This document shows, piece by piece, positions 1 to 64,000 of a DNA stretch of 64,000 nucleotides. The position numbers were made by a program, and so were the translations under genes. Below the pieces are notes generated by a model, which did no database searches, was not told where the DNA came from, and worked only from the letters and a program-made list of their open reading frames with translations. The stretch comes from Streptomyces fragilis. GTDB lineage: Bacteria > Actinomycetota > Actinomycetes > Streptomycetales > Streptomycetaceae. The stretch's first letter is position 1. Each line of letters begins with the position of its first letter. The stretch lies in NCBI RefSeq assembly GCF_003112515.1, contig NZ_BEVZ01000005.1, positions 248,001-312,000 on the forward strand, in the 5' to 3' direction.

Positions 1-655
1 CGCCGTCTTCTCCTTCTACGACGGCGTGCACACGCTGGTGAAGGGGGAGGAACTCGGGGACCCGCTGATCTCGTACATCGTGCTCGCGGTGGCGTTCGTC
101 CTGGAGGGCATCTCCCTGCGGACCGGACTGCGGCAGTCGCGCGGCGAGGCCCGGCGGCACGGGACGAGCTTCGAGCGATACCTGCGCCACACCCCGGACA
201 CCGCGGTGAAGGCCGTGGTGATGGAGGACTCCGCCGCCCTGATCGGCCTGGCGCTGGCCGCCCTCGGCCTGCTGGGCGGGCAGCTCACCGGTTCGGGCGT
301 GTGGGACGGTGTGGCCTCGCTGCTGATCGGTGTGCTGCTGCTCTACGTGGCCTGGGTGCTCGGCCGGTCCAACGTCGAACTGCTGGTGGGCCGCCCGCTG
401 CCGCGTCCGGTACGGGAGCGGATCCGGGCGGAGCTGCGGGCGGTGCCCCACATCGAGGAGGTGCTGGAGCTCACCACCCTGGTGCAGGGCCCGCGGGAGG
501 CGCTGGTGGCGGCCAAGGTGGACTTCCGTGACGTCTCCAGCGCCGCCGAGGTCGAGCAGGCATGCGACCTCGCGGAACAGCGGCTGCGGGAGACGTTCCC
601 GGTCATCGGCCGGGTCTACCTGGACCCCACCCCGGGGCGGCGTCAGCCCTCGTAG
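1..655 (+). CDS. Cation diffusion facilitator transporter, 3' part
   Basis: The reading frame is already open at the window edge (first whole codon at base 2), so the N-terminal membrane segments lie outside. The visible 217 residues show two hydrophobic segments, a loop with a conserved amphipathic stretch, two more hydrophobic segments and a cytoplasmic C-terminal ferredoxin-like domain ending at a TAG. This is the CDF (SLC30) layout, where divalent cations are exported against protons. The helix carrying the metal site reads VVMEDSAALIG, so it has Glu-Asp where classical zinc CDFs have HxxxD. This is as in the ZNT9-like branch, and the metal cannot be named. The gene converges on the next one and their ends overlap by 13 bp. 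Confidence 0.85.
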   Translation, partial: AVFSFYDGVHTLVKGEELGDPLISYIVLAVAFVLEGISLRTGLRQSRGEARRHGTSFERYLRHTPDTAVKAVVMEDSAALIGLALAALGLLGGQLTGSGVWDGVASLLIGVLLLYVAWVLGRSNVELLVGRPLPRPVRERIRAELRAVPHIEEVLELTTLVQGPREALVAAKVDFRDVSSAAEVEQACDLAEQRLRETFPVIGRVYLDPTPGRRQPS

Positions 656-1443
656 AGCCCCGCCTCGCTGAGCAGGTAGGCGGTCATCGGGTCGTAGTAC
701 CGAGGGCTGTGGACATGGTCGTCGAGCGGCACGGCCACCTGGAGCGTGCCCTCGGCCTCCGCCACGAACAGCGCGGGATCGTTGCAGTCCGCGTAGCCCA
801 CCGCGTCCACGCCGTGCTGGGCCGCGGCGCCCGCCCAGCCGTGGTCGGCGACCACCAGGTCGGGCAGCGGGCGGCCGTCCTCACCCAGGGCGAAGAGAAT
901 GGCCCGCATCGGCTCGCCCGAGTGGGTGTGCCAGAGGTTGGCGCCACGCTCCACCACGGCGACGTCGGCGAACTGCACCACCCGGCCCTCCACGGTCCCC
1001 AGGTCCTCGGGGATCACCATGACCTCGCAGCCCGCCGCGCGCAGCGCGGCCGCGGTCGCCCGGTGCACGTCCAGCAGGCCCCCGGGGTGGCCGGTGGCCA
1101 GCAGAACCCGCTGCCGGTCCTCCGCCGCCTTCCGCAGCCGTGCCGCCATCCGCTCGAGGCCGGACACCGTCAGCTCCGGGTCGATCGTGTCCTGCCCGAC
1201 CCGGTGCGCCGGGTCGTCGTCCACCCCGACCCGCTCCGCCATCACGGCCAGCACGTCCTGCTCGTCGGCCCAGCGGTCGCCGAACTCCAGGCCGAACCAG
1301 TAGTAGCGGTCGCCGTTGGCCAGGGCACGGTAGTGGGACAGGTTGTTCTCGCGGGGCGTGGCGACGTCCCCCGCGATACGGGTACGCACGAGGTGGTCGA
1401 TCAGCTCGTCACGGCTGGGCGTCGGGGTCCCGGGTATCGGCAT
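643..1443 (-). CDS. Conserved actinobacterial phosphatase-like protein
   Basis: A 266-residue soluble protein starting MPIPGTPTPSRDEL. Close relatives in Streptomyces are, as far as I recall, simply annotated as phosphatase. I see no textbook phosphatase signature, so the function should be treated as unproven. Conserved-looking stretches are RENNLSHYRALANGD near the N-terminus, LLATGHPGGLLD in the middle and VVADHGWAGAAAQ in the second half. The histidines and aspartates in these could bind metal. ATG at 1443 is chosen because a GGGTGA-like sequence precedes it. An ATG three codons upstream (1452) and a much longer open frame are possible but have weaker ribosome sites. It is transcribed divergently from the ABC exporter across a 250-bp spacer (1444-1693) with no other gene in it. 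Confidence 0.6.
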   Translation of the reverse strand: MPIPGTPTPSRDELIDHLVRTRIAGDVATPRENNLSHYRALANGDRYYWFGLEFGDRWADEQDVLAVMAERVGVDDDPAHRVGQDTIDPELTVSGLERMAARLRKAAEDRQRVLLATGHPGGLLDVHRATAAALRAAGCEVMVIPEDLGTVEGRVVQFADVAVVERGANLWHTHSGEPMRAILFALGEDGRPLPDLVVADHGWAGAAAQHGVDAVGYADCNDPALFVAEAEGTLQVAVPLDDHVHSPRYYDPMTAYLLSEAGLYEG

Positions 1444-1693
1444 GTCACCCATTCTGATGGAGGTCGCGCCGGACGTCCCGCTGATTGTCCACAGGCGTCG
1501 AACCCGCGTCCGAGACCTGTGCCACGGTCGCCGTATGTCGACGGCACCAGCTCGTCCGAGCCCGGCCCGGTCCCGGACGGCCGTCAGCGTGGCGAGCCGG
1601 CCGGGCACGGGCCGATTGTTGCGGAGGGATGAAATCCGATCCGGCCGTCGTTGGTGCCTGGAGGAAGATCAGAACCGACGGAGGGCACCCCGA

Positions 1694-4600
1694 GTGACGG
1701 AGCGGCGACAGGAGAACGGACCCGGCTGGGCACGCCGGCTGGCGGCGTACGCCTGGCGGCATCCGAAGGACGTGATCCTCGCCCTCGGCTCGTCCCTGGC
1801 CGGCATGGCGGTCATGGCACTCATCCCGCTGATCACCAAGGTGATCATCGACGACGTGATCGGCGACCGGTCCCGCGAGATGGCGCACTGGGCGACCCTG
1901 CTGGTCGGCGCCGCGTTCGTCGTCTACGTGATGACCTACATCCGCCGCTACTACGGCGGACGCCTCGCCCTTGACGTGCAGCACGAACTGCGCACCGACA
2001 TGTACCGCACCATCACCCGCCTCGACGGCCGCCGCCAGGACGAGCTGTCCACCGGCCAGGTGGTCGGGCGGGCGACCAGCGACCTCCAGCTGATCCAGGG
2101 CCTGCTCTTCATGCTGCCGATGACGATCGGCAACATCCTGCTCTTCCTCATCTCCCTGGGCATCATGGCCGCCCTCTCGCTGCCGCTCACCGCCGTCGCG
2201 GTCGCCGTCGCCCCCGCCCTGTGGTGGATCGCCCGCCGCAGCCGCGCCAAGCTGCACCCGGCCACCTGGTACGCCCAGGCGCAGGCCGCCGCCGTGGCCG
2301 GAGTGGTCGACGGCGCCGTCACCGGCGTCCGCGTGGTCAAGGGCTTCGGCCAGGAGGAGCAGGAGACCGGCAAGCTCCGCGCCGTCGGCCGCCGCCTCTT
2401 CGCCGGACGGCTGCGCACCATCAAGCTCAACGCCACCTACACCCCCGCCCTGCAGGCCGTGCCCGCCCTCGGACAGGTCGCCATGCTGGCCCTCGGCGGC
2501 TGGCTCGCGGTCGAGGGGCACATCACGCTGGGCACCTTCGTCGCCTTCTCCGCCTACCTGGCCCAGCTGGTCTCGCCGGTCCGCATGCTCGCCATGGTGC
2601 TCACCGTCGGCCAGCAGGCACGGGCGGGCACCGAACGCGTGCTGGAGCTGATCGACACCGAGCCGAGCTTCCGGGACGGCGCCGCCGAGCTGCCCGCCGA
2701 CGCGCCCGCCACCGTCGAGTTCGAGGACGTCTCCTTCTCCTACAACGACACCCGTCCCGTCCTGGACGGCCTGTCGTTCACCATCCGCCCCGGCGAGACG
2801 CTGGCCGTGGTCGGCTCCTCCGGCTCCGGCAAGTCCACGGTCTCGCTGCTGCTGCCCCGCTTCTACGACGTCACCGGCGGCAGCGTCCGCGTCGGCGGCC
2901 GCGACGTGCGGGATCTGACCCTGCGGTCGCTGCGTGCCGCGATCGGCATGGTGCCGGAGGACTCCTTCCTCTTCTCCGAGTCGGTCCGCGACAACATCGC
3001 CTACGGCCGTCCCGAGGCCACCGACGCGGAGATCGAGCGGGCCGCCCGCGCCGCACAGGCCCACGACTTCATCACCGCGCTGCCCGAGGGCTACGCCACC
3101 AAGGTCGGCGAGCACGGCCTCACCCTCTCCGGCGGCCAGCGCCAGCGCCTCGCGCTGGCCCGCGCCATCCTCACCGACCCGCGCCTGCTGGTCCTCGACG
3201 ACGCCACCTCCGCCGTCGACGCCCGCGTCGAGCACGAGATCCACGAGGCCCTGCAACACGTGATGCGGGGCCGCACGACCCTGCTCATCGCCCACCGCCG
3301 CTCCACCCTCAACCTCGCCGACCGGATCGCCGTCCTCGACGGCGGCCGCCTCGCCGACGTCGGCACCCACGAGGAGCTCAGCGCGCGCTGCGCCCTCTAC
3401 CGCGGCCTGCTCACCGACCCCGACGAGCTCGGCGGAGTCTCCCCGGGCCACGTCGGGGCAGCCGCCGGCCGGTCCGGCGACGACGGCGCCGACACCACCG
3501 TCCGCGACGAACTGGACGCGGAGTACTGCGCCGAGCGCGGCATCACCCCCCGCCTGTGGACCGGCGACCGCGAGCCGCGCGATCCCGCCCTGGAGGGCAT
3601 GCCCGCCACACCGGAGCTGCTGGCCAAGGTCGACGCGCTGCCGCCGGCCACCGACACCCCGGACGTCGACGAGGCGCGCGCCGTCCGGCCGGAGAAGGAC
3701 TACAACCTCCGCCGTCTGCTGCGCGGCTTCGGCGGGGCGCTCACGGTCAGCCTGCTGCTGGTCGCCGTCGACGCCGGCATGGGCCTGCTGCTGCCGGTCC
3801 TGATCCGCAACGGCATCGACGACGGCGTCCAGCGGGTCGCCCTCGGAGGCGTGTGGACGGCCTCACTGATCGCGCTGGCGGTGGTGCTCACGCAGTGGGC
3901 GGCCCAGGTGGGCGAGATGCGGATGACCGGGCGGACCGGCGAGCGGGTGCTGTACGCGCTCCGGCTGAAGATCTTCGCCCAGCTCCAGCGGCTCGGCCTG
4001 GACTACTACGAGCGGGAGCTCACCGGCCGGATCATGACGCGGATGACCACGGACGTGGACGCGCTGGCGACCTTCCTGCAGACCGGCCTGGTCACCGCGT
4101 TCGTCTCGGTGGTCACCTTCTTCGGCATCATGGCCGCGCTGCTGGTGCTCGACGTCGAGCTGGCGCTGATCGTCTTCGCGACGCTGCCGCCGCTGATCGT
4201 CTCCACGTACTTCTTCCGCCGGGCGAGCGTGAAGGCGTACGAGCTGGCCCGCGAGCGGGTCTCCACGGTCAACGCCGACCTCCAGGAGTCGGTCGCCGGG
4301 CTGCGCATCCTGCAGGCGTTCGGCCGGGAGGGATCCGGCGGCGAGCGGTTCACCGCCCGCAGCGACCTGTACCGCCGGGCCAGGATCCGCGGACAGTGGC
4401 TGATCTCGGTGTACTTCCCGTTCGTGCAGTTCCTCGCCACGGTCGCCTCGGCGGCCGTCCTGTGGGCGGGCGCCGGACGGATCGCCGCGGGCACCCTGAC
4501 GGCGGGCGCGCTGGTCGCCTACCTCCTCTACATCGACCTGTTCTTCGCGCCGGTGCAGCAGCTCTCGCAGGTCTTCGACGGCTACCAGCAGGCCACGGTC

Positions 4601-5530
4601 TCCCTGGGCCGGGTGCAGGAGCTGCTGCGGGAGCCGACCTCCACCGAGGAGGCGGACAAGCCGGTCCCGGTGCGGCGGCTCGAAGGGGAGATCGTCTTCG
4701 AGGACGTCCACTTCGCGTACGGCGCGGAGGACGCCGGCATGAAGGAGGCCGGTGTGAAGGAAGCCGGCATGCACGAGACCGTCGTGCACGAGGCCGGCGA
4801 GGGGCCGGGCGAGGGCTCCGGCGGCGGGAACGCGCTGACCGGCATCGACCTGCGGATCCCGGCCGGGCAGACGGTGGCCTTCGTCGGCGAGACCGGCGCC
4901 GGGAAGTCCACGCTGGTCAAGCTGGTCGCCCGCTACTACGACCCGGTCCGCGGGCGGGTCACCGCAGACGGCCGGGACCTGCGCGAGCTGGACCTCACCG
5001 GGTACCGGCGCCGGCTGGGCGTGGTGCCTCAGGAGGCCTACCTCTTCCCCGGCACGGTGCGCGACGCCATCGCCTACGGCCGGCCGGACGCGACCGACGC
5101 CGAGGTCGAGGCGGCGGCGCGTGCGGTCGGCGCGCACGAGATGATCGCGACGCTGGAGGGCGGCTACCTGCACGAGGTCGCCGAGCGGGGGCGGAACCTT
5201 TCCGCGGGCCAGCGGCAGCTGATCGCACTGGCCCGGGCGGAGCTGGTGGACCCCGACGTGCTGCTGCTCGACGAGGCCACGGCGGCGCTGGACCTCGCCA
5301 CGGAGGCGGCGGTCAACGCGGCCACCGAGAAGCTGGCCGGCCGCCGCACCACCCTGGTGGTGGCCCACCGGCTCACCACCGCGGCGCGCGCGGACCGGGT
5401 GATCGTCATGGACCACGGCCGCGTCGCCGAGGACGGCACCCACGACGAGCTGCTCGCCCGGGGCGGCCGTTACGCCGCCCTCTGGCAGACCTTCATCGGC
5501 GCCCCCGAGCCGGCCGCCGACCTCCGGTGA
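1694..5530 (+). CDS. Fused two-module ABC exporter (TMD-NBD-TMD-NBD)
   Basis: A 1278-residue single-chain ABC exporter made of two complete half-transporters, presumably pumping a drug, lipid or peptide outward. GTG at 1694 is preceded by GGAGGG at good spacing. The first membrane domain covers about residues 20-330, and NBD1 has Walker [10 protein letters not shown] (about 373), LSGGQ (about 477) and Walker B ending LDDATS. The second membrane domain starts near 680, and NBD2 has GETGAGKST (about 1065), LSAGQ (about 1168) and LDEATAALD. Thus NBD1 lacks the catalytic Glu (Asp instead) and NBD2 has the altered signature. Both changes fall in the same composite ATP site, as in heterodimeric exporters such as TM287/288. 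Both H-loop histidines (IAHR, VAHR) are present. NBD2 also has a repetitive insertion of 15-bp units at 4733-4807 just after its A-loop region. Confidence 0.93.
4733..4807 (+). repeat. In-frame 15-bp tandem repeat in NBD2 of the ABC exporter
   Basis: Five degenerate 15-base units, typified by GCCGGCATGAAGGAG, encode [20 protein letters not shown] and a decayed AGEGP. They lie between the first beta strand (FEDVHFAYG) and the strand leading to Walker A, a place where ABC domains normally have a short turn. Confidence 0.8.
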
Positions 5531-5557
5531 CCAGGAGGGGCCAGGGTTCGCGTGACG

Positions 5558-6370
5558 TCAGGAGCCGTTCGGACCTCGCGCCGAGGACGCGTACGCCGCG
5601 GGGGAGACGCCGACACAGGCGGTGAAGTCGCGGGTGAAGTGCGCCTGGTCGGCGTAGCCCAGTTCGGCGGCGAGGTCGGACCAGTTCTGCGGTGAGGCGG
5701 CCGCCCGGGCGGCCGCCTCCTGCATGCGGGTCCGCCGGATCACCCACTTGGGGCCGACACCGACGTACTGGGCGAACAGCCGCTGCAGCCGGCGCACGCT
5801 CATGCCGGCGATCGCGGCCAGGTGGCCGGTCCGGAGCACGGCTGGGTCGTCGCCGATCACGCCGACCAGCCGGGCCGCCGTGTCGATCTCGGGGTCGGGC
5901 GTGGGCCGCACGTCACGCAGGAGGCCGGCCGCGAGGAGAAGCGCGGCCGGCACCCCCGGCTCGGCGGCGACGGCGTCCGCGACGGCCCGCGCCCTCGTGC
6001 CGAAGACCTCCTCGGCGTCCAGGACCCGGTCGGTGAGGGTGGACACCGGGGCGTCGAGGAACGGCCGGAAGCCGCCGGGACGGAAGCGCAGGCCGACTGC
6101 CCGGCCGGTGCCGGAGATCTCCTGGGTGGAGGTACCGGTGACGACGCCGGTGATCCGGGCCTGCCCGCCGGTGGTGAAGGTCAGGTGGACCACCGGGTGG
6201 GTGAGCACCCGCTGCCGGTGCGGCTCCGCCAGGTTCCAGTGGAGGATCCAGAACCCGTCCAGGAACGGGGCCAGATCCGGCGGAGCCGGTTCCTGCGTGA
6301 GCCGGAACCGTTCGGCCGCGGTCCGCGGATCCAGGATGGCGCGTCGTCGCGTTTGTTCAATACCCGTCAT
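5558..6370 (-). CDS. AraC-family transcriptional regulator
   Basis: A 270-residue regulator. Residues about 25-150 form an N-terminal sensor with the WILHWNL and HPVVHLTF motifs common in Streptomyces AraC proteins of this size. The last 100 residues hold the two helix-turn-helix motifs of the AraC DNA-binding domain (GMSVRRLQRLFAQYVGVGPK, then WSDLAAELGYADQAHFTRDF). ATG at 6370 gives the usual family length. It is divergent from the MDMPI-type gene, with only 46 bp between the starts, so it probably controls that gene and itself. The 3' end lies 27 bp from that of the ABC exporter, tail to tail. Confidence 0.92.
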   Translation of the reverse strand: MTGIEQTRRRAILDPRTAAERFRLTQEPAPPDLAPFLDGFWILHWNLAEPHRQRVLTHPVVHLTFTTGGQARITGVVTGTSTQEISGTGRAVGLRFRPGGFRPFLDAPVSTLTDRVLDAEEVFGTRARAVADAVAAEPGVPAALLLAAGLLRDVRPTPDPEIDTAARLVGVIGDDPAVLRTGHLAAIAGMSVRRLQRLFAQYVGVGPKWVIRRTRMQEAAARAAASPQNWSDLAAELGYADQAHFTRDFTACVGVSPAAYASSARGPNGS

Positions 6371-6416
6371 CGTCCCCCTGTCTACCCTGCCTGACGACAC
6401 GTGGAGAAGGGACGAC

Positions 6417-7073
6417 ATGGAGACGAGATTCCTGATGACCCGGGCCGCCGCGGTGGCGGTGGACATCGTCCGGGGGATCGGGCCGGACGCGCTCGACCTG
6501 CCCACACCGTGTCCGGGGATGCGGACCGGCGTGCTGGTGAACCACCTGATCGAGTTCACAGGCGAACCGGCGCAGGCCGCCGGACGCAAGCAGCCCCCGT
6601 CGGCGCGGGACGACACGGTGCGGGGCCAGAGGGACGACACGGTGCGGGACCACACGGCACGGGACCACACGGCGCGGGCGCGCGACCTCACCGCGGAGCC
6701 GGACCGGGCCGAGGAGTTCGCCTTGCAGGCGGCGGAGACCGCCGCCGTCTGGAGCACTCCCGAGGCATGGACCGGCGAGACGGCGCTGGCGGGGACCGCG
6801 CGGATGCCCGCCCGCTTCATCGGGGGGATCGTGCGCGGCGAGTGGCTGCTGCACGGCTGGGACCTGGCGGTGGCCACCGGGCAGGAGGCGGCCGTGGACG
6901 AGGAACTCGCCGCGGCGCTGTACGAGGACATCGCGGGCAAGGCCGACATGGCGCGGAAGTACGGGGTGTTCGGGCCGGAGGTCGCCGTGGCGCCGACCGC
7001 ACCGCTGTTCCACCGTGCTCTGGGGCTGGCCGGCCGTGATCCCGCGTGGCGGCGCCCGGCCGGCCGCAGGTGA
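6417..7073 (+). CDS. TIGR03086-type MDMPI/DinB-fold metal-binding protein
   Basis: A 218-residue cytoplasmic protein of the four-helix-bundle family related to mycothiol-dependent maleylpyruvate isomerase. Visible signatures are DLPTPCPGMRTGVLVNHLIEF at the N-terminus and GEWLLHGWDLAVATGQ near residue 145, whose histidines usually bind a divalent metal. The substrate is unknown. Between residues about 60 and 90 lies an expanded charged repeat (RDDTVR, RDHTAR units) made of 15-bp DNA units at 6606-6680. Relatives I recall have a short loop there. It starts at ATG 6417, divergent from the AraC gene, which is its likely regulator. Confidence 0.8.
   Translation: METRFLMTRAAAVAVDIVRGIGPDALDLPTPCPGMRTGVLVNHLIEFTGEPAQAAGRKQPPSARDDTVRGQRDDTVRDHTARDHTARARDLTAEPDRAEEFALQAAETAAVWSTPEAWTGETALAGTARMPARFIGGIVRGEWLLHGWDLAVATGQEAAVDEELAAALYEDIAGKADMARKYGVFGPEVAVAPTAPLFHRALGLAGRDPAWRRPAGRR
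6606..6680 (+). repeat. In-frame 15-bp tandem repeats in the MDMPI-type gene
   Basis: Degenerate 15-base units (CGGGACCACACGGCA twice in succession, and an earlier CGGGACGACACGGTG repeated after a short interruption) encode RDDTV and RDHTA units. The expansion is a multiple of three, so the frame is kept. Confidence 0.75.
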
Positions 7074-7216
7074 GCAGACAGGCCGGGGCCGCGGGGGACG
7101 CCGAGCCGATGCCGCGTCACCAGCGGGCCGGTGGTGCTCCGGCGTGCGTACAGGCCTGGTGATGCAGCGGTGGCGCGGGTAGGTTCGGGCCACCTATGAC
7201 TCCCAGGGGAGGGTGC

Positions 7217-8686
7217 ATGCGCAAGGCGCTCACAGGGGCGATGGCACTCGGCGTGCTGATGGGCACACTGAGCACGGCCGGGACGGCCACCGCCGTCCAG
7301 CCCGACGCCACCGACACCACCACCGCGGCCACGGCGGCCCAGGCCGCCGCCTCCGTGGACATCCTGGACCGGCTGCTCTCGATACCCGGGATGAGCCTGA
7401 TCCAGGAGAAGCCGTACACCGGCTACCGCTTCTTCGTGCTCAACTACACCCAGCCGGTGGACCACCGTGACCCGTCCAAGGGCACGTTCCAGCAGCGCAT
7501 CACCGTGCTGCACAAGGACGTCTCCCGCCCGACGGTCTTCTACACCGGCGGCTACAGCGTCTCCACCAACCCGAGCCGCCGCGAGCCGACCCAGATCGTC
7601 GACGGCAACCAGATCTCCATGGAGTACCGGTTCTTCTCGCCGTCCCGCCCGGACCCGGCCGACTGGTCGGACCTGGACATCTGGCAGGCGGCCAGCGACC
7701 AGCACCGCATCTTCAAGGCGCTGAAGCCGATCTACCGGGAGAACTGGCTCTCCACCGGTGGTTCCAAGGGCGGCATGACCGCCACCTACTTCGAGCGCTT
7801 CTACCCGCGCGACATGGACGGCGTGGTCGCCTACGTCGCCCCCAACGACGTGGTGAACAAGGAGGACTCCGCCTACGACGCGTTCTTCGCCCGCGTCGGC
7901 ACCAAGGAGTGCCGCGACCGCCTGAACGGCGTGCAGCGCGAGGCGCTGGTCCGTCGCGACGCGCTGATGAAGCGTTACGAGGCCGCCGCCGCGGAGAACG
8001 GCTGGACCTTCGACACCATCGGCTCCATGGACCGCGCCTACGAGGCCGTCGTGCTGGACTACGTGTGGGGCTTCTGGCAGTACAGCACCCTCGCCGACTG
8101 CGAGTCGATCCCGGCGGACGCGGCGAACGCCACCGACGAGGAGATCTGGGACTCGGTCGACACGATCTCCGGGTTCAGCTTCTACACCGACCAGGGCCTG
8201 AGCCCGTACACGCCGTACTACTACCAGGCCGGCACCCAGCTGGGCGCGCCCACGATCACCTTCCCGTACATCGAGGACGAGCTGATCCGCTACAGCTACC
8301 AGCCGCCGCGGAACTTCGTCCCGCGCTCCATCCCGATGCGGTTCCAGCCGTCGGCGATGCGCGACGTGGACAACTGGGTGCGCAAGAACGCCCGCCAGAT
8401 GCTTTTCGTCTACGGGCAGAACGACCCGTGGGGCGCCGAGCCGTTCCACCTGAGCAAGGGCGCCAAGGACTCCTACGTGCTGACCGCGCCGGGGATGAAC
8501 CACGGTGCCAACGTGGCCGGTCTGGTGCCCGAGGAGAAGGCGCTCGCCACCGCGCGCATCCTCGAGTGGGCCGGTGTCGCCCCGGCCTCCGTCCAGGCGG
8601 ACCCGTCCAAGGCGAAGCCGCTCGCGAAGTGGGACGCCAAGCTGGACAAGCGGGACGTGGAGCGGGAGCCCACCCTGCGTCCGTGA
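7217..8686 (+). CDS. Secreted tripeptidyl aminopeptidase, peptidase family S37
   Basis: A 489-residue secreted serine protease of the PS-10/Tap type, which removes tripeptides from the N-termini of extracellular proteins. ATG at 7217 follows GGGGAGGG. It begins a classical Sec signal (MRKALTGAMALGVLMGTLS, cleavage probably after ATA). The alpha/beta-hydrolase nucleophile is in STGGSKGGMTA (GxSxGG). The acid is probably in YGQNDPWGAEPF, and the catalytic His in PGMNHGANV near the C-terminus. In Streptomyces such enzymes trim propeptides of secreted proteins such as transglutaminase and help recycle proteins during development. The gene stands alone with a strong hairpin behind it. Confidence 0.9.
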   Translation: MRKALTGAMALGVLMGTLSTAGTATAVQPDATDTTTAATAAQAAASVDILDRLLSIPGMSLIQEKPYTGYRFFVLNYTQPVDHRDPSKGTFQQRITVLHKDVSRPTVFYTGGYSVSTNPSRREPTQIVDGNQISMEYRFFSPSRPDPADWSDLDIWQAASDQHRIFKALKPIYRENWLSTGGSKGGMTATYFERFYPRDMDGVVAYVAPNDVVNKEDSAYDAFFARVGTKECRDRLNGVQREALVRRDALMKRYEAAAAENGWTFDTIGSMDRAYEAVVLDYVWGFWQYSTLADCESIPADAANATDEEIWDSVDTISGFSFYTDQGLSPYTPYYYQAGTQLGAPTITFPYIEDELIRYSYQPPRNFVPRSIPMRFQPSAMRDVDNWVRKNARQMLFVYGQNDPWGAEPFHLSKGAKDSYVLTAPGMNHGANVAGLVPEEKALATARILEWAGVAPASVQADPSKAKPLAKWDAKLDKRDVEREPTLRP

Positions 8687-8729
8687 CGCCGCCCGGCTGA
8701 AGGGTCCGACCCCGCGTGGTGCGGGTCCC

Positions 8730-8764
8730 GTACCCCGGTCCCGCATGCCGCGGGGCCGGGGTAC
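8730..8764. terminator. Hairpin terminator between convergent genes
   Basis: Stem GTACCCCGG pairs with CCGGGGTAC, continues through a T-G wobble and then CCCGC/GCGGG, with a 5-nt loop. It lies 43 bp after the S37 peptidase and 2 bp from the end of the convergent lipoprotein gene, so it can serve both. Confidence 0.75.
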
Positions 8765-8766
8765 GG

Positions 8767-9414
8767 TCACACCTTCCGCGCGCACCCCACCGGCAGGCCT
8801 CCGCCCAGCCGCACGTAGAGCGCCGTGGAGGACGGGCACCGGTCGCGGTCCACGACCGCCCGGGTCACCTCGAACTCCGGCCTCCTCCCGCCCCTCGCGT
8901 CGCAGGCGGTCTCGCGGACCTCGCCCCGGCCGGTGGCGTAGAGGCAGTCGCCGACCACCGTGTGCGGGCCGCCCCCGCCTCCCGGGTCGCCCGGGTGCGG
9001 CGGCTGGAGGTTGCGCATGCAGGCGTAACCCTGCGGGGTGATGCCGTCGCCGTCCTCGTCCGAGGCGGAGTGCCGGTCGCTGACGTGCAGCACGAAGTCG
9101 GTGTCGGGCGGACAGCGCGGGCCGTCGGCAGGCCGCCCCGCGCGCCGCGCGGTCACCTTGGCCACCGCCCGTTCGCTGGTGCACGCCACCTCGCCGAAGC
9201 TCCGGGTTCCCGAGGTGCTGCACTCGCCGGCCGCCAGGAACACCGGGCCCTCCCCGGCGGCCGCGACCGTCGGCGACGAGCGGGCCTCCACCCGTCCGTC
9301 GCCCGGTCCCCCGGCCCCGGTTCCCGCCCCGGCCGGCGCGGACGGCGCGCAGCCCGCCGCCGTCAGGGCGCCGAACAGCAGCGCGCCCGCCACCCGCGCA
9401 GCACGACCTCGCAT
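8767..9414 (-). CDS. Secreted lipoprotein with duplicated LppU-like module
   Basis: A 215-residue lipoprotein. The signal peptide MRGRAARVAGALLFGALTAAG ends at a lipobox Cys (AAGC, residue 22). The mature part has two similar modules. Each runs GEC or GDC, then a GEV, then a Cys, then V(T/A)RA or VTAR, then CPxxT and a hydrophobic strand (residues about 65-120 and 155-210). This resembles the LppU/SCO3897-type cysteine module found in many Streptomyces membrane proteins. Four cysteines per pair suggest disulfides. A DEDGDG stretch between them could bind calcium, but that is a guess. No partner gene is next to it. Confidence 0.65.
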   Translation of the reverse strand: MRGRAARVAGALLFGALTAAGCAPSAPAGAGTGAGGPGDGRVEARSSPTVAAAGEGPVFLAAGECSTSGTRSFGEVACTSERAVAKVTARRAGRPADGPRCPPDTDFVLHVSDRHSASDEDGDGITPQGYACMRNLQPPHPGDPGGGGGPHTVVGDCLYATGRGEVRETACDARGGRRPEFEVTRAVVDRDRCPSSTALYVRLGGGLPVGCARKV

Positions 9415-9705
9415 CGGTCCACCCCCCGACGACGCAGCCTGCCCCGCGCGGAGCGGGCCGCGCCAGGCGTTCCGGAGGAAATGGGCCGCCCGGAGCGCGT
9501 GCCGCGATGCCGGTCGCAGAGCACGTACGGCACATGACGGTCGGCCCGCTACGTCCCCCCGGCCAGGTACTCGCCGGTCTGCCGGGGGTGCCGCTGACGG
9601 ACGCCACACCCGCCGGCCCTCCTCCGGCTTGCCGCGCCCACCCGCTCGCCCGGCGGCGGTGCCGGGGTCCGTCCGCCCCTGGGCCGGCCCCGGCACCGCC
9701 GTCCC

Positions 9706-11562
9706 TCAGTAGCCCAGCCCGTACCCGATCGGGAAGAGCACCTGGTCCGGGGCGTCCGCCCGCTGCACCGGCACCGGCAGCTTCCCCTTGGGCGAGACCT
9801 GGCCGGCGATGACCCGCGCCGCGGCCCGCACCTCGGTGTCCGTCCAGGAGTAGGAGGCCAGCACCGCCGGCACGCCGTCCAGGTGCGCCACGTCGTACGG
9901 GTTGCGCACCGCCACCACGACGACCGGCTTCCCGGTCTCCTGCAGCCGCCGCACCAGCGTCTTCTGCGCGCTGCTCGCCGTCACGTTGTACGTGGCGACC
10001 ACCACCGCGTCCGCGTCGGCGGCCGCCGCGACCGCGCCCGCGACGACGGTGGCGGAGGGGGCGGTCCCGGTGGTGCGGGCCGTGGTGGTGAAGCCGAACT
10101 CGGCGAGCGCCTCGGCGATCACCTTGGTGGTGGGGCCGTCCGACAGGGAGGGGGAGGCGGGATCGGGGCCGACCACCAGCAGCCGGCGGTGGCGGCGCCG
10201 GTTCAGCGGCAGCAGGCCGCCCTCGTTGACCAGCAGCGTGGTCGTGTGGTCGGCGATCCGCTCGGCCGCCTTGTAGTGGGCGCCGGTGCCCACCGCCCGG
10301 TCGACGCCGTGGTGGGTGACGTACGGGTCCTCGAAGAGGCCGAGCTTCGCCTTGAGGCGGAGGATCCGCAGGATCGATTCCTCGAGCCGGGACTCGGTCA
10401 GCTCGCCGGTCCGGACCGCGTCCAGCACCGCGTTCCACGAGACGTCCAGGTCCGGCGGGTTGAGCAGCTGGTCGACGCCGGCCTGGACGGCCATCACCGC
10501 CACCCGCGCGTCGCCGTACTTGGTCCGCACGCCCTGCATGCCCAGGGAGTCGGTGACCACCACGCCGTCGTAGCCGAGTTCCTCGCGCAGGATGCCGGTG
10601 AGGATCGGCCGGGAGAGGGTGGCCGGGTCGCCGGACGGGTCCAGCGCGGGGACCATCAGGTGGGCCGTCATGATGGAGTCGATCCCGGCCCGGATGGCCG
10701 CCCGGAACGGCGGGGCGTCCACGGCCTCCCACTCCTCGCGGCTGTGGGTGATGATCGGGAAGCCGTAGTGGCTGTCGACGGCGGTGTCGCCGTGGCCGGG
10801 GAAGTGCTTGGCGGTGGCCGCCACACCGGAGTTCTGGTAGCCGACCACCTCGGCGGCGGCCAGCCGGGCCGCGGCCTGCGGGTCGGCGCCCAGCGAGCGC
10901 ACGCCGATCACCGGGTTGGCCGGGTTGACGTTCACGTCGCAGACGGTGGAGTAGTTCTGCCGGATGCCCAGCGCGGCAAGCTCCGCGCCGGCCACCCGGC
11001 CCAGCGCCTTGGCGTCGGACCTGGATCCGCTCGCGCCCAGCGCCATCGCGCCCGGCAGCAGGGTGGCCGGCTTGCCGACCCGGGCCACGATGCCGTGCTC
11101 CTGGTCGGTGGCGATCAGCATCGGCAGCCCTCGCGGCAGGTCGAGGGAGGCCTTCTGGATGCCGTTGGAGAGGTCCGCGATCTGGTGGGGGTCGCGGGTG
11201 TTGTGGGCCCAGGCGAAGTAGATGATGCCGCCGAGCCGGTACTTCTCGATCAGTTCGGCCGCGGTGCGGACGCCGATCTCCTTGAGGTTGGCGTCGATGT
11301 CGGCCTGGTCCGGGGCGGTCGCCGAGTGGCCGTAGACCCGCATCACGAAGAGCTGGCCGACCTTCTCCTCCAGCGTCATCCCGGAGATGAGGGACCGCAG
11401 TCGCTCGTCGTCCACGGGCGCCGGGTCGTCGGCGGCGAGTGCGGGGGTGCCGGCCGCCAGGGCCGCGGCGATGCCCGCGGTGGCGGCGAGGACGGTGCGT
11501 CGTGAGGGCCGGGTCCTGCCCGAAGCGGTGTTTCCGGAACTACCCGTGCTGGAGTCGCGCAC
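9706..11562 (-). CDS. Tat-exported glycoside hydrolase family 3 (beta-N-acetylhexosaminidase/beta-glucosidase type)
   Basis: A 618-residue secreted sugar hydrolase. The N-terminus has a twin-arginine signal (SRRTVLAATAGIAAALA, cleavage near PALAAD). The (beta/alpha)8 domain, residues about 55-390, has KHFPGHGDTAVDSH, the His/Asp acid-base dyad loop typical of NagZ-type GH3 enzymes, and VVTDSLGM with the nucleophile Asp. A second alpha/beta sandwich domain follows (TTTLLVNEGGLLPLN onward). NagZ-type enzymes release N-acetylglucosamine from chitin or peptidoglycan fragments, which is the likeliest activity. GTG at 11562 has AAGGAAGGGG upstream. A 9-bp inverted repeat (11599-11635) sits at the promoter. 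Confidence 0.88.
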   Translation of the reverse strand: MRDSSTGSSGNTASGRTRPSRRTVLAATAGIAAALAAGTPALAADDPAPVDDERLRSLISGMTLEEKVGQLFVMRVYGHSATAPDQADIDANLKEIGVRTAAELIEKYRLGGIIYFAWAHNTRDPHQIADLSNGIQKASLDLPRGLPMLIATDQEHGIVARVGKPATLLPGAMALGASGSRSDAKALGRVAGAELAALGIRQNYSTVCDVNVNPANPVIGVRSLGADPQAAARLAAAEVVGYQNSGVAATAKHFPGHGDTAVDSHYGFPIITHSREEWEAVDAPPFRAAIRAGIDSIMTAHLMVPALDPSGDPATLSRPILTGILREELGYDGVVVTDSLGMQGVRTKYGDARVAVMAVQAGVDQLLNPPDLDVSWNAVLDAVRTGELTESRLEESILRILRLKAKLGLFEDPYVTHHGVDRAVGTGAHYKAAERIADHTTTLLVNEGGLLPLNRRRHRRLLVVGPDPASPSLSDGPTTKVIAEALAEFGFTTTARTTGTAPSATVVAGAVAAAADADAVVVATYNVTASSAQKTLVRRLQETGKPVVVVAVRNPYDVAHLDGVPAVLASYSWTDTEVRAAARVIAGQVSPKGKLPVPVQRADAPDQVLFPIGYGLGY

Positions 11563-11944
11563 GTGCGCCCCTTCCTTGGATGAAGGCCTTGGATGAAGGA
11601 AACTTCCGAGGGGTCACGAATATCGGGGAAGTTTCTTTCGGTCAAGGGTCGCGGCACGACCGGTGCCCGTACGGCGGGGCGGACGCGGGCCCGCGCGGCG
11701 TTCGCGGGCGTGAGGCCGGGCCTTCCGGCGGGCCGGGCACGGCGCGGAAGAGGACCTGGTGGACCGTCACCGGGTCCCCGGCCCGGTGGTCCGTCACCGG
11801 CGCGCAGGAGGGGGCGGCGCCGGTGACGGCCGGGCTGCCGGTCCGCGGGCGGGGAGGGAGGGGAAACCGGCCCCCACAGGTGGCCGGCCGGCCGCTCCGC
11901 GGTGACTGCTCCGGCAGTGCGGCCCTTGGACGCGCCACCGCCGC
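11563..11944. other. Gene-free spacer upstream of the GH3 gene
   Basis: 382 bp between two minus-strand genes. The proximal 80 bp are relatively AT-rich, carry a repeated CTTGGATGAAGG and a 9-bp inverted repeat, and are the likely GH3 promoter. The remaining about 300 bp are GC-rich with no supported coding frame and would hold the LysR transcript end. Confidence 0.6.
11599..11635. promoter_or_regulatory. Inverted repeat upstream of GH3 gene, candidate operator
   Basis: GAAACTTCC (11599-11607) and GGAAGTTTC (11627-11635) are perfect 9-bp inverted arms separated by 19 bp, ending 37 bp before the GH3 start. It does not look like the DasR site known for N-acetylglucosamine genes. The regulator is unknown. 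Confidence 0.45.
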
Positions 11945-12856
11945 TCACGGTTCCCCGGACAGGCCCCGCCATCGCGACCGCAGGGTCCGCACCGTCTCCG
12001 TGACGGCCGGACGCCGGGCCGCCTCCTGGCGCCACACCGCGTACAGCCGCCGCACCGGCACCGGTTCCATCGGCACCGTCACCACCTCGTCGGGCAGCGG
12101 CCCCCGGCCGAGCCGGGGGATCACCGCCACCCCCAGCCCGGCCGCCACCAGCGCCACCAGCGTCGGGTTCTCGTCGGCGGTGTGGACGACCCGCGGCTCG
12201 TGCCCGGCCGACCGCATGGTCCGCACCAGCCAGTCGTGGCAGACCCGCCCCGGCGGCTGGCAGACCCAGTCCTCCCCGGCCAGTTCCGCGCCCCGCACCC
12301 CGCGCCGGGCGGCCAGCGGGTGCCCGCGCGGGACCAGCAGGTCGCTGTGGTCCTCGCCGATCCGCTGCCGGGCCAGCCCCGGCGGGAGCGCCATCGGGGC
12401 CACGTCCCAGTCGTGCGTCACCGCCATGTCGACGGCGCCCCTGGCCACCATCCCCACCGACAGGTGCGGGTCCACCTCGCTGAGCCGCAGGTCCAGTGTC
12501 CGGTGCCGCGCCGCCAGTTCGGCGAGCACCCCCGGCATCAGCCCGCGCGCGGCCGAGGGGAAGGCGGCGACCGTCAGCCGGCCCGACGGTTCCCCGCGCC
12601 GCTCCTCCAGCGCCGCCTCCGCCCGCTCCACCAGGCCCAGCAGCTCCCGCGCCGTCTCGGCCAGCTGACGGGCGTCCTCGGTGAGCCGCACGCCCCGGCC
12701 CTGCCGCTCCAGGAGCACCGTGCGGGTCTCGCGTTCCAGCTTCGCGATCTGCTGGGACACCGCGGAGGGCGTGTAACCCAGCGACTCCGCCGCCGCGTTG
12801 ACGGTTCCGTGCACGGCGACGGCGTGCAGAGCGCGCAAGCGCTGCAGGTCCAGCAC
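11945..12856 (-). CDS. LysR-family transcriptional regulator
   Basis: A 303-residue LysR protein. The N-terminal winged helix-turn-helix is clear (LRALHAVAVHGTVNAAAESLGYTPSAVSQQIAKLE, residues about 7-42). It is followed by a linker helix and the periplasmic-binding-protein-like effector domain (from PSGRLTVAAFPSAA, residue about 90). GTG at 12856 gives the normal family start MLDLQRL. It is divergent from an EamA transporter gene across 106 bp, the standard arrangement in which the LysR protein senses a metabolite and switches on its exporter. Confidence 0.92.
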   Translation of the reverse strand: MLDLQRLRALHAVAVHGTVNAAAESLGYTPSAVSQQIAKLERETRTVLLERQGRGVRLTEDARQLAETARELLGLVERAEAALEERRGEPSGRLTVAAFPSAARGLMPGVLAELAARHRTLDLRLSEVDPHLSVGMVARGAVDMAVTHDWDVAPMALPPGLARQRIGEDHSDLLVPRGHPLAARRGVRGAELAGEDWVCQPPGRVCHDWLVRTMRSAGHEPRVVHTADENPTLVALVAAGLGVAVIPRLGRGPLPDEVVTVPMEPVPVRRLYAVWRQEAARRPAVTETVRTLRSRWRGLSGEP

Positions 12857-12962
12857 GGTGCGGCCCCCTCTCGATTCAGCCTCGTCGATTCAGCATCGCT
12901 ACATCCACCCGTGCAGCAATCATCGCTGGTGCTTCACGGTGCCGGCGACGGATGCTCGACGC
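12857..12962. promoter_or_regulatory. Divergent promoter region of LysR and EamA genes
   Basis: The 106-bp spacer contains two direct copies of TCGATTCAGC 14 bp apart (12871-12880 and 12885-12894). They are close to the LysR start and probably part of the regulator binding region. Confidence 0.4.
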
Positions 12963-13970
12963 ATGCGACCTACTCATCTCCTGCTGGCCGTGTGCGTGGC
13001 GGCCACCTGGGGCGTCAACTTCGTGGTGATCGAGGTCGGCCTCGACCACTTCCCGCCCCTCCTGCTGTCCGCGCTGCGGTTCCTCCTCGCCGCCCTGCCG
13101 GCCGTCTTCCTGGTGGGACGGCCGAAGGTGGCCTGGAAGTGGATCGTGGGCGTCGGCATCGCCCTGGGCGTGGCCAAGTTCGGGCTGGTCTTCGTCGGCA
13201 TGGACCAGGGCATGCCCGCCGGGCTCACCTCGCTGGTCCTGCAGATCCAGGCCGTCTTCACCGCGCTGTTCGCCTTCGCCGTGCTCGGCGAGCGGCTCAC
13301 GGGGCTGCGGGTCGCGGGCATGGCGGTCGCGGTCGCCGGCATAGCGGTCGCCGCCGTGGACGAGGGGACGACGGGACCGCTGCACGCCTTCGCCCTGGTG
13401 ATCCTCGGCGGCGCCTGCTGGGGCGTCTCCAACGTCCTCACCCGCAAGGCGTCCCCGCCGGACGCGCTCAACTTCATGGTCTGGGTGAGCACCGTCCCCG
13501 TGCTGCCCCTGCTGGCGCTCTCGCTGCTCACCGAGGGCGCCGGACGCGACCTGGCCGCCCTGCGCGGTCTCGACCTGGAGGGCGTCGGGGTGATCCTGTT
13601 CATCGCCTGGGTCAGCACCGTCTTCGGCTTCGGCGCCTGGGGCTGGCTGATCAAGAGGTACCCGGCCTCGACGGTGGCCCCGTTCTCGCTGCTGGTGCCG
13701 GTCTTCGGGATGGCCTCCGCCTGGCTCCTGCTGGACGAGGCGGTGAGCCCGCTGCGCTGGGTGGCCGCCGCGCTGCTGGTCACCGGCGTCGCCATGACCT
13801 CCCTCGTCCGCCCGGGCCGAAGCCGCGTCGTCGCCGGCGGGGCGGGTGGTGCAGACTCCACGGCGGACGCACCGACGAAGGAGGACCCGGATGACCTTCC
13901 GGCTGACCGCCCCACCGCTGGAGGGCTCACGGGTACGGCTGGAGCCGCTGCACCCGCGGCACGCGGCTGA
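12963..13970 (+). CDS. EamA/DMT-family exporter
   Basis: A 335-residue membrane protein with ten hydrophobic segments in two EamA repeats (first starting LLLAVCVAATWGVNFVVIEVG, second near HAFALVILGGACWGVSN). It belongs to the drug/metabolite transporter superfamily, here closest in look to amino-acid or metabolite exporters such as YdeD/EamA. ATG at 12963 begins directly with the first helix. Transport is probably induced by the divergent LysR regulator. The last about 45 residues, after the tenth helix, are hydrophilic and low-complexity (GGAGGADSTADAPTKED onward). The final 80 bp run over the start of the following acetyltransferase gene in another frame, suggesting the original stop was lost. 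Confidence 0.9.
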   Translation: MRPTHLLLAVCVAATWGVNFVVIEVGLDHFPPLLLSALRFLLAALPAVFLVGRPKVAWKWIVGVGIALGVAKFGLVFVGMDQGMPAGLTSLVLQIQAVFTALFAFAVLGERLTGLRVAGMAVAVAGIAVAAVDEGTTGPLHAFALVILGGACWGVSNVLTRKASPPDALNFMVWVSTVPVLPLLALSLLTEGAGRDLAALRGLDLEGVGVILFIAWVSTVFGFGAWGWLIKRYPASTVAPFSLLVPVFGMASAWLLLDEAVSPLRWVAAALLVTGVAMTSLVRPGRSRVVAGGAGGADSTADAPTKEDPDDLPADRPTAGGLTGTAGAAAPAARG

Positions 13971-14535
13971 CCTGGCCCTCGCGGCGGAGGAGGACCGGTC
14001 CACCTTCGCCTACACCTGGGTGCCCCGGGCGGACGAGGTCCCGGACTACATCGCCACCCAGCGGGGGCGCGCCGCGGAGGGGACGGTCGCGCCCTACGCG
14101 CAGATCTCCCTGGCCACCGGCCGCGCCGTCGGCTGCACCTCCTTCTGCACGCCGCGCGCCTGGCGCACGTCCGGGCGGCTGGACGCGGTCGAGGTGGGCT
14201 GGACCTGGCTGGGCCGCTCGGCACAGGGCACCGGCGTCAACACCGAGGCCAAACTGCTGCTGTTCCGGCAGGCCTTCGAGGGCTGGGGCGTCGGCCGGGT
14301 GGACCTGATGACCGACGCCCGCAACGTCCGGTCCCGAGCGGCGATGGAACGGGTGGGGGCCCGGCCCGAGGGAGTGCTGCGCGGCTGGGGCGTCTCCCGG
14401 GTCCCGGGGGAGGAGGGCCGGCTGCGCGACACGGCGGTCCACGCGGTCCTCGCGGAGGACTGGACCGAGGTTCGCGAGAAACTCGAAAAAATCTTGTCCG
14501 GCCGTACAACCTCGGCCCCACCTCGCCGGTCTTAG
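13891..14535 (+). CDS. GNAT-family N-acetyltransferase (RimJ/RimL type)
   Basis: A 214-residue acetyltransferase. It begins FRLTAPPLEGSRVRLEPLHPRHAADL as RimJ/RimL-like enzymes do. The acetyl-CoA-binding region is around VEVGWTWLGRSAQGTGVNTEAKLLLFRQ with the N- and C-terminal GNAT motifs, then VDLMTDARNVRSRAAMERVGA. The acceptor is unknown; relatives modify ribosomal protein N-termini or small amines. An AAGGAGG sits 8 bp before ATG 13891. The start lies 80 bp inside the tail of the EamA gene, so the two are probably cotranscribed. A perfect hairpin follows. Confidence 0.88.
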   Translation: MTFRLTAPPLEGSRVRLEPLHPRHAADLALAAEEDRSTFAYTWVPRADEVPDYIATQRGRAAEGTVAPYAQISLATGRAVGCTSFCTPRAWRTSGRLDAVEVGWTWLGRSAQGTGVNTEAKLLLFRQAFEGWGVGRVDLMTDARNVRSRAAMERVGARPEGVLRGWGVSRVPGEEGRLRDTAVHAVLAEDWTEVREKLEKILSGRTTSAPPRRS

Positions 14536-14599
14536 TCGGCGTCAGGAGTTCTGGAGGGGGATCCGGGGGGATCGCACAGCTTCTGGCGGGGGGAGAACC

Positions 14600-14630
14600 G
14601 AAGGGCCCGGTCCACAGGACCGGGCCCTTC
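14600..14630. terminator. Bidirectional hairpin terminator
   Basis: A perfect 14-bp stem (GAAGGGCCCGGTCC with its complement) and 3-nt loop between the convergent ends of the GNAT gene and rbsD. It serves both directions. Confidence 0.85.
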
Positions 14631-14663
14631 GTCGCGCGTGCTCTCCGGGTGAGCCCCGGTCGG

Positions 14664-15050
14664 CTAGAAGAACACCCCGCAGCGCAGGAGGACGTTGGCG
14701 TACGGCGCCGCCTCCCCGGTGCGGACCACCAGGCGGGCGTCCCGCGAACGCAGCTTGAGCTCCTCGTGGGGGACGAGACGCAGCCCGGGCAGCCCGGCCA
14801 GCAGCGCGGCGGCCGCCGGATTGGCGTCCCGCACCTCGCAAGCCGCGACGGCGCCCTCCACGACCAGCTCCTCCAGCAGCCCGTCCAGCACCTCCGCGAA
14901 GGACGGCACCCCGGCGCGGAACGCCAGGTCCACCACCCGCGGACCCGCCGGGATGGGCATGCCCGCGTCGCAGACCAGCACCTCGTCGGTGTGGCCCAGT
15001 TCGGCCAGTGCGCCCGCCAGGTGGCGGTTGAGGATCCCGGACCGCTTCAC
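14664..15050 (-). CDS. rbsD: D-ribose pyranase RbsD
   Basis: A 128-residue enzyme that speeds conversion of beta-pyranose to furanose ribose so that ribokinase can act. The family signatures are MKRSGILNRHLAGALAELGHTD, with the catalytic His20, DAGMPIP, and the C-terminal RTGEAAPYANVLLRCGVFF (aromatic and Asn residues of the active site at the subunit interface). The length is normal. Its ATG overlaps the ribokinase stop (ATGA), so the two are translationally coupled as the last genes of the ribose operon. Confidence 0.97.
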   Translation of the reverse strand: MKRSGILNRHLAGALAELGHTDEVLVCDAGMPIPAGPRVVDLAFRAGVPSFAEVLDGLLEELVVEGAVAACEVRDANPAAAALLAGLPGLRLVPHEELKLRSRDARLVVRTGEAAPYANVLLRCGVFF

Positions 15051-16039
15051 AGCGCCGCGACCTCCTCGGCCGTCGGGTAGGACGCCTGGGCGCCCTCCCG
15101 GGTGACCGCCGCCGCGCCGACCCGGGCCGCGTAGGCGGCCGCCGCCGGCAGGGACTCGCCGAGCCCCAGCCGCCAGGCCAGTGCCGCGGTGAACGCGTCA
15201 CCCGCTCCGGTGGTGTCCACGGCGTCGACCCTCACCGACGGCACCCGGGTGACCTCCACGCCCGGCGGCGCGGACTCCGCCGCCTCCGCGCCCTCCGCCG
15301 AGCCCGCGCGCCCCGCCGCCGACGGGTCCCCCGAGCCCGCGCGCCCCGCCGCCTCGGCGGTCACCGCGCCCTCAGCGCCCAGGGTGACCACCACCGAGCG
15401 CGGCCCCAGCGCCAGCAGCGCCCGGGCCCACTCCTCGGGGGAGTCGCCCAGCGGGCCACCGCCCGCGATGACCCGCGCCTCGTGCTCGTTGACGATCAAC
15501 GGGTCGCAGGCCGCCAGCAGTTCCGCGGACAGCTCCCGCGGCGGCGACGGGTTCAGCACGAACCGCGTCCCGGGCGCCAGCAGGCGCACCGCCTCGGTCA
15601 CCGTCTCCAACGGGATCTCCAGCTGCGCGGAGACCACCGGCGCCGACCGCAGCACCCGCTCGGCCGCCCGCGCGTCCTCGGGCGCCAGCCGCCCGTTGGC
15701 GCCGGGCGACACCACGATGCTGTTGTCGCCCGACGGGTCCACGGTGATCAGCGCGACGCCGGTGGGCGCCCCGCCGGCCGCCACCGCGGCGGTGTCCACG
15801 CCCGAGGAGGACAGCGAGTCCAGCAGCAGCCGCCCGTGCGGGTCGTCGCCCACCCGTGCCACCAGGGCCGTGCGCGCCCCGAGCCGGGCGGCGGCGACCG
15901 CCTGGTTGGCGCCCTTGCCGCCCGGGTGGACCGCGAGGTCCGAGCCGAGCACGGTCTCACCGGCGGCTGGCCGCCGCTCGACACCGATCACCAGGTCGGC
16001 GTTGGCCGAACCGACGACCACCAGGTCGTAGTCGAACAT
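15047..16039 (-). CDS. rbsK: Ribokinase RbsK
   Basis: A 330-residue PfkB-family kinase that phosphorylates ribose at O5. The start MFDYDLVVVGSANADLV at 16039 has GAGGGA upstream. A longer open frame upstream only reads through the 15-bp repeat and is rejected. Signatures are HPGGKGANQAVAAARLGA near residue 40 and VDTTGAGDAFTAALAWRLG near residue 275 with the catalytic Asp of GAGD. A low-complexity Ala/Glu/Gly stretch (AAGRAGSGDPSAAGRAGSA), itself a short repeat, is inserted at about residues 228-262 before the DTTGAGD motif. Most ribokinases are about 305 residues, which this insertion explains. It is the fourth gene of the ribose operon. Confidence 0.97.
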   Translation of the reverse strand: MFDYDLVVVGSANADLVIGVERRPAAGETVLGSDLAVHPGGKGANQAVAAARLGARTALVARVGDDPHGRLLLDSLSSSGVDTAAVAAGGAPTGVALITVDPSGDNSIVVSPGANGRLAPEDARAAERVLRSAPVVSAQLEIPLETVTEAVRLLAPGTRFVLNPSPPRELSAELLAACDPLIVNEHEARVIAGGGPLGDSPEEWARALLALGPRSVVVTLGAEGAVTAEAAGRAGSGDPSAAGRAGSAEGAEAAESAPPGVEVTRVPSVRVDAVDTTGAGDAFTAALAWRLGLGESLPAAAAYAARVGAAAVTREGAQASYPTAEEVAAL

Positions 16040-16063
16040 CACTGTCTCCCTCGTCTTCCTCAC

Positions 16064-16153
16064 CCGGATTGTCGGCATCCGGACCGTCGGCGTGCGGACC
16101 GTCGGCGTGCGAACCGTCGGGGTGCGGACCGTCGGCATCCGGACCGTCGGCGT
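16064..16153. repeat. 15-bp tandem repeat between rbsCB and rbsK
   Basis: Six head-to-tail 15-base units (consensus GCGGACCGTCGGCGT), with a seventh decayed copy running over the rbsCB stop codon. The array fills nearly the whole 122-bp gap inside the operon. Read on the minus strand the units encode PTVRT in frame with rbsK, but no ribosome site supports a start there. Confidence 0.9.
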
Positions 16154-16161
16154 GTGAACCG

Positions 16162-18117
16162 TCAGCCGCCGAACGAGCCGACGTTCTCCTTGGTGACGAC
16201 CTTCACCGGCACCTTGACCAGGTCCTTGAGGTCCTTGCCCTCGGCCGCGTCCAGCGCGTTGCGGACGGCGATCCTCCCCAGCTCGGTGGGCTGCTGGGCG
16301 ACCGAGGCGTAGAGGGTGCCCGCCTCGACGGCCTTCAGGCCGTCCGGGGTGCCGTCGAAGCCCACGACCTGCACGTCCTTGCCCGCCCGGGAGCCGAGGG
16401 CCTTCGCGGCGCCGAGCGCCATCTCGTCGTTCTCGGCGAACACGCCCTGCACGTCGGGGTGTGCCTGGAGCAGGTTGGTCATGACGTCCAGACCCTTGGT
16501 GCGGTCGAAGTCGGCGGGCTGCTTGGCGACCACCTCGATGCCCGGGAACTCCTTGAGCCCTTCGGCGAAACCCTGGCCACGCTCACGGCTGGCGGAGGTG
16601 CCCGCCTGGCCCTGCAGGATCACGATGGAGCCCTTGCCGCCCAGTTTCTCGCCCAGCGCGCGGGCCGCCATCCGGCCGCCCTCGACGTTGTCGGACGCCA
16701 CCAGCGCGTCGATCCGTGCCTTGTTGACGCCGCGGTCCACGGCCACCACCGGGATGTCCGCCTTGTTGGCGGAGCGCACGGAGGGGCCCGCCGCGTCGGA
16801 GTCCACCGGGTTGACCACGATGGTGGACAGGCCGGAGCTGGTGAAGTTCTGCAGCTGGTTGGCCTGCTGGGAGGCGTCGTTCTGCGCGTCGGTGACGGTC
16901 AGGTCCACGCCCAGCTTCTTCGCCTCCTGCTCCGCGCCCTGGCGGATCTGCACGAAGAACGGGTTGTTCAGGGTGGACAGCGACAGGCCCACCTTCCGCT
17001 TGGCGGCCGCGTCGGAGCCGTTGTGCAGGAAGGACAGGGAGGCCACCACCGCGACCGCGACCACGGCGGCCAGCAGGTAGGTCAGCGCCTGCTTGCCGCG
17101 GTTCCCGCCGCCGCCCGCCGGGGAGGCGGCCGCCGGGGTGGCGCCGGCCTTGCGGCGGACGGTGTCCAGCAGGACGGCGAGGGCGATGACCACGCCGATC
17201 ACGACCTGCTGCCAGAAGGCGGAGACCGAGAGCAGGTTGAGGCCGTTGCGCAGCACGGCGAGGATCAGCGCGCCGATGAGCGTGCCGGAGGCCTTGCCGA
17301 CACCGCCGGCCAGCGAGGCGCCGCCGATGACGACCGCGGCGATCGCGTCCAGCTCGTAGCCCTGCGCGGCCTGCGGCTGCGCGGAGGACAGGCGGGAGGC
17401 CAGCACGATGCCCGCCGCTGCGGCGAACAGACCGGACAGGGCGTAGATCGCCAGCTTCTGCTTCTTGACCTTCAGGCCGGACAGCCGCGCGGCCTCCTCG
17501 TTGCCGCCGATGGCGTACATGGAGCGGCCGATGTAGGTGCGGCCCAGGATCAGCGCCGTGATCAGGCCGAGGACGACCATGACCAGGACCGGCACCGGCA
17601 GCCAGCCGCCGAGGGTGTCGCCGAGGTGCGCGACCGACTCCGGGAACGGGATCGGGCTGCCCTGCGAGATCACCAGCGACAGGCCGCGCGCGATCGACAG
17701 CATCGCCAGGGTGGCGATGAACGGCGGCAGCTTCCCGTAGGAGATCAGCACGCCGTTGACGAAGCCGCAGGCCAGGCCGGTGGCGACGGCCAGGAGCACG
17801 GCGATCCAGACCGGCACGCCCTCGGAGGTCGCCGACCAGGCCAGCACGGTCGCCGACAGCGCGGCCACCGAGCCCACCGACAGGTCGATGCCCGCCGAGA
17901 CGATCACGAAGGTGACGCCGAACGCCAGGATGGCGGTGACCGCCGCCTGGACGCCGATGTTCAGCAGGTTGTCCGCGGTCAGGAAGTCGCCGGAGAGCGC
18001 CGACATGGCGACCACCAGGACGATCAGCGCGGTCAGCGCGCCGTTGTCGAGCAGGATGCGGCGCAGGCCGCCGGCGCCACTCGCGCCCGCCCCGCTCTTG
18101 AGCGTGTCAGTGGCCAC
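16162..18117 (-). CDS. rbsC: Ribose ABC transporter permease fused to substrate-binding protein (RbsC-RbsB)
   Basis: A 651-residue fusion. Residues 1 to about 325 are a complete RbsC-type permease with 8-10 membrane helices and family stretches such as SAGIDLSVGSVAALSATV and AIGGNEEAARLSGLKV. After a Gly/Ala/Pro linker and one more hydrophobic segment (about 338-358), residues 366-651 form a sugar-binding protein of the RbsB type (VGLSLSTLNNPFFVQIRQGA, VVNPVDSDAA, GFDGTPDGLKAV). The extra helix replaces the lipoprotein signal of a free RbsB and holds the binding domain outside the membrane beside the channel. The same fusion occurs, as I recall, in other Streptomyces. GTG at 18117 overlaps rbsA by 11 bp. 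Confidence 0.95.
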   Translation of the reverse strand: MATDTLKSGAGASGAGGLRRILLDNGALTALIVLVVAMSALSGDFLTADNLLNIGVQAAVTAILAFGVTFVIVSAGIDLSVGSVAALSATVLAWSATSEGVPVWIAVLLAVATGLACGFVNGVLISYGKLPPFIATLAMLSIARGLSLVISQGSPIPFPESVAHLGDTLGGWLPVPVLVMVVLGLITALILGRTYIGRSMYAIGGNEEAARLSGLKVKKQKLAIYALSGLFAAAAGIVLASRLSSAQPQAAQGYELDAIAAVVIGGASLAGGVGKASGTLIGALILAVLRNGLNLLSVSAFWQQVVIGVVIALAVLLDTVRRKAGATPAAASPAGGGGNRGKQALTYLLAAVVAVAVVASLSFLHNGSDAAAKRKVGLSLSTLNNPFFVQIRQGAEQEAKKLGVDLTVTDAQNDASQQANQLQNFTSSGLSTIVVNPVDSDAAGPSVRSANKADIPVVAVDRGVNKARIDALVASDNVEGGRMAARALGEKLGGKGSIVILQGQAGTSASRERGQGFAEGLKEFPGIEVVAKQPADFDRTKGLDVMTNLLQAHPDVQGVFAENDEMALGAAKALGSRAGKDVQVVGFDGTPDGLKAVEAGTLYASVAQQPTELGRIAVRNALDAAEGKDLKDLVKVPVKVVTKENVGSFGG

Positions 18118-19702
18118 GGCTGGCCTTCCCTTCCTTGTTCTCGCCGGTTCCGGCGGTTGTGGCGGTTGTGGCGGTTCCGGTGTCTCCGGTTTCCTCGCCG
18201 GTGGTGTGCGTGGACTGCGTGGAGACGGCGAGGGCCATCACCGCGTCCTGGGTCGCCTGATCGGCGGGCAGTTCGCCCGCGATCCGGCCCTGGGCCATCA
18301 CCAGCACCCGGTCGCTCATGCCGAGCACCTCGGGCAGGTCGCTGGAGACCATCAGGACCGCCGCTCCGGCGGCCGTGAGTTCGTTGACGAGCTGGTAGAT
18401 CTCGACCTTGGCGCCCACGTCGATGCCGCGGGTCGGCTCGTCGAGGATCAGCACCCGGGTGTCCGCGAGCAGCCACTTGCCGATGACGACCTTCTGCTGG
18501 TTGCCGCCGGACAGGGTGCGCACCTGCTGGTCGAGGCCGGCCATGCGGACGCCGAGCTGCTCGGCGATCCGCCCGGCGGCCCGCCGCTGGCCCTTGCGGT
18601 CCACCAGCCCGGCCTTCGTCGACGAGCGGAGGGTCACCAGGCCGAGGTTCTCCGCCACGGAGGCGTCGAGCACCAGGCCCTGGCCCTTGCGGTCCTCGGG
18701 GATCAGCCCGATCCCGGCGTCCAGCGCGGCGTTGACGTCGTGGCGGCGCAGGTCCTTCCCGGCCACCGTCACCGTGCCCGCGTCGTAGGGGTCGGCGCCG
18801 AACACGGCGCGCACCACCTCGGTGCGGCCCGCGCCGACCAGGCCGGCGATGCCGACGACCTCGCCGGCCCGGACCTCGAAGGACACGTCGTGGAAGACGC
18901 CGTCCCGGGTCAGCCCCTCCACCCGCAGCAGCGGCTCGCCGGCCTCCGCGCGCTCGCGCGGGTACTGCTGCTCGATGGAGCGGCCCACCATCAGGCGGAC
19001 CAGCTCGTCCTCCGGGGCGGAGGCCGGGACCTGGCCGACGCTGCGGCCGTCACGGATGACGGTGACGCGGTCGCCGAGGGCGGCGATCTCCTCCAGGTGG
19101 TGGGTGATGAAGACGACGCCCACGCCGTCCTCGCGCAGCCGGCGGACGATCGAGAAGAGCTTCTCGACCTCCTCCGAGGTGAGCACCGCGGTCGGCTCGT
19201 CCATGATCAGGACCCGGGCGTCCAGGCTGAGGGCCTTGGCGATCTCCACCATCTGCAGGCGGGCGATGCCGAGTTCACGCACCCGGGCGCGCGGCGAGAC
19301 CGGCACCCCCACGCGTCCCAGCAACTCGGCGGCCTCCGCCTCCATGCGGCGGCGGTCGATCAGCCCGAACCGGCGGGGCTGACGGCCCAGGAAGATGTTC
19401 TCGGCCACGGTCAGGTCCGGGACCAGGTTGAACTCCTGGTAGATGGTGGCGATGCCGAGCTTCTCGGCGTCCTGCGCGCTGCCGATCGTCACCTCACGGC
19501 CGTCGACCAGGATGCGGCCCTCGTCCGGGCGGTGGGCGCCGGAGAGCGTCTTGATCAGCGTGCTCTTGCCCGCGCCGTTCTCGCCGAGCAGCACGTGGAC
19601 CTCGCCGCGCCGCAGGTCGAAGTCGACGCCGTCGAGCGCCACCACGCCGGGGAAGGCCTTGCGCACGCCTTCGATGCGCAGCAACTCGTCCGTGTCGCTC
19701 AC
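18107..19702 (-). CDS. rbsA: Ribose ABC transporter ATPase RbsA
   Basis: A 531-residue protein with two ATP-binding domains, the sugar-importer type that powers the RbsC channel. NBD1 has Walker A GENGAGKST and Walker B LIMDEPTAVL, with the unusual signature region LGIARLQMVEIAKAL typical of RbsA. NBD2 has the shortened P-loop GLVGAGRTEVVRAV, signature LSGGNQQKVVIGKWL and LILDEPTRGIDVGAK, also normal for this family. The last about 35 residues are a Thr/Gly-rich tail with no counterpart in E. coli. GTG at 19702 overlaps the regulator stop by 4 bp. Confidence 0.95.
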   Translation of the reverse strand: MSDTDELLRIEGVRKAFPGVVALDGVDFDLRRGEVHVLLGENGAGKSTLIKTLSGAHRPDEGRILVDGREVTIGSAQDAEKLGIATIYQEFNLVPDLTVAENIFLGRQPRRFGLIDRRRMEAEAAELLGRVGVPVSPRARVRELGIARLQMVEIAKALSLDARVLIMDEPTAVLTSEEVEKLFSIVRRLREDGVGVVFITHHLEEIAALGDRVTVIRDGRSVGQVPASAPEDELVRLMVGRSIEQQYPRERAEAGEPLLRVEGLTRDGVFHDVSFEVRAGEVVGIAGLVGAGRTEVVRAVFGADPYDAGTVTVAGKDLRRHDVNAALDAGIGLIPEDRKGQGLVLDASVAENLGLVTLRSSTKAGLVDRKGQRRAAGRIAEQLGVRMAGLDQQVRTLSGGNQQKVVIGKWLLADTRVLILDEPTRGIDVGAKVEIYQLVNELTAAGAAVLMVSSDLPEVLGMSDRVLVMAQGRIAGELPADQATQDAVMALAVSTQSTHTTGEETGDTGTATTATTAGTGENKEGKASRGH

Positions 19703-20778
19703 GGGTTGCTCCTCTTCTGGGGTTCGGTCCCGTTCCCGGGGCGGGGCCCGTTCTCGGGAGGGGTCCCGCCGCCCTCGCGGCCCTCGCCGCACGAGCGGCG
19801 GACCACGAGACGGGCGGGAAGGGTGACGGACCGGGCGGCCCGGCCCTCGATGCGGTCGACCAGGGCGCGCACGGCCGCACGGCCGAGCTCTCCGGTCGGC
19901 TGGGCGATCGCGGTGACCGGGGGGTCGGTGTGCACGAACCAGGGGATGTCGTCGAACGCCGCCAGCGCGATGTCGTGCGGGACCCGCAGGCCGCGCGAGC
20001 GCACGGCGTCCAGGGCGCCGAGCGCCATCAGGTTGTCGGCGGCGAACACGGCCTCGGGCGGTTCGGACAGGTCCAGGAACCGCTCGGTGGCGCGCCGGCC
20101 GCTCTCGGCCTGGAAGTCGCCCTGGCCGATGTAGGCGTCGGGCAGCTCCAGACCGTGCGCGGCGAGCGCCTCGCGGAACGCCTCGACCCGCTCGCTGCCG
20201 GTGGTGGTGGCCGCGGGGCCCGCGATGATGGCGAGCCGCCGGTGACCGAGGCGGTGGAGATGGGCGACCAGCTCCCGCACGGCGTCCCGGCCGTCGGAGC
20301 GGACCACGGGGACGTCCACGTCGTCGGCGCCGGGGATCCACCGGTCCACGAAGACGACCGGGGTCCCGGCCCGCGCGGTGTCCAGCAGCAGGGGGGTGCC
20401 GCCGTCGGTGGGGGAGACCAGCAGGCCGTCGATCCGGCGGTCCCGCAGGGTGCGGATGTGGTGGTCCTGCAGGTCGGGGCGCTCGTCGGCGTTGCCGATG
20501 ATCACGCTGTAGCCGAGGGAGCGCGCCTCCTCCTCCACGGCCCGGGCGAGCTCGGTGAAGTAAGGGTTCAGCACGTCGCTGATCACCAGCCCGAGGGTGC
20601 GGGTCTGGTCGGTGCGCAACGACCGGGCGACGGCGTTGGGGCGGTACCCGAGCTCCTCGACCGCGGCCAGCACCCGGGAGCGGGCGTCCTCGCTCACCGA
20701 GGGGTGACGGTTGAGCGCGCGCGACACGGTGGCGACGGAGACTCCGGCGCGGGCCGCGACGTCCTTGATGCCAGGCAT
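19699..20778 (-). CDS. LacI-family regulator of the ribose operon
   Basis: A 359-residue LacI/GalR repressor. The N-terminal helix-turn-helix and hinge are complete (MPGIKDVAARAGVSVATVSR, then NAVARSLRT). A sugar-binding core follows with the usual TRTLGLVISDVLNPYF opening and AAFDDIPWFVHTDPPVTAIAQP near the end. The C-terminus is extended by about 30 residues of Gly/Pro/Arg. ATG at 20778 is preceded by AAGGAGG. Being first in an operon of ribose transport and kinase genes, with two LacI-type operators across its own promoter, it is most likely the ribose-responsive repressor (RbsR role) of the whole operon. Confidence 0.92.
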   Translation of the reverse strand: MPGIKDVAARAGVSVATVSRALNRHPSVSEDARSRVLAAVEELGYRPNAVARSLRTDQTRTLGLVISDVLNPYFTELARAVEEEARSLGYSVIIGNADERPDLQDHHIRTLRDRRIDGLLVSPTDGGTPLLLDTARAGTPVVFVDRWIPGADDVDVPVVRSDGRDAVRELVAHLHRLGHRRLAIIAGPAATTTGSERVEAFREALAAHGLELPDAYIGQGDFQAESGRRATERFLDLSEPPEAVFAADNLMALGALDAVRSRGLRVPHDIALAAFDDIPWFVHTDPPVTAIAQPTGELGRAAVRALVDRIEGRAARSVTLPARLVVRRSCGEGREGGGTPPENGPRPGNGTEPQKRSNP

Positions 20779-20797
20779 CAGCGGTTCCACCTCCTTG

Positions 20798-20811
20798 TGG
20801 AAACGTTTACA
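20798..20811. promoter_or_regulatory. LacI-type operator 1
   Basis: TGGAAACGTTTACA is a near-perfect match to the LacI-family palindrome TGTAAACGTTTACA. It lies just upstream of the Shine-Dalgarno of the regulator gene. Confidence 0.85.
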
Positions 20812-20819
20812 CGGTTGAT

Positions 20820-20833
20820 TGGAAACGATTACA
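20820..20833. promoter_or_regulatory. LacI-type operator 2
   Basis: TGGAAACGATTACA is a second copy whose start is 22 bp (two helical turns) from that of the first. Two dimers could therefore bind the same face and shut the ribose operon promoter. Confidence 0.8.
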
Positions 20834-20965
20834 CGGCCGGCTGGCAAGGGTCTGGCGCTGGTTGTGACGTACCTCGCTCGCATGAGCGGATCGATTGCGG
20901 CAACGTCCGCCACCTGCCGGCTACTCGCGAGTAGCATCGCTTCACACCGTTCTGAGGAGACCCCG

Positions 20966-21325
20966 ATGTCCCGCTCGCCCCTCGCCCTGGCCGCCCTCCT
21001 CGCCACCGCCGGCGCCGCCCACTTCGCCCGCCCCCGCGTCTTCGACGGGATCGTCCCGCGCGGCCTCCCCGGCTCCGCCCGCGCCTGGACCTACGCCAGC
21101 GGCGCGGCCGAACTCGCCCTGGCCGCCGGCCTCGCGGCGCCCCGCACCCGGCGGACCGCGGCCCTGGCGACCGCCGCCTTCCTCGTCGGCGTCTTCCCGG
21201 CGAACGTGAAGATGGCCCGGGACTGGAGCCGCCGGCCCGCCCCGATGAAGGCCGTCGCCTACGGCCGGCTGCCCCTGCAGGTTCCCCTGGTCCTGTGGGC
21301 GCGCGACGTCGCCCGCAAGAGCTGA
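20966..21325 (+). CDS. DoxX-family small membrane protein
   Basis: A 119-residue protein with four hydrophobic segments in the DoxX/MauE-like arrangement: an Ala-rich first helix followed by HFARPRVFDGIVPRGLPG, then WTYASGAAELALAAGL, TAALATAAFLVGVFPANVKMA and a last short helix. Proteins of this group are linked to membrane redox or thiosulfate:quinone chemistry, but no activity can be given here. ATG at 20966 follows GAGGAG. It diverges from the ribose operon. Confidence 0.8.
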   Translation: MSRSPLALAALLATAGAAHFARPRVFDGIVPRGLPGSARAWTYASGAAELALAAGLAAPRTRRTAALATAAFLVGVFPANVKMARDWSRRPAPMKAVAYGRLPLQVPLVLWARDVARKS

Positions 21326-21390
21326 CCGCCCCTCACCCGGGTTTTCCACAGGCCCGCGGCGTTGTCGCCGCCCGGCGGTAACGTCGGAGC

Positions 21391-23667
21391 ATGGCAACTC
21401 CGCCCGCGCGCAAGCTCGCCACCCTCGAGGGCGTGCTCGAACGCGTCACCTACGCCAACGAGGAGAACGGCTACACCGTGGCCCGGGTCGACACCGGCCG
21501 CGGCTCGGGCCCGGGCGAGCTGCTCACGGTCGTCGGGGCGCTGCTCGGCGCCCAGGTCGGGGAGTCGCTGCGGATGGAGGGCCGCTGGGGCTCCCACCCC
21601 CAGTACGGCAAGCAGTTCCACGTCGAGAACTACACGACCGTCCTGCCCGCCACGGTCCAGGGCATCCGCCGCTACCTCGGATCCGGCCTGGTCAAGGGCA
21701 TCGGGCCGGTCTTCGCCGACCGCATCACCCGCCACTTCGGGACGGACACCCTCACCATCATCGAGGAGTCGCCGCAGCGCCTGATCGAGGTCCCCGGCCT
21801 CGGCCCCAAGCGGACGAAGCGGATCACCGCCGCCTGGGAGGAGCAGAAGGCGATCAAGGAGGTCATGCTCTTCCTCCAGACCGTCGAGGTGTCGACCTCC
21901 ATCGCCGTGCGCATCTACAAGAAGTACGGCGACGCCTCCATCTCGGTCGTGAAGAACCAGCCCTACCGCCTGGCCTCCGACGTCTGGGGCATCGGCTTCC
22001 TCACCGCCGACAAGATCGCCCAGTCCGTCGGCATACCGCACGACAGTCCTGAGCGGGTGAAGGCCGGGCTCCAGTACGCGCTCTCCCAGTCCGCCGACCA
22101 GGGCCACTGCTTCCTCCCCGAGGAGCGCCTGATCGCCGACGCCGTCAAGCTGCTCCAGGTGGACACCGGTCTGGTCATCGAGTGCCTCGCCGAGCTCGCC
22201 GAGCCCGGGCCGGACGGCGAGGAGCCCGGAGTGGTCCGCGAGAGGGTCCCCGGGCCGGACGACGGCGGCAGCCCGGTCACCGGCGTCTACCTGGTCCCCT
22301 TCCACCGGGCCGAACAGGCGCTGGCCTCCCGTCTGCTGCGGCTGCTGCGCGCCGACGACGACCGGATGCCCTGGTTCCGTGACGTGGACTGGGACCGGGC
22401 GCTGGGCTGGCTGCGCACCCGCACCGGAGCCGAGCTGGCGCCGGAGCAGGAGGCCGCGGTGAAGCTGGCCCTCACCGAGAAGGCCGCCGTGCTCACCGGC
22501 GGGCCCGGCTGCGGCAAGTCGTTCACGGTCCGCTCGATCGTGGAGCTGGCCCGCGCCAAGCGCGCCAAGGTGGTGCTGGCCGCGCCCACCGGCCGGGCCG
22601 CCAAGCGGCTCGCCGAGCTGACCGGCGCCGAGGCCTCCACGGTCCACCGGCTGCTGGAGCTCAAGCCCGGCGGGGACGCCGCCTACGACCAGGACCGCCC
22701 GCTGGACGCGGACCTGGTGGTGGTCGACGAGGCGTCCATGCTGGACCTGCTGCTCGCCAACAAGCTGGTCAAGGCCGTCGCGCCCGGCGCCCACCTGCTG
22801 TTCGTGGGTGACGTGGACCAGTTGCCCAGCGTCGGCGCCGGCGAGGTGCTGCGCGACCTGCTGGCGGACGGCAGCCCCGTCCCGGCGGTGCGCCTGACCA
22901 AGGTCTTCCGCCAGGCGCAGCAGTCCGGCGTGGTCACCAACGCGCACCGGATCAACGCCGGGCACCACCCTGTCACCGACGGGCTCAAGGACTTCTTCCT
23001 GTTCGTGGAGGAGGACACCGAGGAGGCCGGCCGCCTCACCGTCGACGTGGCCGCCCGGCGGCTGCCCGCCCGCTTCGGCCTCGACCCCCGCCGCGACGTG
23101 CAGGTACTCGCCCCCATGCACCGCGGCCCGGCGGGCGCCGGCGCGCTCAACGGCCTGCTGCAGCAGGCGGTCACCCCGGCCCGCCCGGACCTGCCCGAGA
23201 AGAGGTTCGGCGGCCGGGTCTTCCGTGTGGGGGACAAAGTCACACAGATCCGCAACAATTATGAAAAAGGGAAGAACGGGGTCTTCAACGGCACGGTCGG
23301 TGTCGTCACCTCGCTCGACCCCGACGAGCAGCGGCTGACGGTGCTCACCGACGAGGACGAGGAGGTTCCCTACGACTTCGACGAGCTCGACGAGCTGGCC
23401 CACGCCTACGCGGTGACCATCCACCGCTCGCAGGGCAGCGAGTACCCGGCCGTGGTGATTCCGGTGACCACGGGCGCGTGGATGATGCTCCAGCGCAACC
23501 TGCTCTACACGGCGGTGACCCGGGCCAAGAGGCTGGTCGTGCTCGTTGGCTCCCGCAAAGCCATCGGACAGGCGGTGCGCACCGTCTCGGCGGGGCGGCG
23601 CTGCACGGCGCTGGACCACCGGCTTTCCGGGGCGGGGCGGCTCCCGGGACCCCGCCCGCCGGTGTGA
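21391..23667 (+). CDS. recD2: RecD2-like ATP-dependent 5'-3' DNA helicase
   Basis: A 758-residue superfamily-1B helicase of the RecD2 (YrrC) type, acting in DNA repair without RecBC. The N-terminal region has the OB-like domain (VTYANEENGYTVARV) and tandem helix-hairpin-helix motifs (LVKGIGPVFADRI, LIEVPGLGPKRTKRI). Helicase motifs follow in order: Walker A LTGGPGCGKSFT (about residue 370), VLAAPTGRAAKRL (Ia), VVVDEASMLD (II), LLFVGDVDQLPSVGAG (III), LTKVFRQAQQSGV (IV), AYAVTIHRSQGSEYPAVV (V) and LYTAVTRAKRLVVLVG (VI). The length matches RecD2, and there is no RecB/RecC gene nearby. A short AT-rich codon patch lies at 23236-23280. Confidence 0.92.
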   Translation: MATPPARKLATLEGVLERVTYANEENGYTVARVDTGRGSGPGELLTVVGALLGAQVGESLRMEGRWGSHPQYGKQFHVENYTTVLPATVQGIRRYLGSGLVKGIGPVFADRITRHFGTDTLTIIEESPQRLIEVPGLGPKRTKRITAAWEEQKAIKEVMLFLQTVEVSTSIAVRIYKKYGDASISVVKNQPYRLASDVWGIGFLTADKIAQSVGIPHDSPERVKAGLQYALSQSADQGHCFLPEERLIADAVKLLQVDTGLVIECLAELAEPGPDGEEPGVVRERVPGPDDGGSPVTGVYLVPFHRAEQALASRLLRLLRADDDRMPWFRDVDWDRALGWLRTRTGAELAPEQEAAVKLALTEKAAVLTGGPGCGKSFTVRSIVELARAKRAKVVLAAPTGRAAKRLAELTGAEASTVHRLLELKPGGDAAYDQDRPLDADLVVVDEASMLDLLLANKLVKAVAPGAHLLFVGDVDQLPSVGAGEVLRDLLADGSPVPAVRLTKVFRQAQQSGVVTNAHRINAGHHPVTDGLKDFFLFVEEDTEEAGRLTVDVAARRLPARFGLDPRRDVQVLAPMHRGPAGAGALNGLLQQAVTPARPDLPEKRFGGRVFRVGDKVTQIRNNYEKGKNGVFNGTVGVVTSLDPDEQRLTVLTDEDEEVPYDFDELDELAHAYAVTIHRSQGSEYPAVVIPVTTGAWMMLQRNLLYTAVTRAKRLVVLVGSRKAIGQAVRTVSAGRRCTALDHRLSGAGRLPGPRPPV

Positions 23668-23885
23668 GGATTCGTTTCGATAAAAATGATCGATCAAATG
23701 GGTCGCAAAGGTCACAGTGGCCTTCCGCAACCGGCCCGCGACGGGCAGGATGAACAGGTTGACGGCACTGAGTGCCGCCGATGGGCCCGATGGTCGACCC
23801 CGAGTGCACTCGCCAGAGCCAGTTGGGGGAAGGTAGAGGCGGTCAGGGCACCTCGAAGATGAGGACTAGGTCGGTGAGGGAAGAC
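23668..23885. promoter_or_regulatory. Promoter region of citA
   Basis: The spacer begins with an unusually AT-rich stretch (TTCGATAAAAATGATCG) containing the perfect palindrome TGATCGATCA at 23687-23696, a candidate regulator site or -10 region. The remaining about 150 bp would be a long 5' leader. No small gene is supported. Confidence 0.4.
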
Positions 23886-25178
23886 GTGAGCGACAACTCT
23901 GTAGTACTGCGGTACGGCGACGGCGAGTACACCTACCCGGTGGTCGACAGCACCGTCGGCGACAAGGGCTTCGACATCGCGAAGCTCCGGGCTCAGACCG
24001 GTCTGGTGACCCTGGACAGCGGCTACGGCAACACCGCCGCGTACAAATCCGCGATCACCTATCTGGACGGTGAGCAGGGCATCCTGCGTTACCGCGGTTA
24101 CCCGATCGAGCAGCTGGCCGAGCGGTCGACCTTCCTGGAGGTCGCCTACCTGCTGATCAACGGCGAACTTCCGACGGTCGACGAGCTCACCGTCTTCAAG
24201 AACGAGATCACGCAGCACACCCTGCTGCACGAGGACGTCAAGAACTTCTTCCGCGGCTTCCCGCGGGACGCCCACCCGATGGCGATGCTGTCCTCGGTGG
24301 TCTCGGCGCTGTCCAGCTTCTACCAGGACAGCCACAACCCGTTCGACGAGAAGCAGCGGCACCTCTCCACGATCCGCCTCCTCGCCAAGCTCCCGACGAT
24401 CGCGGCGCACGCGTACAAGAAGTCGGTCGGCCACCCGTTCGTCTACCCGCGCAACGACCTCGGCTACGTCGAGAACTTCCTGCGCATGACGTTCTCCGTG
24501 CCGGCCGAGGAGTACGAGCTGGACCCGGTCGTGGTCTCGGCGCTCGACAAGCTGCTGATCCTGCACGCGGACCACGAGCAGAACTGCTCGACCTCCACGG
24601 TTCGCCTGGTCGGCTCCTCGCAGGCCAACATGTTCGCCTCCATCTCGGCGGGCATCAGCGCGCTGTGGGGCCCGCTGCACGGTGGCGCCAACCAGTCGGT
24701 GCTGGAGATGCTCGAGGGCATCCAGGCCAACGGCGGCGACGTCGACTCCTTCATCCGCAAGGTGAAGAACAAGGAGGACGGCGTCCGCCTGATGGGCTTC
24801 GGCCACCGGGTGTACAAGTCCTTCGACCCGCGCGCCAAGATCATCAAGGCCGCGGCCCACGACGTGCTCTCGGCGCTCGGCAAGTCCGACGAGCTGCTGG
24901 ACATCGCGCTGAAGCTCGAGGAGCACGCGCTGTCCGACGAGTACTTCGTCTCCCGCAACCTGTACCCGAACGTGGACTTCTACACGGGTCTCATCTACCG
25001 GGCGATGGGCTTCCCGACCGAGATGTTCACCGTGCTGTTCGCGCTGGGCCGCCTGCCGGGCTGGATCGCGCAGTGGCACGAGATGATCAAGGAGCCGGGT
25101 TCCCGCATCGGCCGCCCGCGCCAGATCTACACGGGCATCGTCGAGCGCGACTTCGTCCCGGTGGAGGAGCGCGGCTGA
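23886..25178 (+). CDS. citA: Citrate synthase (type II)
   Basis: A 430-residue enzyme joining acetyl-CoA and oxaloacetate, the entry step of the TCA cycle. The start is GTG 23886, giving MSDNSVVLRYGDGEYTYP as in Streptomyces CitA, with GAGGGAAG upstream. Longer frames are rejected. Active-site stretches are visible: LHADHEQNCSTSTVRLV and GPLHGGANQSVLEM with two catalytic histidines, LMGFGHRVYKSFDPRAK with the third segment, and NVDFYTGLIY with the catalytic Asp. The N-terminal beta-rich region marks the hexameric, NADH-type subclass. Followed by a 14-bp perfect hairpin. Confidence 0.98.
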   Translation: MSDNSVVLRYGDGEYTYPVVDSTVGDKGFDIAKLRAQTGLVTLDSGYGNTAAYKSAITYLDGEQGILRYRGYPIEQLAERSTFLEVAYLLINGELPTVDELTVFKNEITQHTLLHEDVKNFFRGFPRDAHPMAMLSSVVSALSSFYQDSHNPFDEKQRHLSTIRLLAKLPTIAAHAYKKSVGHPFVYPRNDLGYVENFLRMTFSVPAEEYELDPVVVSALDKLLILHADHEQNCSTSTVRLVGSSQANMFASISAGISALWGPLHGGANQSVLEMLEGIQANGGDVDSFIRKVKNKEDGVRLMGFGHRVYKSFDPRAKIIKAAAHDVLSALGKSDELLDIALKLEEHALSDEYFVSRNLYPNVDFYTGLIYRAMGFPTEMFTVLFALGRLPGWIAQWHEMIKEPGSRIGRPRQIYTGIVERDFVPVEERG

Positions 25179-25201
25179 CCCGCCGCCCCCCGAACGTCAC
25201 T

Positions 25202-25236
25202 GGAGCCGCCCCGGTCCACTCCACCGGGGCGGCTCC
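25202..25236 (+). terminator. citA terminator hairpin
   Basis: A perfect 14-bp stem GGAGCCGCCCCGGT with its complement and a 7-nt loop, starting 24 bp after the citA stop. Confidence 0.85.
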
Positions 25237-25275
25237 GGCGCGTCCGGGGGCCCCTCGTGCGCGGTGGGAAAAGAC

Positions 25276-25362
25276 GAAGGGCGCCCTGCCGCCGGTCCCC
25301 CCACGGGCCGACGCACAGGGCGCCCTTCTGTGCCCCGGTGCGGATTCCCCCCACGGGATCCG
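25276..25362 (+). ncRNA. Candidate structured RNA with twin CCCCCC hairpins (6C-like)
   Basis: A 13-bp perfect stem GAAGGGCGCCCTG (25276-25288 with 25316-25328) encloses a small hairpin whose loop holds CCCCCCACGGG (25292-25310). A second hairpin (25341-25362) carries the same CCCCCCACGGG. Two hairpins presenting six-cytosine runs recall the actinobacterial 6C RNA, but spacing and context differ from what I remember. This is only a candidate and could also be a second citA terminator. Confidence 0.3.
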
Positions 25363-25867
25363 GGCCCGGGCGTCTGCGGGCAGCGCCTGAAACGCTGTGT
25401 GCGCCGCCAGGGCGGCACGCGTGGTGCGGTCTGCCGGGACCCGTACCGTCGGGAGGGCCGCTCAAAGCTCCCCGGTCGCACGTGCCCCGGCAACGCAGCT
25501 CCGGAGGCGTCCCCCAAGACGTCTCCGCAGATGCCGGTCACACCCCCCAAGATGCTTCCGGCACCGCCAACTTAGACCTTCGAACGCGCTGAAGGGTTAC
25601 GTTGACATCACTGTGATCTGCATCTCCCGCGGTCTCCTGTCCGCGGCGGTAGTCCGGCGAAACGAGCCGGTCAGCGACGCATGAAGATGGCGCGCGAGAC
25701 TTGTGAAGAGCTTATGTGAGGAACGGGTGGCAGATCCAGAGGACGACGGATTTGCCGCAAGCGGTTTTTCGGTCAGGCGGACGGGCCGCCTGACCAGGAC
25801 TGCGATCCGGTCGGGCGGCCCGGGCGGCCGGTCGTACGGCCGCTCGTGCGGACGGTCACGCCGGGGA
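25363..25867. other. Gene-free stretch between citA and copA
   Basis: I find no supported gene. The part 25575-25760 is less GC-rich than its surroundings. It has a TTGACA-like element with an 11-nt odd palindrome ATCACTGTGAT (25607-25617), then a 12-codon frame (25681-25719, product MKMARETCEELM) and a GTG with GAGGA upstream at 25729 whose product soon becomes Arg/Gly-rich. A 10-bp hairpin lies near 25771-25795. It looks like the leader and first codons of a gene whose body is gone. Confidence 0.45.
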
Positions 25868-25904
25868 CCGTCCGGGGGCGCCGGGGAAAGGCGCCCCCGG
25901 ACGG
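25868..25904 (-). terminator. copA terminator hairpin
   Basis: A perfect 15-bp stem CCGTCCGGGGGCGCC with its complement and 7-nt loop, one base after the copA stop on the minus strand. Confidence 0.85.
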
Positions 25905-25905
25905 C

Positions 25906-28206
25906 TCAGCGGAAGCCGCGCAGCCGCAGGCTGTTGCTGACCACGAACACCGACGAGAAGGCCATCGCGCCACCGGCGATCACCGGGTTCAGCAGCCCCG
26001 CCGCCGCCAGCGGCAGCGCCGCCACGTTGTAGCCGAAGGCCCAGAACAGGTTGCCCTTGATGGTGGCCAGGGTCCGCCGGGAGAGCCGGATCGCGTCCGC
26101 CGCCACCCGCAGGTCCCCGCGGACCAGCGTGAGGTCGCTCGCCTCGATCGCCGCGTCGGTGCCCGTGCCCATGGCCAGGCCCAGGTCCGCCGCCGCCAGC
26201 GCCGCCGCGTCGTTGACGCCGTCGCCGACCATGGCCACCGTGCGGCCCTCCGCCTGGAGCCGGCGCACCGCCTCGACCTTGTCCTCGGGCAGGACCTCCG
26301 CGACGACGTCCGCCTCGTCGATGCCCACCGAGCGGGCCACCGAGACGGCCGCCCGCCGGTTGTCACCGGTCAGCAGCACCGGGCGCAGTCCCAGGCGGCG
26401 CAGCGCGGCCACCGCCTCCGCGCTGGTCGGCTTCACCGTGTCGGCGACCGCCAGGACCCCGCGCGGCGCGCCGTCCCAGGAGACCACCACGGCGGTGCGC
26501 CCGGCGTCCTCCGCGGCGTCCTTGGCCCGCGCCAGGGACTCGGGCAGCTCCGGGGCCGCCCCGTCCGCCGTGAGCCGGCCGACGATCACCTCACGCCCCT
26601 CGACGCGGCCGCGCACGCCCCGGCCGGGCAGGTTGACGAAGTCCTCCACGGCCGGCAGCGGGCCCACCCGCTCCTCGGCGCCGGCGGCCACCGCCCGCGC
26701 CACCGGATGCTCGGAGGCGTGCTCCACCGCGCCCGCGAGGCGCAGCAGTTCCGCCTCCTCGACGCCCTCGGCGGCGTGGGCCTCGTGCAGCGTCATCGAG
26801 CCGGTGGTGACCGTGCCGGTCTTGTCGAGCACCACGGTGTCCACCCGGCGGGTCGACTCCAGGACCTCGGGGCCCTTGATCAGGATGCCGAGCTGGGCGC
26901 CCCGCCCGGTGCCGACCATCAGGGCGGTGGGCGTCGCCAGGCCGAGCGCGCAGGGGCAGGCGATGATCAGCACCGCCACCGCCGCGGTGAACGCCGCCGT
27001 GACGTCGCCGTCGGCCAGCAGCCAGCCGACGAGGGTGCCCAGCGCGATCAGCAGCACCACCGGGACGAAGATCCCCGATATCCGGTCGGCCAGCCGCTGC
27101 ACCTCGGCCTTGCCGTTCTGCGCCTCCTCGACCAGCTCGGCCATCCGGGCCAGCCGGGTGTCGGAGCCCACCCGGGTGGCCTCCACGACGATCCGTCCGC
27201 CCGCGTTGACGGTCGCCCCGGTGACCGCGTCGCCCACCGAGACGTCCACCGGGGCCGACTCGCCGGTCAGCAGCGAGGCGTCCACGGCGGAGGATCCCTC
27301 CACCACCACGCCGTCGGTGGCGACCTTCTCGCCCGGGCGCACCACGAACCGGTCGCCGACCGCCAGCGCGTCGACCGGGATCCTGGTCTCGCGGCCGTCA
27401 CGGAGCACGGCGACGTCCTTGGCCCCGAGTTCCATCAGCGCCCGCAGCGCCGCCCCGGCGCGCCGCTTGGAGCGCGCCTCCAGCCAGCGGCCCAGCAGGA
27501 TCAGCGCCGTGACCCCGGCGGCGACCTCCAGGTAGAGCGTCGCGGAGGCGTCGCCGCGGGAGACGGTCAGGGAGAACTCGTGCCGCATGCCGGGCATCCC
27601 GGCGTGGCCCAGGAACAGCGCCCACAGCGACCAGCCGAAGGCGGCCAGGGTGCCCAGCGAGACGAGCGTGTCCATGGTGGCCGCGCCGTGCCGGGCGTTG
27701 GTCCAGGCGGCGCGGTGGAAGGGCAGGGCCCCCCACACCACGACCGGGGCGGCCAGGGTGAGGGAGAGCCACTGCCAGTTGTCGAACTGCAGCGCCGGGA
27801 TCATCGCCAGGAGCACCACGGGCAGCCCGAGGACCGCGGAGACCGTGAACCGGGTTCGCAGCGCCGTCACCTCGGGGTCGTCGTCCCCCTCGGCGTGCTT
27901 CCCGGTGCGGGCGCCCGGGCCGGCGGTCTCCGCGGGCGCCGGCGGGGGAGGAGGCTCCGCCGTGTACCCGGTCCGCACCACGGTGTCGACCAGGTCCTCC
28001 ACCGATACCCCCTCGGGGTAGGAGACCCGGGCTTTCTCGGTGGCGTAGTTGACCGTGGCCTCCACGCCCTCCATCCGGTTGAGCTTCTTCTCGACGCGGG
28101 CGGCGCACGAGGCGCAGGTCATGCCGCCGATCAGCAGCTCGACCTCGGAGCGGGGCGCGTCCGCGACCGGGTCCGCCGCCCCGGTCGTGGTGACGGTGCT
28201 GGACAT
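25906..28206 (-). CDS. copA: Copper-exporting P1B-type ATPase CopA
   Basis: A 766-residue membrane pump exporting Cu(I). One N-terminal heavy-metal-associated domain with GGMTCASC (Cys31, Cys34). Then come eight membrane helices with the metal motif [12 protein letters not shown] (CPC about residue 417), the phosphorylation loop [12 protein letters not shown], the P1B signature SEHPVAR and the hinge [17 protein letters not shown]. The TGES-type actuator loop appears as LLTGESAPV. The loop between the metal-binding domain and helix one is Pro/Ala-rich. ATG at 28206. It lies 92 bp downstream of copZ, with the CsoR-type operator ahead of that gene, so both are expected to be induced by copper excess. 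Confidence 0.96.
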
Positions 28207-28298
28207 TCGGGCCTCCTGGGCGATGACGGGTGACGCGGGGGGTGCGACGTCGTGCCGCGGGCGTGCCGCGGACGGGCGGCGTCGCCTGCCGCGGACGG

Positions 28299-28538
28299 TC
28301 AGGCGCGGCCGGCGTACTCGAAGCCGGCCTCGTCGACGGCGGCGCGGACCGCCTCCTCCTCCAGCGGGGCGGCCGAGACCACGGTGACCTCCCCGGCCGA
28401 GGCGACGGCCTTGACCGACTCCACGCCCGGGATGCGGGAGAGCTCGCCGGAGACCGAGCCCTCGCAGTGGCCGCAGCTCATGCCGGTGACCTTGTAGACG
28501 GCGGTGACGGTTCCCTGGGTGTCGGTCGACTGGGTCAT
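28299..28538 (-). CDS. copZ: Copper chaperone CopZ (HMA domain)
   Basis: A 79-residue single heavy-metal-associated domain (ferredoxin-like fold) carrying Cu(I) to CopA. The copper loop is [13 protein letters not shown] with the two cysteines in MSCxHC, followed by the usual [14 protein letters not shown] and a C-terminal [10 protein letters not shown]. The extra His between the cysteines is common in actinobacterial CopZ. ATG at 28538. It is the first gene of a copZ-copA unit, with the palindromic CsoR site 53 bp upstream of the start. Confidence 0.95.
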
Positions 28539-28590
28539 GTCGTTACTCCTGATCGGTGGGATGGCGTTGTCGCCCTCTGGTACCCAGACT

Positions 28591-28607
28591 ATACCCCCTG
28601 GGGGTAT
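28591..28607. promoter_or_regulatory. CsoR-type copper operator
   Basis: ATACCCCCTGGGGGTAT is a perfect 17-nt palindrome of the GC-tract form bound by CsoR copper-sensing repressors, placed at the copZ promoter. No csoR gene is in this window, so the repressor is encoded elsewhere. Confidence 0.92.
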
Positions 28608-28774
28608 GTGCCAAAGGAGGCTGCCCGGCGGGGCGCGCCGACGGCCGCGGGTCCGCCCCGGCGCGGGGTGTCGACGCCGGGCCGTGGAGGCACACACTGT
28701 GTCGGGAGCGTTCCTGGCCCGGTCCCGGTGAGACGGTCGGTCCGGCGAGCTGTCGACTGCGAAGGAGTCCTGGC

Positions 28775-30277
28775 ATGACGAAGACCCTCCACCACTGGAT
28801 CGGCGGCAGGACCGTCGAGGGGACCTCCGGGAGCCACGGTCCGGTCACCGACCCCGCCACCGGCGCCGTCACCACCCGGGTCGCCTTCGCCGGCGTGGAG
28901 GAGGTGGACGCGGCGGTCGCCGCCGCCGAGGCGGCGTTCGCCGACTGGGGCCGCTCCTCGCTGGCCGCCCGCACCGCGATCCTGTTCAGGTTCCGCGCCC
29001 TGGTGGACGCCCACCGCGACGAGCTCGCCCGGCTGATCACCGCCGAGCACGGCAAGGTGCACTCCGACGCCCTCGGCGAGGTCGCCCGGGGCCTGGAGAT
29101 CGTCGAGCTGGCCTGCGGGATCCCGGTCCAGCTCAAGGGCGAGCTGTCCACCGAGGTGGCGAGCCGGGTGGACGTGGCCGCGATCCGGCGGCCGCTGGGC
29201 GTGGTCGCCGGCATCACGCCGTTCAACTTCCCCGCCATGGTGCCGATGTGGATGTTCCCCCTGGCCGTCGCCTGCGGGAACACCTTCGTGCTCAAGCCCT
29301 CGGAGAAGGACCCCTCGGCCGCGAACCTGCTCGCCTCGCTGCTCGCGGAGGCCGGCCTGCCGGACGGGGTGTTCAACGTGGTGCACGGGGACCGGGTGGC
29401 CGTCGACCGGCTGCTGGAGCACCCGGACGTCCGGGCGGTCTCCTTCGTGGGCTCCACGCCCGTCGCCCGGCACGTCCACACCACCGCCGCGGCCCACGGC
29501 AAGCGCGTCCAGGCGCTCGGCGGGGCCAAGAACCACATGCTGGTGCTGCCCGACGCCGACCTGGACGCCGCCGCCGACGCCGCGGTCTCCGCCGCCTACG
29601 GCTCGGCGGGGGAGCGGTGCATGGCGATCTCGGCGGTGGTCGCGGTCGGGGCGATCGGCGACGAGCTGGTGCGCCGGATCCGTGAGCGCGCCGAGAAGGT
29701 CGTGATCGGCCCCGGCCACGACCCCGTCTCCGAGATGGGCCCGCTGATCACCCGCGCCCACCGGGACCGCGTGGCCTCGTACGTGCGGGGCGCCGCCGCG
29801 CAGGGGGCCGAGGTGGTCCTGGACGGCACCGGCTTCACCGTCGAGGGGTACGAGGGCGGACACTGGATCGGCATCTCGCTGCTGGACCGGGTGCCGGTCA
29901 CCGCCGACGCGTACCGTGACGAGATCTTCGGCCCGGTGCTGTGCGTGCTGCGGGCCGAGACCTACGAGGAGGGGCTGGCGCTCGTCAACGCCTCACCGTT
30001 CGGCAACGGCGCGGCGATCTTCACCCGTGACGGCGGGGCGGCGCGGCGCTTCCAGATGGAGGTGGAGGCCGGGATGGTGGGGGTGAACGTCCCGATCCCG
30101 GTGCCGGTCGGGTACCACTCGTTCGGCGGGTGGAAGGACTCGCTCTTCGGCGACCACCACATCTACGGCAACGACGGCACGCGCTTCTACACCCGGGGCA
30201 AGGTCGTCACCACCCGCTGGCCCGACCCGGCCGACACCCCTCCGGGCGTGGACCTCGGCTTCCCCCGCAACCACTGA
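28775..30277 (+). CDS. mmsA: CoA-acylating methylmalonate-semialdehyde dehydrogenase
   Basis: A 500-residue aldehyde dehydrogenase that turns (methyl)malonate semialdehyde into propionyl- or acetyl-CoA in valine, beta-alanine and inositol breakdown. Family signs are GVVAGITPFNFPAMVPMWMFP, FVGSTPVARHVH and YGSAGERCMAISAVV with catalytic Cys282. GVNVPIPVPVGYHSFGGWKDS is typical of MmsA, not of ordinary aldehyde dehydrogenases. ATG at 28775 is preceded by GAAGGAG. It is divergent from copZ, but the roles are unrelated. The gene has no pathway partner nearby. Confidence 0.95.
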   Translation: MTKTLHHWIGGRTVEGTSGSHGPVTDPATGAVTTRVAFAGVEEVDAAVAAAEAAFADWGRSSLAARTAILFRFRALVDAHRDELARLITAEHGKVHSDALGEVARGLEIVELACGIPVQLKGELSTEVASRVDVAAIRRPLGVVAGITPFNFPAMVPMWMFPLAVACGNTFVLKPSEKDPSAANLLASLLAEAGLPDGVFNVVHGDRVAVDRLLEHPDVRAVSFVGSTPVARHVHTTAAAHGKRVQALGGAKNHMLVLPDADLDAAADAAVSAAYGSAGERCMAISAVVAVGAIGDELVRRIRERAEKVVIGPGHDPVSEMGPLITRAHRDRVASYVRGAAAQGAEVVLDGTGFTVEGYEGGHWIGISLLDRVPVTADAYRDEIFGPVLCVLRAETYEEGLALVNASPFGNGAAIFTRDGGAARRFQMEVEAGMVGVNVPIPVPVGYHSFGGWKDSLFGDHHIYGNDGTRFYTRGKVVTTRWPDPADTPPGVDLGFPRNH

Positions 30278-30307
30278 CGCGACCGCTGACCCCGCCGCCG
30301 TCCGCGG

Positions 30308-30340
30308 CCCGCCCCCGTCCGCCCCCGGCAGGGCGGGGGC
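30308..30340. terminator. GC-rich hairpin after mmsA
   Basis: GCCCCCG (30311-30317) pairs with CGGGGGC (30334-30340), with further possible C/G pairing around it. It lies between the convergent mmsA and the small membrane-protein gene and probably ends both transcripts. Confidence 0.45.
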
Positions 30341-30347
30341 CTCACGG

Positions 30348-30539
30348 TCAGTGCGCCGCCGCGGCCGTGCCGGAAGGAAGGGGGAGAGCGGCGCCCGCGC
30401 CCCCCGGGCCCTCGGAGCTGACGCCCGGAACCTCCGCCTCCGCGGGCCCCGCGCCGCCCGGCGCGACCCCCGCCGCATACGTGACCATCAGGGCGGCGAC
30501 CGTGCACCCCACCCATGCCGCGGTGTACCGCAGCTTCAT
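30348..30539 (-). CDS. Small single-pass membrane protein
   Basis: A 63-residue protein starting MKLRYTAAWVGCTVAALMV. It has one N-terminal hydrophobic segment of about 20 residues after two basic residues, then a Gly/Ala/Pro-rich tail. GAGGTGGGG stands before ATG 30539; a GTG nine bases further up is also possible. It could be a signal-anchored or secreted peptide. I do not recognise a family. It lies alone in the 515-bp spacer between mmsA and the acyl-CoA synthetase. The rest of that spacer holds the hairpin at 30308-30340 and the promoter of the next gene. Confidence 0.45.
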   Translation of the reverse strand: MKLRYTAAWVGCTVAALMVTYAAGVAPGGAGPAEAEVPGVSSEGPGGAGAALPLPSGTAAAAH

Positions 30540-30735
30540 GCGCCCCACCTCACGCCGACGACCGGACGAACCGGCACACCCAGAACGGACGGACGACCTC
30601 CGGACCGGTCGGCCTCGCCCCCGGTGCCGCCGACCCCGGACCCGACTCTACTGGCCGCCACCGACAGGCCCGCAGTCGGTTTTCCGCCACCCCGCATCTT
30701 CCCGGCGGCTTCACGCCGGACCCGTTGACTCTTTT

Positions 30736-30749
30736 TTACGCGCGAGTAA
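30736..30749. promoter_or_regulatory. Candidate operator of the acyl-CoA synthetase gene
   Basis: TTACGCGCGAGTAA is a 14-bp palindrome with one mismatched pair. It lies 5 bp after a TTGACT -35-like element and overlaps a possible -10. Sites of this form are typical of TetR-family fatty-acid regulators; the regulator is not in the window. Confidence 0.55.
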
Positions 30750-30792
30750 GTTAGCGGCCCGACACCCCGAAACGCCGGACCCGGGAGCGCAC

Positions 30793-32712
30793 ATGGGCGT
30801 ACGCAGCGAGATGAAGCGGGCACGGCGGAGCATGGGAGGCCGAGCCGCCACCGTCGAGACCGTCCGGGACGAGCGGGGTGTCGTGCGCGAGGCGCGCACC
30901 CCGGCGCTGGCCGCGCCGCCCGAGCACGGCAGCATCGCCGACCTGCCGTTCACCAACGCCGCCGAGGCCCCGGACGCCGTGGTGCTCCGCCGCCGCGGCG
31001 ACGACGGCGCCTGGACGCCGGTGACGGCGGAGCAGTTCGCCCGCGAGGTGACCGCCGTCGCCAAGGGCCTGATCGCGGCGGGCCTCGAACCCGGCGGCGG
31101 CGTGGCCGTGATGTCGCGGACCCGCTACGAGTGGACCCTGCTGGACTTCGCGGTCTGGGCGGCCGGCGGGCGCACCGTCCCCGTCTACCCGACCTCGGCC
31201 CCGGAGCAGGTGGAGTGGATCCTCGCCGACTCCGGCGCCCGCTTCGTCGTCGTGGAGAGCGCCGAACTCGCCGCCGTCGTCCTGCGGGGGACCCACGCGG
31301 AGCAGCCGCGGCTGTGGGAGCTCGACGGGGGAGGCGTCGCCGAACTCGTCGCACTCGGCGGGGAGACGCCCGACGCGGCGGTGGCCGAACGCCGCGCCGC
31401 GCTCGGCCCGGACAGCGTCGCCACCCTCTGCTACACCTCGGGCACCACCGGGCGCCCCAAGGGCTGCGTCCTCACCCACGCCAACCTGCACGCCGAGGCC
31501 GCCAACACCGTCGAACTCCTGCACCCGGTGTTCAAGGCCGCCACCGGCCGGGCGGCCTCCACCCTGCTCTTCCTGCCGCTGGCGCACATCCTCGGACGGA
31601 CCATCCAGATCGCCTGCCAGATGGCCCGGATAGAACTGGGGCACTGCCCCAGCATCAAGCCCGACGAACTGCGTCCCCTGTTCCGGGAGTTCCGGCCCAC
31701 CTTCCTGGTCGGCGTGCCGTACCTGTTCGAGAAGATCCGTGACACCGGGCGGGCCACCGCCGAGAAGATCGGCCGCGGCGCGTCCTTCGACCGCGCCGAA
31801 CGCCTCGGAGTCCGCTTCGCCGAGGCCCACCTGCGCCGTTTCCTCGGACAGGGCGACGGGCCCGGCCTCGCCCTGCGGGCCGGCTGGGCGCTCTACGACC
31901 TGCTGGTCTACCGCCGCATCCGCAAGGAACTCGGCGGCCGGCTGCGGTACGCCATCAGCGGCGGCTCCCCGCTCGACCGCGAGCTCAACCTGTTCTTCTA
32001 CGCGGCCGGCGTCCTGGTCTACGAGGGGTACGGCCTCACCGAGACCACCGCCGCCGCCACCGTGGTCCCGCCGCTCGAGCCGCGCCCGGGCACCGTCGGG
32101 CGTCCCGTCCCCGGCACGGCGGTCCGGATCGCCGAGGACGGGGAGGTGCTGGTCAAGGGCGGCATCGTCTTCGGCTCGTACTGGAACAACCCGGAGGCGA
32201 CCGACGCCGTCCTGCGCGACGGGTGGTTCGCCACCGGTGACCTCGGCGCGCTGGACGAGGGCGGCTACCTGACCATCACCGGCCGCAAGAAGGACCTGAT
32301 CGTCACCTCCGGCGGCAAGAACGTGGCCCCGGCGGTGCTGGAGGACCGGATGCGCAGCCGGCCGCCGGTCGGCCAGTGCATGGTGGTCGGCGACAACCGG
32401 CCGTTCGTGGGCGCGCTGGTCACCCTGGACCCGGAGGCCGTCGCCCACTGGCTCCAGGTGCGGGGCAGGCCGGCCGACACGCCGATGTCCGAGGTGATCC
32501 GGGACGAGCGGATCCGGGCCGAGGTGCAGAAGGCCGTCGACCACGCCAACCGGGCGGTCTCCCGTGCGGAGTCAGTGCGCTCGTTCGTCCTCGTCGAGGG
32601 GGAGTGGACCGAGGAGAACGGGCTGCTCACCCCGTCCCTCAAGGTCAAGCGGCACGCGGTCGCGGAGGCGTACGCGGAGCGGATCGAGGAGCTGTACCGC
32701 AGGACGACCTGA
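30793..32712 (+). CDS. Long-chain fatty-acid-CoA ligase (AMP-forming)
   Basis: A 639-residue adenylate-forming enzyme that activates fatty acids through an acyl-AMP to acyl-CoA. Signatures: LCYTSGTTGRPKGCVLTHANL (P-loop, about residue 213), the long-chain FACS stretch LVYEGYGLTETTAAATVV (about 412), and DGWFATGDLGALDEGGYLTITGRKKDLIVTSGGKNVAP with the hinge Asp and the catalytic Lys region. The N-terminus is basic (MGVRSEMKRARRSMGGR). ATG at 30793 has GGGAG upstream; ATG at 30811 is an alternative. Length and motifs fit Streptomyces FadD-type enzymes. A fatty-acid-type operator lies 44 bp upstream. Confidence 0.92.
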   Translation: MGVRSEMKRARRSMGGRAATVETVRDERGVVREARTPALAAPPEHGSIADLPFTNAAEAPDAVVLRRRGDDGAWTPVTAEQFAREVTAVAKGLIAAGLEPGGGVAVMSRTRYEWTLLDFAVWAAGGRTVPVYPTSAPEQVEWILADSGARFVVVESAELAAVVLRGTHAEQPRLWELDGGGVAELVALGGETPDAAVAERRAALGPDSVATLCYTSGTTGRPKGCVLTHANLHAEAANTVELLHPVFKAATGRAASTLLFLPLAHILGRTIQIACQMARIELGHCPSIKPDELRPLFREFRPTFLVGVPYLFEKIRDTGRATAEKIGRGASFDRAERLGVRFAEAHLRRFLGQGDGPGLALRAGWALYDLLVYRRIRKELGGRLRYAISGGSPLDRELNLFFYAAGVLVYEGYGLTETTAAATVVPPLEPRPGTVGRPVPGTAVRIAEDGEVLVKGGIVFGSYWNNPEATDAVLRDGWFATGDLGALDEGGYLTITGRKKDLIVTSGGKNVAPAVLEDRMRSRPPVGQCMVVGDNRPFVGALVTLDPEAVAHWLQVRGRPADTPMSEVIRDERIRAEVQKAVDHANRAVSRAESVRSFVLVEGEWTEENGLLTPSLKVKRHAVAEAYAERIEELYRRTT

Positions 32713-32893
32713 GTACGTGATGACTTGTCACATTATACCTGGCATTCGGGTGAATTCCCGGATCGAGTGCCCTGTGGAGTTTCCTCCCGGCGATCACCTC
32801 GTTCTACTTCTCGGCAGGTCATGGTGCGAGCCGCTCGTGAGCTCGCTCGGTTCCGGCCGACACAGGGGCATGACCGTTGAGAAGGGAAACTTC
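32713..32893 (+). promoter_or_regulatory. Promoter and leader region of the short chaplin gene
   Basis: A 181-bp spacer whose first 50 bp are AT-rich with a TGATGACTTGTCACATTATAC stretch resembling an extended promoter. The remaining about 110 bp form the leader. Chaplin genes of model Streptomyces depend on the developmental sigma factor BldN, but the match to its promoter cannot be judged by eye. No rodlin gene is found here. Confidence 0.35.
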
Positions 32894-33121
32894 ATGAAGA
32901 AGAGCATTGCTGTCGTCGCGGGCGCCCTGATGGCGGCTTCCATCGCCGCTCCGGCCTTCGCCGACGCCGAGGCCGAGGGCCAGGCCGTCGGCTCCCCGGG
33001 TGTGCTCTCCGGCAACGTCATCCAGGTGCCGGTCGAGGTCGCGCTGAACCTGTGCGGCAACACCATCAACGTCATCGGCCTGCTGAACCCCGCCATCGGC
33101 AACTTCTGCAGCATCAACTGA
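32894..33121 (+). CDS. Short chaplin (ChpD position)
   Basis: A 75-residue secreted amyloid-forming surfactant protein that coats aerial hyphae. Signal peptide MKKSIAVVAGALMAASIAA, cleaved near AFADAE. It is followed by one chaplin domain: DAEAEGQAVGSPGVLSGN, IQVPVEVALNLCGNTINV and IGLLNPAIGNFCSIN, with both conserved cysteines that form the internal disulfide. The stop comes right after the domain, as in the short class ChpD-H. ATG at 32894 with AAGGGA upstream. By position, between the acyl-CoA synthetase and the long chaplin, it is the counterpart of S. coelicolor chpD. Confidence 0.95.
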   Translation: MKKSIAVVAGALMAASIAAPAFADAEAEGQAVGSPGVLSGNVIQVPVEVALNLCGNTINVIGLLNPAIGNFCSIN

Positions 33122-33145
33122 CGTACCGGCCACTCGGCTGTACCC

Positions 33146-33188
33146 GGGCCGGCTCCCACGTGCCCTCGGGGTATGCCGGAGCCGGCCC
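33146..33188 (+). terminator. Hairpin between the two plus-strand chaplins
   Basis: A perfect 11-bp stem GGGCCGGCTCC with GGAGCCGGCCC and a 21-nt loop, 24 bp after the short chaplin stop and 33 bp before the next start. It could end or attenuate transcription. Confidence 0.6.
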
Positions 33189-33221
33189 TCCCCGATTCTC
33201 CGAGCAGGAAGATCATCAGTA

Positions 33222-33899
33222 GTGCGACAGTCTCTGAGCAGGGGCGCGGTCATGGCCGCAGCCGCAACCGGCCTCCTCGCCGCCTACGGCGCCCCGGCCT
33301 TCGCCGACTCCGAGGCGGAGGCGCAGGCCGCGAACTCCCCCGGTGTCGTGTCCGGCAACGTGATCCAGGTGCCGGTCAACATCCCGGTGAACGTCTGCGG
33401 CAACACGATCGACGTCATCGCCCTCCTCAACCCCGCGATCGGCAACACCTGCCTGACCGACGTCGAGGCGGACGACGAGGGCGACCGCGGGAACCCGGGC
33501 GGCGGTCACCACCCGCACAACCCGCACCACCCGAACAACCCGCCCGGCTACGGCCACGAGGAGCCTCCGGGCGGTGGCCACGAGCAGCCTCCTGGCGGTG
33601 GCCACGAGCAGCCTCCGGGCGGCGGTCACGAGCAGCCTCCGGGCGGCGGTCACGAGCAGCCTCCGGGTGGCGACGACGACAAGCCTCCGGCCTCCGGTCA
33701 GGAGAACCCGCCCACCGACGGCCAGAAGCCGCCGGCGGACGACCGCACGGTGCCGCCCGCCCCGGGGCCGCACGGCGGCGACGGGCCGCAGCTGGCCGAG
33801 ACCGGTGCCGCCGGGACCGCCGCTGCGGCCGCCGCGGCTGCCGCGCTCATCGGTGCCGGCGCCCTGCTGTACCGCCGCGGACGCGTCGGCGCCTGCTGA
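33222..33899 (+). CDS. Sortase-anchored chaplin with one chaplin domain and a repeat stalk
   Basis: A 225-residue wall-anchored chaplin. Signal peptide (MRQSLSRGAVMAAAATGLLAAYGAPAFA), one chaplin domain (residues about 29-85, with cysteines in VNVCGNTIDV and AIGNTCLTD), then a His/Pro/Gly-rich stalk with about five GGGHEQPP repeats. A sorting signal ends it: LAETG at 191-195, a hydrophobic stretch and RRGRVGAC. S. coelicolor ChpA, B and C, the known sortase-anchored class, have two chaplin domains; here the second is replaced by the stalk. GTG at 33222 with AGGAAG upstream. It is the positional counterpart of chpA. The sortase is not in the window. Confidence 0.92.
   Translation: MRQSLSRGAVMAAAATGLLAAYGAPAFADSEAEAQAANSPGVVSGNVIQVPVNIPVNVCGNTIDVIALLNPAIGNTCLTDVEADDEGDRGNPGGGHHPHNPHHPNNPPGYGHEEPPGGGHEQPPGGGHEQPPGGGHEQPPGGGHEQPPGGDDDKPPASGQENPPTDGQKPPADDRTVPPAPGPHGGDGPQLAETGAAGTAAAAAAAAALIGAGALLYRRGRVGAC
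33556..33668 (+). repeat. 24-bp coding repeats in the long chaplin
   Basis: About five tandem copies of a 24-base unit (GGCGGTGGCCACGAGCAGCC plus four bases) encode the 8-residue unit GGGHEQPP. The first copy has GAG for CAG (HEEPP). The two halves of the array use GGT or GGC consistently, pointing to recent unit duplication. Confidence 0.9.
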
Positions 33900-33918
33900 C
33901 CCGCCCCACGGCTCGCCG

Positions 33919-33957
33919 CCGGCCGTCCTTCCGTCATTCCCGCGGAGGGACGGCCGG
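33919..33957 (+). terminator. Terminator after the long chaplin
   Basis: A 14-bp stem (CCGGCCGTCCTTCC with its complement, one wobble) and an 11-nt loop, 20 bp past the stop. Confidence 0.75.
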
Positions 33958-34094
33958 TCCGCGTAGGGGGCCATTTTTCGGCCGGGTGCGTGCCGGCGGG
34001 GTTTCCCCGAGCGATGTGGCTCGTTGGGCACGGAGAGTCGAAAGCCCGTCGCGGCGGCCGCGTCGTCGGTCAGCCGCGGCACGAAAGGAACACG

Positions 34095-34367
34095 ATGAAG
34101 TCTCTGAAGGCAGCCGCCGTCCTCGTCGGTTCGCTGGCCGCCGCGGCCGGTGTCTCCGGGACCGCCTCCGCCGCAGAGGAGCCCGCCTCCCCGCTGGGTT
34201 CGGTCACCGAGCTCGCGGGTCCGCTGATGCCGATCCAGCACCAGAGCGGTGAGACCCTGCTCGACACCGAGTCCGAGGGCTCCCCGCTCAACGCGGTCAA
34301 CGGCATGACGGAGCAGCTGAACAAGAACGGCGGCGGACTGCTCGGCGGGCTTCCCGTCGGCGGCTGA
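34095..34367 (+). CDS. Small secreted protein near the chaplins
   Basis: A 90-residue protein with a Sec signal MKSLKAAAVLVGSLAAAAGV cleaved after TASA (about residue 27). The mature part of about 63 residues is acidic and ends in a Gly/Leu-rich tail (NKNGGGLLGGLPVGG). It has no cysteine and no chaplin or rodlin motif; LDTESEGSPLNAVNGMTEQL is the most distinctive stretch. ATG at 34095 has AAAGGA upstream. Its place between chaplin and tyrosinase genes suggests expression in aerial growth, but I do not know its function. Confidence 0.75.
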   Translation: MKSLKAAAVLVGSLAAAAGVSGTASAAEEPASPLGSVTELAGPLMPIQHQSGETLLDTESEGSPLNAVNGMTEQLNKNGGGLLGGLPVGG

Positions 34368-34389
34368 CGCCGCCGGGAGCTCGTCGGCC

Positions 34390-34422
34390 GGGCCGGATCC
34401 GCCGGAAGGGCGGAGCCGGCCC
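34390..34422 (+). terminator. Terminator after the small secreted protein gene
   Basis: A 14-bp stem GGGCCGGATCCGCC with GGCGGAGCCGGCCC (one internal mismatch) and a 5-nt loop. Confidence 0.7.
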
Positions 34423-34530
34423 GCGCCTGTTCTCCCGTCCGTCACCCCTTCCGTCCGTCGTCCCTCCCGTGCCGCCCGCCCGGCCGGGAGATTCCGCGCG
34501 TCATCACCCAGGATCTGCTGGAGAACCACG

Positions 34531-35061
34531 ATGTCCGTCCTGAGGAGCCGGCGGGGCGCGCTGCGCTTCCTGCTGGCGACGGCGTTCGCCGCCGTGACCG
34601 CACCGGTCGTCGCTGCGGCCGCCTCCCGGCCGCAGGCCGTCCCCTCCCCGGCTCCGTCCCCGGCCGGGGACGGGCCGCACGCGCACCGGTATCGTCCCGG
34701 CGCCCTCGGGGCGCCGGGCGCTGCAGCCGAAGCCGTGTTCGACGAGGTCTACCGGGGTCGCCGGATCCGCGGCTTCCGCGGTCGCACCCGCGGCACCTCC
34801 TCCGGGGCGGCCGCGGACTGGCACGTCACGCTGGACGACCAGCCGCTGCACCTGATGCGCCGGGCCGACGGCTCGTACCTGAGCATGGTCGACCACTACG
34901 GCTCGTATCCCACGCCCAGGGAGGCGGCCCGTGCCGCCGTGGACCAGTTGAGTCCCGGGGAGCGGCTCAGCGGTCTGTCCCACGGGTCCGACGGTGGCAC
35001 CGGGGTTCCCGCGGCCGGCGGTGCCGCGGGAGAGGGAAGAGGGCATGACGTACACGCGTAA
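34531..35061 (+). CDS. melC1: Tyrosinase cofactor/caddie protein MelC1
   Basis: A 176-residue helper that delivers copper to tyrosinase and carries it out through the Tat pathway. The signal region RSRRGALRFLLATAFAAVTAPVVAA holds a twin arginine. The core domain shows YRGRRIRGF, WHVTLDDQPLHLMRRADGSYLSMVDHYGSYPTPREAARAAVDQL, including the His and Tyr region that lies over the tyrosinase copper site in caddie structures. The C-terminal about 30 residues are Gly-rich beyond the usual end, so the protein is longer than the typical about 146. Its last 17 bp overlap melC2, so translation is coupled. Confidence 0.94.
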   Translation: MSVLRSRRGALRFLLATAFAAVTAPVVAAAASRPQAVPSPAPSPAGDGPHAHRYRPGALGAPGAAAEAVFDEVYRGRRIRGFRGRTRGTSSGAAADWHVTLDDQPLHLMRRADGSYLSMVDHYGSYPTPREAARAAVDQLSPGERLSGLSHGSDGGTGVPAAGGAAGEGRGHDVHA

Positions 35062-35908
35062 GAACGTCAGCAGACTCACCACCGGGGAGCGCCGCCGGTT
35101 CGTCGGGGCGGTCCTCGAGCTCAAGCGCCGCGGCGAGTACGACCGGTTCGTGCTGACGCACATCGAGCACTTCGCCCCGGACGGCGAGAGCGGTCTGCGC
35201 GCCGCCCACATGACCCCGTCCTTCCTGCCCTGGCACCGCCTGTTCCTGCTGGAGTTCGAGGAGGCGCTGCAGCGGATCGACCCCGCCGTGACGCTGCCCT
35301 ACTGGGACTGGACCAGGAACCGCAGCGCCGCCGGGACGCCGTGGACCGACGACCTGCTGGGCGGCAACGGCAGGCGCTCCGACCGCCAGGTGACCACCGG
35401 GCCGTTCGCCCGCCGCGAGGGCTGGGTCCTCGACGTGAACGTCACCGATACCGACTACCTCACCCGTGACCTCGGCCGGTCGCACGATCCGATCGCGCTG
35501 CCCACCGTGCGCGACGTCGCCTCGGCGCTGGAGGACCCGGTGTACGACACCGCGCCCTGGGACTCCACCGCCACGCGCGGCTTCCGCAACAAGATCGAGG
35601 GCTGGGGCCGCGGCGCGGGCTCGGCCTCCTGGCGCAACCACAACCGGGTCCACCGCTGGATCGGCGGCACGATGCTGGGCGCCGCGTCCGTCAACGACCC
35701 GGCGTTCTGGCTCCACCACGCCTACGTCGACCTGCTGTGGACCCGCTGGCAGCAACGGCACCGCCGCTCCCGGTACCTGCCGGCCCGGCCGCCGGGGCGG
35801 CGCGACGGCCAGTTCGGCCGCATCGTCGCGCGCAGGGAGCCGGTCCCGCCGTGGGAGTTCACCCCGGCGGACATCGAGAACGTCGCGGAGATCTACGTCT
35901 ACGCCTGA
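35045..35908 (+). CDS. melC2: Tyrosinase MelC2
   Basis: A 287-residue type-3 copper enzyme that oxidises tyrosine to dopaquinone, making melanin. It has no signal peptide of its own and leaves the cell bound to MelC1. The copper A ligands are His39 (VLTHIEHF), His55 (AAHMTPSFLPWH) and His64. The copper B ligands are His199 and His203 in WRNHNRVHRWIGG and His224 in FWLHHAYVDLLW. ATG at 35045 with AGAGGGAAGAG upstream. All ligands are present, so it should be active. It is followed by a hairpin shared with the convergent chaplin gene. Confidence 0.97.
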   Translation: MTYTRKNVSRLTTGERRRFVGAVLELKRRGEYDRFVLTHIEHFAPDGESGLRAAHMTPSFLPWHRLFLLEFEEALQRIDPAVTLPYWDWTRNRSAAGTPWTDDLLGGNGRRSDRQVTTGPFARREGWVLDVNVTDTDYLTRDLGRSHDPIALPTVRDVASALEDPVYDTAPWDSTATRGFRNKIEGWGRGAGSASWRNHNRVHRWIGGTMLGAASVNDPAFWLHHAYVDLLWTRWQQRHRRSRYLPARPPGRRDGQFGRIVARREPVPPWEFTPADIENVAEIYVYA

Positions 35909-36008
35909 CGGCCGCCTTCCGCCCGTCCCCCGTGCCTCTCACGGGCTTGCGGTGGTTCCGCGGCACCGTCGGCGCAGCACGGGCGCATCACGCGGCGCGG
36001 ACGCGCGG

Positions 36009-36041
36009 GAGGGCCCCGACGGGGAAACCGTCGAGGCCCTC
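36009..36041. terminator. Bidirectional terminator between melC2 and chaplin
   Basis: Stem GAGGGCC/GGCCCTC then, after a C-A mismatch, CGACGG/CCGTCG, with a 5-nt loop. It is placed between convergent genes. Confidence 0.7.
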
Positions 36042-36074
36042 AACGCATTACCGCAAGAGCGGAACGGCGTGGTC

Positions 36075-36380
36075 TCAGCGACCGTAGCCGTGGCCCTTGT
36101 TGTTGTGGTGGTCCTTCTTGCCGTGGTCCTTCTCGAACTCGCTGTCGATCGTGCAGACGTTGCCCGCGGACGGGTTCAGCAGACCGATGATGTTGATGGT
36201 GTTGCCGCACAGGTTGATCGGGATGTTGATCGGAACCTGGATCACGTTGCCCGAGATGACACCCGGGGAACCGACGGCCTGGCCCTCGGCCTCGGCGTCC
36301 GCCAGCGCCATGCCGGCGCCACCCAGAACCACAGCACCCGTGCCCAGAGCGACAACGGCAGCCTTCGCGATGCGAGACAT
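36075..36380 (-). CDS. Short chaplin with charged His-rich tail (ChpG position)
   Basis: A 101-residue chaplin. Signal peptide MSRIAKAAVVALGTGAVVLG cleaved near ALADAE. Chaplin domain residues about 28-80 with both cysteines (INLCGNTINIIG, SAGNVCTID). An extra tail of about 20 residues (SEFEKDHGKKDHHNNKGHGY) is rich in His, Lys and Asp. Other short chaplins stop right after the domain, so the tail could bind metal or wall polymer. ATG at 36380 has AAGAAGGAG upstream. It stands tail to tail with melC2, the position of chpG in S. coelicolor. The 290-bp spacer upstream (36381-36670) shows no gene. Confidence 0.94.
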   Translation of the reverse strand: MSRIAKAAVVALGTGAVVLGGAGMALADAEAEGQAVGSPGVISGNVIQVPINIPINLCGNTINIIGLLNPSAGNVCTIDSEFEKDHGKKDHHNNKGHGYGR

Positions 36381-36670
36381 CACGTACTCCTTCTTACTCG
36401 GTGAGGTCGGCAGCAGGTCAACGCCGCCGCACTCCCCCTTCAACGCGCCTCGGTCGTCCTGGTAACGGCATGGTTCGAGGCAATCACCCGTTTTGAACAG
36501 GAGGCTGTCCCCGATGGACGAACCGTGCCCCCGAACAGGCGGAACACCACCGCCGGACGGGTGAATCCCGCCTCCGGAGAGAAACGTCCGGGCCGGACGC
36601 CGGTCGCCGGACGCCGGTCGCGACCGTGGAGACCCGCTCGGGTGTCCGAGGGCCCCCTTACCGTGACGCC

Positions 36671-37312
36671 ATGACCCAGGACAGGGGCGGCCGGCCCTAC
36701 GCGCGCAACGCGAGCGACCCGCGCCCGGTGCCCGCGCCGATGTCGGCCACCCGCGCCGGGGCGGTGGGCGGTGCGGAGGCCGGCGTGACGGCGGAACCAG
36801 GGGAGGAGGCCGGGACCGTCGCGTACGGCGTGGCCGCGGCGACCGCCGTGCTGGAGACGCTTCGGGGCCTCCTCCCGCTGACGGTCGCCGGCGCCGCGGA
36901 GCGCTTCGCCGCCCAGGGGTGGACGCCGGGCGGCCGGTCCCGGTCCGGGGACGGCGTCCCGACGGGCTGGGGCAAGGACGGTGTGCGGGCGTCGATCCTG
37001 CCGTTCGGCGACGGGGCGATCGACGTCTCCTTCGCCGTCTGGATCCGCGACGTCGACGCCTCGGGCTACTTCGACGACCTGGACGCCGTCTACGAGGAGG
37101 GCGAGCGGGTGCTGGCGGCGGTGGTGCGGCGGATCGAGCGGTCCCCGCTCGCGCGCCGCCTGCTCCCGACCGGTCAGGAGGCGACGGGAGAGGACGAGTA
37201 CATCGCGTTGCGGAGGTGGGACCTGGAGGGCCGCTGTCTCACCGCGGGCGCCGTCCAGCACGACGGCGACCTCCCGGTGATGGTCGTGATCACCCTGAAC
37301 CAGCCGGCGTGA
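36671..37312 (+). CDS. Conserved hypothetical protein
   Basis: A 213-residue protein with no recognised family. Residues 1-45 are low-complexity Ala/Gly/Pro. From about 48 on it looks folded: ATAVLETLRGLLPLTVAGAAERF, FGDGAIDVSFAVWIRDVDASGYFDDLD, YEEGERVLAAVVRRIERSPLARRLL and a final beta-like VMVVITLNQPA. This suggests an alpha/beta protein of the short uncharacterised kind common in Streptomyces. There is no signal peptide or membrane helix. ATG 36671 lacks a good ribosome site, so the true start may be ATG 36740 or later. Confidence 0.55.
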   Translation: MTQDRGGRPYARNASDPRPVPAPMSATRAGAVGGAEAGVTAEPGEEAGTVAYGVAAATAVLETLRGLLPLTVAGAAERFAAQGWTPGGRSRSGDGVPTGWGKDGVRASILPFGDGAIDVSFAVWIRDVDASGYFDDLDAVYEEGERVLAAVVRRIERSPLARRLLPTGQEATGEDEYIALRRWDLEGRCLTAGAVQHDGDLPVMVVITLNQPA

Positions 37313-37397
37313 CGCCGCGCTCCGGGGCGACACGCCGGTGAAGGCGCTTGGCCACGCCATCCTTCCGCCGCCCCGGCCGACCGGCCGGAAAAAGAAA

Positions 37398-37419
37398 TGA
37401 CCAGCGTTTCCGCTGGTCA
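37398..37419 (-). terminator. tRNA-Arg terminator
   Basis: A perfect 9-bp stem (TGACCAGCG and complement) with a 4-nt loop, followed on the minus strand by a T-rich tract (TTTCTTTTTCC). This is a textbook intrinsic terminator 11 bp after the tRNA. Confidence 0.9.
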
Positions 37420-37430
37420 GGAGGTGTTTG

Positions 37431-37503
37431 CGCCCCCGGCAGGACTCGAACCTGCGGCCAAGCGCTTAGAAGGCGCCTGCTCTATCCACTGAGCTACGGG
37501 GGC
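37431..37503 (-). tRNA. tRNA-Arg (anticodon TCT)
   Basis: A 73-nt cloverleaf on the minus strand. Acceptor GCCCCCG pairs with CGGGGGC; D arm GCTCAGTGGATAGAGC; anticodon arm GGCGC-CTTCTAA-GCGCT gives anticodon TCT for AGA codons; T arm GCAGGTTCGAGTCCTGC. The 3' CCA is not encoded, as usual in Streptomyces. Confidence 0.97.
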
Positions 37504-37811
37504 CGGTGTGCCGGCCTCTGTCGTGGTGCCCGGGTCCGGGCATGTCCGTGACGTTGCCGGGGACCAGGATAGGCGTCCCATCCTGTGCGTCCCCATCGCC
37601 TCGCCTCCGTGGCTCGTTGTGGAGGTTCGGTGAAGCGGTCCTGATAATCCCAGGCAGTACTGGTTCGCGCAGCGCTTTTCGCGCCTGACGCGCCGGGTGT
37701 TGTGCACTCGTTATGCGTGCGGCCCGGTCGTCCCTTCCGTATCCGGAGACGGCGGCACGCAGACATGCCCATATGCTTCAGAAAGTCCGTAAAATTGGGC
37801 ATTCTTCACAT
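37504..37811. promoter_or_regulatory. Divergent control region of tRNA-Arg and dynamin operon
   Basis: 308 bp without a supported protein gene. The left part must hold the tRNA promoter (a minus-strand GGATTATCAGG near 37640-37650 is a possible -10). Next to the dynamin start, ATGCCCA (37765-37771) and TGGGCAT (37796-37802) form a 7-bp inverted repeat around an AT-rich core (GTAAAATT). It is immediately followed by TCACATGTGGTGA, so an operator or a transcript starting close to the GTG is possible. Confidence 0.45.
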
Positions 37812-39470
37812 GTGGTGACCTTGGACGTACGGCCTCAGCTGCTCGACGCACTCTCCGCCCTGCGGGACCGCGTCGCCGCCGCACGCTTCCCGCTGCCGCT
37901 GGCGGGCGCCCCACGGGCCCGGGCCAACCGGGACGAGTTGCTCGCCCAGCTCGACGACTACCTGGTGCCGCGCCTGCGGGACCCGGAGGCTCCGCTGCTC
38001 GCGGTGATCGGCGGTTCGACCGGCGCGGGGAAGTCCACCCTGGTCAACTCCCTGGTGGGCCGGCAGGTCAGCGAGGCGGGGGTGCTCCGGCCCACCACCC
38101 GCACCCCGGTGCTGGTCTGTCACCCGGAGGACTGCCACTGGTTCAGCGGCATGCGGGTACTGCCCCGGCTCGCCCGGGTCAGGGGCGACGACCCGGCCGA
38201 GGATCCGGTACCGGGCCGGCGCGGCGGCATGCGCGGGACCCGGACCGGACGGGGCGAACGCAAGGCTGGCACCACGACGCAGCGGGCGCTGCGGATCGAG
38301 ACGGCCGAGACGCTGCCGCGCGGACTCGCCCTGATCGACGCCCCGGACGTGGACTCCCTGGTCGCCGAGAATCGGGTGCTGGCCGCCGAACTGGTCTGCG
38401 CCGCCGACGTCTGGATCATGGTGACCACCGCCTCCCGGTACGCCGACGCGGTGCCGTGGAACATGCTGCGCGTCGCCAAGCAGTACGACGTCACGCTGGT
38501 CACCGTCCTCGACCGGGTGCCGCACCAGGTGGTGAACGAGGTGTCCCGCCAGTACGCGGCGCTGCTCACCAAGGCCGGCCTGGGCGACGTGCCCCGCTTC
38601 ACCGTGCCGGAACTGCCCGAGTCCGCCTCCGGCGGCGGCCTGCTGCCGGCCACCGCCGTGGCCCCGCTGCGCGAGTGGCTGACCCGGCTCGCCGAGGACC
38701 CCGCGGCACGCGGCTACGCGGTGGCCCGCACCGCCCGGGGCGTGCTGGACTCGCTGCGGACCCGCATGCCGGAGCTGGCCGGCGCGGCCGCCGCCCAGTA
38801 CGCCGCCGCGCTGCGGCTCACCAACGCCGTGGACAAGGCCTACGACGCCGAGCACACCCGGGTCCGCGGCCGCATCCAGGCCGGCGCCGTCCTCGCCGGG
38901 GACGCGCTCAAGCGGTGGCGGGCCTACCCGCTCGACTGCGACCCCGCGGAGCTGCTCGACGCGCTCTGCGACAGCCTGACCGAACTGCTGCTGTGCGCCG
39001 TGACCGCCGCCGACGAACGCGCCGACGAGACGTGGCGGCGGGAGCCGGCGGCCGGTGCGCCCGGCCTGCTCGGTGACGCCCCGTCGGACGGCGGCGAGAG
39101 CGCGGAGCACCGCATCGGGATGGCCGTGCGGCGCTGGCGCCGGGAGATCGAGGAGTACGCCGAGGACGAGGTCCGCGAGCTGGAACGCGCCGCCGCGCCG
39201 GACCCGGAGGCGGTCGCCGCGCTGGCCGTCACCGCCCTGCTGGGCGGCCGCCGCGCCCGGTCCTCCGGCGAACGGCTGGCCGAACGCATCGGCCCGCACG
39301 GGGCGCTGAGGCTGCGTGACCGCGGATCGCGGCTGCTCACCTCGCTGGTGGACCGGGTGATCGGCGCCGAACGCGAACGCCGGCTGTCGCCGCTGGAGGC
39401 CCTCGACGTGCACGCCGAACCACAGGCCGAACTGATCGCCGCGCTGTCCGTACTGCAGAAGGAGAGGTGA
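37812..39470 (+). CDS. dynA: Dynamin-like GTPase DynA
   Basis: A 552-residue dynamin-like protein of the kind that, with DynB, stabilises FtsZ rings and closes sporulation septa in Streptomyces. The GTPase domain has G1 [10 protein letters not shown] (about residue 71), G2 region [14 protein letters not shown]3 [10 protein letters not shown] and a degenerate G4 [11 protein letters not shown] long helical stalk follows (residues 300-550), with no membrane helix. GTG at 37812 fits the conserved start ([18 protein letters not shown]). ATG at 37773 in frame would add 13 residues. The stop is 3 bp before dynB, so the pair is an operon. Confidence 0.88.
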
Positions 39471-39473
39471 CCG

Positions 39474-42143
39474 GTGACCGCCGTCACTGACCACGACCCC
39501 ACGGACCGCCCCGACCGCCCCGGCAAGGGGGGCGACCCCGGCCGGGAGCCCGACGGACGGGGGAGCGCCCACGCCGACGAGGCGGCGGACCCGGCCGCCG
39601 GCCACGGCGCCGACCCCGACGCGGGCGACGGGACGGGCTCCACCGGGGGCTCCGGGACGGACACGGGCGCGGGTCCGGGTACGGAACCGGGCGCGGGCCC
39701 GGGCACGAAGCCGGGTGCGGGTCCGTCCGGCTCCGACTCCGACTCGGACTCGGGTTCTGGATACGGCTCGGGCAGGGACGCGGGCGCGGGCAGAGGTTCC
39801 GGCGCGGGCAGGCCGTCCGGCACGGGACCGGGTGCGGAACCGGCCGACCCGGGCTCGGGTTACGGCCCGGGCGGGAAATCCGGCGGGGGCAGGCCTTCTG
39901 CTTCGGGCAGGGACGCGGGCGCGGCCGCCGGTACGGGCGGGGCCGCGACCGGAGGGACCGATGGGGGCCGTCGGGGTGTCCGGGGGTGGCTGCGGGCAGG
40001 TGAGGACGGCGCATCCTCCGAGCGTCAGGCCTCCCGCCGGCAGACGTCCGCCCGCCGTGACACCCCGCGGAACGCCGGCGAGGCCCCCGGCGAAGGCCGA
40101 CCCGAGAGCGGCCGTGACACCGACCCGCGTGGGGCCGGGGAGGCCCGTGGGCCACGTAAAGGCCGTGAGGCACATGAGGCGAGCGAGGCACACGCGGTGG
40201 GGGAGACGGAGGAGGACCCGGGAACGGTTCCCGGGACGCACGTGCGGCGGGTCCGGGTCGACGCCCCCGGAGCGGCCAGCGCCATGGCCGACGCCGACGG
40301 CGGGGTCCGGGCCGAGGACCGCTTCGGGGTCCGCAGGGGCGCCGCCGCACCCGGCTTCCCCGGGCCCGGCGGGTCCCTCGTCCGCCGCGCCGGCCTGGCC
40401 ACGAGCCCCCCGCAGCCACCCGTCTCCCGGCCGCTGATCTCCCGGGTGACGCCGTCCGCCTCCGCCGCCTCCACGCCGCAGGCCGCCGAACCGGTCTACG
40501 GGAGCCAGCTCCGGGGCCGCCTCGAGGCGTTGCGCGAACTGATCGGCATGTCCAGGGCACGCCTGGACAGCCGGGTCCTCGCCGAGGCCGGTCAGGTCCT
40601 GGACCGGGCCGCCGAACGCGGCTCGCTCTCCGGCCGGCACACCGTCGTCGCCATCGCGGGCGCCAGCGGCAGCGGCAAGTCACAACTGTTCAACGCCCTG
40701 GCCGGGGTCGCCATCTCGGAGACCGGCGTCCGGCGTCCCACCACCGCCGCCGCGCTGACCTGCAGCTGGAGCGACGGCGCCGCCCCGCTGATCGACCGCC
40801 TCGGCATCCCCGGACGCCTGCGCCGCCGCCCGCTGCAGAACGCGGAGGACGAGCAACGGCTGCACGGTCTGGTCCTGGTCGACCTGCCGGACCACGACTC
40901 GGCCGCCGTCCAGCACCGCGAGCAGGTGGACCGGCTGCTGAAGCTGGTCGACGCAGTGATCTGGGTCGTCGACCCGGAGAAGTACGCCGACGCGGTCCTC
41001 CACGAGCGGTACCTGCGGCCGATGGCCGGACACGCCGAGGTCACCTTCGTCGTGCTCAACCAGGTCGACCGGCTGTCCGGGGAGGCCGCCGACCAGGTCC
41101 TCGACGACCTCCGGCGGCTGCTGGACGAGGACGGCATCGCACTCAGCGAGCACGGGGAGCCCGGTGCGACCGTGCTGGCGCTGTCCGCGCTGACCGGCGA
41201 CGGCGTGGACGACCTGAAGGACGCGCTCGGCCGGTTCGTGCGCGAACGGGGCGCCGCCGCCCGGCGCATCGCCGCCGACGTGGACGCCGCCGCGGCCCGG
41301 CTGCGGCCCGCCTACACCACGGGCGTGCGGGCCGGGCTCACCGAGGAGGCGCAGGACGAGTTCGCCGACGGCTTGGCCGCCGCGGTGGGCTCCCGGGCCG
41401 CCGGTGAGGCCGCCGAACGAGCCTGGATGCGCGGCGCAAACCAGGCCTGCGGCACGCCGTGGCTGCGGCTGTGGCGCTGGTACCAGGGGCGGCGCGCCCC
41501 GCTCACCACCCGGCGGTTCGCCGTGGCCCAGCCCGCGGACGACGAGGCGACGGCCCGGCAGCGGGTGGAACAGGCGGTGCGGACGGTGACCGAGCGGGCC
41601 TGCCAGGGCATGCCCGAACCCTGGGCGCAGGCGGTGCGCGAGGCCGCGCTGCGGGCCGCCGAGGGACTGCCGGAGGAACTGGACGAACTGTCCCGGAGGT
41701 CGGCGCCGCCCGCACGCACGCCGAGACCCTTCTGGTGGCCCGCGGCGGTGCTGGTGCAGGCGGCGATGACGCTGGTCCAGGTCGTCGGGGGGCTCTGGCT
41801 GGTGGGGCAGATCGCCGGCGTGCTGGGCGCCGAACTGGGCGTCCCCGTGCTGCTGATGGTGATCGGCATCGTGGGCGGGCCGGCGGTCGAGTGGGCCTGC
41901 CGGGCGGCGGCGCGGGCCCCGGCGCGGCGCTACGGCCTGGAGGCCGAACTGCTGCTGCGGGAGGCGGCCGAGGAGTGCGGCCGGATCAAGGTGCTGGAGC
42001 CGATCGCCGAGGAGGTCGCCCGCCACCGCGAGGTGCGCGAACAGTACGGGGTGGTCAGCGGGGCCGTACCGCTGGGCCCGGGCGGCCCGGGCGGCAGCCG
42101 TTCACCCTCCCGGGTGGGGGAGTTGTCCACAGTCTCGCTCTGA
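39474..42143 (+). CDS. dynB: Dynamin-like GTPase DynB with membrane anchor
   Basis: An 889-residue membrane-bound partner of DynA. Residues 1 to about 320 are disordered: Asp/Gly/Ser repeats (TEPGAGPGTKPGAGP, SGSDSDSDSGSGYGSG), then charged Glu/Arg stretches. The GTPase domain follows: G1 GASGSGKSQLFN (about residue 398), G2 GVRRPTTAAALT, G3 VDLPDHDSA, G4 LNQVDRL, then a stalk. Two membrane helices near the C-terminus (AVLVQAAMTLVQVVGGLWLVGQ; LGVPVLLMVIGIVGGPAV) make a hairpin anchor, as described for DynB. GTG at 39474 is 3 bp after dynA, with AGGAG just before. An internal start cannot be excluded because the first third is low complexity. Confidence 0.88.
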   Translation: MTAVTDHDPTDRPDRPGKGGDPGREPDGRGSAHADEAADPAAGHGADPDAGDGTGSTGGSGTDTGAGPGTEPGAGPGTKPGAGPSGSDSDSDSGSGYGSGRDAGAGRGSGAGRPSGTGPGAEPADPGSGYGPGGKSGGGRPSASGRDAGAAAGTGGAATGGTDGGRRGVRGWLRAGEDGASSERQASRRQTSARRDTPRNAGEAPGEGRPESGRDTDPRGAGEARGPRKGREAHEASEAHAVGETEEDPGTVPGTHVRRVRVDAPGAASAMADADGGVRAEDRFGVRRGAAAPGFPGPGGSLVRRAGLATSPPQPPVSRPLISRVTPSASAASTPQAAEPVYGSQLRGRLEALRELIGMSRARLDSRVLAEAGQVLDRAAERGSLSGRHTVVAIAGASGSGKSQLFNALAGVAISETGVRRPTTAAALTCSWSDGAAPLIDRLGIPGRLRRRPLQNAEDEQRLHGLVLVDLPDHDSAAVQHREQVDRLLKLVDAVIWVVDPEKYADAVLHERYLRPMAGHAEVTFVVLNQVDRLSGEAADQVLDDLRRLLDEDGIALSEHGEPGATVLALSALTGDGVDDLKDALGRFVRERGAAARRIAADVDAAAARLRPAYTTGVRAGLTEEAQDEFADGLAAAVGSRAAGEAAERAWMRGANQACGTPWLRLWRWYQGRRAPLTTRRFAVAQPADDEATARQRVEQAVRTVTERACQGMPEPWAQAVREAALRAAEGLPEELDELSRRSAPPARTPRPFWWPAAVLVQAAMTLVQVVGGLWLVGQIAGVLGAELGVPVLLMVIGIVGGPAVEWACRAAARAPARRYGLEAELLLREAAEECGRIKVLEPIAEEVARHREVREQYGVVSGAVPLGPGGPGGSRSPSRVGELSTVSL

Positions 42144-42240
42144 GTCCACAGCCCCCGACGGGCCCGCCCCATCGGCCGCACCCTGGTGGGGAAGCCGAAC
42201 GGGACGGGCCCGTCGGCGTCCGCGGCGAAAGGGACGAGCC

Positions 42241-42789
42241 ATGAACGAGACGGTGATCTGCGCGGTGGGGAACGTGGCGACGCAGCCGGTCCACCGGGAG
42301 GACGAGCGGGGTCACGTGGCCCGCTTCCGGCTGGCCGCCACACCCCGCTACTGGGACCGGGAGAAAGCCGTGTGGCAGGACGGGCACACGAACTTCTTCA
42401 CGGTGTGGACCCGCCGCTCCCTGGCGGCGAACGTGGCCGCCTCACTGTCGGTGGGCGACCCGGTGGTGGTCCACGGCAGGCTCAAGGTGCGCACCGAGAC
42501 GCGGGACGGCCAGACCCGCAGCGACGCGGACATCGAGGCGGTCGCCGTGGGGCACGACCTGGCGCGCGGCACCTCGGCGTTCCGCCGCACCACCCGGACC
42601 GAGGCGGCGACGCCGCACGACGCCGGGGCCGGCGCGGCACGGCAGGCGCCCGCGGCGCCTCCGGCGGCCGCATGGACCCGGCCCGGTGCGCCTCCGGGTG
42701 CACCTCCCGGTGCACCTCCCGGTGCGCCTACCGGCGTGCCGGACGATCCGTGGGGCGTACACCCGCCAGCGGGCGCCTTGCTGACGTGA
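42241..42789 (+). CDS. ssbB: Single-stranded DNA-binding protein SsbB
   Basis: A 182-residue SSB paralog. The OB fold covers residues 1-110 (MNETVICAVGNVATQPVHRE, FRLAATPRYWD, FFTVWTRRSLAANVAASLSVGDPVVVHGRLKVRT). The C-terminal part is Ala/Pro-rich with four PPGA units coded by exact 12-bp repeats (42685-42732). It ends GVHPPAGALLT without the acidic DDDIPF tip that replicative SSBs use to recruit partners. That matches the second SSB of Streptomyces, needed for chromosome segregation in spores. It lies 97 bp after dynB, so DNA segregation and septum closure genes are adjacent. Confidence 0.92.
   Translation: MNETVICAVGNVATQPVHREDERGHVARFRLAATPRYWDREKAVWQDGHTNFFTVWTRRSLAANVAASLSVGDPVVVHGRLKVRTETRDGQTRSDADIEAVAVGHDLARGTSAFRRTTRTEAATPHDAGAGAARQAPAAPPAAAWTRPGAPPGAPPGAPPGAPTGVPDDPWGVHPPAGALLT
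42685..42732 (+). repeat. 12-bp coding repeat in ssbB
   Basis: Four tandem 12-base units (GGTGCGCCTCCG, GGTGCACCTCCC twice, GGTGCGCCTACC) encode Gly-Ala-Pro-Pro/Thr units in the disordered tail. Confidence 0.9.
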
Positions 42790-42990
42790 TGTCACCGGAG
42801 GTCGTCCGGATTGGCTCCGGTTGGTCCCGCTTCGGGCGGTAACAATTGCGAGTCGGAACCCCTCCCGCACCAGGCTTCCCGCGGGACGCGGCCGAGGCTT
42901 CCCTAGGATGCCGGAGTGGGTCATGGGTCGATGACGCCGCGTACGGCTCCTGCGGCCCGCGTCACCAGGCCCTGACCGGAGGGGAGTTCC

Positions 42991-44442
42991 GTGAGTTCGT
43001 CGTCGCAGACGGGGTGCGCGCGCCGGTCCGGCGCGGTCCGTGGCGCCGTGGTGTCGTTGCTGTCCGGCCTGCTCGCCGTCCAGGGCGCGGCCGTCGCGGT
43101 CGCCGCCACCGGTGAGGCGGGCGGTCCCACGACACCGCAGTGGAACGCGGGCGGGGCCTCGGCCGTCGCCGGCGACCTGCGCGCGTTCGGCACCGCGGTG
43201 ATCCACGGCGAGGACGGCGACCGGGAGGTCCCGGCCGGGCTGTTCGAGCTCTCCGTGGACGGCGGCGGGACCCTGCAGACCTACGGCGTCGACATCGAAC
43301 GCACCACCCAGCCCGGAGTCGTCTACCAGGAGAGCGACTGGCGGGGCACCTCGCTCGCGGGCAACCGCGACGCCGGGCGCATCGTCTGGGTCCTGCGGCA
43401 CTCCTACCCGCAGGTCGACGACCTCGCCGACCTCGCCGCGCGGGCCCGCGCGAAGGGGCTGACCGAACAGGACGCCGCGGCCGGCACGCAGGTCGCCGTC
43501 TGGCGCCTCTCCGACGGTGCCGACGTGACGGCCGCCGACCCGCAGGCCGAGCGGCTCGCCGACTACCTGGTGAAGCACGCCCGCACGCAGAAGGAGCCCC
43601 GCGCCTCCCTCCGGCTGGACCCGCCCGCGGCCGCCGGGCGGCCCGGCGGCCGAATAGGCCCGCTCACCGTCCGCACCGGAGCCGACGACGTGACGGTCCT
43701 CCCGCCCGCCGACAACAGCCCGGCGTGGATCACCGACAGGGACGGAGGAACCGTCGAGACGGTGGACGACGGCGAGAAGCTGTACGTCGACGTCCCGGCC
43801 GAGGCCGACGACGGAGCGGCGACGCTCACCGTCGAGGCCACCACCACCGTCCCGGTCGGACGGGCCCTCACCTCCGACAGCCGCAGCCAGACCCAGGTGG
43901 TCGCCGCCTCCAGCGAGACCACCGTGCGCGCCACCGCCACCGCTGCGTGGCGGCGCGGCGGCGCCGTGCCGGCCGTGTGGGGGCGCGAGCGCTGCGAGGC
44001 CGAGGGCTCCGACAAGGCGTCCGGGCTCGACGTCACCCTGCTCAACCGGGGCGACATGGACCTCGCCTACCGGGTGGCCGGCACCGACTACGTGCTGGCC
44101 CCGGGCGAGCGGCGCACGGTCTCCCAGCCGCTGGCCGAGGACCAGGCGTACACCGTCGGGGTGGAGGCGGCGGACGGCAGGACGCTGCGCCCGGTCGTCT
44201 TCGGCGGCGTCCTCGACTGCCTCACCGAGAGCGCCGCTGCGGCCGCCCTGCGGACGCAGACGGCGTCCGGGCCGCCCAGCCCGCTGCCCACCGCCCCGCT
44301 CCCGGCCGGCGAGGACCTCGCCACCACCGGCGGAGGCGGCGGCACCGAACTCTTCATCTCGATCGGCGCGGGCCTGCTCGTCGTCGGCGCCGCGGTCCTC
44401 AGCGTCGCCCGCCGTCCCCGCCAGGACGCCCACCCGGAGTGA
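42991..44442 (+). CDS. Sortase-anchored TQXA/thioester-domain surface protein lacking the thioester Cys
   Basis: A 483-residue cell-wall protein. Signal peptide to about residue 40 (GAVVSLLSGLLAVQGAAVAVAA). The thioester domain spans residues 55-200 and keeps the AAGTQVAVWRLSDG motif with Gln167. However, the partner segment reads LQTYGVDIE, with Gly99 (codon GGC) where family members have Cys (TYCID). An internal Cys-Gln thioester can therefore not form. A beta-sandwich middle domain follows, ending in LATTG (443-447), a hydrophobic stretch and RRPRQDAHPE, a sortase sorting signal. GTG 42991 has GGAGGGGAG upstream. Confidence 0.88.
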   Translation: MSSSSQTGCARRSGAVRGAVVSLLSGLLAVQGAAVAVAATGEAGGPTTPQWNAGGASAVAGDLRAFGTAVIHGEDGDREVPAGLFELSVDGGGTLQTYGVDIERTTQPGVVYQESDWRGTSLAGNRDAGRIVWVLRHSYPQVDDLADLAARARAKGLTEQDAAAGTQVAVWRLSDGADVTAADPQAERLADYLVKHARTQKEPRASLRLDPPAAAGRPGGRIGPLTVRTGADDVTVLPPADNSPAWITDRDGGTVETVDDGEKLYVDVPAEADDGAATLTVEATTTVPVGRALTSDSRSQTQVVAASSETTVRATATAAWRRGGAVPAVWGRERCEAEGSDKASGLDVTLLNRGDMDLAYRVAGTDYVLAPGERRTVSQPLAEDQAYTVGVEAADGRTLRPVVFGGVLDCLTESAAAAALRTQTASGPPSPLPTAPLPAGEDLATTGGGGGTELFISIGAGLLVVGAAVLSVARRPRQDAHPE

Positions 44443-44572
44443 CCGTCCGGCGACGTTCCGCGCGCACGCCGCACGGCGTCGCCCGGACGGGCCGTTTTCG
44501 TCCTGGGGTGGCGGTACGGCAAGATGGGGTGTATCTGCCCACCGCGAGTTTCAAGCTGCCGGACGGTTTCTC

Positions 44573-46237
<1,665 letters not shown>

Positions 46238-46244
46238 TCGACTC

Positions 46245-46670
46245 GTGCGCCACCTCTACCGCTGTCCCCTGCGCTGGAGCGACATGGACGCGTACGGACA
46301 CGTCAACAACGTCGTGTTCCTGCGCTACCTGGAGGAAGCCAGGGTGGACATGCTGTTCCACCCCGACCAGGACCATGCCTTCGCGCGGGGGACGGTGGTG
46401 GCGCGGCACGAGATCGACTACAAGCGGCAGCTGGTCCACCGGCACGCGCCGGTGGACGTCGAGGTGTGGGTGACGGAGGTCCGCGCGGCCTCCTTCACCC
46501 TCGCCTACGAGGTCAAGGACACCGGGTCCGGCGAGGAGCCGGACCTGGTGTACGCCAGGGCGTCGACGGTGATGGTGCCCTTCGACTTCGCGCTCCAGCG
46601 GCCGCGCCGGCTGACGGAGGGCGAGCGGTACTTCCTGCAGAAGTACCAGGACGACGAGGCCGCCGGCTGA
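46245..46670 (+). CDS. Hotdog-fold acyl-CoA thioesterase (4HBT)
   Basis: A 141-residue thioesterase-like protein. The signature WSDMDAYGHVNNVVFLRYLEEAR near residue 10 has the catalytic Asp and the conserved His-Val-Asn-Asn of the YbgC/FadM branch. Then comes VVARHEIDYKRQLVH and a C-terminal RRLTEGERYFLQKY. The acyl group is unknown, probably a fatty or aromatic acyl-CoA. GTG at 46245 lies 7 bp after ettA, and the stop overlaps the next ATG, so ettA, this gene and the following one form a unit. Confidence 0.9.
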   Translation: MRHLYRCPLRWSDMDAYGHVNNVVFLRYLEEARVDMLFHPDQDHAFARGTVVARHEIDYKRQLVHRHAPVDVEVWVTEVRAASFTLAYEVKDTGSGEEPDLVYARASTVMVPFDFALQRPRRLTEGERYFLQKYQDDEAAG

Positions 46671-47323
46671 TGACGAAGCTCCGGTTCGCCGACGAGGGCG
46701 AGGCCGCCGATCTGTGCGCCTTCCTCACCCGGCTGCTCCACTACGACCGCGCGGCGGCGGTAAGGCTCCAGGGCGCCGGTGAGGCGGTCGCCGTCTACGG
46801 CAGCCCCGCCTCCTTCGAGGTGCTCGCGGTGCGGGCGGTGCGGCTCGCCGAGCCGGCGGAGTCCCTGGACGTGACCGTCTCCGCGGGCGAACTGCTGGAG
46901 GCGGTGGACGAGGGCGCGGCCGCGGCCGTCGTCCCGGCCGCCGTCACCGGTCCGGCGTGGGCCGGGCTGCTGCCGCCGCGTGGCGGATGGCGCACCGAGA
47001 GCGCGCTCACGGGTGAGGAGTTGCGGGGGCTGGTCGCCGCCGCGGTGGCCGAGTTCCGCGCGCTGGTCGAGGAGATCCCCCCGCAGGAGCGCACCCGTTC
47101 CGCGCTGGACGGCACCGGACGCCGCATATGGTCCCGCACCGTGGACGGCACCGGTCTTCCCGTCCGGGCCGTCCATGCCGCGCAGTCCCTCGGGTTCCTG
47201 CGCCCCGGGCCCGGTCCGCAGATCCTGTCCTGCGGCTCCTGGCTGAGGCTGCGCACCCCCTACGGCTCCGTCGCCGTGCGCCGCGCCGGCCGGCTGGGCG
47301 GTCTGGGCGTCGGCGTTCTCTGA
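46670..47323 (+). CDS. Conserved actinobacterial hypothetical protein
   Basis: A 217-residue cytoplasmic protein without recognised domain. Features are FADEGEAADLCAFLTRLLHYDRAAAVRLQ at the start, a central GPAWAGLLPPRGGWR and FRALVEEIPPQERTRSALDGTGRRIWSR near residue 140. The second half ends RLRTPYGSVAVRRAG. No signal or membrane helix. The ATG overlaps the thioesterase stop by one base (TGATG). The fixed position behind ettA and the thioesterase, as I recall it in other streptomycetes, suggests a housekeeping role that remains undefined. Confidence 0.8.
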   Translation: MTKLRFADEGEAADLCAFLTRLLHYDRAAAVRLQGAGEAVAVYGSPASFEVLAVRAVRLAEPAESLDVTVSAGELLEAVDEGAAAAVVPAAVTGPAWAGLLPPRGGWRTESALTGEELRGLVAAAVAEFRALVEEIPPQERTRSALDGTGRRIWSRTVDGTGLPVRAVHAAQSLGFLRPGPGPQILSCGSWLRLRTPYGSVAVRRAGRLGGLGVGVL

Positions 47324-47439
47324 CCGGCCTCGGCTTACGACCGGCCTTGGGGCGATCGGTCTTGGGCTGACCGGTCTCGGCGTGACCGGCCTCGGCCCCG
47401 GGGTGACCGGCCGGCCGCCCTCCTTGGCGGAGGCGCCGG
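47324..47439. repeat. Degenerate TGACCGGCCTCGGC repeats between convergent genes
   Basis: Five to six imperfect copies of a 14-18-base unit (TGACCGGCCTCGGC, CGACCGGCCTTGGG, TGACCGGTCTCGGC and similar) fill the spacer. No simple terminator stem is seen apart from possible pairing between units. Confidence 0.65.
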
Positions 47440-47850
47440 TCAGTCCGTCTCGGCGGTGTTGACCATGGAGGCGGCCGCGTAGGTCAGGTAGCTCCAGAGC
47501 GTGTGCTCCTGCTCCTCGGTGAGGCCCAGGTCGTCGACGGCCGCGCGCATGTGCCGCAGCCAGGCGTCGTGCGCCGCGCGGTCCACCTTGAACGGGGCGT
47601 GCCGCATCCGCAGCCGGGGATGACCGCGCTGCTCGCTGTACGTGGTGGGACCGCCCCAGTACTGGATGAGGAAGAGCCGCAGCCGCTCCTCGGCCGGGCC
47701 CAGGTCCTCCTCCGGGTACATGGCCCGCAGTTCCGGGTCTTCGGCGACCCCCTCGTAGAAGCGGCGGACCAGGCGGGTGAAGGTCTCCTCACCGCCGACC
47801 TGTTCGTAGAAGGACTCCGTCTGCAGTGTGCCGCGCCGAATCTCTTTCAC
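47440..47850 (-). CDS. glbO: Truncated haemoglobin, group II (GlbO/TrHbO)
   Basis: A 136-residue globin of the two-over-two type, binding O2 or NO or acting in redox defence. [22 protein letters not shown] contains the distal Tyr at B10. [13 protein letters not shown]-like [15 protein letters not shown] follows. The stretch [28 protein letters not shown] carries the group-II Trp at G8-like position and the proximal His. GTG at 47850 gives [17 protein letters not shown]. It converges on the preceding conserved gene and stands alone. Confidence 0.94.
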
Positions 47851-47946
47851 CCCTCCATCGTCTCAGACGGCCGCACCCGGTCCTCAGGTCCTGTGGACAA
47901 AGGTCCGAAGGGCCCGGGGACCGGGTGCGGGTGGGTGTCCGGTCTT

Positions 47947-49704
47947 TCAGCCGCGGTGGACGGTGATGGTCGTCCAGGCGCCGACGTGGACGCGGTCGCC
48001 GTCCCGCAGGGGGACGGGGACGAACGGCTGGATCGGTTCCTCCGCGCCGTTCACCGTGGTGCCGTTGGTGGAGTTCTGGTCGATGACCGCCCAGGTCCCG
48101 TCGGCCTGCTGCACCAGCACCGCGTGCTGGTGCGAGACGCCCGGGTCCTCCGGCGGCACGGACAGGTCGATGTCGGGGGTGTCGCCGGTGGAGTGCCGGC
48201 GGCGCCCGATGGTGACCTGCGGACCGGTGAGGGTCAGGCTCTGCTCGGGGGAGTACGCGGGCAGGTTGAGCCCGGCGGCCTCCGGTCCGGAGCGCTGCAT
48301 CATCGCCATGAAGTACGCGCGGTCCGGTCCGACGGTCGCCGTCCAGGTCGCCTGCTGCGACGGACCGGGCTGCGGGTAGCCGTACGCCCCGCCGGGACCG
48401 CCGGGACCGCCGGGTCCCCCCGGACCGCCGGGGCCCTGACCGTGCGAGGGGCCGGCACCGGGCTGGCCCTGGCCGGGGGCGCCGGGCCACGGCGGGGGAC
48501 CGGGGTGGGTCGCGGGACCCGCGCCGGGACCGCCGAAGGCGGCGTCACGGCCGCCGGGACCGCCCTGGCCGCCGGGACCACCCTGGCCGCCGGCACCACC
48601 CTGAGGGCCACCGGGTGCACCCGGACCACCCGGGCCGAACGGGTTGCCGGAGCCGCCGGGACCGTCCGGGCCGCCGAAGGGGTGCGAAGGACCACCGGGG
48701 CCGCCGGAACCGCCGCCCGGGCCGCCCTGACCACCGGGACCGAACGGACCGCCTGGACCACCCGGGCCGCCGGGGCCACCAGGGCCGCCGGGACCGAACG
48801 GGTCGGCGAAGCCGCCCGGGCCGCCCGGACCGTTGCCGGGACCGCCGAAGCCGCCGCGCTCACCCTGACCACCGGGGCCACCGGGGCCACCGGGGCCAGG
48901 ACCGCCAGGACCGCCGGGTCCACCGGGACCTCCAGGGCCGCCGAAGCCGCCGGGACCGCCCGGACCACCACCCGGCCCACCAGGCCCCCCGTAACCACCA
49001 CGGTCACCCGGACCACCCGGACCGCCGGAACCGGTACCCGGACCCCCCGGACCGGCACCGGGACCACCCGGGCCAGGACCGCCGGAACCCCCGGGCCCCC
49101 CGTACCCGCCCGGCGCGCCGGGACCACCGGAACCGGGTCCCCCCGGACCCCCGGGCGGCGGCAGCGTCCAGTCGTCGCCCGCCGGGGCCCCGGGACCGCG
49201 CCCGGGTTCGTAGAAGGACGGCGGCGGCCCGCCCGCGCCCGGACGCCCCTGCTGGAAGGAGGCCGGCGCGCCCCCGGGCTCGCCGCCCAGCGGCTCGGCG
49301 GGACGGTTCAGCTGCGAGGGCCGCGAGGCCTGGTACTCCGACGGGTCGGGCTGGTACGCCCTCCCCCCGGGAGGCGGCGGCACCGGACCGCCGGGGCCGC
49401 CGGGACCGGGACCGCCGGGGCCCCCGCCCCCGCCGTACGACGGAGGCGGCGGCGTGTAGGAGGTCGCCGTGTTGGTGAGGAAGTTCCACCGGCACTCCTC
49501 GCAGAACGGCGCCACCCCCTCGCGGGGGGTGCGGCACTGCGGGCAGAGCTCCGGTGCGCGGCCCCCCTGGCCGCCCGGCGGCGGAAAACCGTATCCGCCG
49601 CCGGTCGGCGGAGGCGGCGGGGGCACGGTACCCGCCATGCGGTGACCGCAGACCTCGCACCAGTCGTCGGAACCCGACTGGTGTCCGTTCGGGCAGGTCG
49701 GCAT
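47947..49704 (-). CDS. FHA-domain protein with zinc ribbons and collagen-like region
   Basis: A 585-residue phospho-threonine reader. Two zinc ribbons lead (CPNGHQSGSDDWCEVCGH at 4-21 and CPQCRTPREGVAPFCEEC about residue 55). Then comes a Pro/Gly region and, from about 175 to 445, an almost pure GGPGGPGG collagen-like stretch. The last 100 residues are a complete FHA domain: VTIGRRRHS, GVSHQHAVL and DQNSTNGTTVNG carry the Gly-Arg, Ser-His and Asn residues that hold phospho-Thr. ATG at 49704 with AGGGGGAAG upstream. It is the last gene of the PknG cluster and a likely substrate or effector of that kinase. No ETTS-type GarA phosphorylation motif was noticed. Confidence 0.88.
   Translation of the reverse strand: MPTCPNGHQSGSDDWCEVCGHRMAGTVPPPPPPTGGGYGFPPPGGQGGRAPELCPQCRTPREGVAPFCEECRWNFLTNTATSYTPPPPSYGGGGGPGGPGPGGPGGPVPPPPGGRAYQPDPSEYQASRPSQLNRPAEPLGGEPGGAPASFQQGRPGAGGPPPSFYEPGRGPGAPAGDDWTLPPPGGPGGPGSGGPGAPGGYGGPGGSGGPGPGGPGAGPGGPGTGSGGPGGPGDRGGYGGPGGPGGGPGGPGGFGGPGGPGGPGGPGGPGPGGPGGPGGQGERGGFGGPGNGPGGPGGFADPFGPGGPGGPGGPGGPGGPFGPGGQGGPGGGSGGPGGPSHPFGGPDGPGGSGNPFGPGGPGAPGGPQGGAGGQGGPGGQGGPGGRDAAFGGPGAGPATHPGPPPWPGAPGQGQPGAGPSHGQGPGGPGGPGGPGGPGGAYGYPQPGPSQQATWTATVGPDRAYFMAMMQRSGPEAAGLNLPAYSPEQSLTLTGPQVTIGRRRHSTGDTPDIDLSVPPEDPGVSHQHAVLVQQADGTWAVIDQNSTNGTTVNGAEEPIQPFVPVPLRDGDRVHVGAWTTITVHRG
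48370..49180 (-). repeat. Gly-Gly-Pro-Gly coding repeat tract
   Basis: About 800 bp of near-continuous GGNCCNGGN triplet repeats encode a collagen-like stretch with interruptions such as FGGPGNGPGGPGGF. The GC content is extreme and assembly or length variation is likely. Confidence 0.85.
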
Positions 49705-49751
49705 GTCGGCGCTTCCCCCTCTCCCTCCCGGCCGCTCGGTGGCCGGCTCGC

Positions 49752-51131
49752 TCAACTCTCGTGCGGACGCCGCTTGACCCGGACGGTCTTGGTGGACCGG
49801 GTCTCCAGTGTCATCTCGTCGGCTTCCGCGACCTTCGTCTTCAGTCGCACAGTACCTGCCGCTTCGTCGACCACGTCCACCACCTTCGAAAGCAGTTTCG
49901 CCGTATCGGCGTTTCCCGACAGTCCGGCCAGCTGCACGGCCCGCCCGAGTTTGGCGGTCGCGGCGTCCGCGTCGCCCGCCTTGCGCGCCTCCAGTCCCTG
50001 CCGGATGGCCTCGGCCAGCTCGGCCTGTCCCGTGTAGTGCGCCACCTGCGGATCGATGGAGGTGGAGGCCGCCAGGTCGTCGGTCCACACCGCCCGTACC
50101 AGGCCCTGCGCGCCCAGGCTGTCCGCGCCCCCGTCGGGGCGCGGCACGACCAGCGAGACGCGGGCGGCCAGCATCTCCCGGCCGATTCCGGCGGGCGGCA
50201 CCTCCACACAGACGTGGTAGTCCCGTGACTCGTCGCCCCATGACCCGGTCGGATAGTCCCCGGCCCGCGGTCCGGCCTCGCTGCGACGGTCCGTCAGGTC
50301 CTCGACCGAGGGCGCGACCTGCTTGACGAAGCGCAGCCGCGCGCCCGCCGGGGTCCACAGGCGCAGCGCGACGTCGGCGACGCCCTTGCCCATCGCCGTC
50401 TCCATGACCGAGGTGAAGTCGGCCGCCAGGTTCTGCGGGTCGGCGACGATGTCGGCGGTGCCCAGCAGCGCGGAGGCGATCGCGGTCACCTCCTTGACCT
50501 CCCAGTCGGTGCCTACGCCCCGCGCGTCACAGGTGAACCGCCCGGCGCAGTGCTCCAGCGCGGACGTCAGCGCCTCGGGGGTCTCGTGCTCGTTGCGGCC
50601 GTCGGTGAGCAGGATGCCGTGCCGGATCGTCACGTCGGCGGTCGACAGCAGGTGGTCCGCCAGTCGCAGCCAGGTGCCGATGGCGGTGCCGCCGCCCGCG
50701 GTGAGCCGGCGCAGCGCCTGCTTGGCCTGCTCACGGGTGTCCGGTCCGGCGACGGCGAGCCGCCCCTCGCCCGGGTAGATCTCCCGGGCGACGTGGGTGC
50801 CGCCGACCACCGCGAACCGCACCCCGTCGCGGAGCGTGTCCACGGCGGCGGCGGTGGCCTCCCGGGCGCCGCGCATCTTGGCCGGCGGGTAGTCCATCGA
50901 GCCGGAGCAGTCCACCATGATCACCACGGCGGCGTCCGGAGCCCGGTCCCCACCGCCCCGCTCCCCGTGACCCCCGTGACCGCCGGCGAAGGCGGGGCCC
51001 TTGAGGGTTCCCCCGCCGCTCGCCGTGACGGTCACCACCGCGTTGACCTCGCCGGCCCCCTCCGGCAGGTACTCGTTCTGGTAGACGTCCACGGAGAACC
51101 GCGGCACGTCCGGTTTCGAGAGAATCGCCAT
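49752..51131 (-). CDS. VWA-domain protein of the PknG cluster
   Basis: A 459-residue cytoplasmic protein. After an N-terminal beta domain (FSVDVYQNEYLPEGAGEVNAVVTV) comes a von Willebrand A domain with the metal-site motif VDCSGSMD (DxSxS, about residue 72), a Thr in TAGGGTAIG and TDGRNEHE as the third metal loop. The C-terminal half has beta-rich and helical parts (AEAIRQGLEARKAGDADAATAKLGRAVQLA resembles a helical repeat). Such proteins bind partner proteins through a magnesium ion. The gene lies between PP2C and FHA genes with 47-49-bp gaps, so it is cotranscribed and probably a scaffold. I know no defined role. Confidence 0.85.
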   Translation of the reverse strand: MAILSKPDVPRFSVDVYQNEYLPEGAGEVNAVVTVTASGGGTLKGPAFAGGHGGHGERGGGDRAPDAAVVIMVDCSGSMDYPPAKMRGAREATAAAVDTLRDGVRFAVVGGTHVAREIYPGEGRLAVAGPDTREQAKQALRRLTAGGGTAIGTWLRLADHLLSTADVTIRHGILLTDGRNEHETPEALTSALEHCAGRFTCDARGVGTDWEVKEVTAIASALLGTADIVADPQNLAADFTSVMETAMGKGVADVALRLWTPAGARLRFVKQVAPSVEDLTDRRSEAGPRAGDYPTGSWGDESRDYHVCVEVPPAGIGREMLAARVSLVVPRPDGGADSLGAQGLVRAVWTDDLAASTSIDPQVAHYTGQAELAEAIRQGLEARKAGDADAATAKLGRAVQLAGLSGNADTAKLLSKVVDVVDEAAGTVRLKTKVAEADEMTLETRSTKTVRVKRRPHES

Positions 51132-51180
51132 GCGTACTTCGCCCCCTCGCGCGCCCGCGGCTCCCTCGGCCAGGCACGCC

Positions 51181-52371
51181 TCAGCCGGATCCTGCCCCCT
51201 TGGCGGGACCGGGGAACGGCACCACCGCCACTGTTACGTTGTCGTGGCCCCCTCCGTCCAGGGCGTGACCGACCAGGACGCGGGCGCTGTGCAGCGGGCG
51301 GGTCGCGGCGTCGGCGGGGAGCACCTCGGCCATCTGCTCGGCGGCCTCGGCGTAGTTCCACAGGCCGTCCGTGCAGACCACCACCACACCGGGCCGGTCC
51401 GGCTTGAACGAGACGGTGTGCGGGTCGAGTTCGTAGGAGTCGGCGCCCAGCCAGCCGGTGATCGCGTGGGCGCGCTCGTCGGCGTACGCCTGCGCCTCGC
51501 TCATCAGCCCGGCCGCCACCATCTGTGCGGCCCAGGAGTCGTCCTCGGTGAGCCGGGCCGGGGCCGAGCGGTCGTCGGGCACCCAGTAGGCCCGGCTGTC
51601 GCCGACCCAGCCGACCACCAGCAGGCCGTCGGCGACGACCGTGGAGACCAGGGTGCAGGCCGGGGCGTTCTGCTGGACCGCGTGCTCGCGGGCCTCGGCC
51701 GGCTCGCCGGCCAGCGCGTCGACCGCGCGGGCGGCGGCCAGGATGGCCTCGTGCATCGCGGTCTGCGGGTGGGTGCCGCGGGGCAGCGCCTCGCACAGCG
51801 TGTCGGCGGCGGTGCGGGAGGCGGCGGCGGAGGCCTCGTCGGGCCGGGTGGCCGAGGAGACGCCGTCGCAGACCACGGCCACCGAGGCCGGGGTGCCGTC
51901 CGGCAGGGTGGCGACGGCCAGGGCGAACGCGTCCTCGTTGCGGTGGTGGCGCAGCCCGCGGTCGCTGACCGCGGCGACCGGCCCGGACTCCTGTTCCATG
52001 TGGTCCCGTTCGCGCGGCTGGGCGTGGCCGCAGTTCTCGCAGTATCCGTCCCCGTCGACCCGGCCGGCCCGGCAGGCCACGCACGCCTGCCCGCCGGGGG
52101 CGGCGGCCCCCGCCTCCCGCGGGTCCGCGGAGCGCGGCGCGGGAGGCTGCAGGGTGAAGCTGTCGGTCCCGGGATCGGCGGCGGGCGGCGGGACGGCGGA
52201 CGGTGCGGACGGCGTGTCGTCGCGCGTCTGCAGGGCGACCGTCGGCGTGTCGGCGGCCGGGGCCGCCGCCGCGGACAGGTCCAGGCCGCAGGCGCCGCAG
52301 AAGAGGTCGGCCGGCTCCACCGGCTCGGTGCAGCCCGGGCAGACGGACAGACGGTGCTGGTCGGCAGTCAT
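51181..52371 (-). CDS. PP2C-family Ser/Thr phosphatase with zinc ribbons
   Basis: A 396-residue metal-dependent phosphatase. Two zinc ribbons at the N-terminus (CPGCTEPVEPADLFCGACG at 11-29, CVACRAGRVDGDGYCENCGH near 95) flank a Pro/Ala linker. The catalytic domain from residue about 130 has every PP2C metal motif: SDRGLRHHRNEDAF, VVCDGVSSA, GWVGDSRAYWV, VVCTDGLWNYAE and GGHDNVTVAVV. ATG at 52371 is 11 bp after the kinase stop; a GTG at 52392 is possible. Placed directly behind the PknG-like kinase, it should reverse that phosphorylation. Confidence 0.92.
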   Translation of the reverse strand: MTADQHRLSVCPGCTEPVEPADLFCGACGLDLSAAAAPAADTPTVALQTRDDTPSAPSAVPPPAADPGTDSFTLQPPAPRSADPREAGAAAPGGQACVACRAGRVDGDGYCENCGHAQPRERDHMEQESGPVAAVSDRGLRHHRNEDAFALAVATLPDGTPASVAVVCDGVSSATRPDEASAAASRTAADTLCEALPRGTHPQTAMHEAILAAARAVDALAGEPAEAREHAVQQNAPACTLVSTVVADGLLVVGWVGDSRAYWVPDDRSAPARLTEDDSWAAQMVAAGLMSEAQAYADERAHAITGWLGADSYELDPHTVSFKPDRPGVVVVCTDGLWNYAEAAEQMAEVLPADAATRPLHSARVLVGHALDGGGHDNVTVAVVPFPGPAKGAGSG

Positions 52372-52382
52372 CGGAGGCACCA

Positions 52383-55352
52383 CTACACCCACGTCCGGGG
52401 ACGGTAACGGTTGGCGCGTTCCACCAGGTCGATCCTCTCCTCGCCGCCGTCCGCGAGACGGGCCAGCGTGCGGTACGAACGTTCCAGGCCGAGACGGAGT
52501 CCCCGCTCGTCCAGTACTTCGCCGAGCACCCCGCGTCCGGACGCCGCCGGTGCGGAGCCCCGGCCTCCGGAGAGTACCCAGTCGAGCGCGCAGCCCAGCA
52601 CCTCCGCGGAGAGCCGCTCGCGCCGCACGGCGTCCAGGCCGTATCCGCCCAGCGCCTCCACCTGCGCGGCGGCGGCGGTCAGATCGTCGAGGAACCGCGT
52701 GTCGGCGCCCACCACCGTACGCCCCCGCAGACGCGCCCGGACGGCGGCGACCCGGGCCGCGGTGTAGTGGATGGACGCCTCCGGCACCGACTCCAGGGCG
52801 GTGACCGAGCCCTCCCGGTCACCCGACGCGAGCCGCACCCGGGCCAGTGCGAACGCCGCGCTCACGTAGCTCGGATCGGTCGACCAGACCAGGCGGTAGT
52901 ACTCGGCTGCGTTGTCCAACTGCCCCAGCACCTCGGCGCACAAACCCAGGGCCAGCTTCGGCGCGGGCTCGCCCGGGAAGGCGTCGTAGAGGGCGTCGAA
53001 GGCCAGCGCGGAGGCCACGTACTCGCCGGTGACCAGCGACGTCACACCCCGGTACCAGACCACCCGCCAGTCGTCGGGCTCCTCGGCGGCCACGCCGGTG
53101 AGCTCCTCCACGGCGGCCGCCGCCTCGCCCGCCTCCAGCCGGGCGCGCACCAGCCGCAGCCGGGACTCGGGGGAGGGGGAGGGCGTCGCCGCGAGGGCGG
53201 CGATCACCTCCTGGGGCGCCGCGGTCGTCAGCGCCGCCAGGAAACCGGCGTTGGGGTCGTCGGGGTTCACCAGGGGCACCGGGAGGGCCAGCGCGGCGGC
53301 CGCGGCGTCCACCGGTTTCACCGGTCCGGGTGACACCGGCGGTGGCGGCGCGTCCGGCGCAGGCGCGAGGGCCGGACCGCGCTGGGCGGGGAAGACCGGT
53401 GCCGGAGCGTGCGAGGGCGCCGCGCCGACGGGCGGAACCGTGCCGGGCGGCCCGCCCTGGGACGCCCGGCCGTGCGGCGGCGCCCCGGTGGGCGGCGCCC
53501 CGGTGGGCGGAACCCCGACGGGCAGGGCGCCGGCGCGGCGGCGTCGGGCGAGCGGTCCGCCCGCCGGGTCGCGGCGGACGCCCAGGCGGGAGACCACCGG
53601 ATCGGTGGCGTCGAACAACTGGCTGTCGGTGACCCGTAGTTCCGGGCCGAACAGGGTGGACAGCGCGGGCCGCGGCCGTCCCGTGCGCAACGAGACCACC
53701 TCGCGCAGCACGCCGGTGAGCTGTTCCGCCATCTCCTGGGCGGAGGAGAAGCGGCGCGCCGGGTCCGGATCGGTGGCCCGCACCAGCAGCCGGTGGAAGG
53801 ACTCGTACCGCCGGAACACCTCGATGTCGTCCGGGTCGGGCAGCGAGTCGGCGTACACGGTGGTGTAGCCGTGGAAGTCGAGACTGAGCACGGCCAGGGT
53901 GCGCGCGACGGTGTACAGGTCGGAGGCGACGGAGGGCCCCAGCGTGGAGACCTCGGGCGCCTGGTAGCCGATCGTGCCGTAGATGGCCGACGCGTAGTCG
54001 TCCATGCGGCGGACCGCGCCCATGTCGATCAGCTTCAGCTGGTCCTCGGTCTGTATCGCGTTGTCGACCTTGAAGTCGCAGTACAGCAGGTTGCGGCTGT
54101 GCAGGTGGCCCAGCGCCTCCAGCGCCTCGATGCCGTAGGCGCAGGCCTGCTCCACCGGCAGCGGGTCACGCCGCCCCTCCGGGGTGCGGCGGTCGTTGGC
54201 GATGTCCCTCAGCGACTTGCCGCCGACGTACTCCATGACGATGTAGCCGTCGAGGGACCCGGTCCGCTGGTCGAGGTGCTCGACGAAGTTGTAGATCCGC
54301 ACGATGTTGGCGTGCTCGATCTCGGCGAGGAAGCGCCGCTCGGAGATCGCGGCGGCCATCGCGTCCTGGTCGCCGGTGTCCAGCAGGCCCTTGAGGACGA
54401 CCCACCGGTCGGAGACCGCGCGGTCCACGGCGAGGTAGATCCAGCCGAGTCCGCCGTGCGCCAGACAGCCCACCACCTGGTACTGGCCGTGCACCACGTC
54501 GCCGCCGCGCAGCTTGGGCACGAAGGAGTAGGGGTGGCCGCACTTGGTGCAGAAGCCCTCGGTGCGGCCGGGTCGGTCGCCGCGGGCCCGGCCCACGGGG
54601 GCGCCGCAGTCGGAGCGGGAGCAGAACCGTTTGCGCTCCGGCACCCGCGGGTCGTCCAGCACCATGGCCCGGGGGTCGGGCCGTGGCACGGCGGGCACGT
54701 CGACCAGGCCCGCGCCCAGCCGGCCGCGGCGCGAACCGCTCGACTGGGCGCCGGAGCTGCGCACCGACACCGCGCCGACGGTGGCGGCGCCGCCGAGCGT
54801 TCCGGACAGCCGGCCGGAGACCGACCGCCGGGAGCGGGACGACGACCGCGACGACGGCACGGACCCCGTCGAGCCGCCCGAACCGCCGGAGCCGGCAGGG
54901 GCGTTCCCGCCCTCGGAGCCGCCGGGGACGCCGGAGCCGCCGGAGCCGGGGACGCCGAGGCCTCCGGAAGCGCCGGAGCCGCCGGAGCCGGGGACGCCGA
55001 GGCCTCCGGAACTGCCGAAGCCGCCGGGGACGCCTGAAGTGCCGGGGACGCCGGGGGCACCAGAAGTGCCGGGGACGCCAGGGACGCCGAGGCCGCCGGA
55101 AGAACCGGAGCCGCCCGGGGTGCCCGTCGGGCCCGGTCCGCCCGGCGCAGGTCCCGCCGCCTGGCCTCCTGGGCCGGTGGGCCGGCCCGACGTGCCCGGC
55201 ATGCGGCCCGTGATGCCGGTGGGCGCCGCGCCGACCATGCCGTCCGGCGCGACCACCGGCGCGAGCCCGCAGTGGTCGCAGTACAGCTCGCCGCCGCCGA
55301 CGTCCTCGTAGGCCCCCTCGCAGTCCGCCCGCTGACACTTCACGTCACTCAC
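52383..55352 (-). CDS. pknG: PknG-like Ser/Thr protein kinase with zinc ribbons and TPR tail
   Basis: A 989-residue cytoplasmic kinase. Ribbon 1 is Cys6, 11, 25, 28; ribbon 2 is Cys244, 249, 268, 271, the rubredoxin-like element of mycobacterial PknG. Between them residues 40-230 are Gly/Ser/Pro repeats. The kinase domain has GCLAHGGLGWIYLA (296-309), Lys321 in VVLKG, YCDFKVDN (Asp426, Asn431; HRD replaced as in PknG), IDMGAV (Asp443) and YGTIGYQAPE. A Pro-rich linker and a helical TPR domain (AAEEPDDWRVVWYRGVTSLVTG and following) end it. M. tuberculosis PknG is 750 residues. GTG 55352. In mycobacteria PknG reads amino-acid supply through GlnH/GlnX and phosphorylates the FHA protein GarA. Confidence 0.94.
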   Translation of the reverse strand: MSDVKCQRADCEGAYEDVGGGELYCDHCGLAPVVAPDGMVGAAPTGITGRMPGTSGRPTGPGGQAAGPAPGGPGPTGTPGGSGSSGGLGVPGVPGTSGAPGVPGTSGVPGGFGSSGGLGVPGSGGSGASGGLGVPGSGGSGVPGGSEGGNAPAGSGGSGGSTGSVPSSRSSSRSRRSVSGRLSGTLGGAATVGAVSVRSSGAQSSGSRRGRLGAGLVDVPAVPRPDPRAMVLDDPRVPERKRFCSRSDCGAPVGRARGDRPGRTEGFCTKCGHPYSFVPKLRGGDVVHGQYQVVGCLAHGGLGWIYLAVDRAVSDRWVVLKGLLDTGDQDAMAAAISERRFLAEIEHANIVRIYNFVEHLDQRTGSLDGYIVMEYVGGKSLRDIANDRRTPEGRRDPLPVEQACAYGIEALEALGHLHSRNLLYCDFKVDNAIQTEDQLKLIDMGAVRRMDDYASAIYGTIGYQAPEVSTLGPSVASDLYTVARTLAVLSLDFHGYTTVYADSLPDPDDIEVFRRYESFHRLLVRATDPDPARRFSSAQEMAEQLTGVLREVVSLRTGRPRPALSTLFGPELRVTDSQLFDATDPVVSRLGVRRDPAGGPLARRRRAGALPVGVPPTGAPPTGAPPHGRASQGGPPGTVPPVGAAPSHAPAPVFPAQRGPALAPAPDAPPPPVSPGPVKPVDAAAAALALPVPLVNPDDPNAGFLAALTTAAPQEVIAALAATPSPSPESRLRLVRARLEAGEAAAAVEELTGVAAEEPDDWRVVWYRGVTSLVTGEYVASALAFDALYDAFPGEPAPKLALGLCAEVLGQLDNAAEYYRLVWSTDPSYVSAAFALARVRLASGDREGSVTALESVPEASIHYTAARVAAVRARLRGRTVVGADTRFLDDLTAAAAQVEALGGYGLDAVRRERLSAEVLGCALDWVLSGGRGSAPAASGRGVLGEVLDERGLRLGLERSYRTLARLADGGEERIDLVERANRYRPRTWV
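54905..55130 (-). repeat. Gly/Ser/Pro minisatellite in the kinase linker
   Basis: Short units around a GGGACGCCG core; a 30-base stretch ending CCTCCGGAA recurs after 42 bp (ends at 54969 and 55011). They encode GLGVPGSGGSG and GVPGTSG repeats separating the two zinc ribbons. Confidence 0.75.
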
Positions 55353-55389
55353 GCCCCGTCCCTCCGCACAGCTCCCCCTCCGTCGGCGC

Positions 55390-56718
55390 TCACGTCTGGG
55401 CCTCCTGCGGCCGCCCGGCCCCGTCCTGGGAGGGCATCACGGGCCGCAACAGCTCGACCGCCGTGTGCTGGTAGCGCAGCACCGCCTGTTCGGCCACCCG
55501 CAGGTCGCAGGGGGCGCTCCACAGCATCCGGCGCGCGATGTCGTACCGCTCGACCAGCAGCGGGTCCTCCGCCAGCCCGTGCCGGGCCACCTTCGCCCGG
55601 TAGGCGTCCAGCCGCCCCCGCAGCTCGGCGCGGATCGCCAGCGGCGCGGTGACCGCGGTCAACGACTCGCGGGCGCGCAGCAGTTCCTCCTCCGCCCTGC
55701 GCTCCAGGTCCTCCAGCAGCGGCGACAGCCGGTGCCACAGGCCCTGGCGCCGGTACTCCGCCGCCGTCGACAGCTCCTCCTGCAGCGCGGTCGGCGGCCC
55801 GCTCACCGCGGGCACCTCGGTGGCGGCGATCTTCGCCAGCACCTCGCCGCGCGCCAGCCGCGCCTCGGCCAGCGTGCGGTCCGCGCGGCTGAGCACGTCC
55901 CGCAGCCGCATCAGCCGCGACTCGGCGTCCTGCCGGACCGTCAGCACCGCCTCGATCTCCCGCCGCACGTCCTCCAGTTCGCGTGCGTGACGGTCGTAGG
56001 CGGTGGTGTCGGGGCGGCCCGCGCCGGGCGCGGAGCTGCCCCGGTCCGGCGTCCAGAAGGACAGCGGGTCGGAGATCACCGTCCCGCGCAGCCGGGTCAG
56101 GGCCCGGGTGATCCGCTCCAGGTCGTCGCCGGCCGGGTGCTCACCGGGACGCACGCCGGCCGAGCGGGCCAGCTCCCGGGTGCGGCGCAGTTCGGCGGAG
56201 AGCATGTCGATCCGCGCGGGCAGCGTCGACCACACCGCGTCGGCGGCCACCACCATGTCCAGCGCGGCGGCGTACAGGTCGTTCATCCGGTCGACCAGCG
56301 CGGCCAGCGTGTAGCGGCGGCTGAGGCGCACGGCCGAGGTCCCGGCGAGCGCGCCGGTCCCGACGGCGGCGGCGCCGGCCACCGTGACGCTCGGGCCGCG
56401 CAGCAGTTCGGTGAGGGCCACCAGGTCCTCGCGTCCCGCCCAGCGACGGCGGGCCCGCAGCTCCCGGGCGGTGCGCAGGGTGTCCGTGTAGGCGTCGAAC
56501 CAGCTCCACAGGAGGGTGATCGACGCCTCCGCCCGTTTCCAGCGTTCCGCCGTGGCCCCGGTGAGCTCGGCCCCTTCGAGAAGTCTGCGCCCCGCGTGGT
56601 CCTGCAGCGCGAGGAGCGAGGACTCCATGGCCTCGTGCTCCGCGCCGAGCCGCGCCAGCGCACGGTCCACCTCGTCCCGGTCCATCACCGGACCCGGGGC
56701 GTGTCCCGTGTCGCCCAT
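55390..56718 (-). CDS. Coiled-coil protein of the PknG cluster
   Basis: A 442-residue, almost entirely helical soluble protein without recognised family. Heptad-like stretches are LGAEHEAMESSLLALQDHAGRRLLEG near residue 25, ARELEDVRREIEAVLTVRQDAESRLMRLRDVLSRADRTL near 250, and LLEDLERRAEEELLRARESLTAV near 340. A mildly hydrophobic stretch (VTVAGAAAVGTGALAGTSAV, about 110-130) may be a membrane contact but is weak. Only one Cys, so no zinc ribbon. It lies between glnH-like and pknG-like genes (95- and 37-bp gaps) and was, as I recall, not part of the three-gene mycobacterial cluster. It may link sensor and kinase. Confidence 0.8.
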   Translation of the reverse strand: MGDTGHAPGPVMDRDEVDRALARLGAEHEAMESSLLALQDHAGRRLLEGAELTGATAERWKRAEASITLLWSWFDAYTDTLRTARELRARRRWAGREDLVALTELLRGPSVTVAGAAAVGTGALAGTSAVRLSRRYTLAALVDRMNDLYAAALDMVVAADAVWSTLPARIDMLSAELRRTRELARSAGVRPGEHPAGDDLERITRALTRLRGTVISDPLSFWTPDRGSSAPGAGRPDTTAYDRHARELEDVRREIEAVLTVRQDAESRLMRLRDVLSRADRTLAEARLARGEVLAKIAATEVPAVSGPPTALQEELSTAAEYRRQGLWHRLSPLLEDLERRAEEELLRARESLTAVTAPLAIRAELRGRLDAYRAKVARHGLAEDPLLVERYDIARRMLWSAPCDLRVAEQAVLRYQHTAVELLRPVMPSQDGAGRPQEAQT

Positions 56719-56813
56719 CGATCACCTCTCAGTGCGCAGTCGGTGCGTGCGGTCGGTCGGCCCGGGGCTCCGTCGGCCCGCGCCGGTCAGACCCTGCCCA
56801 GGGCGGGCAGGGG

Positions 56814-58001
56814 TCAGTCGCGGTAGACGGCGGGAGGCGGGTCGGCGGGCTTCTTCATGGTCGCCTCCAGCCACTCGTCGTAGGCCCGCTCCCAGCCGCC
56901 GTCCGCGACGTAGTCACGCAGCACGGCGTTCACCCGGCGGACCAGGTCCTCCGAGTCCCGCGACATCGCGACGCCGTAGTACTCCTCGGTGAACTCCTCG
57001 CCCATCAGCGTCACCGACGGGTCCTGGGCCGCCTGGCTGGCGGCCAGCGCGCTGTCGGTGACCACCGCGTCGACCTCGCCGAGCTGGAGCCGCACCAGGC
57101 AGTCCAGCTGGTTGGGGACGACGGGGCGGATGTCCGCCTCGGCGACGGCCGGCTTGCCCGCCGCCCGGTCCTTCTCCAGCCGCAGGCGCGCCGTCGATCC
57201 GTCCGCGGTGCAGATCTTCTTCCCGGCCAGCGAGCGGTCGTAGCCCGTGATGCCGGAGTGCGCCGGGGCGAGGACCTGCTGGCCGGTGGTGAAGTACGGA
57301 GCGGAGAACGCGACGTCGTCGAGGCGGTCGCAGGTGATGGTCATGGTGCGCACCACCATGTCGACCCGGCCGTCCTGCACGGCCGGGATGCGCTGGCTGG
57401 TGGGGACGGCGGCGAAGCGGATGTTGGGCGGCTCGCCGGGCGCGCGGTGGCCGAGGATCTCGTCGGCGATCCGGCGGGCCAGGTCGATGTCGAAGCCGGA
57501 GAGCTCCACCCGCTCCTGCGAGCTGTTGGGGTCGCGGTAGCCCCAGCCGTAGCTGTTCTGGTCCACCCCGACGCGCAGGTAGCCGCGTTCCTTGATCCTG
57601 CGGATCGTTTCCCCGGTCTCGTCCCTCGACGGGGCGGGGCTGCGGGCCTCGGGGCGGTCGCACGTCTCGTCGGCGGCGAAGCGGCCGCGGCCGGTGCCGC
57701 CGCCGATCCCGTCACCGGTGCCGCCGGTGCCGCCGGTCATGCCAGTGTTTCCGGTGCCGCCCGTCATGCCGGTGTCGCCGGTCGTGCCGGCGCGGCCGGT
57801 CGCGTGCGAGCCGGCGGTCCGGGCCGCGTCGCCGCCGTCCGCGCCCGTCCCCGGGGGCCGTGGCAGCAGCAGGGCGCCGGCCGCGGCGAGCGCGCAGACG
57901 CCGGCCAGGGCGCCCACGATCAGTCGGCCCCGCCGCGGGCGGTGCTGCCGCGCCCGCGCGCCGCCCTCGTCCCCGTCCCCGTTCCCGTGCCGGCGCTGCA
58001 T
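56814..58001 (-). CDS. GlnH-like membrane-anchored amino-acid-binding protein
   Basis: A 395-residue extracellular solute-binding protein, SBP family 3. An N-terminal membrane helix (RLIVGALAGVCALAAAGALLL, about 27-47) anchors it; there is no lipobox, unlike mycobacterial GlnH. A Gly/Thr linker with tandem GMTGGTGNT units follows. The binding domain, from residue about 140, starts YLRVGVDQNSYGWGYRD and shows LSGFDIDLARRIADEILG and VDMVVRTMTITCDR, then KKICTADGSTAR and LGEVDAVVTDSALAA, all typical of glutamate/aspartate/glutamine binders. ATG at 58001. It is placed after glnX as in mycobacteria, where it senses Asp/Glu outside the cell for PknG. Confidence 0.88.
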   Translation of the reverse strand: MQRRHGNGDGDEGGARARQHRPRRGRLIVGALAGVCALAAAGALLLPRPPGTGADGGDAARTAGSHATGRAGTTGDTGMTGGTGNTGMTGGTGGTGDGIGGGTGRGRFAADETCDRPEARSPAPSRDETGETIRRIKERGYLRVGVDQNSYGWGYRDPNSSQERVELSGFDIDLARRIADEILGHRAPGEPPNIRFAAVPTSQRIPAVQDGRVDMVVRTMTITCDRLDDVAFSAPYFTTGQQVLAPAHSGITGYDRSLAGKKICTADGSTARLRLEKDRAAGKPAVAEADIRPVVPNQLDCLVRLQLGEVDAVVTDSALAASQAAQDPSVTLMGEEFTEEYYGVAMSRDSEDLVRRVNAVLRDYVADGGWERAYDEWLEATMKKPADPPPAVYRD

Positions 58002-58015
58002 CGCCGTCCCCCCGT

Positions 58016-59440
58016 TCACCGGTACTCCGAAAGCCTGCGGCCGATCCCCAGCAGCCCCGCCGCCGCGGCCAGCACGGCCAGGGCGGCGGCGCCGACGGGC
58101 AGCCCGGTCAGCGCGGCCCGTCCGTCGGACGCGGCCTGCTCGAACTCCGTCTCCTCGTGCTCCAGCGCCTGCCGCAGGGACCGGTCGACGTTGTCGAAAC
58201 AGACCCGGGTGGGCGACTTCTCGTCCGGTCCGATGATCCGGTCGAGGGCCTCCTGGTAATTCCCCGCGTCGTCGGCCTTCCGGGCCTCCGTGTGGCGCTT
58301 GCGCCACTCGAGCATGCTGCTCCGCGCCTTGTCGACCGGCTTCGCGCCCTGCGGGTCGTCGGCCAGGCGACCGGCCGCGTCCAGACCGCGGGACAGGCCC
58401 CGCATGGACTTCTCGAACGCCACCTCGAACTTGTCGCGCCGGACGGTGTCGGACACCTTCACCGTCTCCGCGCCCCGGCTGATCAGCGTCAGGTTCTCCG
58501 CGCCGCGGGCCTGCAGGGAGGCGGCACGGGTGTCGTTCAGGACGTTCAGCGACTTCACGCCGTGCTCGTAGGAGTCGTTCAGCCCGGCCCGGGCCAGGGA
58601 GTGCCCGGCCAGCAGCCACAGCAGCATCACGGTGGTGGCCGCGGTGGCGGTCACCAGGCCGGGGCTCAGCACCCGGTTGGTGCGCAGGTACTCGCGCCGC
58701 TGGGCGCGGCCGAGCGCGACGAGCGCCACGGCGCCGAGGGCCAGCGCGAACCACGGGTAGGGCGTGGCCTCGGCGTAGTCCTCGGTGAGGCGCTGGTTCT
58801 CCTGGTGGTAGAGGTCCTCGGCGGCCGGGAGCATCTCGTCCTGCATCAGGTGGTCGGCGTACCGCAGGTAGGCCCCGGCCAGCGGGTAGCCCATCCGGTT
58901 GTTGGCGCGGGCGCGTTCCACCAGTCCCTTGTAGCGGGGCAGCAGTTCGTTGAGCCGGGCCACGGTGCGGCCGGACGCCGAGTCCGGGTCGGAGCTGGCG
59001 GCGGCGGTGGCCAGGCCGGAGGCGGCCGTCCGGATGTCCCTCTCGTAGCGCTCGCGGCTGTCGGAGGTCTCGTTGCCGCCGGCCAGAAGGCCGTCGGAGG
59101 CCGCGGTGTTGGCCCCGGCGAGCGCGCGGTACACGTCGGCGGCGGCCGAGCTCAGCGGGCCGCTGTGGTGCAGCACGTCGTCGGCGGCGGCACTGCGCGC
59201 GGAGGTCTGCCAGGTGGTGACGGCTCCGAAGGCGACCACCAGCAGGGCCAGGACGGCGCCGATGATCCGCAGCCGGCCCGGCTCGGTGGTCGCGGCGGCC
59301 CGCACCCGGGCGGCGGTCTCCGCGACGGCGGTGGTCCGCCGGGGAGCCGGGGCCGACGGGGCGGCGGCCGGGACCGGTGGCGGGGGTGGCGGTGCCGCGG
59401 GCGGCGGCGGGGCGGCGCCGGGCGCCTGTGGGTATGTCAT
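58016..59440 (-). CDS. GlnX-like membrane signalling protein
   Basis: A 474-residue membrane protein. A Pro/Ala-rich cytoplasmic start (about 50 residues), helix 1 (IIGAVLALLVVAFGAVTTW, about 57-75), a helical extracellular domain of about 155 residues, helices 2 and 3 (YPWFALALGAVALVAL; VTATAATTVMLLWLLAG), a second extracellular helical domain and a final helix (LPVGAAALAVLAAAAGLLGIG) before a short basic end. Both outside domains look like chemoreceptor-type four-helix sensors. This matches mycobacterial GlnX, which passes the GlnH signal to PknG. ATG at 59440 has GGGGGAGGT upstream. It is the first gene of the cluster; glnH-like follows after 14 bp. Confidence 0.85.
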   Translation of the reverse strand: MTYPQAPGAAPPPPAAPPPPPPVPAAAPSAPAPRRTTAVAETAARVRAAATTEPGRLRIIGAVLALLVVAFGAVTTWQTSARSAAADDVLHHSGPLSSAAADVYRALAGANTAASDGLLAGGNETSDSRERYERDIRTAASGLATAAASSDPDSASGRTVARLNELLPRYKGLVERARANNRMGYPLAGAYLRYADHLMQDEMLPAAEDLYHQENQRLTEDYAEATPYPWFALALGAVALVALGRAQRREYLRTNRVLSPGLVTATAATTVMLLWLLAGHSLARAGLNDSYEHGVKSLNVLNDTRAASLQARGAENLTLISRGAETVKVSDTVRRDKFEVAFEKSMRGLSRGLDAAGRLADDPQGAKPVDKARSSMLEWRKRHTEARKADDAGNYQEALDRIIGPDEKSPTRVCFDNVDRSLRQALEHEETEFEQAASDGRAALTGLPVGAAALAVLAAAAGLLGIGRRLSEYR

Positions 59441-59550
59441 GAGACCTCCCCCGGGGTCATCGTGTCGCCGCAAGTATCGCCGTGACGGGGCGATGACGCA
59501 CGGGCGTTGCGGGATCCCGCGGCTCGGCCCGCCACGACACCACACGCCCC

Positions 59551-59610
59551 CGGCCCGCCGCGCGGTTCCTGCGCCCCCCGGCGGGGCCGCCCGGGCCCGG
59601 CGGCGGGCCG
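59551..59610 (-). terminator. Possible terminator after pxpC
   Basis: A perfect 10-bp stem CGGCCCGCCG with CGGCGGGCCG around a 40-nt loop in the 184-bp gap between pxpC and glnX. The loop is long, so this is uncertain. Confidence 0.3.
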
Positions 59611-59624
59611 TCCCGCGCGGAGGG

Positions 59625-60494
59625 TCAGGTGCCGGGCGGGGAAACCGCGGCCGGGACGAAGCGGAGGATCTGGCCCGGCCTGGCCTGGGCGGCGCGGTCG
59701 AGGTCGCGGCGCAGGACGACGGCGACGACGGGGTAGCCGCCGGTGACGGGGTGGTCGGCGAGGAAGAGGACCGGGCGGCCCCCCGGCGGCACCTGCAGCG
59801 CACCCGGGACCATCCCCTCGCTGGGCAGCTCCCCCTCCCGCGCCCGCTCCAGCACGGGCCCGTCGAGCCGCATGCCCACCCGGTCGGACGCCGCTCCGAC
59901 GGTCCACGTCGCGGACAGCAGCTCCTGGACGGCGCGGGGCGTGAACCAGTCGTCGCGCGGCCCCGGCCGCACCCGCAGCGCCACCTCGCCCGCGGTCGGC
60001 GCGGCCACCGGCGCCAGGTCCACGCAGGGCGGCGGCCCCGACGCGGGACCGGCGGGGAGCACGTCGCCCACCGCGAGCGGCTTTGGCCCGAGCCCCGCGA
60101 GCACGTCCCGCGACCGCGATCCCAGCACCTCGGGCACCGTGATCCCGCCCCGCACGGCGAGGTAGTTGCGCAGCCCCGCCGTCGGCGTCCCCAGCGTGAG
60201 CCGGCTGCCCGCCGCCAGGTGCGCCACCGCGTTCACCGCGCCGCCGTCCACCGGGCACACCGCGCCCGTCACGGCCACCGTCACCGGCCGCAGCGCCCGG
60301 ACGGACAGCCCGCCGAAGGTGACCTCCACCGCCGCCGCGCCCTCCGCGTTGCCCACCAGCCGGTTGGCCAGCCGCAGCGAGCCGCGGTCGGCTGCGCCGG
60401 AGAGCCCCACGCCCACCGCGGCGAGTCCCGGCCGCCCCAGGTCCTGCACGGTGGCGTGCGGTCCGGTCGCCAGTACCTCCAGCGCCGCCGTCAC
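59625..60494 (-). CDS. pxpC: 5-oxoprolinase subunit PxpC
   Basis: A 289-residue subunit (KipA/AHS2, biotin-carboxylase-like fold) of the ATP-dependent three-part 5-oxoprolinase that opens pyroglutamate to glutamate. Family signs are LEVLATGPHATVQDLGRPGLAAVGVGLSGAAD, RLANRLVGNAEGAAAVEVTFGG, YLAVRGGI and GALQVPPGGRPVLFLADHPVTGGYPV. The start is GTG 60494, overlapping the pxpB stop (GTGA); a frame reaching further upstream is rejected. Last gene of the pxpABC operon. As the product is glutamate, its place next to the GlnX/GlnH/PknG cluster is suggestive. Confidence 0.95.
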   Translation of the reverse strand: MTAALEVLATGPHATVQDLGRPGLAAVGVGLSGAADRGSLRLANRLVGNAEGAAAVEVTFGGLSVRALRPVTVAVTGAVCPVDGGAVNAVAHLAAGSRLTLGTPTAGLRNYLAVRGGITVPEVLGSRSRDVLAGLGPKPLAVGDVLPAGPASGPPPCVDLAPVAAPTAGEVALRVRPGPRDDWFTPRAVQELLSATWTVGAASDRVGMRLDGPVLERAREGELPSEGMVPGALQVPPGGRPVLFLADHPVTGGYPVVAVVLRRDLDRAAQARPGQILRFVPAAVSPPGT

Positions 60495-61105
60495 GAGGGG
60501 CGCACCTCCTCGAACCGCACGCGCGCCCCCGGCCGCAGCAGGGCCGGCGGATCGCGGTCCTCGCGCCACACCGCCAGGTCCGTCCGCCCGATCAGCTGCC
60601 AGCCGCCCGGCGAACTGCGCGGGTACACCCCGCTGAACTCCCCGGCCAGCCCCACCGCCCCGGCCGGCACCCGGGTCCGCGACTCGGCCCGGCGAGGTAC
60701 CCGCAACTCCCGCGGCCCGCCCGTCAGATAGGCGAAGCCGGGCGCGAACCCGCCGAAGGCGACGGTCCATTCGCAGCCGGTGTGCAACCGCACCACCTCC
60801 CGCACCGGCAGGCCGGTCAAGTCGGCCACCTCGCGCAGGTCTTCGCCGTCGTAGTGGACCGGAACGCGCACCAGCGGACCTTGTTCGTGCGCCGCCGCCG
60901 TCATGTCGCGTGTGCGCAGGTCACGTTCGACCAGGGCGGGGTCCGCCGCCGGGCCGAGACGGAGCAGGACTGTGCGGGCGGCCGGGACCAGGTCGGTCAC
61001 GCCCGGCGGGGACTCGCGCCGCAGGGAGCGGTACAGGCCCAGCGCCTCCTCCAGCGACTCCGTCTCCACCAGCAGAGCCTGGTCGCCGCACGGCAGGACG
61101 CGCAC
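60491..61105 (-). CDS. pxpB: 5-oxoprolinase subunit PxpB
   Basis: A 204-residue KipI/AHS1 subunit that works with PxpA and PxpC. It starts MRVLPCGDQALLVETESLEEALGLY. The second half shows HTGCEWTVAFGGFAPGFAYLTG, then RRAESRTRVPAGAVGLAGEFSGVYPRSSPGGWQLIGRT, the conserved AHS1 core. GTG at 61105 follows the pxpA stop with no gap (TGAGTG), so translation is coupled. Length is normal. Confidence 0.95.
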   Translation of the reverse strand: MRVLPCGDQALLVETESLEEALGLYRSLRRESPPGVTDLVPAARTVLLRLGPAADPALVERDLRTRDMTAAAHEQGPLVRVPVHYDGEDLREVADLTGLPVREVVRLHTGCEWTVAFGGFAPGFAYLTGGPRELRVPRRAESRTRVPAGAVGLAGEFSGVYPRSSPGGWQLIGRTDLAVWREDRDPPALLRPGARVRFEEVRPS

Positions 61106-61885
61106 TCAGCCCTCCCCGCCCGCGGTGAACGCCCGCAGCGTCACGCCCGCCTCCGTCAGCCGCTCCCGCACCGCCCGGGCCACCGCGACCGCGCCGGGGC
61201 TGTCCCCGTGCACGCACAGCGAGTCCGCCTCGATCCGCAGCGGCGTGCCGTCCACCGCCGCCACCGGCTCGCCGAGGGCGATCCGCACGCAGCGTTCGGC
61301 GATCTCCCGCACGTCGTGCAGCACCGCGCCCGCCTCGCGCCGCGGCACCAGCGTCGCCTCCGGCGTGTACGCCCGGTCCGCGAACGCCTCCCGGAACACC
61401 CGCAGTCCCGCCTCCGCGGCCAGCGTCAGCCACCGCGACCCCGGCAGCCCCAGCACCGCGCAGGCCGGGTCCCAGTCCCGCACCGCCGAGACCACCGCGG
61501 CGGCCTGCTCCTCGTGCCGCACGATCGCGTTGTAGAGCGCGCCGTGCGGCTTCACGTACCGCACCCGCGTGCCCGAGGCGCGGGCCAGGGCGTCCAGCGC
61601 ACCGATCTGGTACAGCACGTCGTCGGCCAGGGCCCGCGGTTCCATGTCGATGAAGCGCCGCCCGAATCCGGCCAGGTCCCGGTACCCCACCTGCGCGCCC
61701 ACGGCGACGCCCTCGGCGGCGGCCCGTTCGCAGGCCCGCCGGATCACCGAGGGGTCGCCCGCGTGGAAGCCGCACGCCACGTTCGCGCTGGTCACCACGG
61801 TCAGCAGCGCGTCGTCGTCACCGAGCTCCCACCGCCCGAAGCCCTCGGCGAGGTCGGCGTTGAGGTCGATGCGCACGGGGGTCAC
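61106..61885 (-). CDS. pxpA: 5-oxoprolinase subunit PxpA (LamB/YcsF)
   Basis: A 259-residue subunit with the (beta/alpha) barrel of the LamB/YcsF family. Signatures: [20 protein letters not shown] at the start, [19 protein letters not shown] with the conserved His, [30 protein letters not shown] and [14 protein letters not shown]. All look intact. GTG at 61885 has AGAAGGGTGACC context upstream. It is the first gene of pxpABC, divergent from the PadR gene across 117 bp. Confidence 0.96.
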
Positions 61886-61971
61886 CCTTCTCCGGTCCGG
61901 TCGGCTGTGATCACGCTTCCACGTCGCCCGGCCCGGCTCAACACCGCACGACGGCCGAGCGACTATTCACT

Positions 61972-61996
61972 CAGTACATGTACGTGGTGCATACTG
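61972..61996. promoter_or_regulatory. Palindromic operator upstream of the PadR gene
   Basis: CAGTA (61972-61976) and TACTG (61992-61996) form outer arms around the perfect inner palindrome GTACATGTAC (61974-61983) and a GCAT. The site ends 6 bp before the ATG, overlapping promoter and leader, fitting PadR autorepression (PadR sites usually hold ATGT and ACAT half-sites). Confidence 0.6.
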
Positions 61997-62002
61997 GCGG
62001 AC

Positions 62003-62536
62003 ATGAGCACCCGTCACATCCTGCTGGGCCTCCTCTCCTCGGGGCCGAGCCATGGCTACGACCTGAAGAGGAGGCACGACGAGAGGTTCCCGCAGGCCCG
62101 CCCCCTGGCGTACGGGCAGGTGTACACGACGCTGCAGAGGCTGGTGCGCGACGGACTGGCCAAGGTCGAGGGGACCGACTCCGACGGCGGCCCGGAGCGG
62201 ACCGTGTACCGCGCCACCGACGACGGCGAACGCGAACTCGCCCGCTGGACCGCCCAGACCGCGCCGCCCGCGCCGTTCGTCGCCAACGAGATCTTCGCCA
62301 AGGTCGTCGTCGCCATCCTGGCGGGCGGCGACCCGGTCGCCTACCTGCGCGACCAGCGCGCCGCCCACATGGCGCGGATGCGGCAGCTCACCAAGGTCAA
62401 GACCACTCCCGGGGCCGACCTCGCGACCGTCCTGTCGGCCGACTACGCCCTCAGCCACCTGGACGCCGACCTCCGCTGGATGAGCACCACAGCGGACCGG
62501 CTCGCCACCCTGACCGCGGAGGTCACCGCACGATGA
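62003..62536 (+). CDS. PadR-family transcriptional regulator
   Basis: A 177-residue regulator with the PadR winged helix at residues 1-85 (RHILLGLLSSGPSHGYDLKRRHDERFPQARPLAYGQVYTTLQRLVRDGLAKVEG; the GYD and basic wing are typical). A C-terminal helical dimerisation domain completes it (subfamily with about 175 residues). Proteins of this type repress the ABC exporter genes behind them until a toxic ligand binds. ATG at 62003. The stop overlaps the ABC ATPase start (ATGA), so regulator and transporter are one operon. Confidence 0.94.
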   Translation: MSTRHILLGLLSSGPSHGYDLKRRHDERFPQARPLAYGQVYTTLQRLVRDGLAKVEGTDSDGGPERTVYRATDDGERELARWTAQTAPPAPFVANEIFAKVVVAILAGGDPVAYLRDQRAAHMARMRQLTKVKTTPGADLATVLSADYALSHLDADLRWMSTTADRLATLTAEVTAR

Positions 62537-63222
62537 GCACCACCACCGGCCCGCTGCTCGCGGCCCGAGACCTCGTCAAGTCCCACGGCCGCACCGACGC
62601 CCTGCGCGGCGCCTCGGCCGAACTCCACGCGGGAGAGATCCTCGCCGTCACCGGTCCCAGCGGAAGCGGCAAGTCCACCCTGCTGCACTGCATGGCCGGG
62701 ATCGTCCGCCCCGACGGCGGCAGCGTCCACTACGAGGGCCTGCGCCTCGACATCTGCACGGAGGACCGGCTCAGCGAGCTGCGCCGCACCGACTTCGGCG
62801 TGGTGTTCCAGTTCGGCCGGCTGATCCCCGAACTCACGCTCACCGACAACGTGGCGCTGCCGCTGATGCTCGCCGGCACTTCCCGGCGCGAGGCCCGCGC
62901 CCGGGCCGGCGAGTGGCTCGGACGCTTCGGCGTCGGCCACCGGGGGGACGCCCGGCCCGGTGAACTCAGCGGCGGTCAGGCCCAGCGCGGCGCGCTGGCC
63001 CGCGCGCTGGTCACCGGCCCGCGCGTCGTCTTCGCCGACGAACCGACCGGGGCGCTCGACTCCCTGGCCGGCGAACAGGTCATGGCCGAGCTCGTCTCCG
63101 CCGCCCGCGCCTCGGGCGCGGCCGTCCTGCTGATCACGCACGACGCCCAGGTGGCCGCGTACGCGGACCGCGAGATCCGGCTGGCCGACGGCCGTGCCGC
63201 AGCGATGGAGGGTGCGATATGA
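62533..63222 (+). CDS. ABC exporter ATPase (MacB/LolD type)
   Basis: A 229-residue ATP-binding subunit. Walker A GPSGSGKST (about 40-48), Q-loop VVFQFGRLIPELT, signature LSGGQAQRGALARAL, Walker B VVFADEPTGALDS with catalytic Glu, and H-loop LLITHD. The sequence around the Q-loop and the ADEPTGALD motif place it in the LolD/MacB branch that drives FtsX-like permeases. It overlaps the PadR gene before it and the permease after it by 4 bp each (ATGA). It likely exports an antimicrobial or lipid-like compound. Confidence 0.95.
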   Translation: MSTTTGPLLAARDLVKSHGRTDALRGASAELHAGEILAVTGPSGSGKSTLLHCMAGIVRPDGGSVHYEGLRLDICTEDRLSELRRTDFGVVFQFGRLIPELTLTDNVALPLMLAGTSRREARARAGEWLGRFGVGHRGDARPGELSGGQAQRGALARALVTGPRVVFADEPTGALDSLAGEQVMAELVSAARASGAAVLLITHDAQVAAYADREIRLADGRAAAMEGAI

Positions 63223-64000
63223 CCGACGACGTGAAGCTGGCCTGGCTGTTCACCCAGGGCTCCGACCGGCGGGAGTGGTGGCGCTTCGGGCTGACGGCGG
63301 TGGGGGCGTTCTGCGCCACCGGGTTCGCCGCGGCGGCCGCCGCGCTCGCCTCGCTGCGCGGCGGGGTGTACCGCATCCCCTACGCGGAGGGACTGTTCGA
63401 CCGGTCGGGGGAGCGGTCCGGGGTCATCCTGGCCCTGCTCCTCCTGCTGATCCCGGCGCTGGGCTTCCTCGGCCAGTGCGCGCGGATCGGCGCGGTCCAC
63501 CGGGACCACAGGATGGCGGGGCTCCGCCTCGCCGGTGCGTCGGCGTCGCGGGTGCGGCGGATCGCGGCGCTGGAGACGGGCCTCGCCTGCCTGGCCGGAT
63601 CGGTGCCCGCGGCGCTGGTGGTGACGGCCGTCGTGCTGGGCGTCGGCACGCCGCCGCCGCTCCTGTGGGTGGCCGTGGCGGTGATCGTGCTGCTGGTGCC
63701 GGTGGCCGGCGCGCTGGTCAGCGTGCTGGCGCTGCGCCGGGTGGTGGCCTCGCCGCTGGGCGAGGTGCGGCGGGAGCGCGTGAAGGCCGGCAAGGGGACG
63801 GCGCTGGGGGGTGCCGCCGTCGTCACCGGGGCGATCCTCCTCGGCATCCTCGCCGTGGCCCGCGGTGTCGGCGTCAACGGGCCCGTGGTGCTGTTCGTCG
63901 CCTTCCTGCTCGTCGGACTGGGCGCGGTGTGGGTCAGCGGTTCCTCCGCCCGGCTCCTGGGCGGCCGTCTCGCCGACCGCACCGAGGACCCGGCCGTGCT
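63219..64000 (+). CDS. FtsX-like ABC permease, cut by window end
   Basis: The first 260 residues of a membrane permease that pairs with the ATPase before it. Visible: a cytoplasmic start (MTDDVKLAWLFTQGSDRREWWR), helix 1 (LTAVGAFCATGFAAAAAALASL), a helix at LALLLLLIPALGFLGQC, then the FtsX-type conserved HRMAGLRLAGASASRVRRIAALE, two further helices and a repeat of the pattern (GAILLGILAVARGVG; VVLFVAFLLVGLGAVWV). The open frame continues past the window. ATG at 63219 overlaps the ATPase stop. Confidence 0.88.
   Translation, partial: MTDDVKLAWLFTQGSDRREWWRFGLTAVGAFCATGFAAAAAALASLRGGVYRIPYAEGLFDRSGERSGVILALLLLLIPALGFLGQCARIGAVHRDHRMAGLRLAGASASRVRRIAALETGLACLAGSVPAALVVTAVVLGVGTPPPLLWVAVAVIVLLVPVAGALVSVLALRRVVASPLGEVRRERVKAGKGTALGGAAVVTGAILLGILAVARGVGVNGPVVLFVAFLLVGLGAVWVSGSSARLLGGRLADRTEDPAV

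Follow-up and report, generated by a model that had tools for sequence, protein, structure and literature searches.

A Class II thioester-domain surface protein of Streptomyces fragilis without its thioester cysteine, and the apparent recurrence of this change within the genus

The locus and its surface protein

Between the genes for a single-strand DNA-binding protein (SSB) and an EttA-type ABC-F ATPase, Streptomyces fragilis carries the gene of a surface protein whose thioester domain (TED) has a glycine codon at the position of the thioester cysteine. Thioester-domain proteins contain a rare reactive internal bond that allows them to attach covalently to their targets. No paper on the TEDs of Streptomyces was found in the collection of literature searched. 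The window analyzed here is a stretch of 64,000 nucleotides (NZ_BEVZ01000005.1, positions 248,001 to 312,000), and all coordinates refer to it unless another locus is named.

39474-42143, + strand: dynamin-like/YfjP-type GTPase, syntenic marker (PF00350, PF01926; synteny)
42241-42789, + strand: SSB, syntenic marker (PF00436; synteny)
42991-44442, + strand: gene for the Class II TED surface protein without thioester, GTG start, 483 aa (open reading frame and domain matches)
42991-43107, + strand: putative signal peptide, about residues 1-39, ending ...AVAVAA (basic n-region and hydrophobic core; cleavage site predicted)
43279-43584, + strand: Pfam TED (PF08341) match, residues 97-198 (profile search)
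43963-44220, + strand: C-terminal beta domain with Cys335 and Cys410, a probable disulfide (both Cys in all intact aligned sequences)
44317-44331, + strand: LATTG sorting motif, residues 443-447, of the class E sortase type LAxTG (sequence; specificity from PMC5148588)
44344-44439, + strand: hydrophobic stretch of the sorting signal and basic C-terminal tail (sequence)
44573-46237, + strand: ABC-F ATPase of EttA type, syntenic marker (PF00005, PF12848; synteny)
L218:4569-6089 (contig C4 of the same genome), - strand: second surface protein with a TED, 506 aa, in which SYCID and LAETG are intact

The position of a surface gene between housekeeping SSB and EttA-type genes (42241-46237) recurs in nearly every Streptomyces examined and makes for an unusual conserved neighborhood.

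In a Pfam profile search the protein scored 48.6 bits against TED (PF08341), for which the curated cut-off is 22, and it matched TQXA (TIGR03934) with 52.3 bits. Its signal peptide, LAxTG motif, hydrophobic stretch, and basic tail are together those of a class E sortase substrate, while the NCBIfam model strep_LAETG matched it weakly (15.6 bits against a cut-off of 30). LAxTG is present in all 162 intact homologous sequences assembled below, and in Streptomyces this class E sortase motif serves morphogenesis proteins (PMC5148588). The first-pass annotation had described the sorting signal and the remainder of the protein as intact, and our analysis agrees. The C-terminal part (43963-44220) is similar to domains at the C-terminus of bacterial phospholipase C (Z about 8 with 9gy2 and 8yk5), and the two may share a wall or surface module. 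In the second TED protein, the C-terminal part matches PLipase_C_C (PF05506) with 27.2 bits (cut-off 24.4).

Fold of the head domain and residues of the bond

The fold was approached with an AlphaFold2 model built from a 63-sequence alignment (pLDDT 87.9, pTM 0.84). The elements that bear on the thioester are as follows, with E and H marking strands and helices in model numbering.

43285-43287, + strand: Gly99 (GGC) at the thioester-Cys position, end of beta-strand C (codon; alignment; model strand E54-59 = residues 94-99)
43486-43503, + strand: TQxxPhiW motif, T166-W171, containing Gln167, on helix alpha2 (sequence and model; role from PMC6194298)
43609-43791, + strand: Class II-defining beta-sandwich insert, about residues 207-267 (model strands E167-E227; match to 6fwv)
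43813-43911, + strand: strand P/Q hairpin, about residues 275-307 (model E235-245, E252-255, E261-267)
43888-43890, + strand: Gln300, kept, the most probable former partner in the thioester (alignments; Gln in 144/144 Cys-type sequences)
43894-43896, + strand: Gln302, invariant neighbor and alternative partner (Gln in 162/162 sequences)

In the model, Gly99 ends a strand, TQVAVW (residues 166-171) lies within helix H119-134, and the run of strands at residues 207-267 comes after the helices, followed by a hairpin that contains Gln302 and has Gln300 at its edge. The top match among solved structures was BaTIE (6fwv; Z 14.1 over 242 residues, with an rmsd of 10.2 that spans two lobes), and the next were Class I TEDs (rmsd about 3) and other Class II TEDs (6fwy, 6fx6). 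BaTIE (6FWV) was also the best sequence-profile match among structures, with an E value of 3.5e-7, whereas a single-sequence phmmer search of the PDB gave no match. Class II TEDs are marked by an inserted beta-sandwich, and in published cases their Cys and Gln are spaced 171 to 204 residues apart. Judged from the model, the S. fragilis domain is a Class II (slipknot) TED like BaTIE.

A bond-forming Cys is recognized by the pattern [YFL]C-Phi-zeta, and the S. fragilis protein reads YGVD at this place. Codon 99 is GGC, in GGTLQTYGVDIERTTQ, and the TYC[VI]D motif has become TYGVD. The replacement of Cys by Gly at 43285-43287, proposed at first pass, is real, as all 144 Cys-type homologs have Cys in that alignment column. 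No other Cys was found in residues 41-320 of any of the 162 intact sequences, Cys-type or not, which rules out a relocated reactive cysteine in this subfamily, the possibility that the first reading had weighed against itself. Since the only Cys of the domain is replaced, the internal Cys-Gln thioester cannot form, as that reading had claimed.

The identity of the glutamine partner had to be revised. Gln167 of GTQVAVW, originally taken as the partner, is present, but in characterized TEDs the TQxxPhiW Gln sits on helix alpha2 and is unneeded for the thioester, and the bond-forming Gln sits on the C-terminal beta-strand Q (PMC4450167, PMC6194298). Gln167 is thus ruled out by the published structures. 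Two other glutamines, Gln300 and Gln302, lie in a stretch reading SRSQTQ[IV][LV]A and are invariant in the 144 Cys-type sequences. A profile alignment to BaTIE (6fwv) sets Gln300 opposite the Gln at chain index 235, which would be BaTIE Gln266 if the chain starts three residues before Glu35. Structure alignments with CpTIE, CpTIE-C138A, and SfbI (5a0g, 5a0d, 5a0l), in which the position was read back from the aligned ends without gaps, place the bond-forming Gln at residue 260 of the model, which is Gln300. Because profile and structure alignments both pair Gln300 with the known bond Gln, Gln300 is likely the bond-forming glutamine, still present after the loss of its partner. Gln302 would be the alternative, and the choice of Gln300 over it is one that we infer. 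In one Gly-type ortholog (G151; L052 / L146), Gln300 is also gone, with Pro in its place, so that both putative bond residues are missing.

Recurrence and selection across Streptomyces

Of 296 Streptomyces genomes, 295 contain a homolog. Among 162 distinct intact sequences, the site is Cys in 144, Gly in 14, and Ser in 4; pattern searches had enriched this set for non-Cys genes. In a set of about 157 best orthologs selected regardless of the residue at the site, nine lack Cys (6 with Gly, 3 with Ser). A search of 393 Streptomyces genomes with the pattern L-x-[TS]-Y-X-[VIL]-D-x5-Q, where X is anything except Cys (or Trp), returned 18 non-Cys TED genes, 14 with Gly and 4 with Ser, and none with any other residue in place of Cys. 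Fully eroded motifs would be missed by this search because the pattern requires the surrounding motif. Wherever the flank of a non-Cys gene was long enough for a check, the gene sat at the GTPase-SSB-TED-EttA locus, with some flanks partly covered. Other non-Cys pattern matches (G089, G105, G084, G003, G011, G379, G391, and others) were set aside as chance or repeated sequence on the basis of the matched sequences, and L042 (G224) and L045 (G276) have no TED reading frame. G089 and G105 (L184, L203) each hold four to five copies of a repeat that includes CTCAGAACCTACACAGTGGACGC; it is not a TED and is possibly a mobile element or an rRNA-linked repeat.

The first-pass annotation had proposed aligning close orthologs to see whether Gly is fixed. 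The closest relative found, from S. abyssomicinicus CHI39 (L033; 79% identity over the whole protein and 83% over the modeled part), has TYGVD too, with Gly fixed in this sister species. By this sequence comparison, the change of Cys99 to Gly is older than the split of the two species. Parsimony on a maximum-likelihood gene tree, built with the site masked, requires at least 11 changes between Cys and non-Cys. A flanking-gene tree gives 12; it is noisier and serves as a rough check only, since L084, L039, and L040 share hardly any flank with the others and are placed unreliably. Among the well-supported cases are L046 beside Cys-type L071 (support 100) and L104 beside L154 (90); L024/L084 is another (100 for the clade, 88 for its parent), as is a Gly clade of five members (98). 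Parsimony itself gives no direction, and Cys is taken as the ancestral state because it is found in BaTIE and in the same-genome paralog. How many losses are counted varies with the tree, and two close loss pairs could each be a single loss with a regain. With this understood, the sequences suggest that Cys changed to Gly or Ser about ten times independently in Streptomyces.

Several observations indicate that the protein is maintained in these lineages. All 18 intact non-Cys sequences are full-length with LAxTG; Tyr98, Asp101, Gln167, Trp171, and Gln302 are invariant across the alignment, these 18 included, and 17 of them keep Gln300. For the S. fragilis and S. abyssomicinicus pair, the head domain has a dN/dS of 0.136 at a dS of 0.34, a sign of strong purifying selection; 99% of comparable Cys pairs have higher values, and another Gly pair has 0.110, at the 0th percentile of Cys pairs. 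Across five closely related non-Cys pairs, the head-domain values run from 0.11 to 0.35. At the site itself only small residues occur, even though codons for Arg, Phe, and Tyr also differ from TGC by one base. It is the low dN/dS, the kept motifs and sorting signal, and the small replacements that argue for maintenance.

The same data bear on slow decay, in which function would have ended with the Cys and the surviving copies would be young pseudogenes-to-be that have lacked the time to break. The TED of the S. fragilis clade shows unusually high divergence when set against its flanking genes, which speaks for decay, and it deviates at 14 of 104 otherwise conserved positions, which could reflect partial relaxation in the past. 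A frameshift in one Gly-type ortholog (G138; L210:1800-3500), just past the TQVAIW helix, points the same way and makes that copy either a pseudogene or an assembly error. However, this is the only broken copy, the intact ones include that of S. abyssomicinicus, and several losses are old enough for the codons GGC, GGG, and GGA to have appeared. The dN/dS values well below 1 and the restriction to small residues also run against decay, which we regard as unlikely. The TED evolved faster after Cys loss in 8 of 11 lineages; since the sign test gives p = 0.11, no general acceleration is claimed.

A domain without its bond, and its known relatives

We consider it probable that this gene encodes a functional, non-covalent, thioester-less Class II TED of a kind that has evolved repeatedly. 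The product would be a wall-anchored protein that no longer makes its thioester, with a domain that still folds and that a class E sortase would display on the hyphal or spore surface. The former thioester pocket might bind a partner non-covalently, or the domain might act as a spacer. Covalent capture would then be unnecessary or costly in these lineages, and the protein itself would still be useful. That the domain would be folded, displayed, and non-covalent follows from the behavior of Cys-to-Ala TEDs, in which the structure is preserved and covalent binding is lost (PMC4450167). The structure of a Cys138Ala TED is essentially identical to the native one, and therefore the thioester is unneeded for folding (PMC4450167). 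Given a sorting motif of class E type, the protein might act on the bacterium's own surface or on a substrate rather than on a host. The first-pass suggestion of a pseudo-adhesin with a structural role is possible, but purifying selection and the kept Gln300 and TQxxPhiW favor a non-covalent function over decay.

Two further explanations would give the missing bond a substitute. In the first, the second TED protein of the S. fragilis genome, which has an intact Cys, took over the thioester job and left the present copy free to change. None of the 17 other non-Cys genomes has a second PF08341 match, so such a backup could explain only a special case here and not the recurrent losses, and we think it improbable. 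In the second, an isopeptide or ester bond is made instead by a different nucleophile close to Gln300, or by Ser99 in proteins of the Ser type. The retention of Gln300 and Gln302 after Cys loss, the Ser found in four genomes, and the ester and isopeptide bonds known in this protein class (PMC6194298) fit this proposal; Gly, however, offers no side chain for a bond, and the domain has gained no Cys at any other position, which makes a replacement bond more doubtful still. Finally, a misreading of TGC as GGC, which the first-pass annotation had entertained because the codons differ by one base, is refuted for this lineage by the Gly in the independent S. abyssomicinicus assembly and by the same change in many unrelated assemblies.

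If the reading of a functional, non-covalent domain is true, about ten natural and independent losses within one genus, under selection, would mean that a TED can do without its chemical harpoon and still be of use. Pairs of close Cys and Gly relatives offer a natural experiment on the role of the thioester in a soil bacterium. A broader proposition holds that thioester-less TEDs are a functional class, in which a core adhesin repeatedly switches from covalent to non-covalent by a one-base loss of its Cys while pocket, glutamine, and fold stay under selection. We give this proposition an even chance.

Among known systems, BaTIE (6FWV) is the closest in fold, sharing, by the model, the three-helix slipknot head, the beta-sandwich insert between alpha3 and strand P, the TQxxPhiW motif on alpha2, and the Gln on strand Q. 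The Cys-Gln spacing is 195 residues in BaTIE and 201 (99-300) in the S. fragilis protein. BaTIE differs in its proven Cys71-Gln266 bond (PMC6194298), where the S. fragilis protein has Gly99 at the Cys position, and in an LPxTG anchor and other C-terminal domains, where the latter has LAxTG. The Cys-type Streptomyces orthologs at the SSB-TED-EttA locus share locus, architecture, and sorting signal at about 50-57% identity; unlike the S. fragilis protein, they keep TYC[VI]D and hence presumably the thioester. Drosophila TEP6/Mcr is likewise a member of a thioester-protein group that lost its motif and kept an essential role (PMC5584532), an analogy only, as fold and kingdom are unrelated. The engineered Cys-to-Ala TEDs (CpTIE C138A, 5A0D; Cpa C426A, 4BUG; SfbI C109A) are also thioester-less with the fold kept, and 5a0d and 4bug are among the top structural matches of the model. 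These are laboratory mutants in which covalent binding was abolished (PMC4450167), whereas the change in Streptomyces is natural, recurrent, and, as the substitution patterns suggest, under selection.
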